Positions 1-38,070 of a stretch of 38,070 nt of DNA are shown here, piece after piece. The stretch lies in contig JACBFI010000032.1 of the NCBI GenBank assembly GCA_013391385.1, positions 1 to 38,070 of the forward strand, read 5' to 3'. The notes under the pieces were generated by a model. The model worked only from the letters and a program-made list of their open reading frames with translations, ran no database searches and was not told where the DNA came from. A program made the translations under genes and the position numbers. This DNA comes from Sediminibacterium sp. Gen4 (GTDB lineage Bacteria; Bacteroidota; Bacteroidia; Chitinophagales; Chitinophagaceae). Numbering within the stretch: position 1 is the stretch's first letter; the number at the start of each line of letters is the position of its first letter.

Positions 1-17
1 GGCCTTTCTTTAATCTG

Positions 18-85
18 TGGGAGCACACGGGTTCGAACCGCGGACCCTCCCGACTAAGGTCGGGATGCACTAAATCAACTGAGCT
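18..85 (-). pseudogene. tRNA-like 3' segment, short unit 2
   Basis: On the minus strand this keeps the tRNA-Val D-arm word AGCTCAGTTG, the T arm and the acceptor 3' strand ending TGCTCCCA. It lacks the 5' acceptor strand GGGAGCA. The anticodon arm is replaced by a hairpin CCCGAC-CTTA-GTCGGG, which would give an 8-nt loop with a normal 5-bp stem. The D-arm 3' part pairs instead with upstream sequence (92-102 with 68-78, 11 bp). It is unlikely to work as a tRNA. Confidence 0.75.
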
Positions 86-102
86 TGTTAATTGATTTAG
101 TG
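68..102 (-). other. Covarying stem-loop of short unit 2
   Basis: An 11-bp perfect stem is formed by CACTAAATCAA and TTGATTTAGTG (minus strand) around a 13-nt loop that contains the tRNA D-arm word AGCTCAG. The sister unit at 598-632 has C for T on one side and G for A on the other, so pairing is preserved. That supports selection on the structure. Confidence 0.65.
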
Positions 103-136
103 TTATTAATGCTCGGAACACTTCGGAAGTGTACAT

Positions 137-164
137 AAAAAAACCATTCGCCTTTGGCGGATGG
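137..164 (-). terminator. Terminator-like hairpin, short unit 2
   Basis: On the minus strand CCATCCGCC, a 3-nt loop AAA and GGCGAATGG are followed by seven U. One A-C mismatch weakens this copy. The same fold heads every unit of the array. Confidence 0.6.
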
Positions 165-179
165 CCTTTCTTTATTCTG

Positions 180-247
180 TGGGAGCACACGGGTTCGAAC
201 CGCGGACCCTCCCGACTGAGGTCGGGATGCACTAAATCAACTGAGCT
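180..247 (-). pseudogene. tRNA-like 3' segment joined to GIY-YIG copy A
   Basis: This is the same tRNA-Val-derived 3' part as the other copies (D-arm word, replaced anticodon arm CCCGAC-CTCA-GTCGGG, intact T arm and acceptor 3' strand). It directly follows, and overlaps by 11 nt, the end of the GIY-YIG reading frame at 237. There is no 5' acceptor strand. Confidence 0.75.
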
Positions 248-491
248 TATTAATAAGGGCTAAAATTTTGACTTTACTTTTCCATGCTTTTATCTGCCTT
301 TCTCTATCCAGAGCTTCTTTTTTAGTTGAGAATTGCTCGTAATACATTAATATCCAATCTGCGTTATTTCCAGTAAACCCTTTATGATTTGTATTGTGTC
401 TTCTTATTCGTTGAGATAATTCATCACTAGTCGATCCGATATAGAATCGATTTTTAGAGGGTGAAAAAAGTATGTAGGTTTTGTATGTCAT
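237..491 (-). CDS. Small GIY-YIG nuclease family protein, copy A
   Basis: An 84-aa single-domain GIY-YIG protein, related to the YhbQ/UPF0213 type. It shows the TYI strand (residues 5-7), YIG (17-19), R28, H32 and the metal-binding Glu E64 in the motif RERQIKAW. Nothing in the active site looks broken. GIY-YIG proteins cut DNA; the target here is unknown. I start at the ATG at 491 because the upstream in-frame ATG at 515 lies next to the terminator U-run and adds residues unlike the family. The last codons KLS-stop are encoded by the tRNA D-arm word AGCTCAGTTGA, so the gene is physically joined to the tRNA-like segment. It is nearly identical to copy B at 766. Confidence 0.85.
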   Translation of the reverse strand: MTYKTYILFSPSKNRFYIGSTSDELSQRIRRHNTNHKGFTGNNADWILMYYEQFSTKKEALDRERQIKAWKSKVKILALINKLS

Positions 492-504
492 TGGGTTACG
501 GCAT

Positions 505-532
505 AAAAAAACCATCCGCCTTTGGCGGATGG
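505..532 (-). terminator. Terminator-like hairpin upstream of GIY-YIG copy A
   Basis: On the minus strand a perfect 9-bp stem CCATCCGCC/GGCGGATGG with a 3-nt loop is followed by seven U. It follows the tRNA-like segment at 548-615 and would separate units transcriptionally. Confidence 0.7.
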
Positions 533-547
533 CCTTTCTTTAATCTG

Positions 548-615
548 TGGGAGCACACGGGTTCGAACCGCGGACCCTCCCGACTGAAGTCGGGATGCAC
601 TAAACCAACTGAGCT
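548..615 (-). pseudogene. tRNA-like 3' segment, short unit 1
   Basis: Same layout as 18-85. The anticodon arm is replaced by a 7-bp hairpin CCCGACT-TC-AGTCGGG. The T arm and acceptor 3' strand are identical to tRNA-Val at 1077, and the identity runs on past the tRNA 3' end into the trailing CAGATTAAAG. The 5' acceptor strand is absent. Confidence 0.75.
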
Positions 616-632
616 TGTTAATTGGTTTAGTG
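598..632 (-). other. Covarying stem-loop of short unit 1
   Basis: An 11-bp perfect stem CACTAAACCAA/TTGGTTTAGTG (minus strand) with a 13-nt loop. Compared with 68-102 it differs at one base on each arm, at paired positions. Confidence 0.65.
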
Positions 633-665
633 TTATTGTTACGCTGAACCTTTGAAAGTGTACAT

Positions 666-693
666 AAAAAAACCATCCACATGGTGTGAATGG
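666..693 (-). terminator. Terminator-like hairpin, short unit 1
   Basis: On the minus strand CCATTCACA, loop CCA and TGTGGATGG are followed by seven U. The stem core is CACA/TGTG rather than the CGCC/GGCG seen in other units, so pairing is kept although both arms changed. Confidence 0.65.
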
Positions 694-708
694 CCTTTCT
701 TTTCTCTG

Positions 709-776
709 TGGGAGCACACGGGTTCGAACCGCGGACCCTCCCGACTGAGGTCGGGATGCACTAAATCAACTGAGCT
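709..776 (-). pseudogene. tRNA-like 3' segment joined to GIY-YIG copy B
   Basis: Same as 180-247: D-arm word, CCCGAC-CTCA-GTCGGG in place of the anticodon arm, intact T arm and acceptor 3' strand, no 5' acceptor strand. It overlaps the last 11 nt of the GIY-YIG gene at 766. Confidence 0.75.
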
Positions 777-1020
777 TATTAATAAGGGCTAAAATTTTGA
801 CTTTACTTTTCCATGCTTTTATCTGCCTTTCTCTATCCAGAGCTTCTTTTTTAGTTGAGAATTGCTCGTAATACATTAATATCCAATCTGCGTTATTTCC
901 AGTAAACCCTTTATGATTTGTATTGTGTCTTCTTATTCGTTGAGATAATTCATCGCTAGTCGATCCGATATAGAATCGATTTTTAGAGGGTGAAAAAAGT
1001 ATGTAGGTTTTGTATGTCAT
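766..1020 (-). CDS. Small GIY-YIG nuclease family protein, copy B
   Basis: An 84-aa protein identical to copy A over the called length. The two genes differ by one silent change seen near 955, and one further base differs just upstream of the start near 1024. It has the same TYI/YIG motif, R28, H32 and E64. It is the first gene after tRNA-Val and its terminator. An upstream in-frame ATG at 1044 sits at the U-run of the terminator hairpin and is a less likely start. The stop codon lies in the tRNA-like D arm. Near identity with copy A, beside diverged short units, suggests recent duplication or gene conversion. Confidence 0.85.
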   Translation of the reverse strand: MTYKTYILFSPSKNRFYIGSTSDELSQRIRRHNTNHKGFTGNNADWILMYYEQFSTKKEALDRERQIKAWKSKVKILALINKLS

Positions 1021-1033
1021 TGGTTTACGGCAT

Positions 1034-1061
1034 AAAAAAACCATCCGCCTTTGGCGGATGG
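1034..1061 (-). terminator. Terminator after tRNA-Val
   Basis: On the minus strand a perfect 9-bp stem CCATCCGCC-AAA-GGCGGATGG is followed by seven U, 15 nt past the tRNA 3' end. This is a good intrinsic terminator and the apparent parent of the hairpins in the array. Confidence 0.8.
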
Positions 1062-1076
1062 CCTTTCTTTAATCTG

Positions 1077-1151
1077 TGGGAGCACACGGGTTCGAACCGC
1101 GGACCCTCTGCTTGTAAGGCAGATGCTCTAAACCAACTGAGCTATGCTCCC
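1077..1151 (-). tRNA. tRNA-Val (anticodon UAC)
   Basis: A complete 75-nt cloverleaf: acceptor GGGAGCA/TGCTCCC with discriminator A, D arm with AGTTGGTTTAGA loop, anticodon stem TCTGC/GCAGA around CTTACAA (anticodon UAC at 1114-1116, reads GUA), variable loop GGGTC, and T arm with TTCGAAC. CCA is not encoded. It has its own promoter at 1167-1196 and a terminator at 1034-1061. It is the only full tRNA in the window and the evident source of the tRNA-like segments downstream. Confidence 0.95.
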
Positions 1152-1166
1152 GTTTTGTTGGGAGTG

Positions 1167-1196
1167 CAAAAATAGGGTCTGAAACATTACTGCCAA
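1167..1196 (-). promoter_or_regulatory. Promoter of tRNA-Val and possibly of the array
   Basis: On the minus strand TTG (1194-1196), 19 nt, then TATTTTTG (1167-1174). This fits the Bacteroidota housekeeping pattern TTG-N19-TAnnTTTG exactly. The expected start of transcription is just before the tRNA 5' end at 1151. Confidence 0.75.
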
Positions 1197-1220
1197 AAAA
1201 AGTTTTGAGATTTTTTAAAA

Positions 1221-1511
1221 TTAGTTGAGTTGCAAGGCCGGTAAACGATAATGCTGACTGTCATACACAAACAATTCTTCAATCTCATAAGTCCAGTATT
1301 TATACAAGGGAGATTTTACCAGTAATTTGTCTGCTTCCTCCTTACTTTCTGTATTCAATGTGATCCAGCAGGTCTGGCTTTCCATGCTCACGGCATAGCT
1401 GTCGATGATTCCTTTATTCAATAAGAAATTCACATAAGTACGATGGGGTGGAACCAGCGACATAAAATCATCATCCATCTGAAACTTAATGATCGCCTGA
1501 AACTTTTTCAT
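1221..1511 (-). CDS. Small conserved protein, possibly YciI/muconolactone-isomerase-like fold
   Basis: A 96-aa soluble protein with no signal peptide or membrane segment. The pattern is a strand (KKFQAIIKFQ), a long helix-like middle, a second strand (TCWITLNTES), a helix with EEADKLL and a third strand (YEIEELFVYD). That resembles one half of a dimeric alpha-beta barrel such as YciI or muconolactone isomerase-like proteins. The resemblance is by pattern only and no catalytic residue can be named. It is divergent from the DUF486 gene at 1643. Confidence 0.55.
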   Translation of the reverse strand: MKKFQAIIKFQMDDDFMSLVPPHRTYVNFLLNKGIIDSYAVSMESQTCWITLNTESKEEADKLLVKSPLYKYWTYEIEELFVYDSQHYRLPALQLN

Positions 1512-1642
1512 ACTTGCCTATTTAATTGAATGTATCAGTACAATATCCGTGCTGTTTATCTGAGTGTGGCAATCTGGCAACCTCGATTTTGTTTTACTGC
1601 TGATATTGCAGTTATTTACTGCCACATTCAAAATGAACCTAT

Positions 1643-1975
1643 ATGATCAAAACCATTCTTCTGTTATTGGTCTCTAATGTCTTTATGACTTTTGCCTGGT
1701 ATGGACACCTCAAACAACAAGGGATGCCATTATGGAAAGCCATTGCCATCAGTTGGGGTATTGCTTTTTTTGAATACTGTTTAATGGTTCCTGCTAACCG
1801 CGCAGGATATGCCAACGGATTCTCGGGCTTTCAATTAAAGATTACTCAGGAAATCATAACGCTGCTTGTGTTCACCATATTTGCAGTCTTTTATCTAAAA
1901 GAACCTTTTCAAACCAAATACCTGATCAGTTTTTTGTTCATACTTGGAGCCGTTTATTTTGCCTTCAAAAAATAA
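1643..1975 (+). CDS. DMT superfamily membrane protein, DUF486 family
   Basis: A 110-aa protein with four hydrophobic segments (about residues 1-18, 31-50, 70-86, 91-107). This is the usual length for DUF486 (DMT6), small relatives of drug/metabolite transporters. The segment MTFAWYGHLK near residue 15 and the end FLFILGAVYFAFKK fit that family from memory. The substrate is unknown. Such four-helix proteins normally act as dimers in the inner membrane. Confidence 0.8.
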   Translation: MIKTILLLLVSNVFMTFAWYGHLKQQGMPLWKAIAISWGIAFFEYCLMVPANRAGYANGFSGFQLKITQEIITLLVFTIFAVFYLKEPFQTKYLISFLFILGAVYFAFKK

Positions 1976-2044
1976 GGAGTACTGATCCAGACAGTACTCC
2001 TTTCCGATATTCAAAAAAACAATGAAAACTTCTATTCTTTCAGT

Positions 2045-2425
2045 TTATCCAATTTTACGTCTTAACATTTTTCTTTGACCGGGATGCAAACTATCTGCTC
2101 TATTCTTTGCCCTTTCTTTGATCTCTGCTTTTTGCTCCGGTGTTAATTCGTCATAACGTTTACGGATATTTTCACGCATCTCTTTTTTCTGTTCAGGAGA
2201 AAGACTGTCATAACGTGCTCTCATGGCTTGTTTACGTTCTGGCGATAATTCATGTTTGCCATGCTTTCTTCTTTCACGTATGCTGGCTTTTTGTTCAGGA
2301 GTCAGACTATCCGTACGCTGCCGAATTCTTTCTTTGATTTCTTCCTTGGTTTGTGCTGTGGCGGTATTGGTTTGAATGGCGATACAAAACAATGCTGCCA
2401 TGCAAATCAGAAAGGTCTTTTTCAT
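2045..2425 (-). CDS. Secreted charged helical repeat protein
   Basis: A 126-aa protein with a signal peptide (MKKTF, then a hydrophobic stretch, cleavage near TATAQ at residues 21-25). The mature part is almost entirely Lys/Arg/Glu-rich helix. It carries about five copies of a 17-22 residue repeat with the core DSLTPEQK or DSLSPEQK followed by an (I/M)(R/K)ER segment. The TPEQ core recurs in periplasmic Spy/CpxP-like proteins, but the LTxxQ motifs typical of that family are not clear here, so the function is left open. The start codon lies in an inverted repeat (2423-2450). Confidence 0.75.
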   Translation of the reverse strand: MKKTFLICMAALFCIAIQTNTATAQTKEEIKERIRQRTDSLTPEQKASIRERRKHGKHELSPERKQAMRARYDSLSPEQKKEMRENIRKRYDELTPEQKAEIKERAKNRADSLHPGQRKMLRRKIG

Positions 2426-2450
2426 GTCTTAAAGTTTTTAATAAGACATG
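2423..2450 (-). promoter_or_regulatory. Hairpin containing a start codon
   Basis: Perfect 9-bp inverted repeat: CATGTCTTA at 2423-2431 and TAAGACATG at 2442-2450, 10-nt loop. In the mRNA of the gene at 2045-2425 the ATG lies in the 3' arm, so folding would hide the start codon. Confidence 0.45.
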
Positions 2451-2481
2451 AACCATGGAGATGGGTTTAATGCAGCTACAA

Positions 2482-2691
2482 TTATTTCAGGCTTTTAACT
2501 TTTTCTATGATGGCAGTACCAAAAATGCAAAGCCCACTGTTAAAAATTATGAGTGCAGCTGTTCCATACCAAAACCAGTTACCGCTATTCGCTTTCACCG
2601 ATCCGGCATCAATCGCCATCGATAATCCGGCGCCCACTAATACCAATCCGATTGGCGCTAGCAATAACCATTTCTTTTTGTGCGTATTCAT
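2482..2691 (-). CDS. Small two-helix membrane protein
   Basis: A 69-aa protein with two transmembrane segments (about residues 8-24 and 40-59), starting MNTHKKKW and ending in a basic/charged tail. The start at 2691 sits 4 nt after the stop of the upstream gene (2696), and a longer upstream in-frame start would overlap that gene. The pair therefore looks co-transcribed. I do not recognise the family. Confidence 0.65.
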   Translation of the reverse strand: MNTHKKKWLLLAPIGLVLVGAGLSMAIDAGSVKANSGNWFWYGTAALIIFNSGLCIFGTAIIEKVKSLK

Positions 2692-2695
2692 GGTA

Positions 2696-3745
2696 TTAAG
2701 GTAGGATGAGTTGTGCAATTCTTCCATTTCCTCCGGCAAGAAAAATGGCTTTACCGGTTCTTGCTTTTTGTACCACATGAAAACTTTCTTTAGAAATCAA
2801 TGTCCAAGTATTGCCACCATCACTTGAAATATCTATACCGGAAGTGCCGCAAGTGATCAGTTCTTTTGCATTCAAATAAATTACACAAGACCGATACCCA
2901 TGAGGAGGAACTGATGGTTTTGAAAAAACAGGTTTCCCTTTTTTGAAGTTTACCAACACACAGTTATCCATAGCAATGGTATCTTTTGCAAAATCGCCAC
3001 CCACAATCACTGCTGATTTTGCTGCGCTCCAATAATCGATGGAGTTGGCACCTGTTGACGTGCCACCCTGCATCATGGGAAGAGAATCATTGAATGTATT
3101 GCGATACAGGTCTTTTAATCTTGCTTTACTACCTCCTGTAACCAAAAGAGTCGCTGTGCCGAAATCTTTTTCGTTAATCAACTTTATATTGGTTCCACTG
3201 GATGCAAACATCGCTTCGGTATCTGGCACTTTACGTACATCTTCTTGATGATGAGGAGGGGACATTTGTTCCCATGAGTCACCACCATCCATTGATATAG
3301 CAGCAAATAATTTTCCTTGAATCGGATCACCCACAACAATCATCTTTTTTTTATCTGCATATACATCCATTGCGTCTAGAAACATACCCTTGGTGGTATC
3401 TTCAAAAACTTTTCTCCAGTTTTTACCGCCATCGGTTGTTTTCAATATAACAGCAGGTTCTGCAATCGCCATGATAATAGCGGTATTGGCACTGAAGGCT
3501 TCGATATCTCGAAAATCTCTTTTTTCATAACCGGGAACAGGGATCCATTCTATCGTTTTTCCTCCATCGGTTGATCTTACAACAGCCCCATTACTACCAC
3601 TCGCCCAAAATACCTCGTCATTCACTACACTTAGCCCACGAAAACTCACCCTTTTACCTGATTCCAATACCTGAATTTGTTGTGCTTTACCCGAATAGTT
3701 TACAAATAGGGATAAGCCCAAAATAATTATTTTATAAAACCGCAT
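2696..3745 (-). CDS. Secreted Asp-box/YCF48-like beta-propeller protein
   Basis: A 349-aa protein with a signal peptide (MRFYKIIILGLSLFVNYSGKAQ). It carries four Asp-box motifs of the S/TxDGGxxW type: STDGGKTIEW, TTDGGKNWRK, SMDGGDSWEQ and SSDGGNTWTL. This matches the beta-propeller family related to YCF48/HCF136 and BNR proteins. In Bacteroidota these are often labelled oxidoreductase or glycosyl hydrolase without evidence; no catalytic residue is evident. I start at 3745 because the in-frame upstream extension runs through a simple-sequence tract. The gene at 2482 follows directly. Confidence 0.8.
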   Translation of the reverse strand: MRFYKIIILGLSLFVNYSGKAQQIQVLESGKRVSFRGLSVVNDEVFWASGSNGAVVRSTDGGKTIEWIPVPGYEKRDFRDIEAFSANTAIIMAIAEPAVILKTTDGGKNWRKVFEDTTKGMFLDAMDVYADKKKMIVVGDPIQGKLFAAISMDGGDSWEQMSPPHHQEDVRKVPDTEAMFASSGTNIKLINEKDFGTATLLVTGGSKARLKDLYRNTFNDSLPMMQGGTSTGANSIDYWSAAKSAVIVGGDFAKDTIAMDNCVLVNFKKGKPVFSKPSVPPHGYRSCVIYLNAKELITCGTSGIDISSDGGNTWTLISKESFHVVQKARTGKAIFLAGGNGRIAQLILP

Positions 3746-3770
3746 AGCTGCTTCATTTTTGTAGCCTGAA

Positions 3771-3880
3771 GATAGGAGAAATAAGAAAGAGGGAATAAGA
3801 AACAGGGAACAAGAAACAGGGAACAAGAAAGAAATCAAGAAATCAAGAAATCAAGAAATCAAGAAATCAAGAAATCCCCG
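3771..3880. repeat. Short tandem repeats, 7- and 8-nt words
   Basis: Two copies of AAGAAACAGGGAAC (two 7-nt words, at 3797-3825 and nearby) are followed by about six copies of the 8-nt word GAAATCAA (about 3831-3876). The tract lies between the divergent starts of the Asp-box gene and tcdA. The first word recurs, inverted, at 32183-32232. Confidence 0.75.
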
Positions 3881-3913
3881 AAGGGGTCCTTCGGACAAAA
3901 AATCAAAGATCAC

Positions 3914-4654
3914 ATGATACCATACTGGATGAGTCGGACGCAACTGTTATTGGGAGATGAGCCGATTGAGCAATTAATGACAAAAAATGTACTGGTGGTT
4001 GGACTAGGTGGTGTGGGGGGTATTTGTGCGGAAATGATTGCTCGCGCCGGGGTGGGTAAGATGACGATCGTTGATGCTGATACTGTAGATCTTAGTAACT
4101 GTAATCGTCAAATTCCTGCTTTACACTCTAATGCAGGAAAGCTTAAGGCGGAAGTGATGGCAGATCGATTAAAAGATATCAATCCAGATCTTGATCTCAC
4201 TGTATTAACAGAGTTTATTCGTGATGAACGTACCAATGAAATTTTAGATCAAGGCAATTTTGATTATGCAGTCGATTGTATTGATACACTTTCTCCCAAA
4301 GTATATTTCATTAAAGCTTGTATCGATCGCGGTATTCCCATTGTTACTTCTTTGGGTGCGGGTGGAAAAGTAGATCCTTCACAAGTAATGGTCACAGATA
4401 TTTCAAAAACACATCAGTGCAACCTCGCCAAATACGTTCGTAAAAAACTACATGGATTTGGTATCTACAAAGGATTGAAAGTAGTATTTAGTCCGGAAAG
4501 AGCTGATCAGAGTCGTATCATCGAAACCAAAAAAGCCTACCCCAAAAAATCCATCATCGGCACCATTAGTTATATGCCGGCAATATTCGGTTGTGTAGCT
4601 GCCAGTGTGGTGATCAGAGACCTGTACGGGGTGGCGGATGGGAATAGCAAATAG
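3914..4654 (+). CDS. tcdA: tRNA threonylcarbamoyladenosine dehydratase (TcdA/CsdL)
   Basis: A 246-aa E1-like (ThiF-fold) protein. TcdA uses ATP to cyclise the t6A37 modification of ANN-decoding tRNAs to ct6A. It shows the N-terminal SRTQLLLG, the nucleotide-binding VVGLGGVGG (residues 29-37), the acidic ATP-site segment DADTVDLSNCNRQ (54-66), the VDCIDT strand end (117-122) and the later SLGAGGK. Length and order fit YgdL/TcdA rather than ThiF or MoeB, which carry other C-terminal parts. The start at 3914 leaves five residues before the conserved SRT block, as expected. Confidence 0.88.
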   Translation: MIPYWMSRTQLLLGDEPIEQLMTKNVLVVGLGGVGGICAEMIARAGVGKMTIVDADTVDLSNCNRQIPALHSNAGKLKAEVMADRLKDINPDLDLTVLTEFIRDERTNEILDQGNFDYAVDCIDTLSPKVYFIKACIDRGIPIVTSLGAGGKVDPSQVMVTDISKTHQCNLAKYVRKKLHGFGIYKGLKVVFSPERADQSRIIETKKAYPKKSIIGTISYMPAIFGCVAASVVIRDLYGVADGNSK

Positions 4655-4655
4655 G

Positions 4656-4814
4656 GGATGGTAGATGGCAGATGTATGATTTCGGATGTCGGATGTCTGA
4701 TTTCTGATTTGGGATGGACCTTTTTTCTATTAATCCAGAAATAAAAGACCTAATGCCATAAATCTGACATCTGCGATCTGATATCCGACATCAGACATCC
4801 GACATCCGAAATCA
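4656..4814. repeat. Inverted array of 7-nt words between tcdA and the namZ-like gene
   Basis: Words such as CGGATGT and CTGATTT on the left are mirrored by CCGACAT and CAGACAT on the right. A perfect 25-bp inverted repeat joins 4677-4701 and 4790-4814, with an 88-bp spacer. The right arm includes the stop codon of the muramidase gene (4812-4814). It starts immediately after the tcdA stop. There is no U-run beside the stem. Confidence 0.85.
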
Positions 4815-5978
4815 GTAAATGATCGCTGCTTGCACCATTTCTTTCCATGCTCTTGCATTCGTGTGCTTGGTGATGGCGGTAATGAAAGCTGCAAAAGGGA
4901 GATCGAATAGTTGCTGACTATTTGTGATGCCGGTTAATTTATCTAAGTGATTTTTCCCGGTTGGATTCACACTGGTGGGGTAGATGTCCCATGCAAATTG
5001 TTCCGGATGTAAGGTCTTAATGAGTTTGATGGCGATCATTCCCGTTAACACGGGTCGAAAACTGATCCGGTCATGTACTTCCAAACGAACAGACTTACAA
5101 AGCTGACTTTTGAATTTACTATGCTCGGGTGTGAATGTGATGGCATGCGCACTGAATTCGCCGCCGGAAATATCATTCAACATAGCCGCTACCCGTTCAG
5201 CCTGTAACCAAGGTGCGCCCATAGCAGTAAAACTATACGGAGTACCTCTTCCTTCGGAAACATTGGTAGCTTCCAACAAACATAGACCCGGATATAATAA
5301 CATGGATTCAAATGATTGAATGGCCGGTGATGTAGGAACAAATGGTAGTTCCCATTCCGGTTGAAACTGTTCTCTATTCCAACCTTTACAATGCATGATC
5401 TCAAGCTTAGCTCCAATCTTTTTTACGTCATTGAAATACAACGCTAACTCACCCAATGTTAAGCTATGTCTGATAGGCATTTCCCATCTCCCTATAAAAG
5501 AACTATTGGTTTCATCTAAAAACGGACCTTCCGCCAATTCCAATATTCCGGAAATAGGATTGGGACGATCTAAGATGATCAATGGTTTTTGAAACTTTGC
5601 AGCGGCTTCCATCACATGCGTAAGTGTCCACAGATATGTGTAAAAGCGACTTCCTACATCGGGTACATCAAACAGTAAAATATCTATCTTCTCTAAATGA
5701 GCTGCATCCGGCGCCAATCTTTCACCATACAGGCTGATCACCGGTAAGCCGGTAAGTATATCTGTTCCATCGCTCATGGCATGTCCATCAGCACCTTTCA
5801 CATCCAAACCATGTTCAGGTGAAAACAGCAGGGTAATATGAAAGCCATTCTCTACTAACGCTTTTCTGGAAGCAATCCCATCACATGTTTTCGCAGCTTC
5901 ATTGGTAATCATGCCAATGCGCGATTGTTTCCAGGAAGGATTCAGTTGAAGCAAATGATCGATTCCGAATTGTAGCAT
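4812..5978 (-). CDS. Exo-beta-N-acetylmuramidase NamZ family (DUF1343)
   Basis: A 388-aa protein of the DUF1343 family, whose studied members (NamZ/YbbC) remove terminal MurNAc from peptidoglycan glycans. Family blocks seen are RIGMITNEAAKTCDG near the start, LLFSPEHGLDVKGADG (about 54-69), GLPVISLYGER (80-90), the LLFDVPDVGSRFYTYLWT block (103-120) and LLEATNVSEGRGTPYSF (about 227-243). Most homologues are exported, but from the chosen start at 5978 no signal peptide is seen. The upstream in-frame extension to 6116 is hydrophobic only because it translates an A/T-rich repeat, so export remains open. It lies downstream of the Cys-cluster gene at 6076. Confidence 0.85.
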   Translation of the reverse strand: MLQFGIDHLLQLNPSWKQSRIGMITNEAAKTCDGIASRKALVENGFHITLLFSPEHGLDVKGADGHAMSDGTDILTGLPVISLYGERLAPDAAHLEKIDILLFDVPDVGSRFYTYLWTLTHVMEAAAKFQKPLIILDRPNPISGILELAEGPFLDETNSSFIGRWEMPIRHSLTLGELALYFNDVKKIGAKLEIMHCKGWNREQFQPEWELPFVPTSPAIQSFESMLLYPGLCLLEATNVSEGRGTPYSFTAMGAPWLQAERVAAMLNDISGGEFSAHAITFTPEHSKFKSQLCKSVRLEVHDRISFRPVLTGMIAIKLIKTLHPEQFAWDIYPTSVNPTGKNHLDKLTGITNSQQLFDLPFAAFITAITKHTNARAWKEMVQAAIIY

Positions 5979-5984
5979 AGGAGA

Positions 5985-6094
5985 ATTCAAAAGTAAAAAG
6001 TAAAAAATCAAAAGTGAAAAGTGAGGAAGTGGAGTGAAAAGTGAAAGGTGAAAAGTGAAATATTTTTTTGACTTTTCACTTTTGACTTTTGACT
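5985..6094. repeat. 7-nt word array with 24-bp inverted repeat
   Basis: Variants of AAAAGTG are repeated. Arms 6033-6056 and 6071-6094 pair over 24 bp with three mismatches around a T-rich loop. The right arm contains the stop codon of the gene at 6076. It lies between two minus-strand genes. Confidence 0.75.
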
Positions 6095-6657
6095 TCTCTC
6101 TCAAACCCCATCTCATCTTTCATCTCTTCCACAATATTAAAGATGATCGGGCAACGTCCGTAGTGCATGAGGGTGGTGAATAGTCTTTTGGAAAATCCCG
6201 GTAAATGCATAGCGGGAAACTCTCGACAACCTTCAAATCGGTGTTCATAGACATTACAGCGATTGGCTTCAAGAAAAGTACAAGGAATGGCATTCATCAA
6301 CATCATCCCATTGCTTCCTTTCTCCAGATAAGTTTCATCAAAAGAAGCTCTGGAGACTTCCAAATGTGCAGAAAGTGTATCTGCCTCCGATTCAGAAACA
6401 TTGATCATCAAACTCTTGCAGCAATTGCCACAAACGGTACAATCAATTTGTTTTTCTATAGACTGGTTAAGTCGATGTGCTACTGCATCCATCTGTTCCG
6501 GTATATTCGATTTTACCTGACGGGCAAATCGATCATTCTCCTCGAGTCGCTCTGCGGCAAGAATTGCGATCTGTCGTAGATCCCGGATGGGTTGTTTTTG
6601 AAGGGTGTTGATGTAGTAAAGGTAGGTAGAAGGGGCTGAAAACGGTAAAATCAACAT
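6076..6657 (-). CDS. YkgJ family cysteine-cluster protein
   Basis: A 193-aa protein with the Zn/Fe-chelating cluster signature of YkgJ/UPF0153. The first group is CTVCGNCC (C73, C76, C79, C80), followed by C126, C134, C144 in the context CREFP, and C169. The N-terminal 70 residues are helical and charged. The metal and biochemical role of the family are not settled. The last residues EVKSQK and the stop lie inside the repeat at 6071-6094, so the C-terminus may have been altered by repeat growth. Confidence 0.82.
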   Translation of the reverse strand: MLILPFSAPSTYLYYINTLQKQPIRDLRQIAILAAERLEENDRFARQVKSNIPEQMDAVAHRLNQSIEKQIDCTVCGNCCKSLMINVSESEADTLSAHLEVSRASFDETYLEKGSNGMMLMNAIPCTFLEANRCNVYEHRFEGCREFPAMHLPGFSKRLFTTLMHYGRCPIIFNIVEEMKDEMGFEREVKSQK

Positions 6658-6668
6658 TTTTTTGTGTT

Positions 6669-6677
6669 TTATCCACA
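6669..6677 (+). other. Single DnaA-box match
   Basis: TTATCCACA matches the DnaA box consensus. It is alone: no cluster or AT-rich unwinding region was noticed, so this is a possible regulatory site at most. Confidence 0.2.
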
Positions 6678-6705
6678 GGAAAACGGCATTTGTAGAAAAG
6701 AAAAA

Positions 6706-6735
6706 TTGTGTCAGGTGTACAGGTGGTTAGATTTG
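6706..6735 (+). promoter_or_regulatory. Promoter of the parE-parC operon
   Basis: TTG (6706-6708), 19 nt, then TAGATTTG (6728-6735). This is an exact fit to TTG-N19-TAnnTTTG, about 52 nt before the parE start, giving a leader of roughly 45 nt. Confidence 0.7.
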
Positions 6736-6787
6736 CGGGTTGGAGAGCAGAAAAACTGTGAAGGGGTTTCTATTAAAATGAAGACTT

Positions 6788-8677
6788 ATGGCAGAACAGA
6801 AGAATTTGAATGAATACAATGAAGAATCGATACGGTCACTAGACTGGCGTGAGCATATTCGACTCAGACCCGGGATGTATATTGGTAAACTGGGCGATGG
6901 TTCCGCTACAGACGATGGTATCTATGTATTGATCAAAGAAGTGATCGACAACTGTATCGATGAACATACCATGGGATTTGGGAAACAAGTTGAGATTACC
7001 ATTGAAGGTAAACAGGTAAACATCCGCGATTATGGTCGGGGGATTCCGTTGGGTAAAGTGGTAGACGTGGTGAGTAAGATCAATACAGGTGCCAAATACG
7101 ATAGTAAGGCCTTCCAAAAAAGTGTGGGTCTGAATGGAGTAGGTACCAAAGCGGTAAATGCATTGAGCCAGTATTTCAAAGTCACTTCTCACCGTGATGG
7201 CAAAGAAAAAACAGCTGAATTTGAAAGAGGGGTATTAGTAAAAGATCACAAGGAACAAAAAACAAGTGAGCCCAATGGAACGCTTGTGTCCTTTATTCCC
7301 GATGAAACCGTTTTTCGCAATTTTCATTTCATTCATGAATACCTTGATAGTCAGCTTTGGAATTATTGTTACCTGAATGCGGGACTATCCATTCATTTCA
7401 ATGGGAAAAAGTATGTCAGTAAAAATGGATTGTTGGATCTATTGGAACGAAAAACCAATGCAGATGAGCTCCGTTATCCCATCATTCATTTGAAGGGAGA
7501 TGATATTGAAGTAGCGATTTCGCATAACAATGATTACGGAGAAGATATTTTCTCATTTGTAAATGGACAGTATACCACACAAGGTGGAACCCATCAACAA
7601 GCATTTAGAGAAGCTTATATCAAAGTGATCCGTGATTTTTATAAGAAAGATTATGATGCTTCTGATATTCGTGGCAGTATCGTAGCCGCTATTTCTGTAC
7701 GTGTACAAGAGCCGGTGTTTGAAAGTCAGACCAAAACCAAATTGGGTTCTCAAAACGTTTCTGAAGGTGGTCCGTCCATGAAAAAATTTGTGGAAGAATT
7801 TCTGGCAAAAGAATTGGACAATTACCTCCATAGAAATCCAACCGTAGCGGAAGCACTTCGTAAAAGAATTGAACAGAGTGAACGTGAAAGAAAGGAACTG
7901 GCTGGTATTAAAAAATTAGCCAATGAAAGGGCGAAGAAAGCCAATCTGCACAATAAAAAACTGAGAGATTGCAGGGTGCATTTGAATGATGATTTACCCG
8001 CTAAGAATAAAGAAGAGTTCATTGCATTACAAAAGAATTCAACCATTTTTATTACCGAAGGGGATAGTGCCAGTGGAAGTATTACGAAATCCAGGAATGT
8101 AGATACACAAGCCGTATTTAGTTTGCGTGGTAAGCCATTGAATGCTTTCGGACTTACGAAAAAAGTAGTGTACGAAAATGAGGAGTTTAATTTATTGCAA
8201 CATGCATTGAATATTGAAGATGGGATGGAGGGATTGCGTTACAATAACATTGTCATTGCTACGGATGCAGATGTGGATGGAATGCATATCCGATTATTGA
8301 TGATGACTTTCTTCCTTCAGTTCTTTCCTGATCTTGTTAAGCGTGGACATGTATACATTTTAGAAACACCTTTATTCCGTGTTCGGAACAAACAGGAAAC
8401 CATTTATTGTTACGATGAATCAGAGAAACAGGCTGCTATACAAAAATTAGGCAGTAAACCTGAGATTACACGATTCAAAGGATTGGGTGAGATCTCGCCG
8501 GAAGAATTTGGAAGATTCATTGGTGCAGAAATGCGTGTTCAGCCGGTGATATTGGAACAAGGTGATCATATCCAACAATTATTGGAATACTACATGGGTA
8601 AGAATACCATGGAGCGACAAGATTTTATTATCAATAACCTAAAAGTAGAATTAGATCTAGAGGTTGCGGCCAACTGA
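6788..8677 (+). CDS. parE: DNA topoisomerase IV subunit B (ParE)
   Basis: A 629-aa type IIA topoisomerase ATPase subunit; with ParC it decatenates and relaxes DNA in the cytoplasm. GHKL ATPase motifs: EVIDNCIDE with E51, N55 and D58, DYGRGIPLG (about 80-88) and [15 protein letters not shown] (113-127). The Toprim part has [10 protein letters not shown] and [10 protein letters not shown], where GyrB usually has DGAHIR, and the C-terminal end has TRFKGLGEI. Parentage is called ParE rather than GyrB because parC is in the same operon and the protein is short. It is first of four genes with gaps of 22, 41 and 35 bp. Confidence 0.93.
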
Positions 8678-8699
8678 TCAAAGTATTAAATAGCGTAAG

Positions 8700-9542
8700 A
8701 TGATTCATATTGTTTTCGAAACTGCAAACATAGCAGTACTACAACAAGCCATTGAACTGGATGAAACCATTCAAGGAACCATTCTTGAAATTAAAGATGA
8801 TTATGCGGTAGGTCCGTTAGGTGATATTTATGCAACCGAAGGTTACCAACTACGTCGCGATTGGTGGAAAAGTTTGTTGGAATTTTCTCCTTATACCGAA
8901 CAACTGGATTTAGTGGATGATAAATTAACCGTACATCATTTATTGAAGCAGTTGGATGAAGAACCTGATACAGAAGTTTGGATATGGATGGCTCAAAATG
9001 CTCATGATGTTTGTGGGTATTATTGGTTGATGAGTCAGTTGAAAGACTATCAGGGAAGGGTACAGGTTTTATACCTCAATAATCTTCCTTTTATCAATGA
9101 AAAGGGACAAATATTTTATCCTTCCTATCTCCATGAAATTCAGCCTAAAGAATTTTTAAAAGCGAAAAGACTGGCTAGACCCATTACGCTCAGTGAGTTT
9201 GAAGTAGATCCGGATGAATGGAAAAAACATTGCCAGGAGTCAGCCATGGTGCGCTTTTTGGAAGGGGGTAAAAAGATCATTGGTAAAGAAGTGAGTTTTT
9301 TTGATAAAGATATTCTTGCCCATATCAACTCAGAGCCGCAAAAACTGAGTAAGATATTGACGAATACTTTGAGTAAGATGAAAGTGAAGACAGGTGATGT
9401 TTTCCTGGTATGGCGAATCAGGGAGTTGATCAATGAGGGCAAATTAGAAGCTATTGGAGACTGGAATAAATCCTGGAAAGACATCAGTGTGAAAATGCAA
9501 GGGGACAAGAGTCAGGATACAAGTGTAGAAATAGCGGAATAA
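8700..9542 (+). CDS. DUF1835 domain protein (with DUF3658-like C-terminus)
   Basis: A 280-aa cytoplasmic protein. The N-terminus MIHIVFETANIAVLQQAIEL and the segment DDYAVGPLGDI (about 33-43) match DUF1835 from memory. The C-terminal part around LSKILTNTLSKMKVKTGDVFLVWRIRELI resembles DUF3658. There is no known biochemical activity and no catalytic motif is claimed. It starts 22 bp after parE and is probably co-transcribed with the topoisomerase IV genes. Confidence 0.72.
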   Translation: MIHIVFETANIAVLQQAIELDETIQGTILEIKDDYAVGPLGDIYATEGYQLRRDWWKSLLEFSPYTEQLDLVDDKLTVHHLLKQLDEEPDTEVWIWMAQNAHDVCGYYWLMSQLKDYQGRVQVLYLNNLPFINEKGQIFYPSYLHEIQPKEFLKAKRLARPITLSEFEVDPDEWKKHCQESAMVRFLEGGKKIIGKEVSFFDKDILAHINSEPQKLSKILTNTLSKMKVKTGDVFLVWRIRELINEGKLEAIGDWNKSWKDISVKMQGDKSQDTSVEIAE

Positions 9543-9583
9543 AAACCAGTACAAAATATCAGATTCAAAATCAAACGGCACAA

Positions 9584-9955
9584 ATGGTAGAGATTATCAG
9601 CGTAGATAAGATTGCAGAAGATGAAAGAGGGGCTACGCATTATTTTGATACAGATAGAACCGGACAATTCATCATTGCTTATCGGAAAAGTGGCAGTATC
9701 AGTGGCAGACATTACCATAAGGGTACAGCACCCACTAAAAATCCTGAGCAGTTAATATTGATGCAGGGAGCGGCAACGGTAAACTGGTTTGATGTACAAG
9801 GAGATGCAAAAGGATCTATTCAAGTAAAAGCACCAGCTAAAATAATCATTCAACCATGGGCATGGCATGAAGTGATTGCAGATACTGATATTGTAATGTT
9901 TGAATTGAATGGATTGGAAGATGCAAAAGATGATACATTCAGAATTGAGAAATAG
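9584..9955 (+). CDS. Cupin-fold protein
   Basis: A 123-aa protein with cupin motif 1 GRHYHKG (H43, H45, with E55 following) and motif 2 in the stretch QPWAWHEV (H95). A metal site of His, His, Glu and His is therefore plausible. The layout is like small sugar-nucleotide-type cupins (WxcM/FdtA group), but no substrate can be assigned. It is third in the parE-parC operon, 35 bp before parC. Confidence 0.72.
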   Translation: MVEIISVDKIAEDERGATHYFDTDRTGQFIIAYRKSGSISGRHYHKGTAPTKNPEQLILMQGAATVNWFDVQGDAKGSIQVKAPAKIIIQPWAWHEVIADTDIVMFELNGLEDAKDDTFRIEK

Positions 9956-9990
9956 GGTGTAAGGAAACACCATTAACAAACGACGAGAAG

Positions 9991-12504
9991 ATGGCGAAGG
10001 AAAAACAGCCCAACCGGGTTTTTGAAAATCAATCAGGCGTACAGGGACAATACCGGAACTGGTTTCTGGATTATGCTTCCTATGTAATATTGGAAAGAGC
10101 GATTCCTGCTATTGAAGATGGGTTAAAACCCGTTCAGCGCAGGATCTTACATGCGATGAAAGAAATGGATGATGGACGCTTTAACAAAGTGGCCAATATC
10201 ATCGGACAAAGCATGCAGTACCATCCACATGGTGATGCCAGTATTGGGGATGCATTGGTGAATCTTGGACAAAAAGATTTGCTGATTGAAACACAAGGTA
10301 ACTGGGGAGATGTAAGAACAGGTGACGAAGCAGCAGCCTCAAGGTATATTGAAGCGCGCTTGTCTAAATTTGCACTCGAAGTAGCATTCAATCATAAAAC
10401 CACACATTGGCAGTTGAGTTATGATGGCAGGAAGAACGAACCCATCACTTTGCCGATGAAATTTCCATTATTGTTGGCACAAGGTGCAGATGGTATTGCG
10501 GTGGGGTTATCTACTAAAATTCTTCCCCATAATTTCTGTGAGTTGATTGATGCTTCCATCAAATACTTAAAAGGCAAAAAGTTTGAGATCTATCCTGATT
10601 TTCAGACAGGAGGTATGATTGATGTAGCTAACTACAATGAGGGTAAAAGGGGTGGTAAAGTTCGAGTACGTGCACATATTGAAGAGTTGGATAAGAAAAC
10701 TTTGGTGATACGGGATGTGCCTTTTGGTGTTACGACCACCCAATTGATGGAAAGCATTACCAAAGCGAATGATCAGGGTAAAATCAAGATTAAGAAAGTA
10801 ACAGATGTTACCGCGCAGGAAGTAGAGATTCATATTGATCTGGCTGCAGGTATTTCTACCGATATCACGATTGATGCTTTGTATGCTTTCACTGATTGTG
10901 AAGTGAGCATCTCTCCCAATGCATGTGTGGTAGTGGAGCAAAAGCCACAATTTTTAGGGGTACATGAATTATTGAAAGTATCTGCCGATAATACCAAGAC
11001 ATTGCTCGGAAGAGAATTGGAGATCAGACTGGCAGAATTGGAAGATAAATGGCATTATACCTCATTGGAGAAAATCTTCTTTGAAGAAAAGATATACAAA
11101 GAGCTGGAACAAAAACATGCCACCTGGGATCTGGTGATCGAAGCCATCAGTAAAGCATTTGAGCCATTCAGGAAGAAGCTGAAACGTAAGATTGAGAGAG
11201 AAGATATTTTAAAATTAACAGAAAAGCCTGTTCGTAGAATTTATCGTCTGGATATCAATGAGCTGAATGAGCAGATCAAAGGAATAGAGGCAGAAATCAA
11301 ACAAGTGAAGTTTGATTTAGAGCATTTAACGGATTTTGCGGTTGCTTATTTTGAGAATTTACTCAAAAAATTCGGTAAAGGCAGAGAAAGGAAAACAGAG
11401 ATCAAGGAGTTTGATACCATTCAGGTGAAACAAGTGGCGATTGCCAATACCAAATTATACCTGAATCGTGCGGAAGGATTTATAGGTACATCTTTGAAGA
11501 AAGATGAGTTTCTGTGTGATTGCTCTGATTACGATGATATCATTGCCTTTACCAAATCAGGTACCATGAAAGTGGTGAAAGTGTCTGATAAAATCTTTGT
11601 AGGTAAGGATATCCTTCATGCTGCCGTTTTCAGAAAAAATGATGAGCGTACGACCTATAATATGATTTATTTGGATGGTGCCAGTGGAACCAGCTATGCC
11701 AAACGTTTCAATGTCACAGGTGTAACGCGAGACAAAGAATATGATCTAACTAAAGGATCTGATAAGAGCAAAGTGCATTATTTCACCGCCAATCCAAATG
11801 GCGAAGCTGAAGTGGTGAAAGTGGTCTTAAGTCCGAATTGTACAGCCCGCAATAAAGAATTTGATTTTTACTTTGAAGAATTAGAGATCAAAGGAAGAAG
11901 TAGTATGGGTAACCAGGTAACGAAGTATCCTATTAAAACAGTGAAGCTTAAAGAAGCGGGTAAGAGTACTTTGGCAGGTGTGAAATTATGGTTTGATGAT
12001 AAGTTTGGTAGATTGAATACCGAAGAAAAGGGACAATATCTGGGAAGTTTTGAAGATGAAAAACTATTGGTTATTTACGATGACGGTAGTTATGAGTTGA
12101 CCGATACAGAAATGACCCAGCGTTTTGATCCGGAAAAAGTAACACTGATCGAAAAATTTGATCCGAATAAAATCATTACTGCTGTATACCTGGATAATGA
12201 TAAAGGACAATTCAACATCAAACGTTTCAAAATTGAAACCAGCACTTTGAAAACCCAGTTCTTATTCATTAAAGAAGGAGATGGCAACAGGCTCGAAGCT
12301 GTTACAACGGATGATGAACCTATACTTGTAGTACAAACAGGTAGGGGCGCACAAGTGCGTAAAGCAAAATTCAAAGTGGCCAAAATGGTAGAAGTCATGG
12401 GCTGGAAAGCAGTAGGCGCAAAACTGACAGACTTCAACAAGAGTATTGAAATGGAATGGGAGCAAAGACCCAAAGATGATAATCCGATGCCGGAGTTGTT
12501 TTAG
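9991..12504 (+). CDS. parC: DNA topoisomerase IV subunit A (ParC)
   Basis: An 837-aa DNA-cleaving subunit of topoisomerase IV. It has the N-terminal YASYVILERAIPAIEDGLKP block (28-47), then RRILHAM, YHPHGDASIGDALV (77-90) and the catalytic Tyr at Y119 in AASRYIEARL. A coiled region follows around 380-460. The C-terminal half (about 500-830) forms the DNA-wrapping beta-pinwheel part, shorter and less regular than in GyrA. It is last in the operon, followed by a 205-bp repeat region. Confidence 0.92.
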   Translation: MAKEKQPNRVFENQSGVQGQYRNWFLDYASYVILERAIPAIEDGLKPVQRRILHAMKEMDDGRFNKVANIIGQSMQYHPHGDASIGDALVNLGQKDLLIETQGNWGDVRTGDEAAASRYIEARLSKFALEVAFNHKTTHWQLSYDGRKNEPITLPMKFPLLLAQGADGIAVGLSTKILPHNFCELIDASIKYLKGKKFEIYPDFQTGGMIDVANYNEGKRGGKVRVRAHIEELDKKTLVIRDVPFGVTTTQLMESITKANDQGKIKIKKVTDVTAQEVEIHIDLAAGISTDITIDALYAFTDCEVSISPNACVVVEQKPQFLGVHELLKVSADNTKTLLGRELEIRLAELEDKWHYTSLEKIFFEEKIYKELEQKHATWDLVIEAISKAFEPFRKKLKRKIEREDILKLTEKPVRRIYRLDINELNEQIKGIEAEIKQVKFDLEHLTDFAVAYFENLLKKFGKGRERKTEIKEFDTIQVKQVAIANTKLYLNRAEGFIGTSLKKDEFLCDCSDYDDIIAFTKSGTMKVVKVSDKIFVGKDILHAAVFRKNDERTTYNMIYLDGASGTSYAKRFNVTGVTRDKEYDLTKGSDKSKVHYFTANPNGEAEVVKVVLSPNCTARNKEFDFYFEELEIKGRSSMGNQVTKYPIKTVKLKEAGKSTLAGVKLWFDDKFGRLNTEEKGQYLGSFEDEKLLVIYDDGSYELTDTEMTQRFDPEKVTLIEKFDPNKIITAVYLDNDKGQFNIKRFKIETSTLKTQFLFIKEGDGNRLEAVTTDDEPILVVQTGRGAQVRKAKFKVAKMVEVMGWKAVGAKLTDFNKSIEMEWEQRPKDDNPMPELF

Positions 12505-12507
12505 GCT

Positions 12508-12707
12508 AATAGCTTATGGCTTATAGTTCATAGCGAATAGCAGCATACAGTTTTACCATTTGCTATGAACTATTAGCCATAAGCTAAAAGCAGATCACGG
12601 TTTTACCATTTGCTATGAACCATAAGCCATCCGCTAAAATGCGGATCACAGTTTTACCATTTGCCATAAACTATAAGCTATAAGTCATAAGCTATCCGCT
12701 AAAAGTT
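12508..12707. repeat. 7-nt word array and 50/51-bp tandem repeat
   Basis: Arms 12512-12534 and 12562-12584 pair over 23 bp with one mismatch. After these, a 50/51-bp unit beginning GTTTTACCATTTGC occurs three times (T4-ACC at 12551, 12601 and 12652). Within and around it the DNA is made of 7-nt words such as CTATAAG, TCATAAG and CTATCCG. It fills the space between convergent parC and the gene at 12710. Confidence 0.85.
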
Positions 12708-12709
12708 GC

Positions 12710-13609
12710 TTACTTCCTTCTCAATCTAATCGTAGCTGTCCTGTCAAGATCACTTGTGAGAATAAGCTCATGTCTTTTCTGTCCGTCATAAATGATCATA
12801 ATGGCTGTATTGGGTGGGATGGTGCCTAAATTTTCAGCATACATACTGATCTCATTCACATCTATAGTTGAATCGAGTACAATGGTTCTTCTAAATGCGA
12901 TTTGTGTCAGAGGAATATCTTTAAACAAGAGTTGATGATTGAGATAGAGGGAAACCGTATCATGGTCGATGGTGCCATTATCATACAAGTCGATTCTCAG
13001 AAAATTTTCTGTGACTTCAATCTCTTTGAAAATAGATTTTTCTCTTTTTAAAAATCTGGGCTCGATCATGGTGGGGGATATTTCTTTTCTCTCTATCATC
13101 TTCATTGTACTGATGGTATCAGTAGGGATATCAATTTCAGTAGTATCGACTGCAGGTTTGGATGCAATAGTATCTGTTGAGTGTTTAAAACGATATTGAA
13201 TTGCAGGACTTGTGTATCGATGCGCCGCATCACTTTCAAAAGCTCCGGTTAAGACAGATTCAGTTCGATTCACCAAGAGTGTAAAATTACCGGTAAGCAT
13301 ACAATCGATACCTGTTTTGGTATTGGTAGATAGATAGTAAATAAATGGGATGGGTTTGAAAATTAATTGCCGGGTACGGGTATTAAAATTCCCGCTGACT
13401 TTCACTTTGAATAAACTATCTCTAAAATAATATTGTAATTCACCGGTGACGGTATTTCCTTTTTGTTTGATAATGAGTTCAGATAAATAGGAGCTATGTT
13501 CGCCAGGAACCGCTACTTTACCAATACCATACCAATGCCCGGTTACAGTTTGGGCATTGGATTGAAATGCCATGATGAAACAAATAAGTATTGCACAGAT
13601 CCCTTTCAT
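12710..13609 (-). CDS. Secreted protein of unknown function
   Basis: A 299-aa protein with a signal peptide (MKGICAILICFIMAFQSNAQ). The N-terminal half (about 21-140) is beta-rich with GHWYGIGKV and LTGNFTL, lipocalin-like by eye only. A Thr/Pro/Asp-rich linker covers about 148-170. The C-terminal half has the phrase LYDNGTIDHDTVSLYLN (about 205-221), a pattern I have met in Bacteroidota secreted proteins without a known role. It is probably periplasmic or surface. Confidence 0.7.
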   Translation of the reverse strand: MKGICAILICFIMAFQSNAQTVTGHWYGIGKVAVPGEHSSYLSELIIKQKGNTVTGELQYYFRDSLFKVKVSGNFNTRTRQLIFKPIPFIYYLSTNTKTGIDCMLTGNFTLLVNRTESVLTGAFESDAAHRYTSPAIQYRFKHSTDTIASKPAVDTTEIDIPTDTISTMKMIERKEISPTMIEPRFLKREKSIFKEIEVTENFLRIDLYDNGTIDHDTVSLYLNHQLLFKDIPLTQIAFRRTIVLDSTIDVNEISMYAENLGTIPPNTAIMIIYDGQKRHELILTSDLDRTATIRLRRK

Positions 13610-13712
13610 GCGATGAAAATATTAAAGCCTTATGGATCAGTCTTTTAAAGTTGCTAACAGCCGTGGATACCCTTCTAAAACGTATATTCCATCGTATTCA
13701 AATAAACTAACC

Positions 13713-13720
13713 TATTTTTG
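13713..13720 (+). promoter_or_regulatory. -7 element of the S1-domain gene
   Basis: TATTTTTG matches TAnnTTTG. It covers the TTG at 13718, an alternative in-frame start, so translation more likely begins at the ATG at 13736 with a very short leader. No good -33 TTG was found. Confidence 0.5.
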
Positions 13721-13735
13721 CCGATTCAGATTTTT

Positions 13736-14575
13736 ATGGAAACAGTGAATGTAGGGCAATACAATACCCTTAAAGTATCAAGAAAAGTAGATTTTGGTTT
13801 TTACCTCGAAGATGGAGGAGATGGTATTTTATTACCCACTCGTTTTGCTCCAAAAGGACTTCGAATTGGAGATGAGATTACCGTATTCGTTTATCATGAT
13901 TCAGATAACAGACTTATTGCCACTACTCAAAAAGCAAATGCCTGTGTAGGGGAGATTGCCAAAATGAAAGCTGTAGCAGTTACCCGTCAGGGTGCTTTTC
14001 TGGATTGGGGACTGATGAAGGATCTGTTTGTTCCCGCCTCAAAACAACTGGGAGGTATGAGAGTGGGAGGAGAGTATCTCGTGAAACTCTATATCGATCA
14101 AATGACAGGAAGGGTGGCTGCAACAGAAAAAATAGAGCAGTTATTAAGCAATGATGTATTGACCGTGAAAGAATTAGATCAGGTAGACCTGTTGGTGTAT
14201 CGTCAATCTGAATTGGGTTTTGTTGTTATCATCAACAATGTACATACCGGGATCATTCATACCAGCGAGATATTTACGGAACTCAAAATTGGTGATAAAC
14301 TTAAGGGCTTTGTTAAAACCATCCTTCCCGGTAACAAAATTGATGTCGTGCTGGGAAAGCCGGGTTTTCAAAAGGTAGAAGATGAAGCGGAGAAGATACT
14401 TCGTTTGTTACAAGAGAACAATGGATACCTGCCTTATCACGATAAATCAGATCCGGAAGCGATCTATGCTTTCTTTGGTATGAGCAAGAAGACGTTTAAA
14501 ATGACTACAGGTAATCTTTACAAACAAAGAAAGATCGAGTTTACACAAACTGGGTTCAAACTGATTACGGAGTAA
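13736..14575 (+). CDS. S1 RNA-binding domain protein, CvfB-like
   Basis: A 279-aa protein made of S1-type OB folds with a C-terminal winged-helix-like end. S1-like strands recur at about 12-60 (VDFGFYLEDGGDGILLPTRFAP), 70-125 (GAFLDWGLMKDLFVPASKQ) and 150-210 (LGFVVIINNVHTGIIHTSEI). The tail from about 225 (ILRLLQENNGYLPYHDKSDP) ends in a helix-turn-helix-like FGMSKKTFKMTTGNLYKQRKI. This matches the CvfB/YitL family, RNA-binding proteins linked to virulence-factor expression in staphylococci. The ATG is chosen over the TTG at 13718 because that TTG lies in the promoter. Confidence 0.83.
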   Translation: METVNVGQYNTLKVSRKVDFGFYLEDGGDGILLPTRFAPKGLRIGDEITVFVYHDSDNRLIATTQKANACVGEIAKMKAVAVTRQGAFLDWGLMKDLFVPASKQLGGMRVGGEYLVKLYIDQMTGRVAATEKIEQLLSNDVLTVKELDQVDLLVYRQSELGFVVIINNVHTGIIHTSEIFTELKIGDKLKGFVKTILPGNKIDVVLGKPGFQKVEDEAEKILRLLQENNGYLPYHDKSDPEAIYAFFGMSKKTFKMTTGNLYKQRKIEFTQTGFKLITE

Positions 14576-14607
14576 TATAGATTGGGCAAGTCTTCGGAGA
14601 AGTCGAT

Positions 14608-14647
14608 AGTCCATAGACCATGGACCATGGTCTATGGTCTATGGACT
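14608..14647. repeat. Near-perfect 40-bp palindrome of 7-nt words
   Basis: Two 19-bp arms, with one mismatch and only AT between, are built from TCCATAG, ACCATGG and TCTATGG. It lies 33 bp past the stop of the S1 gene and includes the last codons and stop of the convergent gene at 14632. Confidence 0.85.
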
Positions 14648-15051
14648 AACCAAGTAGTATCTGTAAACACACTATTACCATTGGGCGCTTTTACGGTTGT
14701 TGTACCAACATAATAGTCGTCTGCTACTTCTTTGATATCAAAATATAGAACGCTGTTTTGATACAGCCTTTTTTCCGCATCATCTTTGGGTCCGGCACCA
14801 GAAAGATATGTCGCGGCAAATCTGCAATTACCCAGCCAATCAATTTTCCAATACGTAGTATCTTTTGTGCGGGTATTCACGTCTTGTTGTATTCCATCAA
14901 TTCTGGTAATCTGAATATGATCGCCTCTCTTGGTATAACTATGAAATTTTCCCACTTTTAATGTGCTACAATCGGGCGCCATTCCATAAAATGAACTAGC
15001 GATGATTGCCATGCAAATCAGACTACTGAAAATGAAGACGGAACGGGGCAT
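14632..15051 (-). CDS. Small secreted protein of unknown function
   Basis: A 139-aa protein with a signal peptide (hydrophobic residues 5-20, cleavage near residue 24). The mature part starts with a Cys-containing CSTLKVGKFHSY, then has beta-rich repeats with Thr/Asp. The CSxLKxGxF opening resembles short Bacteroidota proteins that databases sometimes mislabel as topoisomerase IV; I assign no function. The last codons (VHRP-stop) lie inside the palindrome at 14608-14647, so the C-terminus may have been rewritten by the repeat. Confidence 0.65.
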   Translation of the reverse strand: MPRSVFIFSSLICMAIIASSFYGMAPDCSTLKVGKFHSYTKRGDHIQITRIDGIQQDVNTRTKDTTYWKIDWLGNCRFAATYLSGAGPKDDAEKRLYQNSVLYFDIKEVADDYYVGTTTVKAPNGNSVFTDTTWLVHRP

Positions 15052-15101
15052 AAGTTTTTAGCTAATATACTATGCTTAGCGGATGAAATTAACCATAGAA
15101 G

Positions 15102-15134
15102 CTAACAATTGTTAGTATGATTGCCCTATATTTG
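15102..15134 (+). promoter_or_regulatory. Thiolase promoter with palindromic operator candidate
   Basis: TATATTTG (15127-15134) fits the -7 pattern TAnnTTTG, 17 bp before the thiolase ATG. The perfect 14-bp palindrome CTAACAATTGTTAG (15102-15115) sits at the -33 position and could be a regulator site. Confidence 0.45.
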
Positions 15135-15151
15135 CGCTTCAATTCAATTAT

Positions 15152-16342
15152 ATGTCGAACAGAACCGTATATATCGTATCTGCCGTAAGAACTCCCATGG
15201 GTTCTTTTGGTGGCAGTTTGAAAGATTTTTCCGCGCCTCAGTTGGGTGCTATTGCTATCAAAGCAGCTGTTGAAAGAGCCGGTATTCAGCCTGATCAGGT
15301 GCAGGAAGTATTAATGGGTTGTGTGATACAAGCAAATACCGGACAAGCACCTGCCCGTCAGGCGGCAAAATTTGCGGGGTTGCCTGATACGGTGATCTGT
15401 ACAACGGTTAATAAAGTTTGCGCCAGTGGTATGAAAGCCATTTCACAGGGTGCGCAGGCAATTTTATTGGGAGATGCTGATGTGGTGGTGGCCGGTGGAA
15501 TGGAAAGCATGAGTAATGTTCCTTTTTATTCACCCAATCTTCGTTGGGGAAATAAATATGGAAATGTGCAGATGATTGATGGATTGGCTAAGGATGGTTT
15601 AACGGATGTGTACCATAACTATGCTATGGGTAATGCAGCAGAACTTTGTGCCAAAGAATGTAATATTTCACGTGAAGAACAAGATGCTTTTGCAATTGAG
15701 AGCTATCAAAGAAGTCAGGCTGCATGGAACAATGGAAGTTTTGATGCTGAAGTGGTTCCGGTACCCATTCCTCAAAGAAAAGGAGATCCTGTTTTGTTTG
15801 CGAAAGATGAAGACGCATTCAATGTTAAGTTCGATAAGATCCCTGAATTAAAGCCTGCATTTATAAAAGACGGAACCGTTACTGCAGCCAATGCTTCTAC
15901 CATGAACGATGGTGCAGCAGCAGTGGTGTTGATGAGCAAAGAAAAAGCAGATGCATTAGGCATTAAACCTCTGGCCATCATTCGTAGCTATGCAGATGCA
16001 GAACAAGCGCCTGAGTGGTTCACTACCACACCAGCGTTAGCGGTTCCAAAAGCAGTTGCAAAAGCCGGATTGGAAATGAATCAGATTGATTATGTTGAAT
16101 TGAATGAAGCATTCTCTGTTGTAGGGATTGCTAATATTCAAAAAATGAAATTGGATCCAGCAAAAGTGAATGTACATGGTGGTGCTGTTTCTTTAGGTCA
16201 TCCTTTGGGTTGTAGCGGTGCTAGGATCATTGTTACCTTATTACATGTATTGAAACAACATGGTGGAAAGATTGGTGCTGCCGGTATCTGTAATGGTGGA
16301 GGTGGTGCCAGTGCCATGGTCATTGAAAATATTTCTGCTTAA
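15152..16342 (+). CDS. Acetyl-CoA C-acetyltransferase (thiolase II)
   Basis: A 396-aa thiolase, which condenses two acetyl-CoA to acetoacetyl-CoA or acts in the reverse direction. Active-site residues are all present: nucleophile C90 in NKVCASGMKA, H350 in GHPLGCSGAR and C380 in GICNGGGGAS, plus the NEAF motif. Length is typical. No other fatty-acid or butyrate genes are adjacent, so whether it serves degradation, ketone body or polyhydroxybutyrate metabolism is not shown. The GNAT gene starts 4 bp downstream of its stop codon and is probably co-transcribed. Confidence 0.92.
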   Translation: MSNRTVYIVSAVRTPMGSFGGSLKDFSAPQLGAIAIKAAVERAGIQPDQVQEVLMGCVIQANTGQAPARQAAKFAGLPDTVICTTVNKVCASGMKAISQGAQAILLGDADVVVAGGMESMSNVPFYSPNLRWGNKYGNVQMIDGLAKDGLTDVYHNYAMGNAAELCAKECNISREEQDAFAIESYQRSQAAWNNGSFDAEVVPVPIPQRKGDPVLFAKDEDAFNVKFDKIPELKPAFIKDGTVTAANASTMNDGAAAVVLMSKEKADALGIKPLAIIRSYADAEQAPEWFTTTPALAVPKAVAKAGLEMNQIDYVELNEAFSVVGIANIQKMKLDPAKVNVHGGAVSLGHPLGCSGARIIVTLLHVLKQHGGKIGAAGICNGGGGASAMVIENISA

Positions 16343-16345
16343 ACA

Positions 16346-16867
16346 TTGAATAGCTTGTATATCCAAACTGCCACGGCTGATGATGCATCATTGATTGCAA
16401 TCATCAGCCGTGAAACTTTTTACGACAGCTTCGCCAATCAGAATACGGTTGCTGATATGCAACTCTTCCTTGACACACAATTCACGGAAGAGCAACTTAT
16501 GGCTGAAGTATTAGATCCGTTGAATATTTATTTTATCGCTTTTGTAGATAATCATCCAGCCGGATATTGTAAAATGAGACCCGGCGCTCACATCCAAATT
16601 AAAACGACTGATCCCTCTATCGAAATTTGTCGTTTTTATGCTCGCAAAAACAATATCGGAAAAGGAGTAGGGAAGGCTTTGATGCAACATGCACTTACCT
16701 ATGCTAGCAACCAAGACTACAAGAAAGTATGGTTAGGTGTTTGGGAAAAAAATGCTCGTGCCATTGCCTTCTACCAAGCTTTTGGCTTCTCAAAATTTGG
16801 TGAACATGATTTTTTGTTGGGTACAGATTTGCAAAGAGATTGGTTGATGGAAAAGGTAGTACACTAA
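16346..16867 (+). CDS. GNAT family N-acetyltransferase (TTG start)
   Basis: A 173-aa GNAT-fold protein. It has the N-terminal strand and helix YIQTATADDASLIAIISRETF, motif A with FYARKNNIGKGVGKALMQHAL (about residues 97-117, the acetyl-CoA R/Q-x-x-G-x-G/A loop represented by IGKGVGKA), and motif B WEKNARAIAFYQAFGF. No in-frame ATG precedes the conserved N-terminus, so TTG at 16346 (or TTG at 16355) is the start. The substrate is unknown. It is 3 bp after the thiolase stop and likely translated from the same message. Confidence 0.85.
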   Translation: MNSLYIQTATADDASLIAIISRETFYDSFANQNTVADMQLFLDTQFTEEQLMAEVLDPLNIYFIAFVDNHPAGYCKMRPGAHIQIKTTDPSIEICRFYARKNNIGKGVGKALMQHALTYASNQDYKKVWLGVWEKNARAIAFYQAFGFSKFGEHDFLLGTDLQRDWLMEKVVH

Positions 16868-16909
16868 AACAATCAGTCATTTGTTGATCACTAATTGATC
16901 AGTAAAAAA

Positions 16910-17554
16910 TTATAACCTACTAATTCCTACCCGTTGTTTCAGGTATTGTTGTTTTTCAATACACATAAGCATACAATGGGCTAAATCTCCGGCTGTAATC
17001 TGATAATGATTGGGCTTTGGGGCATAATTAGCAGCAGTAATGTATTGTCCACTTCCTGCCTTATTTAAAATATCGGGAGAGCAAATAAAAGTCCAGTCAA
17101 GGGAAGAATGTGCCAGTGCTTGATAAGCAAGCAAGTGTTCATTTCCCACCGGCAGGTATTCTTTTGGATAACCGGGTTGTTCTATCAGTAAACCTTCATC
17201 GGGCTCTTCTGCATTCAAAATGCCCAAGCCTCCTAACGCAACAATTCTTTGTACACCGCACTGTTCCATCTGTTCAATGATATTCTTCATACCCAAACTT
17301 CTGGTTCGATCACTGCCATCAAAACTGCCACCCAGTGCCGATAATACGGCATCTGATCCTTCAATGGCATTCCTCACATCTGAGGTATCAAAAACATAAC
17401 CTTTGATAGCAATCAAAGCATCATTATCCAAATCATGATCTATCAGATCTTCCACATTTCTTCCAAAAGCACGTACCGTATGACCTTTGGCCAATGCCAG
17501 AGACACAAGGAAGCGACCTACTTGTCCGGTAGCACCAAAAACAGTAATGATCAT
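16910..17554 (-). CDS. NAD(P)-binding protein, atypical SDR (NmrA-like)
   Basis: A 214-aa Rossmann protein with the glycine motif GATGQVG (residues 7-13) right at the N-terminus. Further strands contain KGYVFD and AVLSALGG, and ALGGLGILN marks the middle. The SDR Tyr-x-x-x-Lys pair is not evident, which is usual for the atypical NAD(P)H-binding group (NmrA/flavin reductase B-like). The substrate is unknown. It lies 42 bp upstream of the convergent GNAT gene end, and the bacilliredoxin gene is directly upstream on the same strand. Confidence 0.8.
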   Translation of the reverse strand: MIITVFGATGQVGRFLVSLALAKGHTVRAFGRNVEDLIDHDLDNDALIAIKGYVFDTSDVRNAIEGSDAVLSALGGSFDGSDRTRSLGMKNIIEQMEQCGVQRIVALGGLGILNAEEPDEGLLIEQPGYPKEYLPVGNEHLLAYQALAHSSLDWTFICSPDILNKAGSGQYITAANYAPKPNHYQITAGDLAHCMLMCIEKQQYLKQRVGISRL

Positions 17555-17595
17555 GTAATTTTTTACAGCAATTTACTAAAAGCAAAGCTGCTTTC

Positions 17596-17934
17596 CTAGG
17601 CTGTTTGTGCGGCTTGTTCTGCTATTTCATCCATGCTGATACCATGATGACTTTCATCATACACACATTCTCCATTTTTGATCAGCAAAATCTGGGGTGA
17701 TTCATGGTATACGGCAAAATCAGTGGCTATTTGATCTGAAATAGAACGATACGCCAGAAGGTCTAAATAATGAAACGCTACTTGCTCAGGGGCAATACCT
17801 CTCTCCAAACGATTCAAGACCATGGAGCTGATACTACAACGAGTACTGTGTTTGAATATAACCTGTGCTGTTTGGAAGGATTGTTCTTTGATTTGCGCTA
17901 ACTGATCAATCGAAGTAATGGGATTCCAGTTCAT
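17596..17934 (-). CDS. ytxJ: Bacilliredoxin YtxJ-like monothiol protein
   Basis: A 112-aa thioredoxin-fold protein of the YtxJ (DUF2847) family, which acts on bacillithiol mixed disulphides. It has the active-site FKHSTRCSISS with a single Cys, C33, in the TRC-x-x-S context. The FHYLDLLAYR segment (about 54-63) and the cis-Pro-containing ESPQILLIKNGE (about 78-89) are typical. Its presence implies a bacillithiol-using organism, which fits several Bacteroidota. It is upstream of the SDR gene in the same direction. Confidence 0.85.
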   Translation of the reverse strand: MNWNPITSIDQLAQIKEQSFQTAQVIFKHSTRCSISSMVLNRLERGIAPEQVAFHYLDLLAYRSISDQIATDFAVYHESPQILLIKNGECVYDESHHGISMDEIAEQAAQTA

Positions 17935-17981
17935 CTTTTTTTCTTAGAAAACAATATAGAAAGCAATAAGTTCAGCAGATA

Positions 17982-18101
17982 TTAAGGCTTGAAATAGCGA
18001 GGATTGGTAGTTGGACAGCCTCTGCTTTTTGATGAAGTACAAGAACTAATCAACACTGCGCTTAATACGAGTAAGAATAGTATAGCGGTTATCTTTTTCA
18101 T
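17982..18101 (-). CDS. 39-residue lipoprotein
   Basis: A small gene running ATG at 18101 to TAA at 17982. It has MKKITAILF, a hydrophobic stretch and a lipobox ISSC with the lipidated Cys at residue 21, leaving an 18-residue mature tail with a second Cys in RGCPTTNPRYF. A -7 element TATCTTTG lies at 18147-18154, about 46 nt before the start. Small lipoproteins with Cys/Pro-rich tails are common in this phylum; no function is known. Confidence 0.65.
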   Translation of the reverse strand: MKKITAILFLLVLSAVLISSCTSSKSRGCPTTNPRYFKP

Positions 18102-18146
18102 GTGTTGCGATTTAAGTTAGCGTTTTGACTGTATTTTGCGCTATAA

Positions 18147-18154
18147 CAAAGATA
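18147..18154 (-). promoter_or_regulatory. -7 element of the small lipoprotein gene
   Basis: On the minus strand TATCTTTG fits TAnnTTTG, giving a leader of about 40 nt. No clear TTG lies at the expected upstream distance. Confidence 0.4.
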
Positions 18155-18223
18155 CTGATTTGACTGAAATTGTTGCTTTCAGACAGTTAATATGCGTAAA
18201 ACGATAGAAATCAAAGAATTATT

Positions 18224-19600
18224 ATGAAGGTTCACTTTATTTCGATAGGCGGGAGTGTGATGCACCAATTGGCTATTGCGCTCCATAAAAAGGGGTATCA
18301 GGTTACAGGAACGGATGATGAGATATTTGAACCTGCCGCCTCTAATCTGCAACAATACGGACTTTTACCGGCGACTATTGGCTGGGATCCGGCTAAGATC
18401 ACCCCCGATTTGGATGCTGTTATTTTAGGCATGCATGCAAAATCAGACAATCCGGAATTGCAAAAAGCCATCGCTTTACAATTGAAGATCTATTCTTTTC
18501 CGGAATATATCTTTCATGAGAGTCAGCAAAAGAAAAGAGTAGTGGTGGGAGGGAGTCATGGTAAGACGACCACTACCAGCATGATCATGCACGTGTTGAA
18601 ATATACACATCAACGATTCGATTATCTTGTTGGGGCGAAAGTAGAAGGTTTTGATCAGTCGGTAGATATTACCGATGCACCAGTGATAGTATGCGAAGGC
18701 GATGAATATCCTGCCAGTGCCATCGAGCGAAAACCTAAGTTTCATTTTTTGTTTCCGCATATTGCTATTCTTACAGGTATTGCCTGGGATCATATCAATG
18801 TATTTCCCACATTTGAATTTTATTTGGAACAATTCATCATTTTTATCAATAAAATTGAACCGAATGGATTGTTGATTTACAATGAATCGGACCAAGTTTT
18901 AAAAGAACTTGTAACACAACATAAGCGTGAAGATATTCGTTATCAGCCCTATTCAATACCTACACATAGCATATCAGCTGGTAAAACAACGGTAGAACTG
19001 GAAGGCGTATCAGGAAATCTGAAGGTTTTTGGTAATCATAACTTGCTCAACTTACACGCTGCTTATTATGCATGTAAAGAATTGGGATTGTCTGCGCATG
19101 ATTTTGTTCAGGCCATTGGTAGTTTCACCGGAGCAGCCAAACGATTGGAGTTGTTGGCCAGTAATGATCAAACAGCCGTATATCGTGATTTTGCACATGC
19201 CCCTAGCAAAGTAAAAGCAACGATTGAAGCAGTGAAATCACAGTTCCCCGGTCGTAAATTGATAGGCGTACTTGAGTTACATACTTATAGCAGTTTGAAT
19301 GAGGCGTTTATGAAAGAATACAATGGCGCATTGGAACCTGCTGATCAAGCGGTTGTTTTTTATTCCAAACATGCATTAGAAATCAAGCGATTGCCTGATT
19401 TACCGGAAGCTGCAGTACAACAAGGCTTTAATAAATCAGGATTACTGATTTTTACAGATGCAGTCTTGTTAAAAGAGTGGTTATTGTCTCTCGACTATCA
19501 TAACAGCAATCTTTTATTAATGAGTAGTGGCAATTATGATGGTATACAGGTGGTATCATTAGCAGAGGAGATCATTCAAAAGACAGATACCAATAATTAG
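18224..19600 (+). CDS. mpl: UDP-N-acetylmuramate:tripeptide ligase (Mpl)
   Basis: A 458-aa Mur-ligase-family enzyme that reattaches the recycled peptide L-Ala-gamma-D-Glu-meso-DAP to UDP-MurNAc, in the cytoplasm. It shows the N-terminal MurC-like FISIGGSVMHQLAIAL (5-20), the ATP P-loop GGSHGKTTTT (109-118), EGDEYPAS (about 158-165), GIAWDHINVFPT (about 185-196) and the GNHNLLNLHAA substrate-domain motif near residue 270. The GG-S-x-MHQ start and the length distinguish Mpl from MurC. The exonuclease gene follows 23 bp downstream. Confidence 0.88.
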   Translation: MKVHFISIGGSVMHQLAIALHKKGYQVTGTDDEIFEPAASNLQQYGLLPATIGWDPAKITPDLDAVILGMHAKSDNPELQKAIALQLKIYSFPEYIFHESQQKKRVVVGGSHGKTTTTSMIMHVLKYTHQRFDYLVGAKVEGFDQSVDITDAPVIVCEGDEYPASAIERKPKFHFLFPHIAILTGIAWDHINVFPTFEFYLEQFIIFINKIEPNGLLIYNESDQVLKELVTQHKREDIRYQPYSIPTHSISAGKTTVELEGVSGNLKVFGNHNLLNLHAAYYACKELGLSAHDFVQAIGSFTGAAKRLELLASNDQTAVYRDFAHAPSKVKATIEAVKSQFPGRKLIGVLELHTYSSLNEAFMKEYNGALEPADQAVVFYSKHALEIKRLPDLPEAAVQQGFNKSGLLIFTDAVLLKEWLLSLDYHNSNLLLMSSGNYDGIQVVSLAEEIIQKTDTNN

Positions 19601-19623
19601 AATTATTATATTTACTTCGTACC

Positions 19624-20394
19624 ATGAAATTGCAACTCACACGTCCGCTTGCTTTTATTGATTTGGAAACAACCGGGGTTAACATCAGTTTGGATCGTAT
19701 TGTAGAGATCGCGATTGTGAAGATCAATCCGGATGGAACTCAGCAAGTCAAAAGAAAACTCATCAATCCCATGATGCCCATTCCAAAGGGGGCAAGTGAT
19801 GTTCATGGTATTACCGATGATATGGTAAAAGATGCACCTGTTTTTAAGCAGGTAGCGAACGAAATCAAACAATTCATTGATCATTGTGATATTGGAGGAT
19901 ACAATAGCAATCGTTTTGATATCCCTATGCTCATTGAAGAATTTTTACGTGCGGGTATTGATTTTTCTACAGATGGAAGAAAGTTGGTAGATGTGCAGAA
20001 AGTATTTCACATGATGGAGCAAAGAACATTGAGTGCAGCCTATAAGTTTTACTGTCAAAAAACTTTGGATGGAGCACATAGTGCAGAAGTGGATGCCACG
20101 GCAACTTGGGAAGTCCTGGAAGCGCAGGTAGAACGCTATCCACAAATAGGGAATACGGTGGAAAGCATCGTAAAATTCACCGGTGAAGATGAAATTGTGG
20201 ATTTTGCCCGTCGCTTTGTTCGTGAAAATGGGGTAGAAGTCTTCAATTTTGGGAAACATAAAGGTAAACCTGTGACACAGGTACTCAAGGAAGAACCTCA
20301 GTATTATGATTGGATGATGAAAGGTGATTTTCCTATGAATACCAAGCAAAAACTCACTGAGATCCTCAATAGGACTTTGTTAAAGAAAGGATAA
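19624..20394 (+). CDS. DnaQ-like DEDDh 3'-5' exonuclease
   Basis: A 256-aa protein. The exonuclease domain (about 8-170) has Exo I FIDLETTG (D13, E15), the middle motif HGITDDMV, Exo II GYNSNRFDIPML and Exo III HSAEVDATAT with the His and Asp of the DEDDh type. The C-terminal 60 residues include FGKHKGKPVTQVLKEEPQYYDWM, a small module seen in putative quorum-sensing-regulated or DUF3820-like proteins. It is not the polymerase epsilon subunit by size and C-terminus. It is 23 bp after mpl and probably in the same transcript. Confidence 0.87.
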   Translation: MKLQLTRPLAFIDLETTGVNISLDRIVEIAIVKINPDGTQQVKRKLINPMMPIPKGASDVHGITDDMVKDAPVFKQVANEIKQFIDHCDIGGYNSNRFDIPMLIEEFLRAGIDFSTDGRKLVDVQKVFHMMEQRTLSAAYKFYCQKTLDGAHSAEVDATATWEVLEAQVERYPQIGNTVESIVKFTGEDEIVDFARRFVRENGVEVFNFGKHKGKPVTQVLKEEPQYYDWMMKGDFPMNTKQKLTEILNRTLLKKG

Positions 20395-20494
20395 GTCTCT
20401 CCATTCCATATAGTATTTTCCGCAATTCTACCGAAGGTTTAACGACTAATCGTTCTGAGTTGTATTTTAGCGGAGCAACCGAATACAACCTTGA

Positions 20495-21241
20495 TTGGAA
20501 AAATTAGTCATCATACCAACCTATAACGAAAAGGAAAATATTGCGTCGATCATCAAAGCTGTATTTGACTTAGAATCCGGTTATCACGTTCTTGTTATTG
20601 ATGATGGCTCTCCAGATGGTACTGCTTTGATTGTAAAAGAACTCATGCAACAGTATCCCGGACAACTATTCCTTGAAGAGCGTACAGGAAAATTAGGGTT
20701 AGGTACTGCATATATTCATGGATTCAAATGGGGTATCAACAGAGGGTATGCCTATATTTTTGAAATGGATGCCGATTTCTCCCATAATCCAAAAGATCTG
20801 GAACGTTTGTATCACGCATGTAAATACGAAGGAGCTGATGTAGCGGTGGGTAGTCGGTATGTGCCCGGCGGTAAAACAGAGAACTGGCCCTGGGATCGCC
20901 AATTGTATTCAAGAGGAGGCGCTTTGTATACCAAGCTACTTACCTGGATGCCTGTCAATGACCCAACTGCAGGATTTGTTTGCTATAAACGAGAGGTACT
21001 GGAAGCGATTAACTTGGATGAGATTGAATTCGTTGGATATGCTTTCCAGATTGAAATGAAATTTGTTTCCTGGAAACTAGGCTTTCGTATCAAAGAAGTC
21101 CCTATCACATTTATTGACCGAAAGATCGGTGTGAGCAAAATGAGTAAGGGCATCATCAAAGAAGGAGTATTGGGTGTTTTAAAAATACAATGGCATAGTC
21201 TTTTCAAAAGTTATAAAAAAAGGGTGTCAAGTGCTTCTTGA
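20495..21241 (+). CDS. Dolichol/polyprenol-phosphate mannose synthase-like glycosyltransferase (TTG start)
   Basis: A 248-aa family 2 glycosyltransferase of the DPM1 type. It transfers mannose (or another sugar) from a nucleotide sugar to polyprenyl phosphate at the inner membrane face. Motifs: VIIPTYNEKENI (5-16), VIDDGSPDGT (35-44), the DxD-like EMDADFSHNP (about 91-100), GSRYVPGG and DPTAGFVCYKR. There is no transmembrane tail, as in the shorter DPM synthases. The start is TTG at 20495, since conserved sequence begins at once and no ATG is in frame upstream. Confidence 0.86.
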   Translation: MEKLVIIPTYNEKENIASIIKAVFDLESGYHVLVIDDGSPDGTALIVKELMQQYPGQLFLEERTGKLGLGTAYIHGFKWGINRGYAYIFEMDADFSHNPKDLERLYHACKYEGADVAVGSRYVPGGKTENWPWDRQLYSRGGALYTKLLTWMPVNDPTAGFVCYKREVLEAINLDEIEFVGYAFQIEMKFVSWKLGFRIKEVPITFIDRKIGVSKMSKGIIKEGVLGVLKIQWHSLFKSYKKRVSSAS

Positions 21242-21318
21242 AAATAGAACGATCATATTCGTTTAAATGAATTCCTCCTAAAATGCCATTTTCTATTTCT
21301 TTGAATTAGCTTAGTCTC

Positions 21319-22200
21319 ATGAAAGAGGCGCTCATCAAGCTACATATTTCTGTTTTTCTGGCAGGCTTTACCGGAGTTTTGGGTATACTGATTCACATGA
21401 ATGAAGGATTGCTGGTTTGGTATCGCATCATGATTACTGTGGTGACATTACTGGCGCTATTGAAATGGAAGAATCAACTGCAACAGGTTGCTCCTAACAT
21501 GGTTTGGAAATTATTGGGAATCGGAACCCTCATTGCGCTGCATTGGGTCTTTTTTTACGGAAGCATCAAAATGTCCAATGTCTCCATTGGATTGGTATGT
21601 TTTGCTTCTACCGGATTATTCACCGCATTATTAGAACCTGTGTTCAACGATCGTTCATTCAGTTGGCCGGATGTAGGATTGGGGCTACTGAGTTTATTGG
21701 GTATCATGCTTATTTTTCAATTGGATACAAGATATCGGGAAGGCATTATTGCGGGTATTGTTTCAGCCATATTAGCTGCTCTTTTCTCTGTACTGAATAA
21801 GCGACAAGTTCAAAAAGTAGAACCAAGAACGATGATGATCTATGAGCTCAGTGGAGGCTTATTGATCTTAACACTACTCATGCCTATCTACTTGTATTAT
21901 TATCCAGTTGAAACTATTTTTCCTACTTTATCTGACTGGTTTTGGTTGCTGATCTTAAGTTGGCTCTGTACGGTATTGGCCATGGACTTGATGTTACAGG
22001 CCTTGAAGAAGGTTTCCGCGTTTACGCAAAATCTCAGTCTCAATCTGGAACCTGTATATGGAATTTTACTGGCTTTTGTTTTATTTCACGAAAACGAAAA
22101 ACTAAACAGTAGCTTTTATATTGGAGTAGCTCTTATTACGATCTCTGTATTACTACAAATGATCAGGGTGGTTAGAAAGTATCAACAAAAGCCTGTCTGA
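21319..22200 (+). CDS. EamA/DMT family transporter
   Basis: A 293-aa membrane protein with about ten hydrophobic segments in two EamA repeats (first half to about residue 140, second from about 147). Segments such as HWVFFYGSIKMSNVSIGLV and LEPVYGILLAFVLFHE, near the ends of the halves, are the conserved EamA positions. It is a drug/metabolite exporter of unknown substrate in the inner membrane. The convergent PAS gene begins 7 bp after its stop. Confidence 0.84.
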   Translation: MKEALIKLHISVFLAGFTGVLGILIHMNEGLLVWYRIMITVVTLLALLKWKNQLQQVAPNMVWKLLGIGTLIALHWVFFYGSIKMSNVSIGLVCFASTGLFTALLEPVFNDRSFSWPDVGLGLLSLLGIMLIFQLDTRYREGIIAGIVSAILAALFSVLNKRQVQKVEPRTMMIYELSGGLLILTLLMPIYLYYYPVETIFPTLSDWFWLLILSWLCTVLAMDLMLQALKKVSAFTQNLSLNLEPVYGILLAFVLFHENEKLNSSFYIGVALITISVLLQMIRVVRKYQQKPV

Positions 22201-22207
22201 GTTTTGT

Positions 22208-23542
22208 TTATTCCTGTCTGGTATTGGATACGATCTTTTGAATGACAGCATCAAGTTTTGTTGCACTAACATTCAGTAATTCTAAAACTTGTAATATCTC
22301 CGGATCGTTTGTTTTTTCTGTATACAACATCAAAACATTGATCAATCCTAGAATATTACTCAGTGGGGCTCTGGCTTCATGTGATTGTAAGTAAGCAATT
22401 TCGCGCATGCGATCGTACTGCTGTAATAGTTTCATTTCCGCTTTTTTTCTTGCGTCGATATTGGTGATATTCATAGCAACACCTAACATATCACCCACTT
22501 CACTATAAACCGGATAGTATAAAAACTCAAACCATAAAACCTCGCCATTCAATAGAGCAACTGGACGCTCTGTTGTTAGTTTTTCTCCTGAGAGTGCTCT
22601 TTCAAAATGCTCTTTAAAATACTGATCTAATTCTTTTGGAACATACTTATTGAAATCAGCATCGATATAAAGTTGCGCATTGAAATATTCTTTTGAAAGT
22701 AGGTCAGCGGTACGGTTAAAATTTAAGATTTTCACGTCTGCGCTCAATAAAATATTGATATCAGTGGTACTGTCAAGTATCGCTTTTAGTTTGATTTCAT
22801 TGCTCAACAGTTCCAATTGTTGTTTTTTCTGCAGGGAAATATCAATGAAATAACAAATAATACCTTCTTTGGATGGCGTGGCTGATACTGCAAAATGATA
22901 GTCCGGTGGCCAAGGTTGTTCAAAAGTGATTATTTCTTCAAGATCAAATGCTTTACGCATAGCCGCTGCATAAGGTTGTTCCTGAGTATCCGGAAAGAAA
23001 TCCCAAAAGCTTCTTCCAATCATTTCTTGTCTGGATAAACCGGTCACTGATTCAAAGAATCTATTCACTTTGATAAAAGTCCAGTTACGATCTAACGCAA
23101 AAAAACCATCACTCACCCCATCCAGGTATTCATTGAATTGATGGGTATATCTAGAGGCTGTAAAATCGTCTAATGGGTCGCCACTTAATAATACTCCCAT
23201 GGCCTGTATGACATATTCACCTTCAGGGGTGTGAATAGCACTCATTTCCCATTGTATTGTATGCTGATACTCGTTGATCAGGTATCGTGCAATCACTGAT
23301 AACTTTTCTTCAGGATGTTGAAAAGCTTGTTCTACCTGTTGTCTAAGAAAATCAATATCTGCATAGTGAATATGCTCATCATACTTTCTGCTTCCGATCA
23401 GTGCTTTGTCCCAACCGGTAACGGCAGACATTTTTTGATTGATATAACGGTACTGCCCATGTTGATCAATAATCATATACATGAACACATGTGAGTTCTC
23501 AAGCATAGTGATCATTTGTTCCATAGGAGAGTGTGTATTCAT
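22208..23542 (-). CDS. PAS-domain protein ending in HisKA, no ATPase domain
   Basis: A 444-aa soluble protein with three PAS-like segments (about 8-120, 130-240 and 250-370). Recurrent PAS phrases are GWDKALIG, GLSRQEMIG and LGVAMNITNIDARKKAE. A HisKA-like dimerisation/phosphoacceptor region follows from about 375. The H-box is YLQSHEARAPLSNILGLI, so the phosphorylatable His is kept. The protein stops at NTRQE and no HATPase N, G1 or G2 boxes follow in any frame before the next gene. It may be phosphorylated by a partner or act as a sensor/adaptor. Confidence 0.85.
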   Translation of the reverse strand: MNTHSPMEQMITMLENSHVFMYMIIDQHGQYRYINQKMSAVTGWDKALIGSRKYDEHIHYADIDFLRQQVEQAFQHPEEKLSVIARYLINEYQHTIQWEMSAIHTPEGEYVIQAMGVLLSGDPLDDFTASRYTHQFNEYLDGVSDGFFALDRNWTFIKVNRFFESVTGLSRQEMIGRSFWDFFPDTQEQPYAAAMRKAFDLEEIITFEQPWPPDYHFAVSATPSKEGIICYFIDISLQKKQQLELLSNEIKLKAILDSTTDINILLSADVKILNFNRTADLLSKEYFNAQLYIDADFNKYVPKELDQYFKEHFERALSGEKLTTERPVALLNGEVLWFEFLYYPVYSEVGDMLGVAMNITNIDARKKAEMKLLQQYDRMREIAYLQSHEARAPLSNILGLINVLMLYTEKTNDPEILQVLELLNVSATKLDAVIQKIVSNTRQE

Positions 23543-23824
23543 GTAAACTTGACTAGCAGCCTATAATAAGCAAAGTAATATCAATTTTTTAATCAATATA
23601 ATACTTTGAAATGGATTAAAATGCAATTAATTGTTTTCTGAGCGATTTACTTCCGTAAACGCAGAAGTTGATACCTGAGTATGCGTTAAATAGCTGCATT
23701 TTTTTGCTAATGTAGGGTAAACATTCATATATCATCCCTATTCACCCGTTGGTCATTTTATTCTAATGATTCTTCTATACCTCGCTATTGTTTGATTAAC
23801 TTAGGTGCCACTAAAATTACCAAT
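23543..23824. other. Intergenic region between divergent genes
   Basis: An AT-rich 282-bp spacer between divergent genes. A possible -7-like TATTGTTTG lies near 23783-23791, with one extra base against the consensus. No repeat array, RNA gene or further reading frame was found. Confidence 0.4.
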
Positions 23825-26743
23825 ATGAGAAAACTAATACTCGCATTTTTGTTATTGCCGGGTATATCCACCGTCGCTCAGAAAAAGCCGTTAGATCATT
23901 CGGTTTATGATGACTGGCAGTCTATCGGTGAACGCGTGATCAGTAATGACGGCAAATATGTAGCCTACGCCGTGAATCCACAAGAAGGAGATGGCATGGT
24001 GTACTTACAAAGTACAAATGGAAATTATCAGGTAACGATTCCTCGCGGGTATAGTATCTCCATCACGGAAGACAGTCGTTTTTTGGTTTGTAGAATCAGA
24101 CCTTTTTATAAAGATACCCGTGATGCCAGAATCAAAAAGCGTCGCCCCGATGAAATGCCCAAAGACAGTTTGGCCTATGTGGCATTAGGGTCTACAGATA
24201 TTACCAAAGTTCCTAGAATTAAAAGTTATAAAATACCCGATGAGTCGGGTATGTGGCTGGCTTATTTACTTGATAAACCATTGCCTGAAACCACCAGACC
24301 CCAGCAGCCGGATTCATTAACCCGACTCAACAATATGCTGAAAATGGCAGATAGTTTAATGCGTGTTGCAGACAGTATCCGCAATAAAGCCAATGAAGCA
24401 AAAACAACCGGGATGTCTGTTCTCCAAAACAGAAACGGAAGACCAGCGGCACGTACGAATGGGGAGCCCGTGGAAGAAGGTACTGTATTGGTTTTGCGTA
24501 ATTTACAGACAGGGGAAGAACGCAGGTTTGAGTTGGTGAAAGACTATTTTTTCAACCGTAAGGGGAATGTATTATTGGTAGAGACTACCAGAAAAAATAG
24601 TGACGAAAAATCATTGGCTACAGTAATCAAAGTAAACCTGGATGCAAACAATACCCGTACCATCTTCACTAAATTCAATGAAGCCAAAAGTTTTAGAATG
24701 GATGAAGAGGGTAAGCAGGTGGCATTTGTAGCAGAAAGAGATAGTAGTAGTAAGGCATTGCAGAAATTCTATAAACTGTATTATTACAAAGATGGAATGG
24801 ATAGTGCTCGGTTATTGGCTGATGGTAAAACCAAAGGATTACCTGCTAATTGGACCATTAGTGATAATCCTGGAAGTGTTGTATTCAGTAAATCCGGGAA
24901 TCGTCTAATGCTAGGTACACTACCGATATGGCCGGTACGAGATACCACCGTTCCTGAAATAGACAGAGTGAATGTTGATATATGGCATTACAACGATGAT
25001 TATATTCAACCGGTACAACTTAGAAATCTCAATACAGAATTGAGAAGAAGCTATTTGGCCTATTTCGATTTAGATAAAAATGAAATTGTGCAGTTAGGGA
25101 GTGAAAAAATGCGCAATATCGTACCCACGCAAGAGGGAGATGGCAATATTTTTTACGGAGTATCTGATTTTGGGAAACGTGTAGCTACACAATGGCAGGG
25201 ATTCAGCTTCAACGATGTATTCAGGATCAATCCCTTGACCGGACAATCACAAGTGATATCCAAAGATCTGAAAGGGGGTAATTTACAGCCTTCATACACC
25301 GGTAAATACCTCATATTCTTTGATGAGCGTAAGCAAAAATACTTTGCTTATAATAGCGTTACCGGACAAGTATACCAGATCGCTAAAGACATCAAAAATG
25401 CATTAGGGGATGAAGAGAATGATGTACCGGATGATCCCAATGCTTATGGTGTTGTAAAATGGATGGAGGGTGACAAGTCTGTATTGATATACGATCGTTA
25501 TGATATCTGGCAAGTAGATCCGGAAGGAGTAGCGCCTTCTGTTTGTCTCACAAACGGAAGAAAAGATAAAACCGTTATCCGATATGTAAATACAGATCCT
25601 AATGAACGTTTTATCACTGCGTCACAAAAATTACTGTTGCGTGTATTTGATGAAAAAGATAAAAGTGCCGGACTCGCAACCTTGGATCTCTCTACTCAAA
25701 CTTTCAACATTGTATTCAAAGAGAAAGTAAGTGTAGGTTTTGCTATTCAAAAGGCTAAAACTGCGGATGTATTGACTTACACCAAGGAAACTTTCCAGCA
25801 TTCTCCGAATGTATATGTACATGTGATGGGTACACAGGCCAAACAATTATCCAATACAAATCCTCAACAGGCAACTTACAATTGGGGAACTGCTGAGTTA
25901 TTCAAATGGAAATCATATACTGGAAAAGAAGCAGAAGGTATTGTATACAAGCCAGAAGATTTTGATCCAAAGAAAAAATATCCCATGATTGTGTATTTCT
26001 ATGAGAGAAGCAGTCAAGGTTTGTATGGTTATGTTGCACCATCACCCACACCTTCCAGACTGAATATTTCTTTCTTTGTAAGTCGCGGTTATGTGGTTTT
26101 TGTACCGGATATCTGGTATAAAAAAGGATATCCAGGTCAGGGTGCTTATGATTATATCTTAAGTGGAACCAGAGCAGTTGTGAAGCAAGGGTATGTAGAT
26201 AGTACAAAATTGGGTTTACAGGGACAAAGCTGGGGTGGATACCAAATTGCGCATTTGATTACCAGAACCAATTTATATGCTGCAGCTTGGGCTGGTGCTC
26301 CTGTTGTAAATATGACCAGTGCGTATGGTGGTATCAGATGGGGAACAGGTTTGAACAGACAGTTTCAATATGAGCAAACGCAAAGTCGTATTGGGGCTAC
26401 TTTATGGGAGAAGCCGAATTTGTACATAGAAAATTCACCCCTGTTCCATTTACCAAAAGTAAAAACGCCATTGGTAATCATGGCAAATGATGCCGATGAT
26501 GCAGTGCCTTGGTATCAAGGGATTGAATACTATACAGCTATGCGCAGACTGGGTAAAAAAGTATGGATGCTGAATTATAATAATGAAGCACATAACCTGG
26601 TAGAACGCAAAAACAGAAAAGACATCCAGATTCGTGAACAGCAGTTCTTTGATCATTTCCTCAAAGGAGAAAAACCTTCTAAGTGGATTGCAGAAGGGGT
26701 GCCTGCTACGATGAAAGGAAAAGATATGGGATTAGGCTATTGA
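23825..26743 (+). CDS. Prolyl oligopeptidase family (S9) serine peptidase
   Basis: A 972-aa exported protein with signal peptide MRKLILAFLLLPGISTVAQ. A long N-terminal beta-propeller region (about 25-690) is followed by an alpha/beta-hydrolase domain. Catalytic triad: S802 in GQSWGGY, an Asp near 891 in NDADDAVPW, and H923 in NEAHNL. This is the dipeptidyl-peptidase-like S9 architecture, likely periplasmic peptide degradation. A low-complexity Lys/Arg/Asp region lies near residues 155-215. I start at 23825, since the in-frame TTG at 23792 would precede the signal peptide. A strong terminator lies at 26815. Confidence 0.9.
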   Translation: MRKLILAFLLLPGISTVAQKKPLDHSVYDDWQSIGERVISNDGKYVAYAVNPQEGDGMVYLQSTNGNYQVTIPRGYSISITEDSRFLVCRIRPFYKDTRDARIKKRRPDEMPKDSLAYVALGSTDITKVPRIKSYKIPDESGMWLAYLLDKPLPETTRPQQPDSLTRLNNMLKMADSLMRVADSIRNKANEAKTTGMSVLQNRNGRPAARTNGEPVEEGTVLVLRNLQTGEERRFELVKDYFFNRKGNVLLVETTRKNSDEKSLATVIKVNLDANNTRTIFTKFNEAKSFRMDEEGKQVAFVAERDSSSKALQKFYKLYYYKDGMDSARLLADGKTKGLPANWTISDNPGSVVFSKSGNRLMLGTLPIWPVRDTTVPEIDRVNVDIWHYNDDYIQPVQLRNLNTELRRSYLAYFDLDKNEIVQLGSEKMRNIVPTQEGDGNIFYGVSDFGKRVATQWQGFSFNDVFRINPLTGQSQVISKDLKGGNLQPSYTGKYLIFFDERKQKYFAYNSVTGQVYQIAKDIKNALGDEENDVPDDPNAYGVVKWMEGDKSVLIYDRYDIWQVDPEGVAPSVCLTNGRKDKTVIRYVNTDPNERFITASQKLLLRVFDEKDKSAGLATLDLSTQTFNIVFKEKVSVGFAIQKAKTADVLTYTKETFQHSPNVYVHVMGTQAKQLSNTNPQQATYNWGTAELFKWKSYTGKEAEGIVYKPEDFDPKKKYPMIVYFYERSSQGLYGYVAPSPTPSRLNISFFVSRGYVVFVPDIWYKKGYPGQGAYDYILSGTRAVVKQGYVDSTKLGLQGQSWGGYQIAHLITRTNLYAAAWAGAPVVNMTSAYGGIRWGTGLNRQFQYEQTQSRIGATLWEKPNLYIENSPLFHLPKVKTPLVIMANDADDAVPWYQGIEYYTAMRRLGKKVWMLNYNNEAHNLVERKNRKDIQIREQQFFDHFLKGEKPSKWIAEGVPATMKGKDMGLGY

Positions 26744-26800
26744 GGGATGGCAGATCGCAGATGTCTGAGATGTCTGATGTCGGATTTCTGATTTGAAATT
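26744..26800. repeat. 7-nt word array after the S9 gene
   Basis: Directly after the stop codon come words GATGTCT, GATGTCG and GATTTCT, the same family as at 4677 and 37934. It is separated by the terminator at 26815 from its inverted counterpart at 26859. Confidence 0.65.
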
Positions 26801-26814
26801 TTTGAAAAAAAATA

Positions 26815-26854
26815 AAGCGGCGAACACAATAAGCAGTGTTCGCCGCTTCGTTTT
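26815..26854 (+). terminator. Strong intrinsic terminator after the S9 gene
   Basis: Perfect 13-bp stem 26815-26827 with 26836-26848 (AAGCGGCGAACAC and its complement), 8-nt loop, then CG and six T. An A-run on the other side makes it possibly bidirectional. Confidence 0.85.
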
Positions 26855-26858
26855 TTCT

Positions 26859-26905
26859 CATCCGACATCCGACATCCGACATCCGACATCCGACATCCGA
26901 CATAT
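26859..26905. repeat. Tandem CATCCGA heptamers
   Basis: About six perfect 7-nt copies of CATCCGA, the complement-type word of the family at 26744 and 4677. It precedes the trhO promoter. Confidence 0.85.
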
Positions 26906-26910
26906 CCCCC

Positions 26911-26918
26911 TATCTTTG
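26911..26918 (+). promoter_or_regulatory. -7 element of trhO
   Basis: TATCTTTG fits TAnnTTTG. No TTG at the proper distance is found, because that interval is occupied by the CATCCGA repeat. The leader would be about 70 nt. Confidence 0.45.
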
Positions 26919-26961
26919 TACCGATTTTGACCACCCTGCAAGTGGTTCCATTGTTCATGGA

Positions 26962-26978
26962 TCCCGATCTGATCGGGA
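26962..26978 (+). promoter_or_regulatory. Leader hairpin before trhO
   Basis: Perfect 7-bp inverted repeat TCCCGAT-CTG-ATCGGGA ending 17 nt before the start codon. It may affect translation; there is no U-run. Confidence 0.3.
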
Positions 26979-26995
26979 CTGAAATTTGAAAAATT

Positions 26996-28033
26996 ATGCC
27001 TGTTTTACACAACCGTGTATCCAACGAAGAGTTGAAGCAACGTTTGATGGAAGAGACTTTCCATCGTATTACCATTAGTTTCTATCAGTATTTTCCTGTT
27101 AAAAATCCGCAAGAGTTCAGAGATTATTTGTACAAGCAATTGAGTGCTTTACAAGTTTTCGGGAGAATTTATGTAGCGAAAGAAGGCATTAATGCACAGA
27201 TCAGTGTCCCAGAGCATTTAATGGATGCGTTTCGTACTTTCCTTTATAGTATAGAACCATTGAATGGATTGCGTCTCAATATCGCAGTGGATGATGATGG
27301 TAAAAGTTTCTGGGTATTAAAGATCAAAGTCCGGGATAAGATTGTTGCCGATGGTATCAATGATCCCGAATTCAGTATGGAACGAAAAGGCCGTTATGTG
27401 AATGCTGCACAAATGAATGAATTGTTGAAAGATCCTGATACGATCGTGATTGATATGCGTAATCATTACGAATATGAAGTGGGGCATTTTGTAAATGCGA
27501 AAGAAGTACCCTCGGATACTTTCAGAGATCAATTACCTATGGCTGTTGATATGATGAAGGGAAATGAGGATAAGAATATCATTATGTATTGCACAGGTGG
27601 AATTCGATGTGAAAAAGCCAGTGCTTATATGTTACACCAAGGATTTAAGAACGTGTTTCATCTGGAAGGAGGAATTATCAACTATGCAAGACAAGCAAAA
27701 GAGGCCGGACTGGAAAGTAAATTCATTGGTAAAAATTTTGTTTTTGATAATCGTTTAGGTGAGCGTATTACAGAAGATGTCATTGCCAAATGTCATCAAT
27801 GTGGTAAACCTGCTGATACACACACGAATTGTAAAAACAATGGCTGTCATCTTTTATTCATACAGTGCGAAGCTTGTGCCGAAACCTATGAAGGCTGTTG
27901 TAGTCAGGAATGCAAAGACACCATTCACATGCCCGTAGAACGCCAGAAAGAGCTGCGTAAGGGTATTGAGAATGGACAAAATATTTTCAACAAGAGTAGA
28001 GTGAGGTTGAGACCGAGGTTAGGGGAAGGGTAG
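26996..28033 (+). CDS. trhO: tRNA uridine(34) hydroxylase TrhO (YceA)
   Basis: A 345-aa protein. TrhO hydroxylates U34 of tRNA with oxygen, giving ho5U, the first step to cmo5U/mo5U. The N-terminal UPF0176 part contains [16 protein letters not shown] (about 55-70). The rhodanese domain (about 140-240) has the catalytic C199 in [12 protein letters not shown]. The C-terminal region is rich in cysteines ([19 protein letters not shown] and CEAC...CCSQEC), probably metal-binding. This architecture is typical. The -7 element at 26911 is probably its own promoter. Confidence 0.9.
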
Positions 28034-28098
28034 TAGTGAGTAGTGAGAAAGTTTAAAGTAATTTTACTCACTATTCACTACTGACTATTCACTCACAA
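28032..28098. repeat. 7-nt word inverted array between trhO and purC
   Basis: Arms 28032-28047 and 28067-28082 pair over 16 bp with one mismatch. Words are GTAGTGA on the left, and TCACTAT, TCACTAC and TCACTCA on the right. The left arm overlaps the trhO stop, and the array ends just before the purC stop. Confidence 0.8.
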
Positions 28099-28099
28099 C

Positions 28100-29032
28100 T
28101 CACAACGCCCCAATCTCTTCCAACGCCGCCGTCACCAAGCTCACGATTGCATCATCAGAAGGTTGTTCAGGTATGAAGTTTTTCCCGGTTACTTTTTCGA
28201 AGAGCTCAATATACCTTTTACTGATCGTATCAATCCATTCATCAGACATTTCCGGAACAGATTGTCCTTCTTTACCCATGAAATGATTGGCGATTAGCCA
28301 TTCTCTTACAAACTCTTTACTGAGTTGTTTTTGTTTTTCTCCGGTGGCTTGACGTTCTTCAAATCCATCGGCATAAAAGTAGCGAGATGAATCGGGGGTA
28401 TGTACTTCATCCATGAGGTAAATGGTGTCACCAATTTTACCAAACTCATATTTAGTATCAGCTAAAATCAATCCCTGCGCCGCAGCAATTTCTTTACCTC
28501 TGGCAAAAAGCTGTAAAGCATATTTTTCAAGTATCTCCCAATCTTGTTCACTCACCAGTCCCTGACGAATGATTTCCTCCTTGGAAATGTCTTCATCATG
28601 TCCTTCCGCAGCTTTGGTAGAAGGGGTAATAATTGGGGTGGGAAAGAAGTCGTTTTCTTTTAATCCTTCAGGCATGGTAACACCACAGAGTGTTCTTTGT
28701 CCGGAATGGTAGGTGCGCCAGGCATGTCCAACCACATTCCCCCTCACTACCATCTCAATTTTAAACGGGATACATTTTTTTCCGATCGATACATTGGCAG
28801 CAGGAACAGCAACAAGCCAATTTGGACATATATCTTTCGTTGCTTCCAGCATAAAAGCAGCGATTTGATTTAAGACCTGTCCTTTGTATGGGATGGGTTT
28901 GGGTAATATTACATCAAAAGCAGATATGCGGTTACTGGCTACCATAACCAGCCAATCTTGTCCGATGCTGTATACATCTCTAACTTTTCCATGATAAACA
29001 TTTGTCTGCTTGGGGAACTGAAGGCTCTTCAT
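28100..29032 (-). CDS. purC: SAICAR synthase (PurC)
   Basis: A 310-aa phosphoribosylaminoimidazole-succinocarboxamide synthase of purine synthesis. ATP-grasp-like motifs: the N-terminal [12 protein letters not shown] (residues 13-24), [14 protein letters not shown] (about 32-45), the block [13 protein letters not shown] (about 92-104), [11 protein letters not shown] (about 190-200) and [12 protein letters not shown] (about 208-219). It is the longer PurC form common in Bacteroidota and yeast-like enzymes. It stands alone in the window, divergent from the TonB receptor, so no purine operon is seen. Confidence 0.93.
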
Positions 29033-29176
29033 GCGGTAAAATTAGCCAGTGCGCAGAATAATAAAGCGTAAAAGCATTCGTTTTTCTTAACAAAGCATTG
29101 ATTTTGTGGAGAAATTAAATTTTAAGATAAAACTAACAATTGCTATTTTGCCTCATAATAACTAAATCTTGCCAAT

Positions 29177-32092
29177 ATGAGAAGATTCTACAGTAAATGT
29201 CTGTCTGTGGCTTTAGCCTCTGCCATTACGATACCTGTTATGGCACAACAGACAACTACCGTTTCCGGTAGCGTAAAAAATGCAAGCTCCAAGGAAGCGC
29301 TTTCCGCTGTCTCCGTCACAATCAAAGGAGGAACAGTCGGAACCTTTACTGATGATAAAGGTAATTTCCGTTTTACTACCGTTCAGAAACCGCCGTTTAC
29401 TTTGGTGATCTCTTCTGTTGGTTATGCAAGTAAAGAAGTTGCTGTAAAAGGCAGTAATGATGTAGTAAGTGTAGACCTTACTCCTTCATTTACATTAGGG
29501 GATGAAGTAGTAGTAGCTGCATCAAGGGTTCCGGAGCGTATTTTGGAATCGCCTGTTTCTATCGAAAGAATTAGTGCGGCTGCTATCAGAAATACCCCCC
29601 AACTCAATTATTATGACATGTTAACCAACCTGAAAGGGGTGGATGTGGTAACTGCGAGTTTAACTTTCCGAAGCGTGGGTACACGTGGTTTTAATAGCAG
29701 TGGTAACACTCGTTTGAACCAAATTGTAGATGGAATGGATAACCAAGCTCCGGGTCTAAACTTTGCCGTTGGTAGCGTTCTTGGCTTAAGTGAATTGGAT
29801 GTTGAGAACATGGAATTACTGCCAGGTGCCTCTTCAGCCTTGTATGGTCCAGGAGGTATGAATGGTACTGTACTGATTAATAGTAAGAATCCTTTCAAAT
29901 ACCAAGGTCTTAGTTTTCAAATCAAACAAGGTGTGAACCATATTGATAGCAAGCAAAGACCTACTGCGCCTTTTTATGACTGGAGTTTGCGTTGGGCTAA
30001 AAAGATCAATGAGAAATTGGCATTTAAAATCAATGCTCAGTTCATACAGGCACAAGATTGGTTAGCAAATCAGGATGATAACTATACCCGTATTGGAGGT
30101 ACACCAAATGGTATAAAAATTCAGGGTAATCGTTTTGTAGATCCGAATTATGATGGGGTGAATGTTTATGGTGATGAAACCACTCAGAACATTAGCTCTA
30201 TAGCATCACAAGTTTTTGCAGCAGCAGGATTATCGACAGCTCAATTAAATGCATTTAATGGGTTCTTAGCTGCTAATCCAACTGCAAGATTATCTCAGTT
30301 TAATACATTCCTCAATGGTATAGGAGCAGGTGCGTTGGTAACTGCAAACGTATCTCCCATTCTTTTTGGAGCATTGCCTGCAAGGAATTTCTTACAAAAT
30401 ACTTCTGTAAGTCGTACGGGTTATGCAGAGAAAGATGTGATCGATCCTACCACCGTAAATATGAAATTGACCGGGGGTATTCACTACAAACTCACAGATA
30501 AAATCGAAGCCTCATTCAATGCATATTTCGGAACAGGAAATAGTGTTTACACCGGAAGTGACCGTTATTCTTTAAAAGATTTACGCATTGCTCAGTTTAA
30601 ATATGAGTTGAAACACAAGAACTGGTATGCACGCTATTATTCAACACATGAAAATGCCGGTAATTCTTTCAACGCAACTATTACCACAAGATTATTTAAT
30701 GAAACATGGAAAGCTAGTAGTGCTTGGTATCCTCAGTATATAGCTGCCTTTGTTACTGCAAGAGATGCAGGTGCAGATAATATTGCCGCGCATAACGCAG
30801 CTCGTAACTTTGCTGATGTAGGTAGACCTACAGGCTTTATTGGTAATAATCCATTATTCCAATCTGTGGCACGCAAGCCTATTTCTCAAGGTGGTGGATT
30901 GTTCTTAGATCGTTCCAGATTGAAAATGTTTGACGGACAATACAATCTGACTGAAGATCTTGGTTTAGATAAAAGTAATACCGATTGGTTGATAGGTGTT
31001 AGTGCAAAACAATATGTATTGAACTCTGAAGGTACTCTGTTTGCAGATACTGCAGGTCCGATCCGAATCAATGAATTTGGCGCCTATACGCAAATTTCTC
31101 AGCGTTTATTCAATGATGTACTGAAACTAACTGTTTCAGGTCGTTATGATAAGAATACAAATTTCCAGGGAAGATTTACCCCAAGAGCATCAGCGGTGGT
31201 TAAACTGGCTAAAGATCATAACCTCCGTTTCTCTTATCAAACTGCCTATCGTTTTCCAACTACTCAGAACCAGTGGATCAACCTGACAATTGGTGGCGGT
31301 ACAAGATTAATGGGTGGATTACCTCAGTTACGTAATTTCTATAAGTTCAGTACCAACCCGGTATTTACATTGCAAAGTGTACAAGCATTTGGAGGTAGTG
31401 TACTGGCAGGTTCTCCAAACCCTGCTTTGTTACAACAGCAGACTTTCGGAGACTTCAAACCGGAGTCTATGCGTTCATTTGAAGTAGGCTATAAGGGTCT
31501 GGTTGCTCAAAAATTGTTAATCGATGTATACGCATATTGGGGTCGTTATAAAGACTTCTTAAGTGGTGTAACTGCTATTCAATCTAGAAATGCAACATTT
31601 AACCCGGCTGATCTTTTAAATCCTAATACCAGAATCGCTTACAGCATTTCTGTAAATGCTCCTGGGGAAGTGAATACTTCAGGATGGGGTGCATCAGTTG
31701 AATACCTGTTACCTGGTAACTTCTCATTCACCGGAAACCTCTATCATGATAGAATTGGAACATTACCTCCGGGCTTTGTATCTTATTTCAACACGCCTAA
31801 ATACCGTTCTAATTTGTCATTGAATAATTCAGGTTTCGGTAAGGATAAGCGTTATGGTTTCAGCATCGTTTACAGATGGCAAAACTCCTTCTTCTATGAA
31901 GGAACATTTGGAGTAGGTATGGTGCCTTGGATGAGAACTGTAGATGCAGTGGTTAACTACAAAATCCCTTCTACCAAGTCTATGATCAAGATCGGTGGTA
32001 CCAATATCTTCAACAAATACTATCGCACAGGCTGGGGTAACCCACAAATTGGTGGTCTATACTACATCAGCTATGGCTGGAATGTGTTCTAA
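29177..32092 (+). CDS. TonB-dependent receptor with carboxypeptidase-regulatory-like domain
   Basis: A 971-aa outer-membrane receptor. It has a signal peptide (to about residue 24, VMAQ) and a CarboxypepD-reg-like domain (about 28-105, VSGSVKNASSKEALSAVSVTIKG and GNFRF). The TonB plug (about 115-235) contains PVSIERISAAAI, TRGFNSSGNTRLNQIVDGMD and GASSALYGPGGMNGTVLI. A beta-barrel continues to the aromatic C-terminus YYISYGWNVF. No SusD partner follows, so a glycan-utilisation locus is not supported. The substrate is unknown. It is a single gene with a terminator at 32125. Confidence 0.9.
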   Translation: MRRFYSKCLSVALASAITIPVMAQQTTTVSGSVKNASSKEALSAVSVTIKGGTVGTFTDDKGNFRFTTVQKPPFTLVISSVGYASKEVAVKGSNDVVSVDLTPSFTLGDEVVVAASRVPERILESPVSIERISAAAIRNTPQLNYYDMLTNLKGVDVVTASLTFRSVGTRGFNSSGNTRLNQIVDGMDNQAPGLNFAVGSVLGLSELDVENMELLPGASSALYGPGGMNGTVLINSKNPFKYQGLSFQIKQGVNHIDSKQRPTAPFYDWSLRWAKKINEKLAFKINAQFIQAQDWLANQDDNYTRIGGTPNGIKIQGNRFVDPNYDGVNVYGDETTQNISSIASQVFAAAGLSTAQLNAFNGFLAANPTARLSQFNTFLNGIGAGALVTANVSPILFGALPARNFLQNTSVSRTGYAEKDVIDPTTVNMKLTGGIHYKLTDKIEASFNAYFGTGNSVYTGSDRYSLKDLRIAQFKYELKHKNWYARYYSTHENAGNSFNATITTRLFNETWKASSAWYPQYIAAFVTARDAGADNIAAHNAARNFADVGRPTGFIGNNPLFQSVARKPISQGGGLFLDRSRLKMFDGQYNLTEDLGLDKSNTDWLIGVSAKQYVLNSEGTLFADTAGPIRINEFGAYTQISQRLFNDVLKLTVSGRYDKNTNFQGRFTPRASAVVKLAKDHNLRFSYQTAYRFPTTQNQWINLTIGGGTRLMGGLPQLRNFYKFSTNPVFTLQSVQAFGGSVLAGSPNPALLQQQTFGDFKPESMRSFEVGYKGLVAQKLLIDVYAYWGRYKDFLSGVTAIQSRNATFNPADLLNPNTRIAYSISVNAPGEVNTSGWGASVEYLLPGNFSFTGNLYHDRIGTLPPGFVSYFNTPKYRSNLSLNNSGFGKDKRYGFSIVYRWQNSFFYEGTFGVGMVPWMRTVDAVVNYKIPSTKSMIKIGGTNIFNKYYRTGWGNPQIGGLYYISYGWNVF

Positions 32093-32124
32093 GACGTGCT
32101 AATTAAGAATATTGAATTTTGAAT

Positions 32125-32161
32125 AAAGAGTGAGGAAGTAAATGCTTTCTCACTCTTTTTT
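32125..32161 (+). terminator. Terminator after the TonB receptor
   Basis: 10-bp stem AAAGAGTGAG/CTCACTCTTT (32125-32134 with 32149-32158), 14-nt loop, followed by T residues. Confidence 0.8.
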
Positions 32162-32182
32162 TGATCAATTATCTTCATGCAA

Positions 32183-32232
32183 CCCCCTTGTTTCCTGTTT
32201 CTTGTGGCTTGTTTCTTCATTTTGGTTTCTTT
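32183..32232. repeat. CTTGTTT/CCTGTTT 7-nt word tract
   Basis: Words CTTGTTT, CCTGTTT, CTTGTGG, CTTGTTT, CTTCATT and similar run in 7-nt register. They are the inverse of the AAGAAAC/AGGGAAC words at 3797-3825. Confidence 0.6.
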
Positions 32233-32254
32233 TTTCTGATTCCTTAGAATCTGC

Positions 32255-32262
32255 TATTTTTG
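32255..32262 (+). promoter_or_regulatory. -7 element of pdhB
   Basis: TATTTTTG fits TAnnTTTG and lies about 25 nt before the start codon. No TTG lies at the right distance upstream. Confidence 0.45.
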
Positions 32263-32286
32263 CTCCTCAATTAACAAACAGACAAT

Positions 32287-33273
32287 ATGCGTTCAATTGC
32301 TTTCAGAGAGGCTTTACGAGAGGCCATGAGTGAAGAAATGCGAAGAGATGAGAGAGTGTTTCTGATGGGTGAAGAAGTAGCTGAATACAATGGTGCTTAC
32401 AAAGTAAGTCAGGGTATGCTGGCCGAATTCGGTGCCAAAAGAGTCATTGATACCCCCATCGCTGAACTTGGTTTTACAGCCGTAGCAGTGGGCGCAGCAC
32501 AAAACGGACTTCGTCCGGTAGTTGAATTCATGACTTGGAACTTTGCTGTACTGGCCATGGATCAAATCCTCAATACCGCTTCAAAAATGTTGGCAATGAG
32601 TGGCGGACAAATTGGTTGTCCAATTGTATTCCGTGGACCGAATGGTAGTGCCGGTCAGTTGGGAGCGCAACACTCAACCGCTTTTGAAAGCTATTATGCC
32701 AATATCCCCGGTATTAAAGTAGTATCGCCTTCCAACGGCTATGATGCCAAAGGTTTATTGAAACAAGCCATTCGCTATGAAGAGGATCCTGTGATGTTTA
32801 TGGAAAGTGAAGTAATGTATGGAGATAAGAGTGATATACCCGACGAAGAATATTATATTCCGCTTGGTAAAGCAGATGTGAAAAGAGCTGGTCGCGATGT
32901 AACCATCGTTTCTTTTAATAAAATGATGAAAGTGGCATTGGGTGCTGCAGCAGAACTTGAAAAAGAAGGCGTAAGTGCTGAAGTGATCGATCTGCGTACC
33001 ATTCGCCCACTAGACTGGGTGACCATTCTTGAAAGTGTGAAGAAAACCAACCGACTGGTGATTGTTGAAGAACAATGGCCTTTTGCATCCGTATCTTCTG
33101 AGATTTCTTATCGTATCCAAAAAGAAGGATTTGATTATTTGGATGCACCAATCCGTCGTATCACTAGTGCAGATGCACCCATGCACTATGCCCCAAATCT
33201 TACAGCACTTGCTATCCCAGATATCACACGTACTGTGAAGTTGGTGAAGGAAGTGATGTACATGAAAAAGTAA
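32287..33273 (+). CDS. pdhB: Pyruvate dehydrogenase E1 component subunit beta
   Basis: A 328-aa E1-beta of 2-oxoacid dehydrogenases; with E1-alpha it decarboxylates pyruvate using thiamine diphosphate. Seen: RDERVFLMGEEVAEYNGAY (20-38), DTPIAELGF (about 55-63), FMTWNFAVLAMDQI (about 81-94), RGPNGSAGQLGAQHS (about 117-131) and the C-terminal VEEQWPFASVSSEI. YNGAYKVS and NGSAGQLGAQHS fit the pyruvate type better than the branched-chain type. The alpha subunit gene is not beside it, so the complex is encoded at more than one locus. Confidence 0.9.
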   Translation: MRSIAFREALREAMSEEMRRDERVFLMGEEVAEYNGAYKVSQGMLAEFGAKRVIDTPIAELGFTAVAVGAAQNGLRPVVEFMTWNFAVLAMDQILNTASKMLAMSGGQIGCPIVFRGPNGSAGQLGAQHSTAFESYYANIPGIKVVSPSNGYDAKGLLKQAIRYEEDPVMFMESEVMYGDKSDIPDEEYYIPLGKADVKRAGRDVTIVSFNKMMKVALGAAAELEKEGVSAEVIDLRTIRPLDWVTILESVKKTNRLVIVEEQWPFASVSSEISYRIQKEGFDYLDAPIRRITSADAPMHYAPNLTALAIPDITRTVKLVKEVMYMKK

Positions 33274-33302
33274 ATCAAATGACCATTAAAAATGAATAGA
33301 TT

Positions 33303-33329
33303 ACCCGGAGAACTTACTCCGGGTTTTTT
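33303..33329 (+). terminator. Terminator after pdhB
   Basis: 8-bp stem ACCCGGAG/CTCCGGGT with a 6-nt loop, running into a T tract. Confidence 0.85.
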
Positions 33330-33356
33330 ATTTTCTGTTTAACTTCATTCAAAACG

Positions 33357-34685
33357 ATGATCATGAGAAATGCTATGATACTTTTTTTAATCCTGATAGC
33401 ATCTTTTAAAGTCAATGCACAATATCAGCCAACAGAAGCAAATCTTCAAAGTCGTCAATGGTTCGATAGTGCAAGGTTTGGTCTATTCATACATTGGGGG
33501 GCCTCCAGTGTTTTGGGTGCGGGAGAGTGGATCATGAATGGCAGGAATATACGAGTAGAAGAATACAAGCGATTGATGCAGTTTTTCAATCCAACCCAAT
33601 TTAATGCACGTGCATGGGTGAAGATGGCCAAAGATGCAGGGATGAAGTACATCACTTTTATTACCCGTCACCATGATAGTTTTAGCAATTGGGATACAAA
33701 AGCATCTGACTGGAAAATCACCAATACCCCGTATGGAAAAGATGTACTCAAAGAGCTATCTATCGTTTGTAAAGAAGAAGGGATAAAGCTGTTTCTGTAT
33801 TACTCATTGGTGGATTGGTTTAGATCTGATTACCCCTATGAAACAGGTCGAACGGGTAAAGGCACGGGTAGAACCATCAAGAGTAATTATGAAGCCTATC
33901 TCAGTTTTATGAAGACGCAACTCACCGAATTACTAACAGGCTACGGAGACATTGCAGGTATATGGTTTGATGGACATTGGGATCAGTTGGATAATGATCA
34001 GGACAAAACACTGAAATCTAAAATCAATTGGAAATATGAAGAGATCTATGAATTGATTCATCGCCTTCAGCCGCAAGCACTTGTTGGTAATAATCATCAT
34101 TTATCACCATTACCCGGAGAAGATTTTCAAATGTTTGAGAAAGATTTACCGGGCGAAAATAAAGGTGGATTTAGCGGACAAACAGTTTCAAAGTTGCCTT
34201 TAGAAACCTGTGAAACAATTAATAATTCATGGGGATTCAATATTACAGACAGGAACTATAAATCTACCCAAGACATTATTCATTTGCTGGTAAAAGCTGC
34301 AGGTTATGGAACCAATTTGTTATTGAATGTAGGACCTATGCCTAATGGTGTGATGCAACCTGAATTTGTAACCCGCTTAAAAGAAGTGGGAGATTGGTTG
34401 CAGAAAAATGGGTCAACGATTTATGGAACAAAAGCGGGTGCAGTTAAACCACAGGAATGGGGTGCCATAACAGAAAAAGAGAATCAGGTGTATGTGCATA
34501 TACTGAAAAAAAACAGTGCTCGTATTTTTATTCAGCTACCCTATCAAATCGAATCTGCTTTTTTAACAAGGAATAATACACCAGTATCATTTGATCAGTT
34601 AAAAGACAACTATTGGTCAATAGATATTTCAACAACCGATGATAACTTACCCGACGATATTATTGTACTAAATATTAAAAGATGA
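33357..34685 (+). CDS. Alpha-L-fucosidase, GH29 family
   Basis: A 442-aa exported glycoside hydrolase that removes alpha-linked L-fucose. Signal peptide is to about residue 22 (SFKVNAQ). The GH29 barrel begins WFDSARFGLFIHWGASSV (35-52), then TFITRHHDSFSNWDT (about 95-109). The nucleophile is D205 in GIWFDGHWD. Asn-rich NLLNVGPMPNG (about 322-332) is the usual family end of the barrel. The acid/base Glu is not assigned. An alternative start two codons on (33363) is possible. Its stop overlaps the start of the next TonB receptor (ATGA), so the two are translationally coupled. Confidence 0.88.
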   Translation: MIMRNAMILFLILIASFKVNAQYQPTEANLQSRQWFDSARFGLFIHWGASSVLGAGEWIMNGRNIRVEEYKRLMQFFNPTQFNARAWVKMAKDAGMKYITFITRHHDSFSNWDTKASDWKITNTPYGKDVLKELSIVCKEEGIKLFLYYSLVDWFRSDYPYETGRTGKGTGRTIKSNYEAYLSFMKTQLTELLTGYGDIAGIWFDGHWDQLDNDQDKTLKSKINWKYEEIYELIHRLQPQALVGNNHHLSPLPGEDFQMFEKDLPGENKGGFSGQTVSKLPLETCETINNSWGFNITDRNYKSTQDIIHLLVKAAGYGTNLLLNVGPMPNGVMQPEFVTRLKEVGDWLQKNGSTIYGTKAGAVKPQEWGAITEKENQVYVHILKKNSARIFIQLPYQIESAFLTRNNTPVSFDQLKDNYWSIDISTTDDNLPDDIIVLNIKR

Positions 34686-36742
34686 GGTATTGGGTAATTT
34701 GGGTGATCGCTTTTTTATGGAATACTAACCAGCCTTTTTATACAAATGCACAAGAGGCAGAGATTGATACATCAGCATTTAGTAATGTAGCGGTCACCGC
34801 TTTTTATGGAAGAGCCAAATGGCAAGCTATTCCCGGTTCTGTTGCATTGATAAGATCATCAACCATACGAAACAGTCCAACAACAACCCTACTACCTGCC
34901 ATGAATAGTCAGCCCGGAATACGTATGGAAGAAAGATCTCCGGGTAGTTATCGGTTATCTATTAGGGGAAGTTTATTGCGATCACCATTTGGGGTAAGAA
35001 ATATTAAAGTGTATTTTGATGACTTGCCATTAACAGATGCCGGAGGAAATACTTACTTCAATTTAATAGATATTTCACAGATCCATAGTGCAGAAATATT
35101 GAAAGGCACTGTTGCAGCAGCATATGGGGCAGGTACAGGAGGCGCGGTTCTATTACAGTCCGGACTGCACTTTTCAGAACAGAAAGAACACCGTATTTAT
35201 GGGGGGATTGCAGGCGGTTCTTATGGATTATTACAACAACAATCCGGCTGGTCATATCAATCTTCTAAATTCACCAGTAGTTTACAACAAGTGCATTTGC
35301 AATCTGATGGTTACCGCGAACAATCTGCTATGCGAAGAGATGGTTTTAAATGGCAGGGTATTACCAGAACAGATCGTCAGCAATGGCGCTTTCTTAGTTT
35401 TTATACCAACCTTTATTACCAAACACCTGGCAGTATTACGGAAGCTCAATTCAATCAGAACCCTAAACAGGCACGACAACCGACAGCAGTATTACCGGGT
35501 GCTGTGCAACAAAAAACCGCCATCTATAATAAAACCTTTTATAATGGAGTACATCATCAATTGATCCTGAATAATAATAACAGCATAAGATCTTTTGCTG
35601 TGTTGAGTGTCACTGACTTTAAAAATCCTTTCATTACCAATTTTGAAGAGCGTACAGAAGACAATGCGGGTGCAGGTACACAATGGCAATACAAGTGGGG
35701 TAATGATGTACATCAGTTACAATGGAATACCGGCATAGAATGGCAATACCAGTTTGCGTCCATTGATAATTTTGGGAATAGGAGAGGTGTGAAAGATACG
35801 CTGCAATACAGTGATCGTGTACATGCGTCACAATGGTTTGTCTTTACACAATTACAATATCAGTTATCTGATAAATGGATGATTCAAGCCGGAATTAGTT
35901 CTAATGAACAATCCTATCGTTATAAAAGATTGGATTCAGTAAATATGGGTTATCTCACAAAAAAAATCCGATCAGTCATAACACCTCGTATAGCCTTGTC
36001 ATATCAAATGACACCAATGATCACCTGGTATGCCCTTGCCGCTAAAGGTTTTTCAGCACCTACTTTGGCAGAATTTCGTCCATCAGACGGTAATTTTTAT
36101 GGCGACCTGAATGCGGAGACAGGATGGAATTTTGAAATCGGATGGAAAGGGTATCTATTCCATGATCAACTTCAATTTGATGTTTCATGGTATCGATTTC
36201 GTTTGAATAATGCTATTGTTCGTAGAAATAGTGCAAGTGGTGCTGAATATTTTGTGAATGCGGGGAGTACGATACAACAAGGCTTAGAAGCGATGTTGAA
36301 AACAAAACTGATTTCAGGAAAAACAAAGGGAATCAAAAATGTATACCTGACCTCTTCATTCAGTTACCAGCCTTATCGCTTTGAAAACTACCGACAAGGG
36401 AATAATGTATTTGATGGGAACCCTTTAACAGGAGTACCCCGTTATACATGGGTTACAGGTGTGCATTTGGAAACAGTAGGAGGATGGTATATTAATACAT
36501 CGATCAATGCAACGGCTGCTGTTTCTTTGAATGATGCCAATGATGCACGTGCTAAACCCTATCAATTATTACAAGGTCGAACAGGATACCGGAAAAACAG
36601 ATTTGAAGTATTCTTGAGTATGGATAATGGGTTGAATCAAGTATATAGTTTGGGCAATGATATCAATGCGGTAGGAAGACGATATTATAATGCAGCTGCT
36701 CCAAGAAATTTTACCTTCGGCATGAATTTTGGACTACGCTGA
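34682..36742 (+). CDS. TonB-dependent receptor coupled to the fucosidase
   Basis: A 686-aa outer-membrane receptor without the N-terminal CarboxypepD-like domain. Signal peptide is to about residue 24 (YTNAQ). The plug (about 30-165) has SVALIRSSTIRNSP, MNSQPGIRMEERSPGSYRLSIRG and ILKGTVAAAYGAGTGGAVLL. The barrel ends in NFTFGMNFGLR. It resembles the FecA/BtuB/siderophore type by size. The 4-bp overlap with the fucosidase suggests the two work together, perhaps uptake of a product or of a glycan-linked ligand; the cargo is not known. The response regulator starts 33 bp downstream. Confidence 0.88.
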   Translation: MRYWVIWVIAFLWNTNQPFYTNAQEAEIDTSAFSNVAVTAFYGRAKWQAIPGSVALIRSSTIRNSPTTTLLPAMNSQPGIRMEERSPGSYRLSIRGSLLRSPFGVRNIKVYFDDLPLTDAGGNTYFNLIDISQIHSAEILKGTVAAAYGAGTGGAVLLQSGLHFSEQKEHRIYGGIAGGSYGLLQQQSGWSYQSSKFTSSLQQVHLQSDGYREQSAMRRDGFKWQGITRTDRQQWRFLSFYTNLYYQTPGSITEAQFNQNPKQARQPTAVLPGAVQQKTAIYNKTFYNGVHHQLILNNNNSIRSFAVLSVTDFKNPFITNFEERTEDNAGAGTQWQYKWGNDVHQLQWNTGIEWQYQFASIDNFGNRRGVKDTLQYSDRVHASQWFVFTQLQYQLSDKWMIQAGISSNEQSYRYKRLDSVNMGYLTKKIRSVITPRIALSYQMTPMITWYALAAKGFSAPTLAEFRPSDGNFYGDLNAETGWNFEIGWKGYLFHDQLQFDVSWYRFRLNNAIVRRNSASGAEYFVNAGSTIQQGLEAMLKTKLISGKTKGIKNVYLTSSFSYQPYRFENYRQGNNVFDGNPLTGVPRYTWVTGVHLETVGGWYINTSINATAAVSLNDANDARAKPYQLLQGRTGYRKNRFEVFLSMDNGLNQVYSLGNDINAVGRRYYNAAAPRNFTFGMNFGLR

Positions 36743-36775
36743 AACCGATTCATTAACTTAGTAAAAAACAGGGCT

Positions 36776-37927
36776 ATGCCAACCATATTGATCATTGATG
36801 ATGAAAGAGCTATTCGCAACGTCTTAAAAGATATTCTTTCCAATGAGGGTTTTAAAGTAGAAGAAGCTGCTGACGGCGAAGAAGGATTGAAGAAATTCCA
36901 GGCAGGTTCTTTTGATGTGGTGTTGTGTGATATCAAAATGCCCAAATTGGATGGTATCGAATTCTTGCAAAAAGTAATGGAAGCAGGAACAGATACACCC
37001 GTGATCATGATCAGTGGACATGGTAATATCGAAACAGCTGTGGATGCCGTTAAGAAAGGAGCGTTCGATTATATTTCAAAACCTCCGGATCTCAATCGCC
37101 TTCTCATTACCATTCGCAATGCCATGGATAAAACCACTTTGGTACAGGAAACCAAAGTACTCAAACGTAAAGTATCTAAAGTGCAGGAGATCATTGGTGA
37201 AAGCGAAGCCATCCAGCGTATCAAAGAAACCATCGACAAAGTAGCACCCACAGATGCACGTGTTTTGGTGACCGGTGGAAATGGAAGTGGTAAGGAATTG
37301 GTGGCGAGATGGCTACATGAAAAAAGCAATCGTTCAACCGGACCCTTGGTAGAAGTAAACTGTGCCGCTATTCCGGGTGAGTTGATTGAAAGTGAATTGT
37401 TTGGTCATGAAAAAGGTTCTTTTACATCCGCCATCAAACAACGTATCGGGAAATTTGAACAGGCGAGTGGAGGCACTTTATTTTTAGATGAAATTGGTGA
37501 TATGAGTCTGAGTGCACAAGCCAAAGTATTAAGGGCTTTGCAGGAAGGCAAGATCACCAGGGTAGGTGGTGATAAAGAAATTTCAGTAGACGTTCGTGTC
37601 GTTGCTGCTACCAACAAAGACCTTTTAAAAGAAGTAGAAGAAAAAAACTTCCGTCTGGATCTGTATCATCGTTTAGGGGTCATTCTTATTCATGTACCCT
37701 CATTGAATGAAAGAAGAGATGATATTCCATCATTAGTTGATAAATTTTTAGATGATATCGCAACAGAATACGGACAAGCCAAAAAAGGAATTGATAAAAA
37801 AGCACTGGACATCCTCAAAAACCACAACTGGACAGGCAATATCCGCGAATTAAGAAATGTGGTAGAGAGACTGGTGATCTTATCAGGAAAAGAGATTACT
37901 GCAGCAGATGTGAGTGCTTATGTGTGA
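36776..37927 (+). CDS. NtrC-like response regulator lacking the DNA-binding domain
   Basis: A 383-aa protein. The receiver domain (1-120) has D8/D9, phospho-acceptor D52 in VVLCDIKMP, S80 and K102. The AAA+ domain (about 135-375) has a Walker A variant GGNGSGKE (167-174), Walker B TLFLDEIGD (234-242), and arginine-finger region LRNVVERL. The sigma-54-contacting loop, usually GAFTGA, is GSFTSA (214-219). The protein ends at VSAYV with no Fis-type helix-turn-helix. It therefore may act from solution or may not activate sigma-54 promoters directly. A frameshifted HTH was not seen downstream. Confidence 0.88.
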   Translation: MPTILIIDDERAIRNVLKDILSNEGFKVEEAADGEEGLKKFQAGSFDVVLCDIKMPKLDGIEFLQKVMEAGTDTPVIMISGHGNIETAVDAVKKGAFDYISKPPDLNRLLITIRNAMDKTTLVQETKVLKRKVSKVQEIIGESEAIQRIKETIDKVAPTDARVLVTGGNGSGKELVARWLHEKSNRSTGPLVEVNCAAIPGELIESELFGHEKGSFTSAIKQRIGKFEQASGGTLFLDEIGDMSLSAQAKVLRALQEGKITRVGGDKEISVDVRVVAATNKDLLKEVEEKNFRLDLYHRLGVILIHVPSLNERRDDIPSLVDKFLDDIATEYGQAKKGIDKKALDILKNHNWTGNIRELRNVVERLVILSGKEITAADVSAYV

Positions 37928-37933
37928 AATTTT

Positions 37934-37960
37934 TGATGTCTGATGTCTGATGTCAGATTT
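37934..37960. repeat. GATGTCT word array after the response regulator
   Basis: Three 7-nt words GATGTCT/GATGTCA begin 7 nt after the stop and run into eight T. These are the same words as at 4677 and 26744. It may act as a weak terminator (TCTGA/TCAGA pairing). Confidence 0.55.
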
Positions 37961-38015
37961 TTTTTCAAAAATTTTTTAGACAAACACAATAAGGATAATC
38001 AGGACTCAGTTTTGA

Positions 38016-38070
38016 CCTAGCACCTAGCACCTAGCACCTAGCACCTAGCACCTAGCACCTAGCACCTAGC
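38016..38070. repeat. Perfect CCTAGCA heptamer array, cut by window end
   Basis: Nearly eight identical 7-nt copies of CCTAGCA run off the right edge. There are no spacers, so it is not CRISPR. Whether an inverted partner follows cannot be seen. Confidence 0.9.

Follow-up and report, generated by a model that had tools for sequence, protein, structure and literature searches.

Why should an intact tRNA gene be followed by a tandem array whose units alternately carry and lack a nuclease gene, each ending in a broken copy of that same tRNA? We address this question for a locus at the end of a 38,070-nucleotide stretch of Sediminibacterium sp. Gen4 DNA (the window; contig C27, positions 1-38070). 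An initial annotation had read the locus as a selfish element, an interpretation that as a whole is partly supported by what follows.

Organization of the tRNA-Val array

The array is anchored by an intact tRNA-Val(UAC) gene (1076-1151, minus strand; ARAGORN; Rfam RF00005, 70.8 bits). Downstream, on the same strand, lie four units of 368, 161, 368 and 162 bp, with limits at 1070-703, 702-542, 541-174 and 173-12; this arrangement, described initially by eye, is borne out by ARAGORN, Rfam and alignment of the units. The two long units are identical at 364 of 368 positions, and both do contain an intact GIY-YIG gene, a 92-codon ORF matching PF01541, as had been proposed. Gene 1 spans 766-1044 counted from its first ATG and gene 2 spans 237-515, both on the minus strand; they differ by one synonymous change and encode the same protein. 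Ahead of each gene is a terminator-like hairpin with a T-run, recognized as an inverted repeat (1034-1061, CCATCCGCC-AAA-GGCGGATGG, and 505-532, minus strand), and in the long units this T-run passes without a gap into the nuclease frame at its first ATG (TTTTTTTATG). For gene 1, we consider translation more likely to begin at the Met at 1020 than at the first ATG at 1044.

Each of the four units ends in a partial tRNA-Val that covers tRNA nucleotide 9 through the 3′ end and carries an 18-bp palindrome, TCCCGAC....GTCGGGA, instead of the anticodon arm. On the minus strand, copies 1 to 4 lie at 708-776, 547-615, 179-247 and 17-86, with palindromes at 739-756, 578-595, 210-227 and 48-65, and the final codons and stop of nuclease gene 1 fall inside copy 1. 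The gene-less units (542-702, with inverted-repeat arms near 622-632 and 598-608, and 12-173, the outermost) have an 11-bp inverted repeat in common, in which a single compensatory change distinguishes them (CACTAAACCAA/TTGGTTTAGTG versus CACTAAATCAA/TTGATTTAGTG). The array is cut off there because the first base of the window is the end of the contig. The terminus of another contig, C34, consists of one further tRNA-Val copy marked with the same palindrome as copy 4, followed by other sequence. An Rfam match to Qrr RNA over the array was below threshold (20.9 versus 50 bits) and was taken as chance.

Small GIY-YIG genes adjoin tRNA genes in many bacteria

The initial annotation had set out beforehand that, if the association were real, homologous GIY-YIG genes should lie beside tRNA genes or tRNA-like copies in related genomes. 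In the source genome all nine small GIY-YIG genes adjoin tRNAs (Val, Asp, Met, Arg and Ser). Across the order, an intact tRNA lies within 300 bp at 86 of 122 small GIY-YIG loci and a further 16 have a tRNA copy or a more distant tRNA, leaving 20 with neither; long GIY-YIG genes, used as controls, have an intact tRNA that close in 0 of 23 cases. Where nuclease and tRNA are at most 250 bp apart, they share a strand in 88 of 88 pairs. A scan of named genomes, biased to two peptide patterns, gave a similar picture among the best 80 of 231 confirmed stretches: a tRNA lies within 300 bp at 56 of 79 loci (56/56 on the same strand), or at 49 of 72 after removal of the seven repeated from the other set. 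Among these same best 80 of 231 stretches, 13 of 16 loci not labelled Bacteroidota are tRNA-linked, many loci being from metagenome bins whose phylum names are possibly wrong. Small nuclease genes accompanied by broken copies of the adjacent tRNA thus occur in many bacteria. The proposed tie to tRNA genes stands; its restriction to tRNA-Val does not, because different lineages keep to different tRNAs. Among the matches listed in a literature search that mostly covered papers outside subscription, we found no report of GIY-YIG genes with partial tRNA copies.

The gene-less copies are not confined to the array. By BLAST, partial tRNAs surround 12 of the 35 tRNA genes of the source genome, and palindrome-marked copies lacking a gene occur at additional tRNAs too. 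Other RNA genes were considered as anchors and rejected: of the loci examined, 37 have no tRNA in the nearest 250 bp; Rfam, applied at its gathering threshold to 20 of these, returned no match, and several of the 37 contain partial tRNAs.

Presence of the element is sporadic within the genus. Of 21 relatives with the neighbouring gene, 15 show tRNA-Val and none of these 15 has a copy, in flanks too divergent for the exact insertion point to be read. The combination of gene-bearing and gene-less units with sporadic presence fits the selfish element originally suggested.

Truncated tRNA copies and inset palindromes

We counted 137 tRNA-anchored loci, 115 of the downstream type seen in the window and 22 of an upstream type; placement after the tRNA, as initially described, therefore holds for the window, and units elsewhere can also precede the tRNA, in which case the truncation is reversed. 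Downstream copies retain the 3′ end in 114 of 135 cases and nucleotides 1-3 in only 2, whereas upstream copies retain nucleotides 1-3 in 80 of 107 and the 3′ end in 8. BLAST found no tRNA copy at 14 of the 115 downstream-type and 2 of the 22 upstream-type loci. Because downstream copies are without the 5′ acceptor strand and upstream copies without the 3′ part, a marked copy is unable to give rise to a functional tRNA.

The CCCGAC hairpin, first noted as a feature of the unit tail, is indeed present, and it is more than a side detail: it is a palindrome occupying the place of a stretch of the copied tRNA, and its type is associated with nuclease lineage. Requiring a tRNA 8-mer close by on each side, we found 145 palindromes within tRNA copies, spread over 81 of the 141 eligible loci; the other 60 loci have no palindrome between tRNA words. 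These palindromes, mostly TCCCG..CGGGA, stand in place of tRNA sequence, most often that of the anticodon arm, and 98 of the 145 start with TCCCG. On both sides, tRNA sequence directly adjoins 85 of the 145 (for 60 it does not); 68 of these 85 overlap the anticodon arm and 38 replace the whole arm. Palindrome types include TCCCGAC for Val (the window), TCCGCC for fMet and TCCCGCACGTGCGGGA for Asn; Asp and fMet copies retain the anticodon itself. In the source genome there are 38 TCCCG palindrome sites against 3 for the reversed pattern, and part of the 22 sites examined lie outside tRNA copies.

Palindrome position is no clean lineage trait. The Asn position 25→36 (L017, L118, L121) recurs as 24→35 beside an unrelated nuclease in Nitrospirota (L167), and the Asp position 38→51 is found in three clades (L001, L012, L093), while other Asn loci (L094, L181, L210) and Asp loci (L050, L085, L096, L217) have different positions.

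The nuclease and its lineages

The window protein matches the GIY-YIG profile PF01541 with E 2.4e-15 (57 bits versus a cut-off of 22.6), as computed on the ORF at 237-515; both window ORFs matched in the genome search. This is its sole Pfam match. Y14, Y25, G27, R36, H40 and E72, which correspond to the conserved Tyr, Tyr-x-Gly, Arg, His and Glu of the GIY-YIG domain and would have catalytic roles, are invariant across eight proteins of the source genome. Solved structures with sequence similarity are of the UPF0213 type (1ywl, 2.1e-14; 1zg2, 6.9e-14) and SLX1 (3.1e-6). Membership of an anti-phage defence system was rejected (best PADLOC model only E 0.0023, 15.2 bits), as was carriage by phages or plasmids (one weak phage match and two Neisseria records).

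The nuclease genes are under purifying selection, with dN/dS of 0.04 (L062/L064), 0.13 (L017/L115), 0.06 (L013/L056) and 0.19 (L063/L071) in four pairs. Counted against this are the tandem pairs at L085, L140 and L074 (0.24-0.36); a close pair from the tRNA-less clade described below, L119/L120, has two nonsynonymous changes and no synonymous ones.

On a tree of 131 proteins (83 columns), nuclease lineage is associated with tRNA isotype and with palindrome type more closely than in shuffled data. Isotype requires 31 changes versus 61-73 in 300 shuffles over 93 loci, with labels set by whichever tRNA lay closest or by the best partial tRNA match, initiator and elongator Met pooled, and L042 and L070 (unclear tRNA) and four labelled near-identical twins dropped. 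Palindrome type requires 15 changes versus 25-30 when shuffled over 75 loci, of which 38 were hand-assigned and three showing several types (L003, L004, L077) were each entered under a single type, L094, L130 and L133 being dropped. The difference persists when shuffles are restricted within genomes (15 versus 19-29, 75 loci) and for machine-assigned types only (11 versus 15-19, 46 loci). Palindrome type may, however, track nuclease lineage by co-inheritance without recognition.

Loci without tRNAs and relation to known systems

Fifteen of the 20 loci without any tRNA link form one clade, and nine of these show, by eye, dispersed palindromes on one or both flanks; the remaining five loci (L056, L080, L084, L108, L144) lie at contig ends or are unresolved. 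A Neisseria homologue (37.7% identity to the window protein) groups with this clade with a support of 96, and not with the tRNA-linked proteins. In the surrounding 3.2 kb are 16 TTCCC..GGGAA palindromes, 10 of them TCCCG..CGGGA, the core of most tRNA-copy palindromes described here. We take this homologue to be Ssn; the Neisseria Ssn/NTS enzymes are site-specific single-strand nucleases of the GIY-YIG family. Ssn is likewise a small stand-alone GIY-YIG protein, and its trait of a repeated palindrome beside the gene and across the genome is found here as well (81/141 loci; 38 versus 3 sites). In contrast to the elements here, the Neisseria repeats in the stretch examined lie outside tRNA copies. 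A link between Ssn and the elements here, drawn through this one distant homologue, is tentative.

Partial similarities to other systems can be drawn. Integrative elements at tRNA genes keep the tRNA intact and mark their other end with a partial copy (attL/attR). The elements here differ in that the units are only 160-370 bp and without integrase, the palindrome replaces part of the copy, and the 5′ part is copied too; no integrase or recombinase gene is present in the 161-368 bp window units, whose only recognized gene is the GIY-YIG ORF. Fungal mitochondrial endonuclease genes, such as that of Allomyces atp6, lie within a host gene and bring along a duplicate of part of it, by which the gene stays functional; there the host is a mitochondrial protein gene, and neither palindrome nor tRNA is known to be involved. 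RAYT is a Y1 (HUH) transposase. REP/REPIN-RAYT systems likewise combine short palindromes with a small nuclease gene and comprise autonomous and gene-less units, according to the available parts of the reports (PMC3116915, PMC6006769, PMC3733652). Here the enzyme is instead of the GIY-YIG family and the palindromes lie inside tRNA copies; the window units, whether or not they contain a GIY-YIG ORF, have no Y1 (HUH) transposase.

Discussion

A nuclease gene beside a tRNA, together with broken, palindrome-bearing copies of that tRNA, thus points to a tiny mobile element living on tRNA genes. From sequence comparison, we give about an even chance to the idea that the window is one site of a widespread class of very small mobile cassettes that use tRNA homology to enter tRNA genes. 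Each cassette would consist of one partial tRNA copy with an inset palindrome, mostly in the anticodon arm, with or without the small GIY-YIG gene. The cassette would join a tRNA gene when its tRNA piece recombines homologously with that gene, and the product would have an intact tRNA at one flank and a truncated, palindrome-marked tRNA at the other. The nuclease most likely recognizes the palindrome as its own site, as Ssn does in Neisseria, and starts the recombination; the palindrome, rather than tRNA sequence, may be the site that is cut. Expression of the nuclease would probably occur only via read-through of the tRNA terminator. The gene-less units look non-autonomous and would offer the same kind of site.

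A second possibility, which we regard as credible but distinctly less probable, is a free-standing homing endonuclease resembling SegB, a protein larger than the window nuclease. Such an enzyme would cut the double-stranded tRNA gene in the anticodon arm and be copied in by break repair; the palindrome would merely destroy the target in marked copies, which would go uncut and could not delete the element without killing the tRNA. SegB is a GIY-YIG enzyme within a tRNA gene cluster of phages T4 and T6 that, like the enzyme imagined here, cuts tRNA genes and is required for tandem amplification of tRNA and segB (PMC13096335); its motif RAWTSGAAC is, in our own reading, the reverse complement of a T-loop-like tRNA sequence. 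Unlike the elements here, it is phage-borne, and the available part of PMC13096335 mentions no palindrome-marked partial tRNA copies. The fidelity of nuclease lineages to isotypes, the anticodon arm as the commonest palindrome site and a weak match to the homing endonuclease family phrog_314 (7.6e-5) are consistent with homing; TIGR01453 scored 16.3 bits, under its cut-off of 56.05. However, the presumed target is still present in the intact tRNA beside the gene, even as tRNA-Val is copy-free in 15 genomes, the comparison that would stand in for empty alleles. The palindrome sequence tracks nuclease lineage even within genomes, which would be needless if any hairpin sufficed. The nearest solved relatives are UPF0213 and SLX1, with no homing enzyme among eight matches up to E 0.1, and a protein of about 85-92 residues with only GIY-YIG in Pfam has no room for a separate DNA-binding domain.

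It is more doubtful that these are natural cleave-and-rescue elements spanning several phyla. The nuclease would disable element-free tRNA genes while the element leaves one intact copy, and loss by recombination via marked copies would yield a dead tRNA, making an essential gene the anchor.

We consider a role at the RNA level improbable. Hairpin chains would flank the tRNA in the transcript, the palindrome would insulate the real tRNA from mispairing with copies, and nuclease or copies would benefit the host, for instance by aiding tRNA processing or acting as decoys. The short window units do fold as hairpin chains with a compensatory change between them, nuclease and tRNA are co-oriented, and one acceptor strand is missing from most copies. 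But that change involves two units only, presence in one genus is sporadic, and in Bacteroidota and Neisseria there are related proteins that have palindromes but no tRNA beside them. Decoys for anticodon nucleases are disfavoured because most placed palindromes (68 of 85) break the anticodon arm, Asp and fMet keeping the anticodon. Chance tandem duplication beside tRNAs, into which REP-like repeats and a nuclease gene drifted, is scarcely credible: unequal crossing-over does expand arrays and palindromes also lie away from tRNAs in the source genome, but the control, strand and isotype counts and the opposite truncation upstream and downstream contradict it.

If the mobile-cassette reading is right, elements of a few hundred bases would treat tRNA genes as all-purpose insertion sites, with no integrase required. 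Small GIY-YIG proteins with ends encoded in tRNA sequence, such as those of the window, would then have an explanation, as would the truncated tRNAs found near tRNA genes and possibly the breaks in assemblies at tRNAs. The reading would also tie tRNA genes and palindromic repeats to a compact family of nucleases, each lineage with its own palindromes.

Small GIY-YIG genes accompany tRNAs and their partial copies

A minus-strand tRNA-Val(UAC) and four units, 368, 161, 368 and 162 bp long, lie within the first 1151 bases of the window. The two long units are identical at 364 of 368 positions and have a common product, a 92-codon GIY-YIG protein; all four units terminate in a tRNA-Val copy that starts at nucleotide 9 and continues to the 3′ end, in which TCCCGAC....GTCGGGA substitutes for the anticodon arm. 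Base 1 of the window is a contig end. Another copy stands at the end of contig C34, with other sequence after it, so this contig probably represents the far side of the array. By eye, without a family search, open frames resembling an IS3-type transposase pair lie ~1.3 kb past that far end (L307). Elsewhere in the window, an intergenic repeat at 26706-27075 (one frame reading MSDVGCRMSDVGCRM) lies close to a TCCCGAT..ATCGGGA palindrome at 26962-26978.

Of 31 genomes from the genus, 22, the window's own among them, carry a homologue of the gene adjoining tRNA-Val (window 1221-1511). In 15 of the 21 relatives holding it, the fetched stretch contains tRNA-Val(UAC), in one case in the opposite orientation (L281), and none of these 15 sites has a tRNA-Val copy; no tRNA was found in the fetched stretch of the other six.

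PF01541 occurs at 11 places in the Sediminibacterium sp. Gen4 genome. Two are long open frames, of 608 and 402 codons; the other nine are small genes, each of which adjoins a tRNA: Asp (two in tandem), initiator-like Met (L002), Met(CAT) (L004), Arg(ACG), Ser(UGA), Ser(GCU) and Val (two). Two set-ups occur. In one the order is intact tRNA, nuclease, partial copy; in the other it is partial copy, nuclease, intact tRNA. Past one nuclease, a partial tRNA-Arg (L003 and L230, G000:C1:51516-52480) seems by eye to be split by an insertion inside its first palindrome, with ends AGAAGCTGTTTAAA/TTTAAACAGCTTCT; palindromes also seem to have taken the place of its D, anticodon and T regions alike.

A tRNA search of this genome gave 40 matches, of which 35 were examined (three of the remaining five are weak, 30-32 bits). 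Partial copies lie within 1 kb of 12 of the 35 (BLAST, E 0.01), and two more were seen by eye (Met, L255; Arg, L272); one palindrome-marked partial tRNA, between tRNA-Ala(TGC) and tRNA-Ile(GAT), is common to both (L247, L251; G000:C55:3349-3604). Genome-wide, TCCCG..CGGGA occurs at 38 sites versus 3 for the reversed pattern, and TCCGC..GCGGA at 56 versus 5. Five of the 38 are within nuclease loci; 22 of the other 33 were examined, in 20 stretches, and by eye 10 fall within partial tRNAs, nine supported by a tRNA match or a nearby tRNA and the tenth being the interrupted Arg copy (L230).

The association extends across the order and beyond

A profile of these proteins matched 79 of 119 genomes of the order Chitinophagales. 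The search gave at least 150 matches, and loci were fetched for 134 of those listed, all but 14 small ones (13 of which rank among the 15 weakest) and two within very long frames. Together with loci from the own-genome search and one other search these make 122 distinct loci, among the matches listed, of which 86 lie within 300 bp of an intact tRNA, 16 have a copy or farther tRNA, and 20 neither. In the control, 0 of 23 loci of long GIY-YIG proteins lie that close to an intact tRNA. All 88 nuclease-tRNA pairs at most 250 bp apart share a strand. Among the best 80 of 231 confirmed stretches from named genomes (79 with a recognised frame, seven duplicating contigs of the order-level set), an intact tRNA lies within 300 bp in 56 of 79, always on the same strand (56/56), and such a tRNA is present at 13 of the 16 loci that do not carry the Bacteroidota label. 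Such tRNA-adjoining loci include Nitrospirota, Ignavibacteriota, Fidelibacterota and records named Patescibacteria and Saccharibacteria; in the Nitrospirota locus L167, seven 84-bp gene-less units precede tRNA-Asn. Because arrays often reach contig ends (e.g. L053, L080, L107, L116, L248), short-read assemblies probably break at them and under-report units. At L041 (G092:C63), identical nuclease genes follow both a tRNA-Val(TAC) and an adjoining, 90% similar gene read as tRNA-Ile(TAT), perhaps a duplicated cassette whose tRNA copy has an altered anticodon.

Close nuclease pairs (L062/L064, L017/L115, L013/L056, L063/L071) have dN/dS of 0.04-0.19. Tandem pairs of L074, L085 and L140 give 0.24-0.36, with few changes, and L119/L120 differ by two nonsynonymous and zero synonymous changes.

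Copies follow a truncation rule and often carry a palindrome

Copy anatomy was counted in 137 tRNA-anchored loci (115 downstream type, 22 upstream type), 16 of which show no copy by BLAST. Of 107 upstream copies, 80 keep nucleotides 1-3 and 8 keep the 3′ end; of 135 downstream copies, 2 keep nucleotides 1-3 and 114 the 3′ end. We infer that this is the expected remnant of a circle or array with one truncated tRNA recombining with the gene, only the working-tRNA outcome surviving.

At 81 of 141 eligible loci, the copies contain palindromes between tRNA words (145 in total, 98 starting with TCCCG). tRNA sequence abuts both sides of 85; of these, 68 overlap the anticodon arm, 38 replace it entirely (most 27->45 or 28->46), and 11 lie on the T-arm side. 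In Asn copies the palindrome sits at 25->36 (L017, L118, L121) and at 24->35 in L167, whose nuclease falls outside the clade of those three, and elsewhere at 32->44 (L094), 37->48 (L181) and 35->48 (L210). In Asp copies 38->51 recurs in three clades and under either set-up (L001, L012, L093), with other places in L050, L085, L096 and L217. Palindrome position thus depends partly on the tRNA.

Nuclease lineage tracks tRNA isotype and palindrome type

On the nuclease tree, tRNA isotype requires 31 changes versus 61-73 in 300 shuffles (93 loci, each entered as one row), and on a larger tree of 147 loci 54 versus at least 99 in 200 shuffles. Palindrome type, taken as five letters, requires 15 changes versus 25-30 (75 loci); shuffling only within genomes gives 19-29, with 0 of 300 as low, and machine-assigned types alone give 11 versus 15-19 (46 loci). 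TCCGCC is used by nine of ten rows of the initiator-Met clade (no palindrome was found in the tenth, L048) and by L076 and L003, CCTGCC or CCTGTC by seven Arg or Leu rows, and TCACGC by two Pro rows; the Asn clade has TCCCGCA in five of six rows and TCCCGTA in one.

A related clade lies amid dispersed palindromes

The nearest solved proteins to the nuclease are UPF0213 and SLX1. A separate clade of 15 small GIY-YIG proteins has no tRNA; in nine loci viewed by eye, dispersed palindromes lie at one or both sides (such repeats are recorded at L016, L119, L126, L136, L141, L143, L145 and L148), an arrangement resembling RAYT genes amid REPs. In a plasmid collection, Neisseria gonorrhoeae records matched, the better at 37.7% identity. 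The Neisseria gene (L312:600-2200) sits amid 16 TTCCC..GGGAA palindromes over 3.2 kb, a cluster of dRS3-like palindromes, many of which share the TCCCG..CGGGA core found in the tRNA copies, and its protein groups with part of the tRNA-less clade (support 96). We take this protein to be the site-specific single-strand nuclease Ssn, which acts on palindromic repeats of this type.

In a rival reading, tRNA genes may themselves be cut, for which SegB offers a precedent (PMC13096335). We favour reading the palindrome as the nuclease's putative site, placed inside a tRNA piece that would supply homology to tRNA genes. The nuclease would be weakly expressed via read-through of the tRNA terminator, and the gene-less units, with the same kind of putative site, would move in trans.
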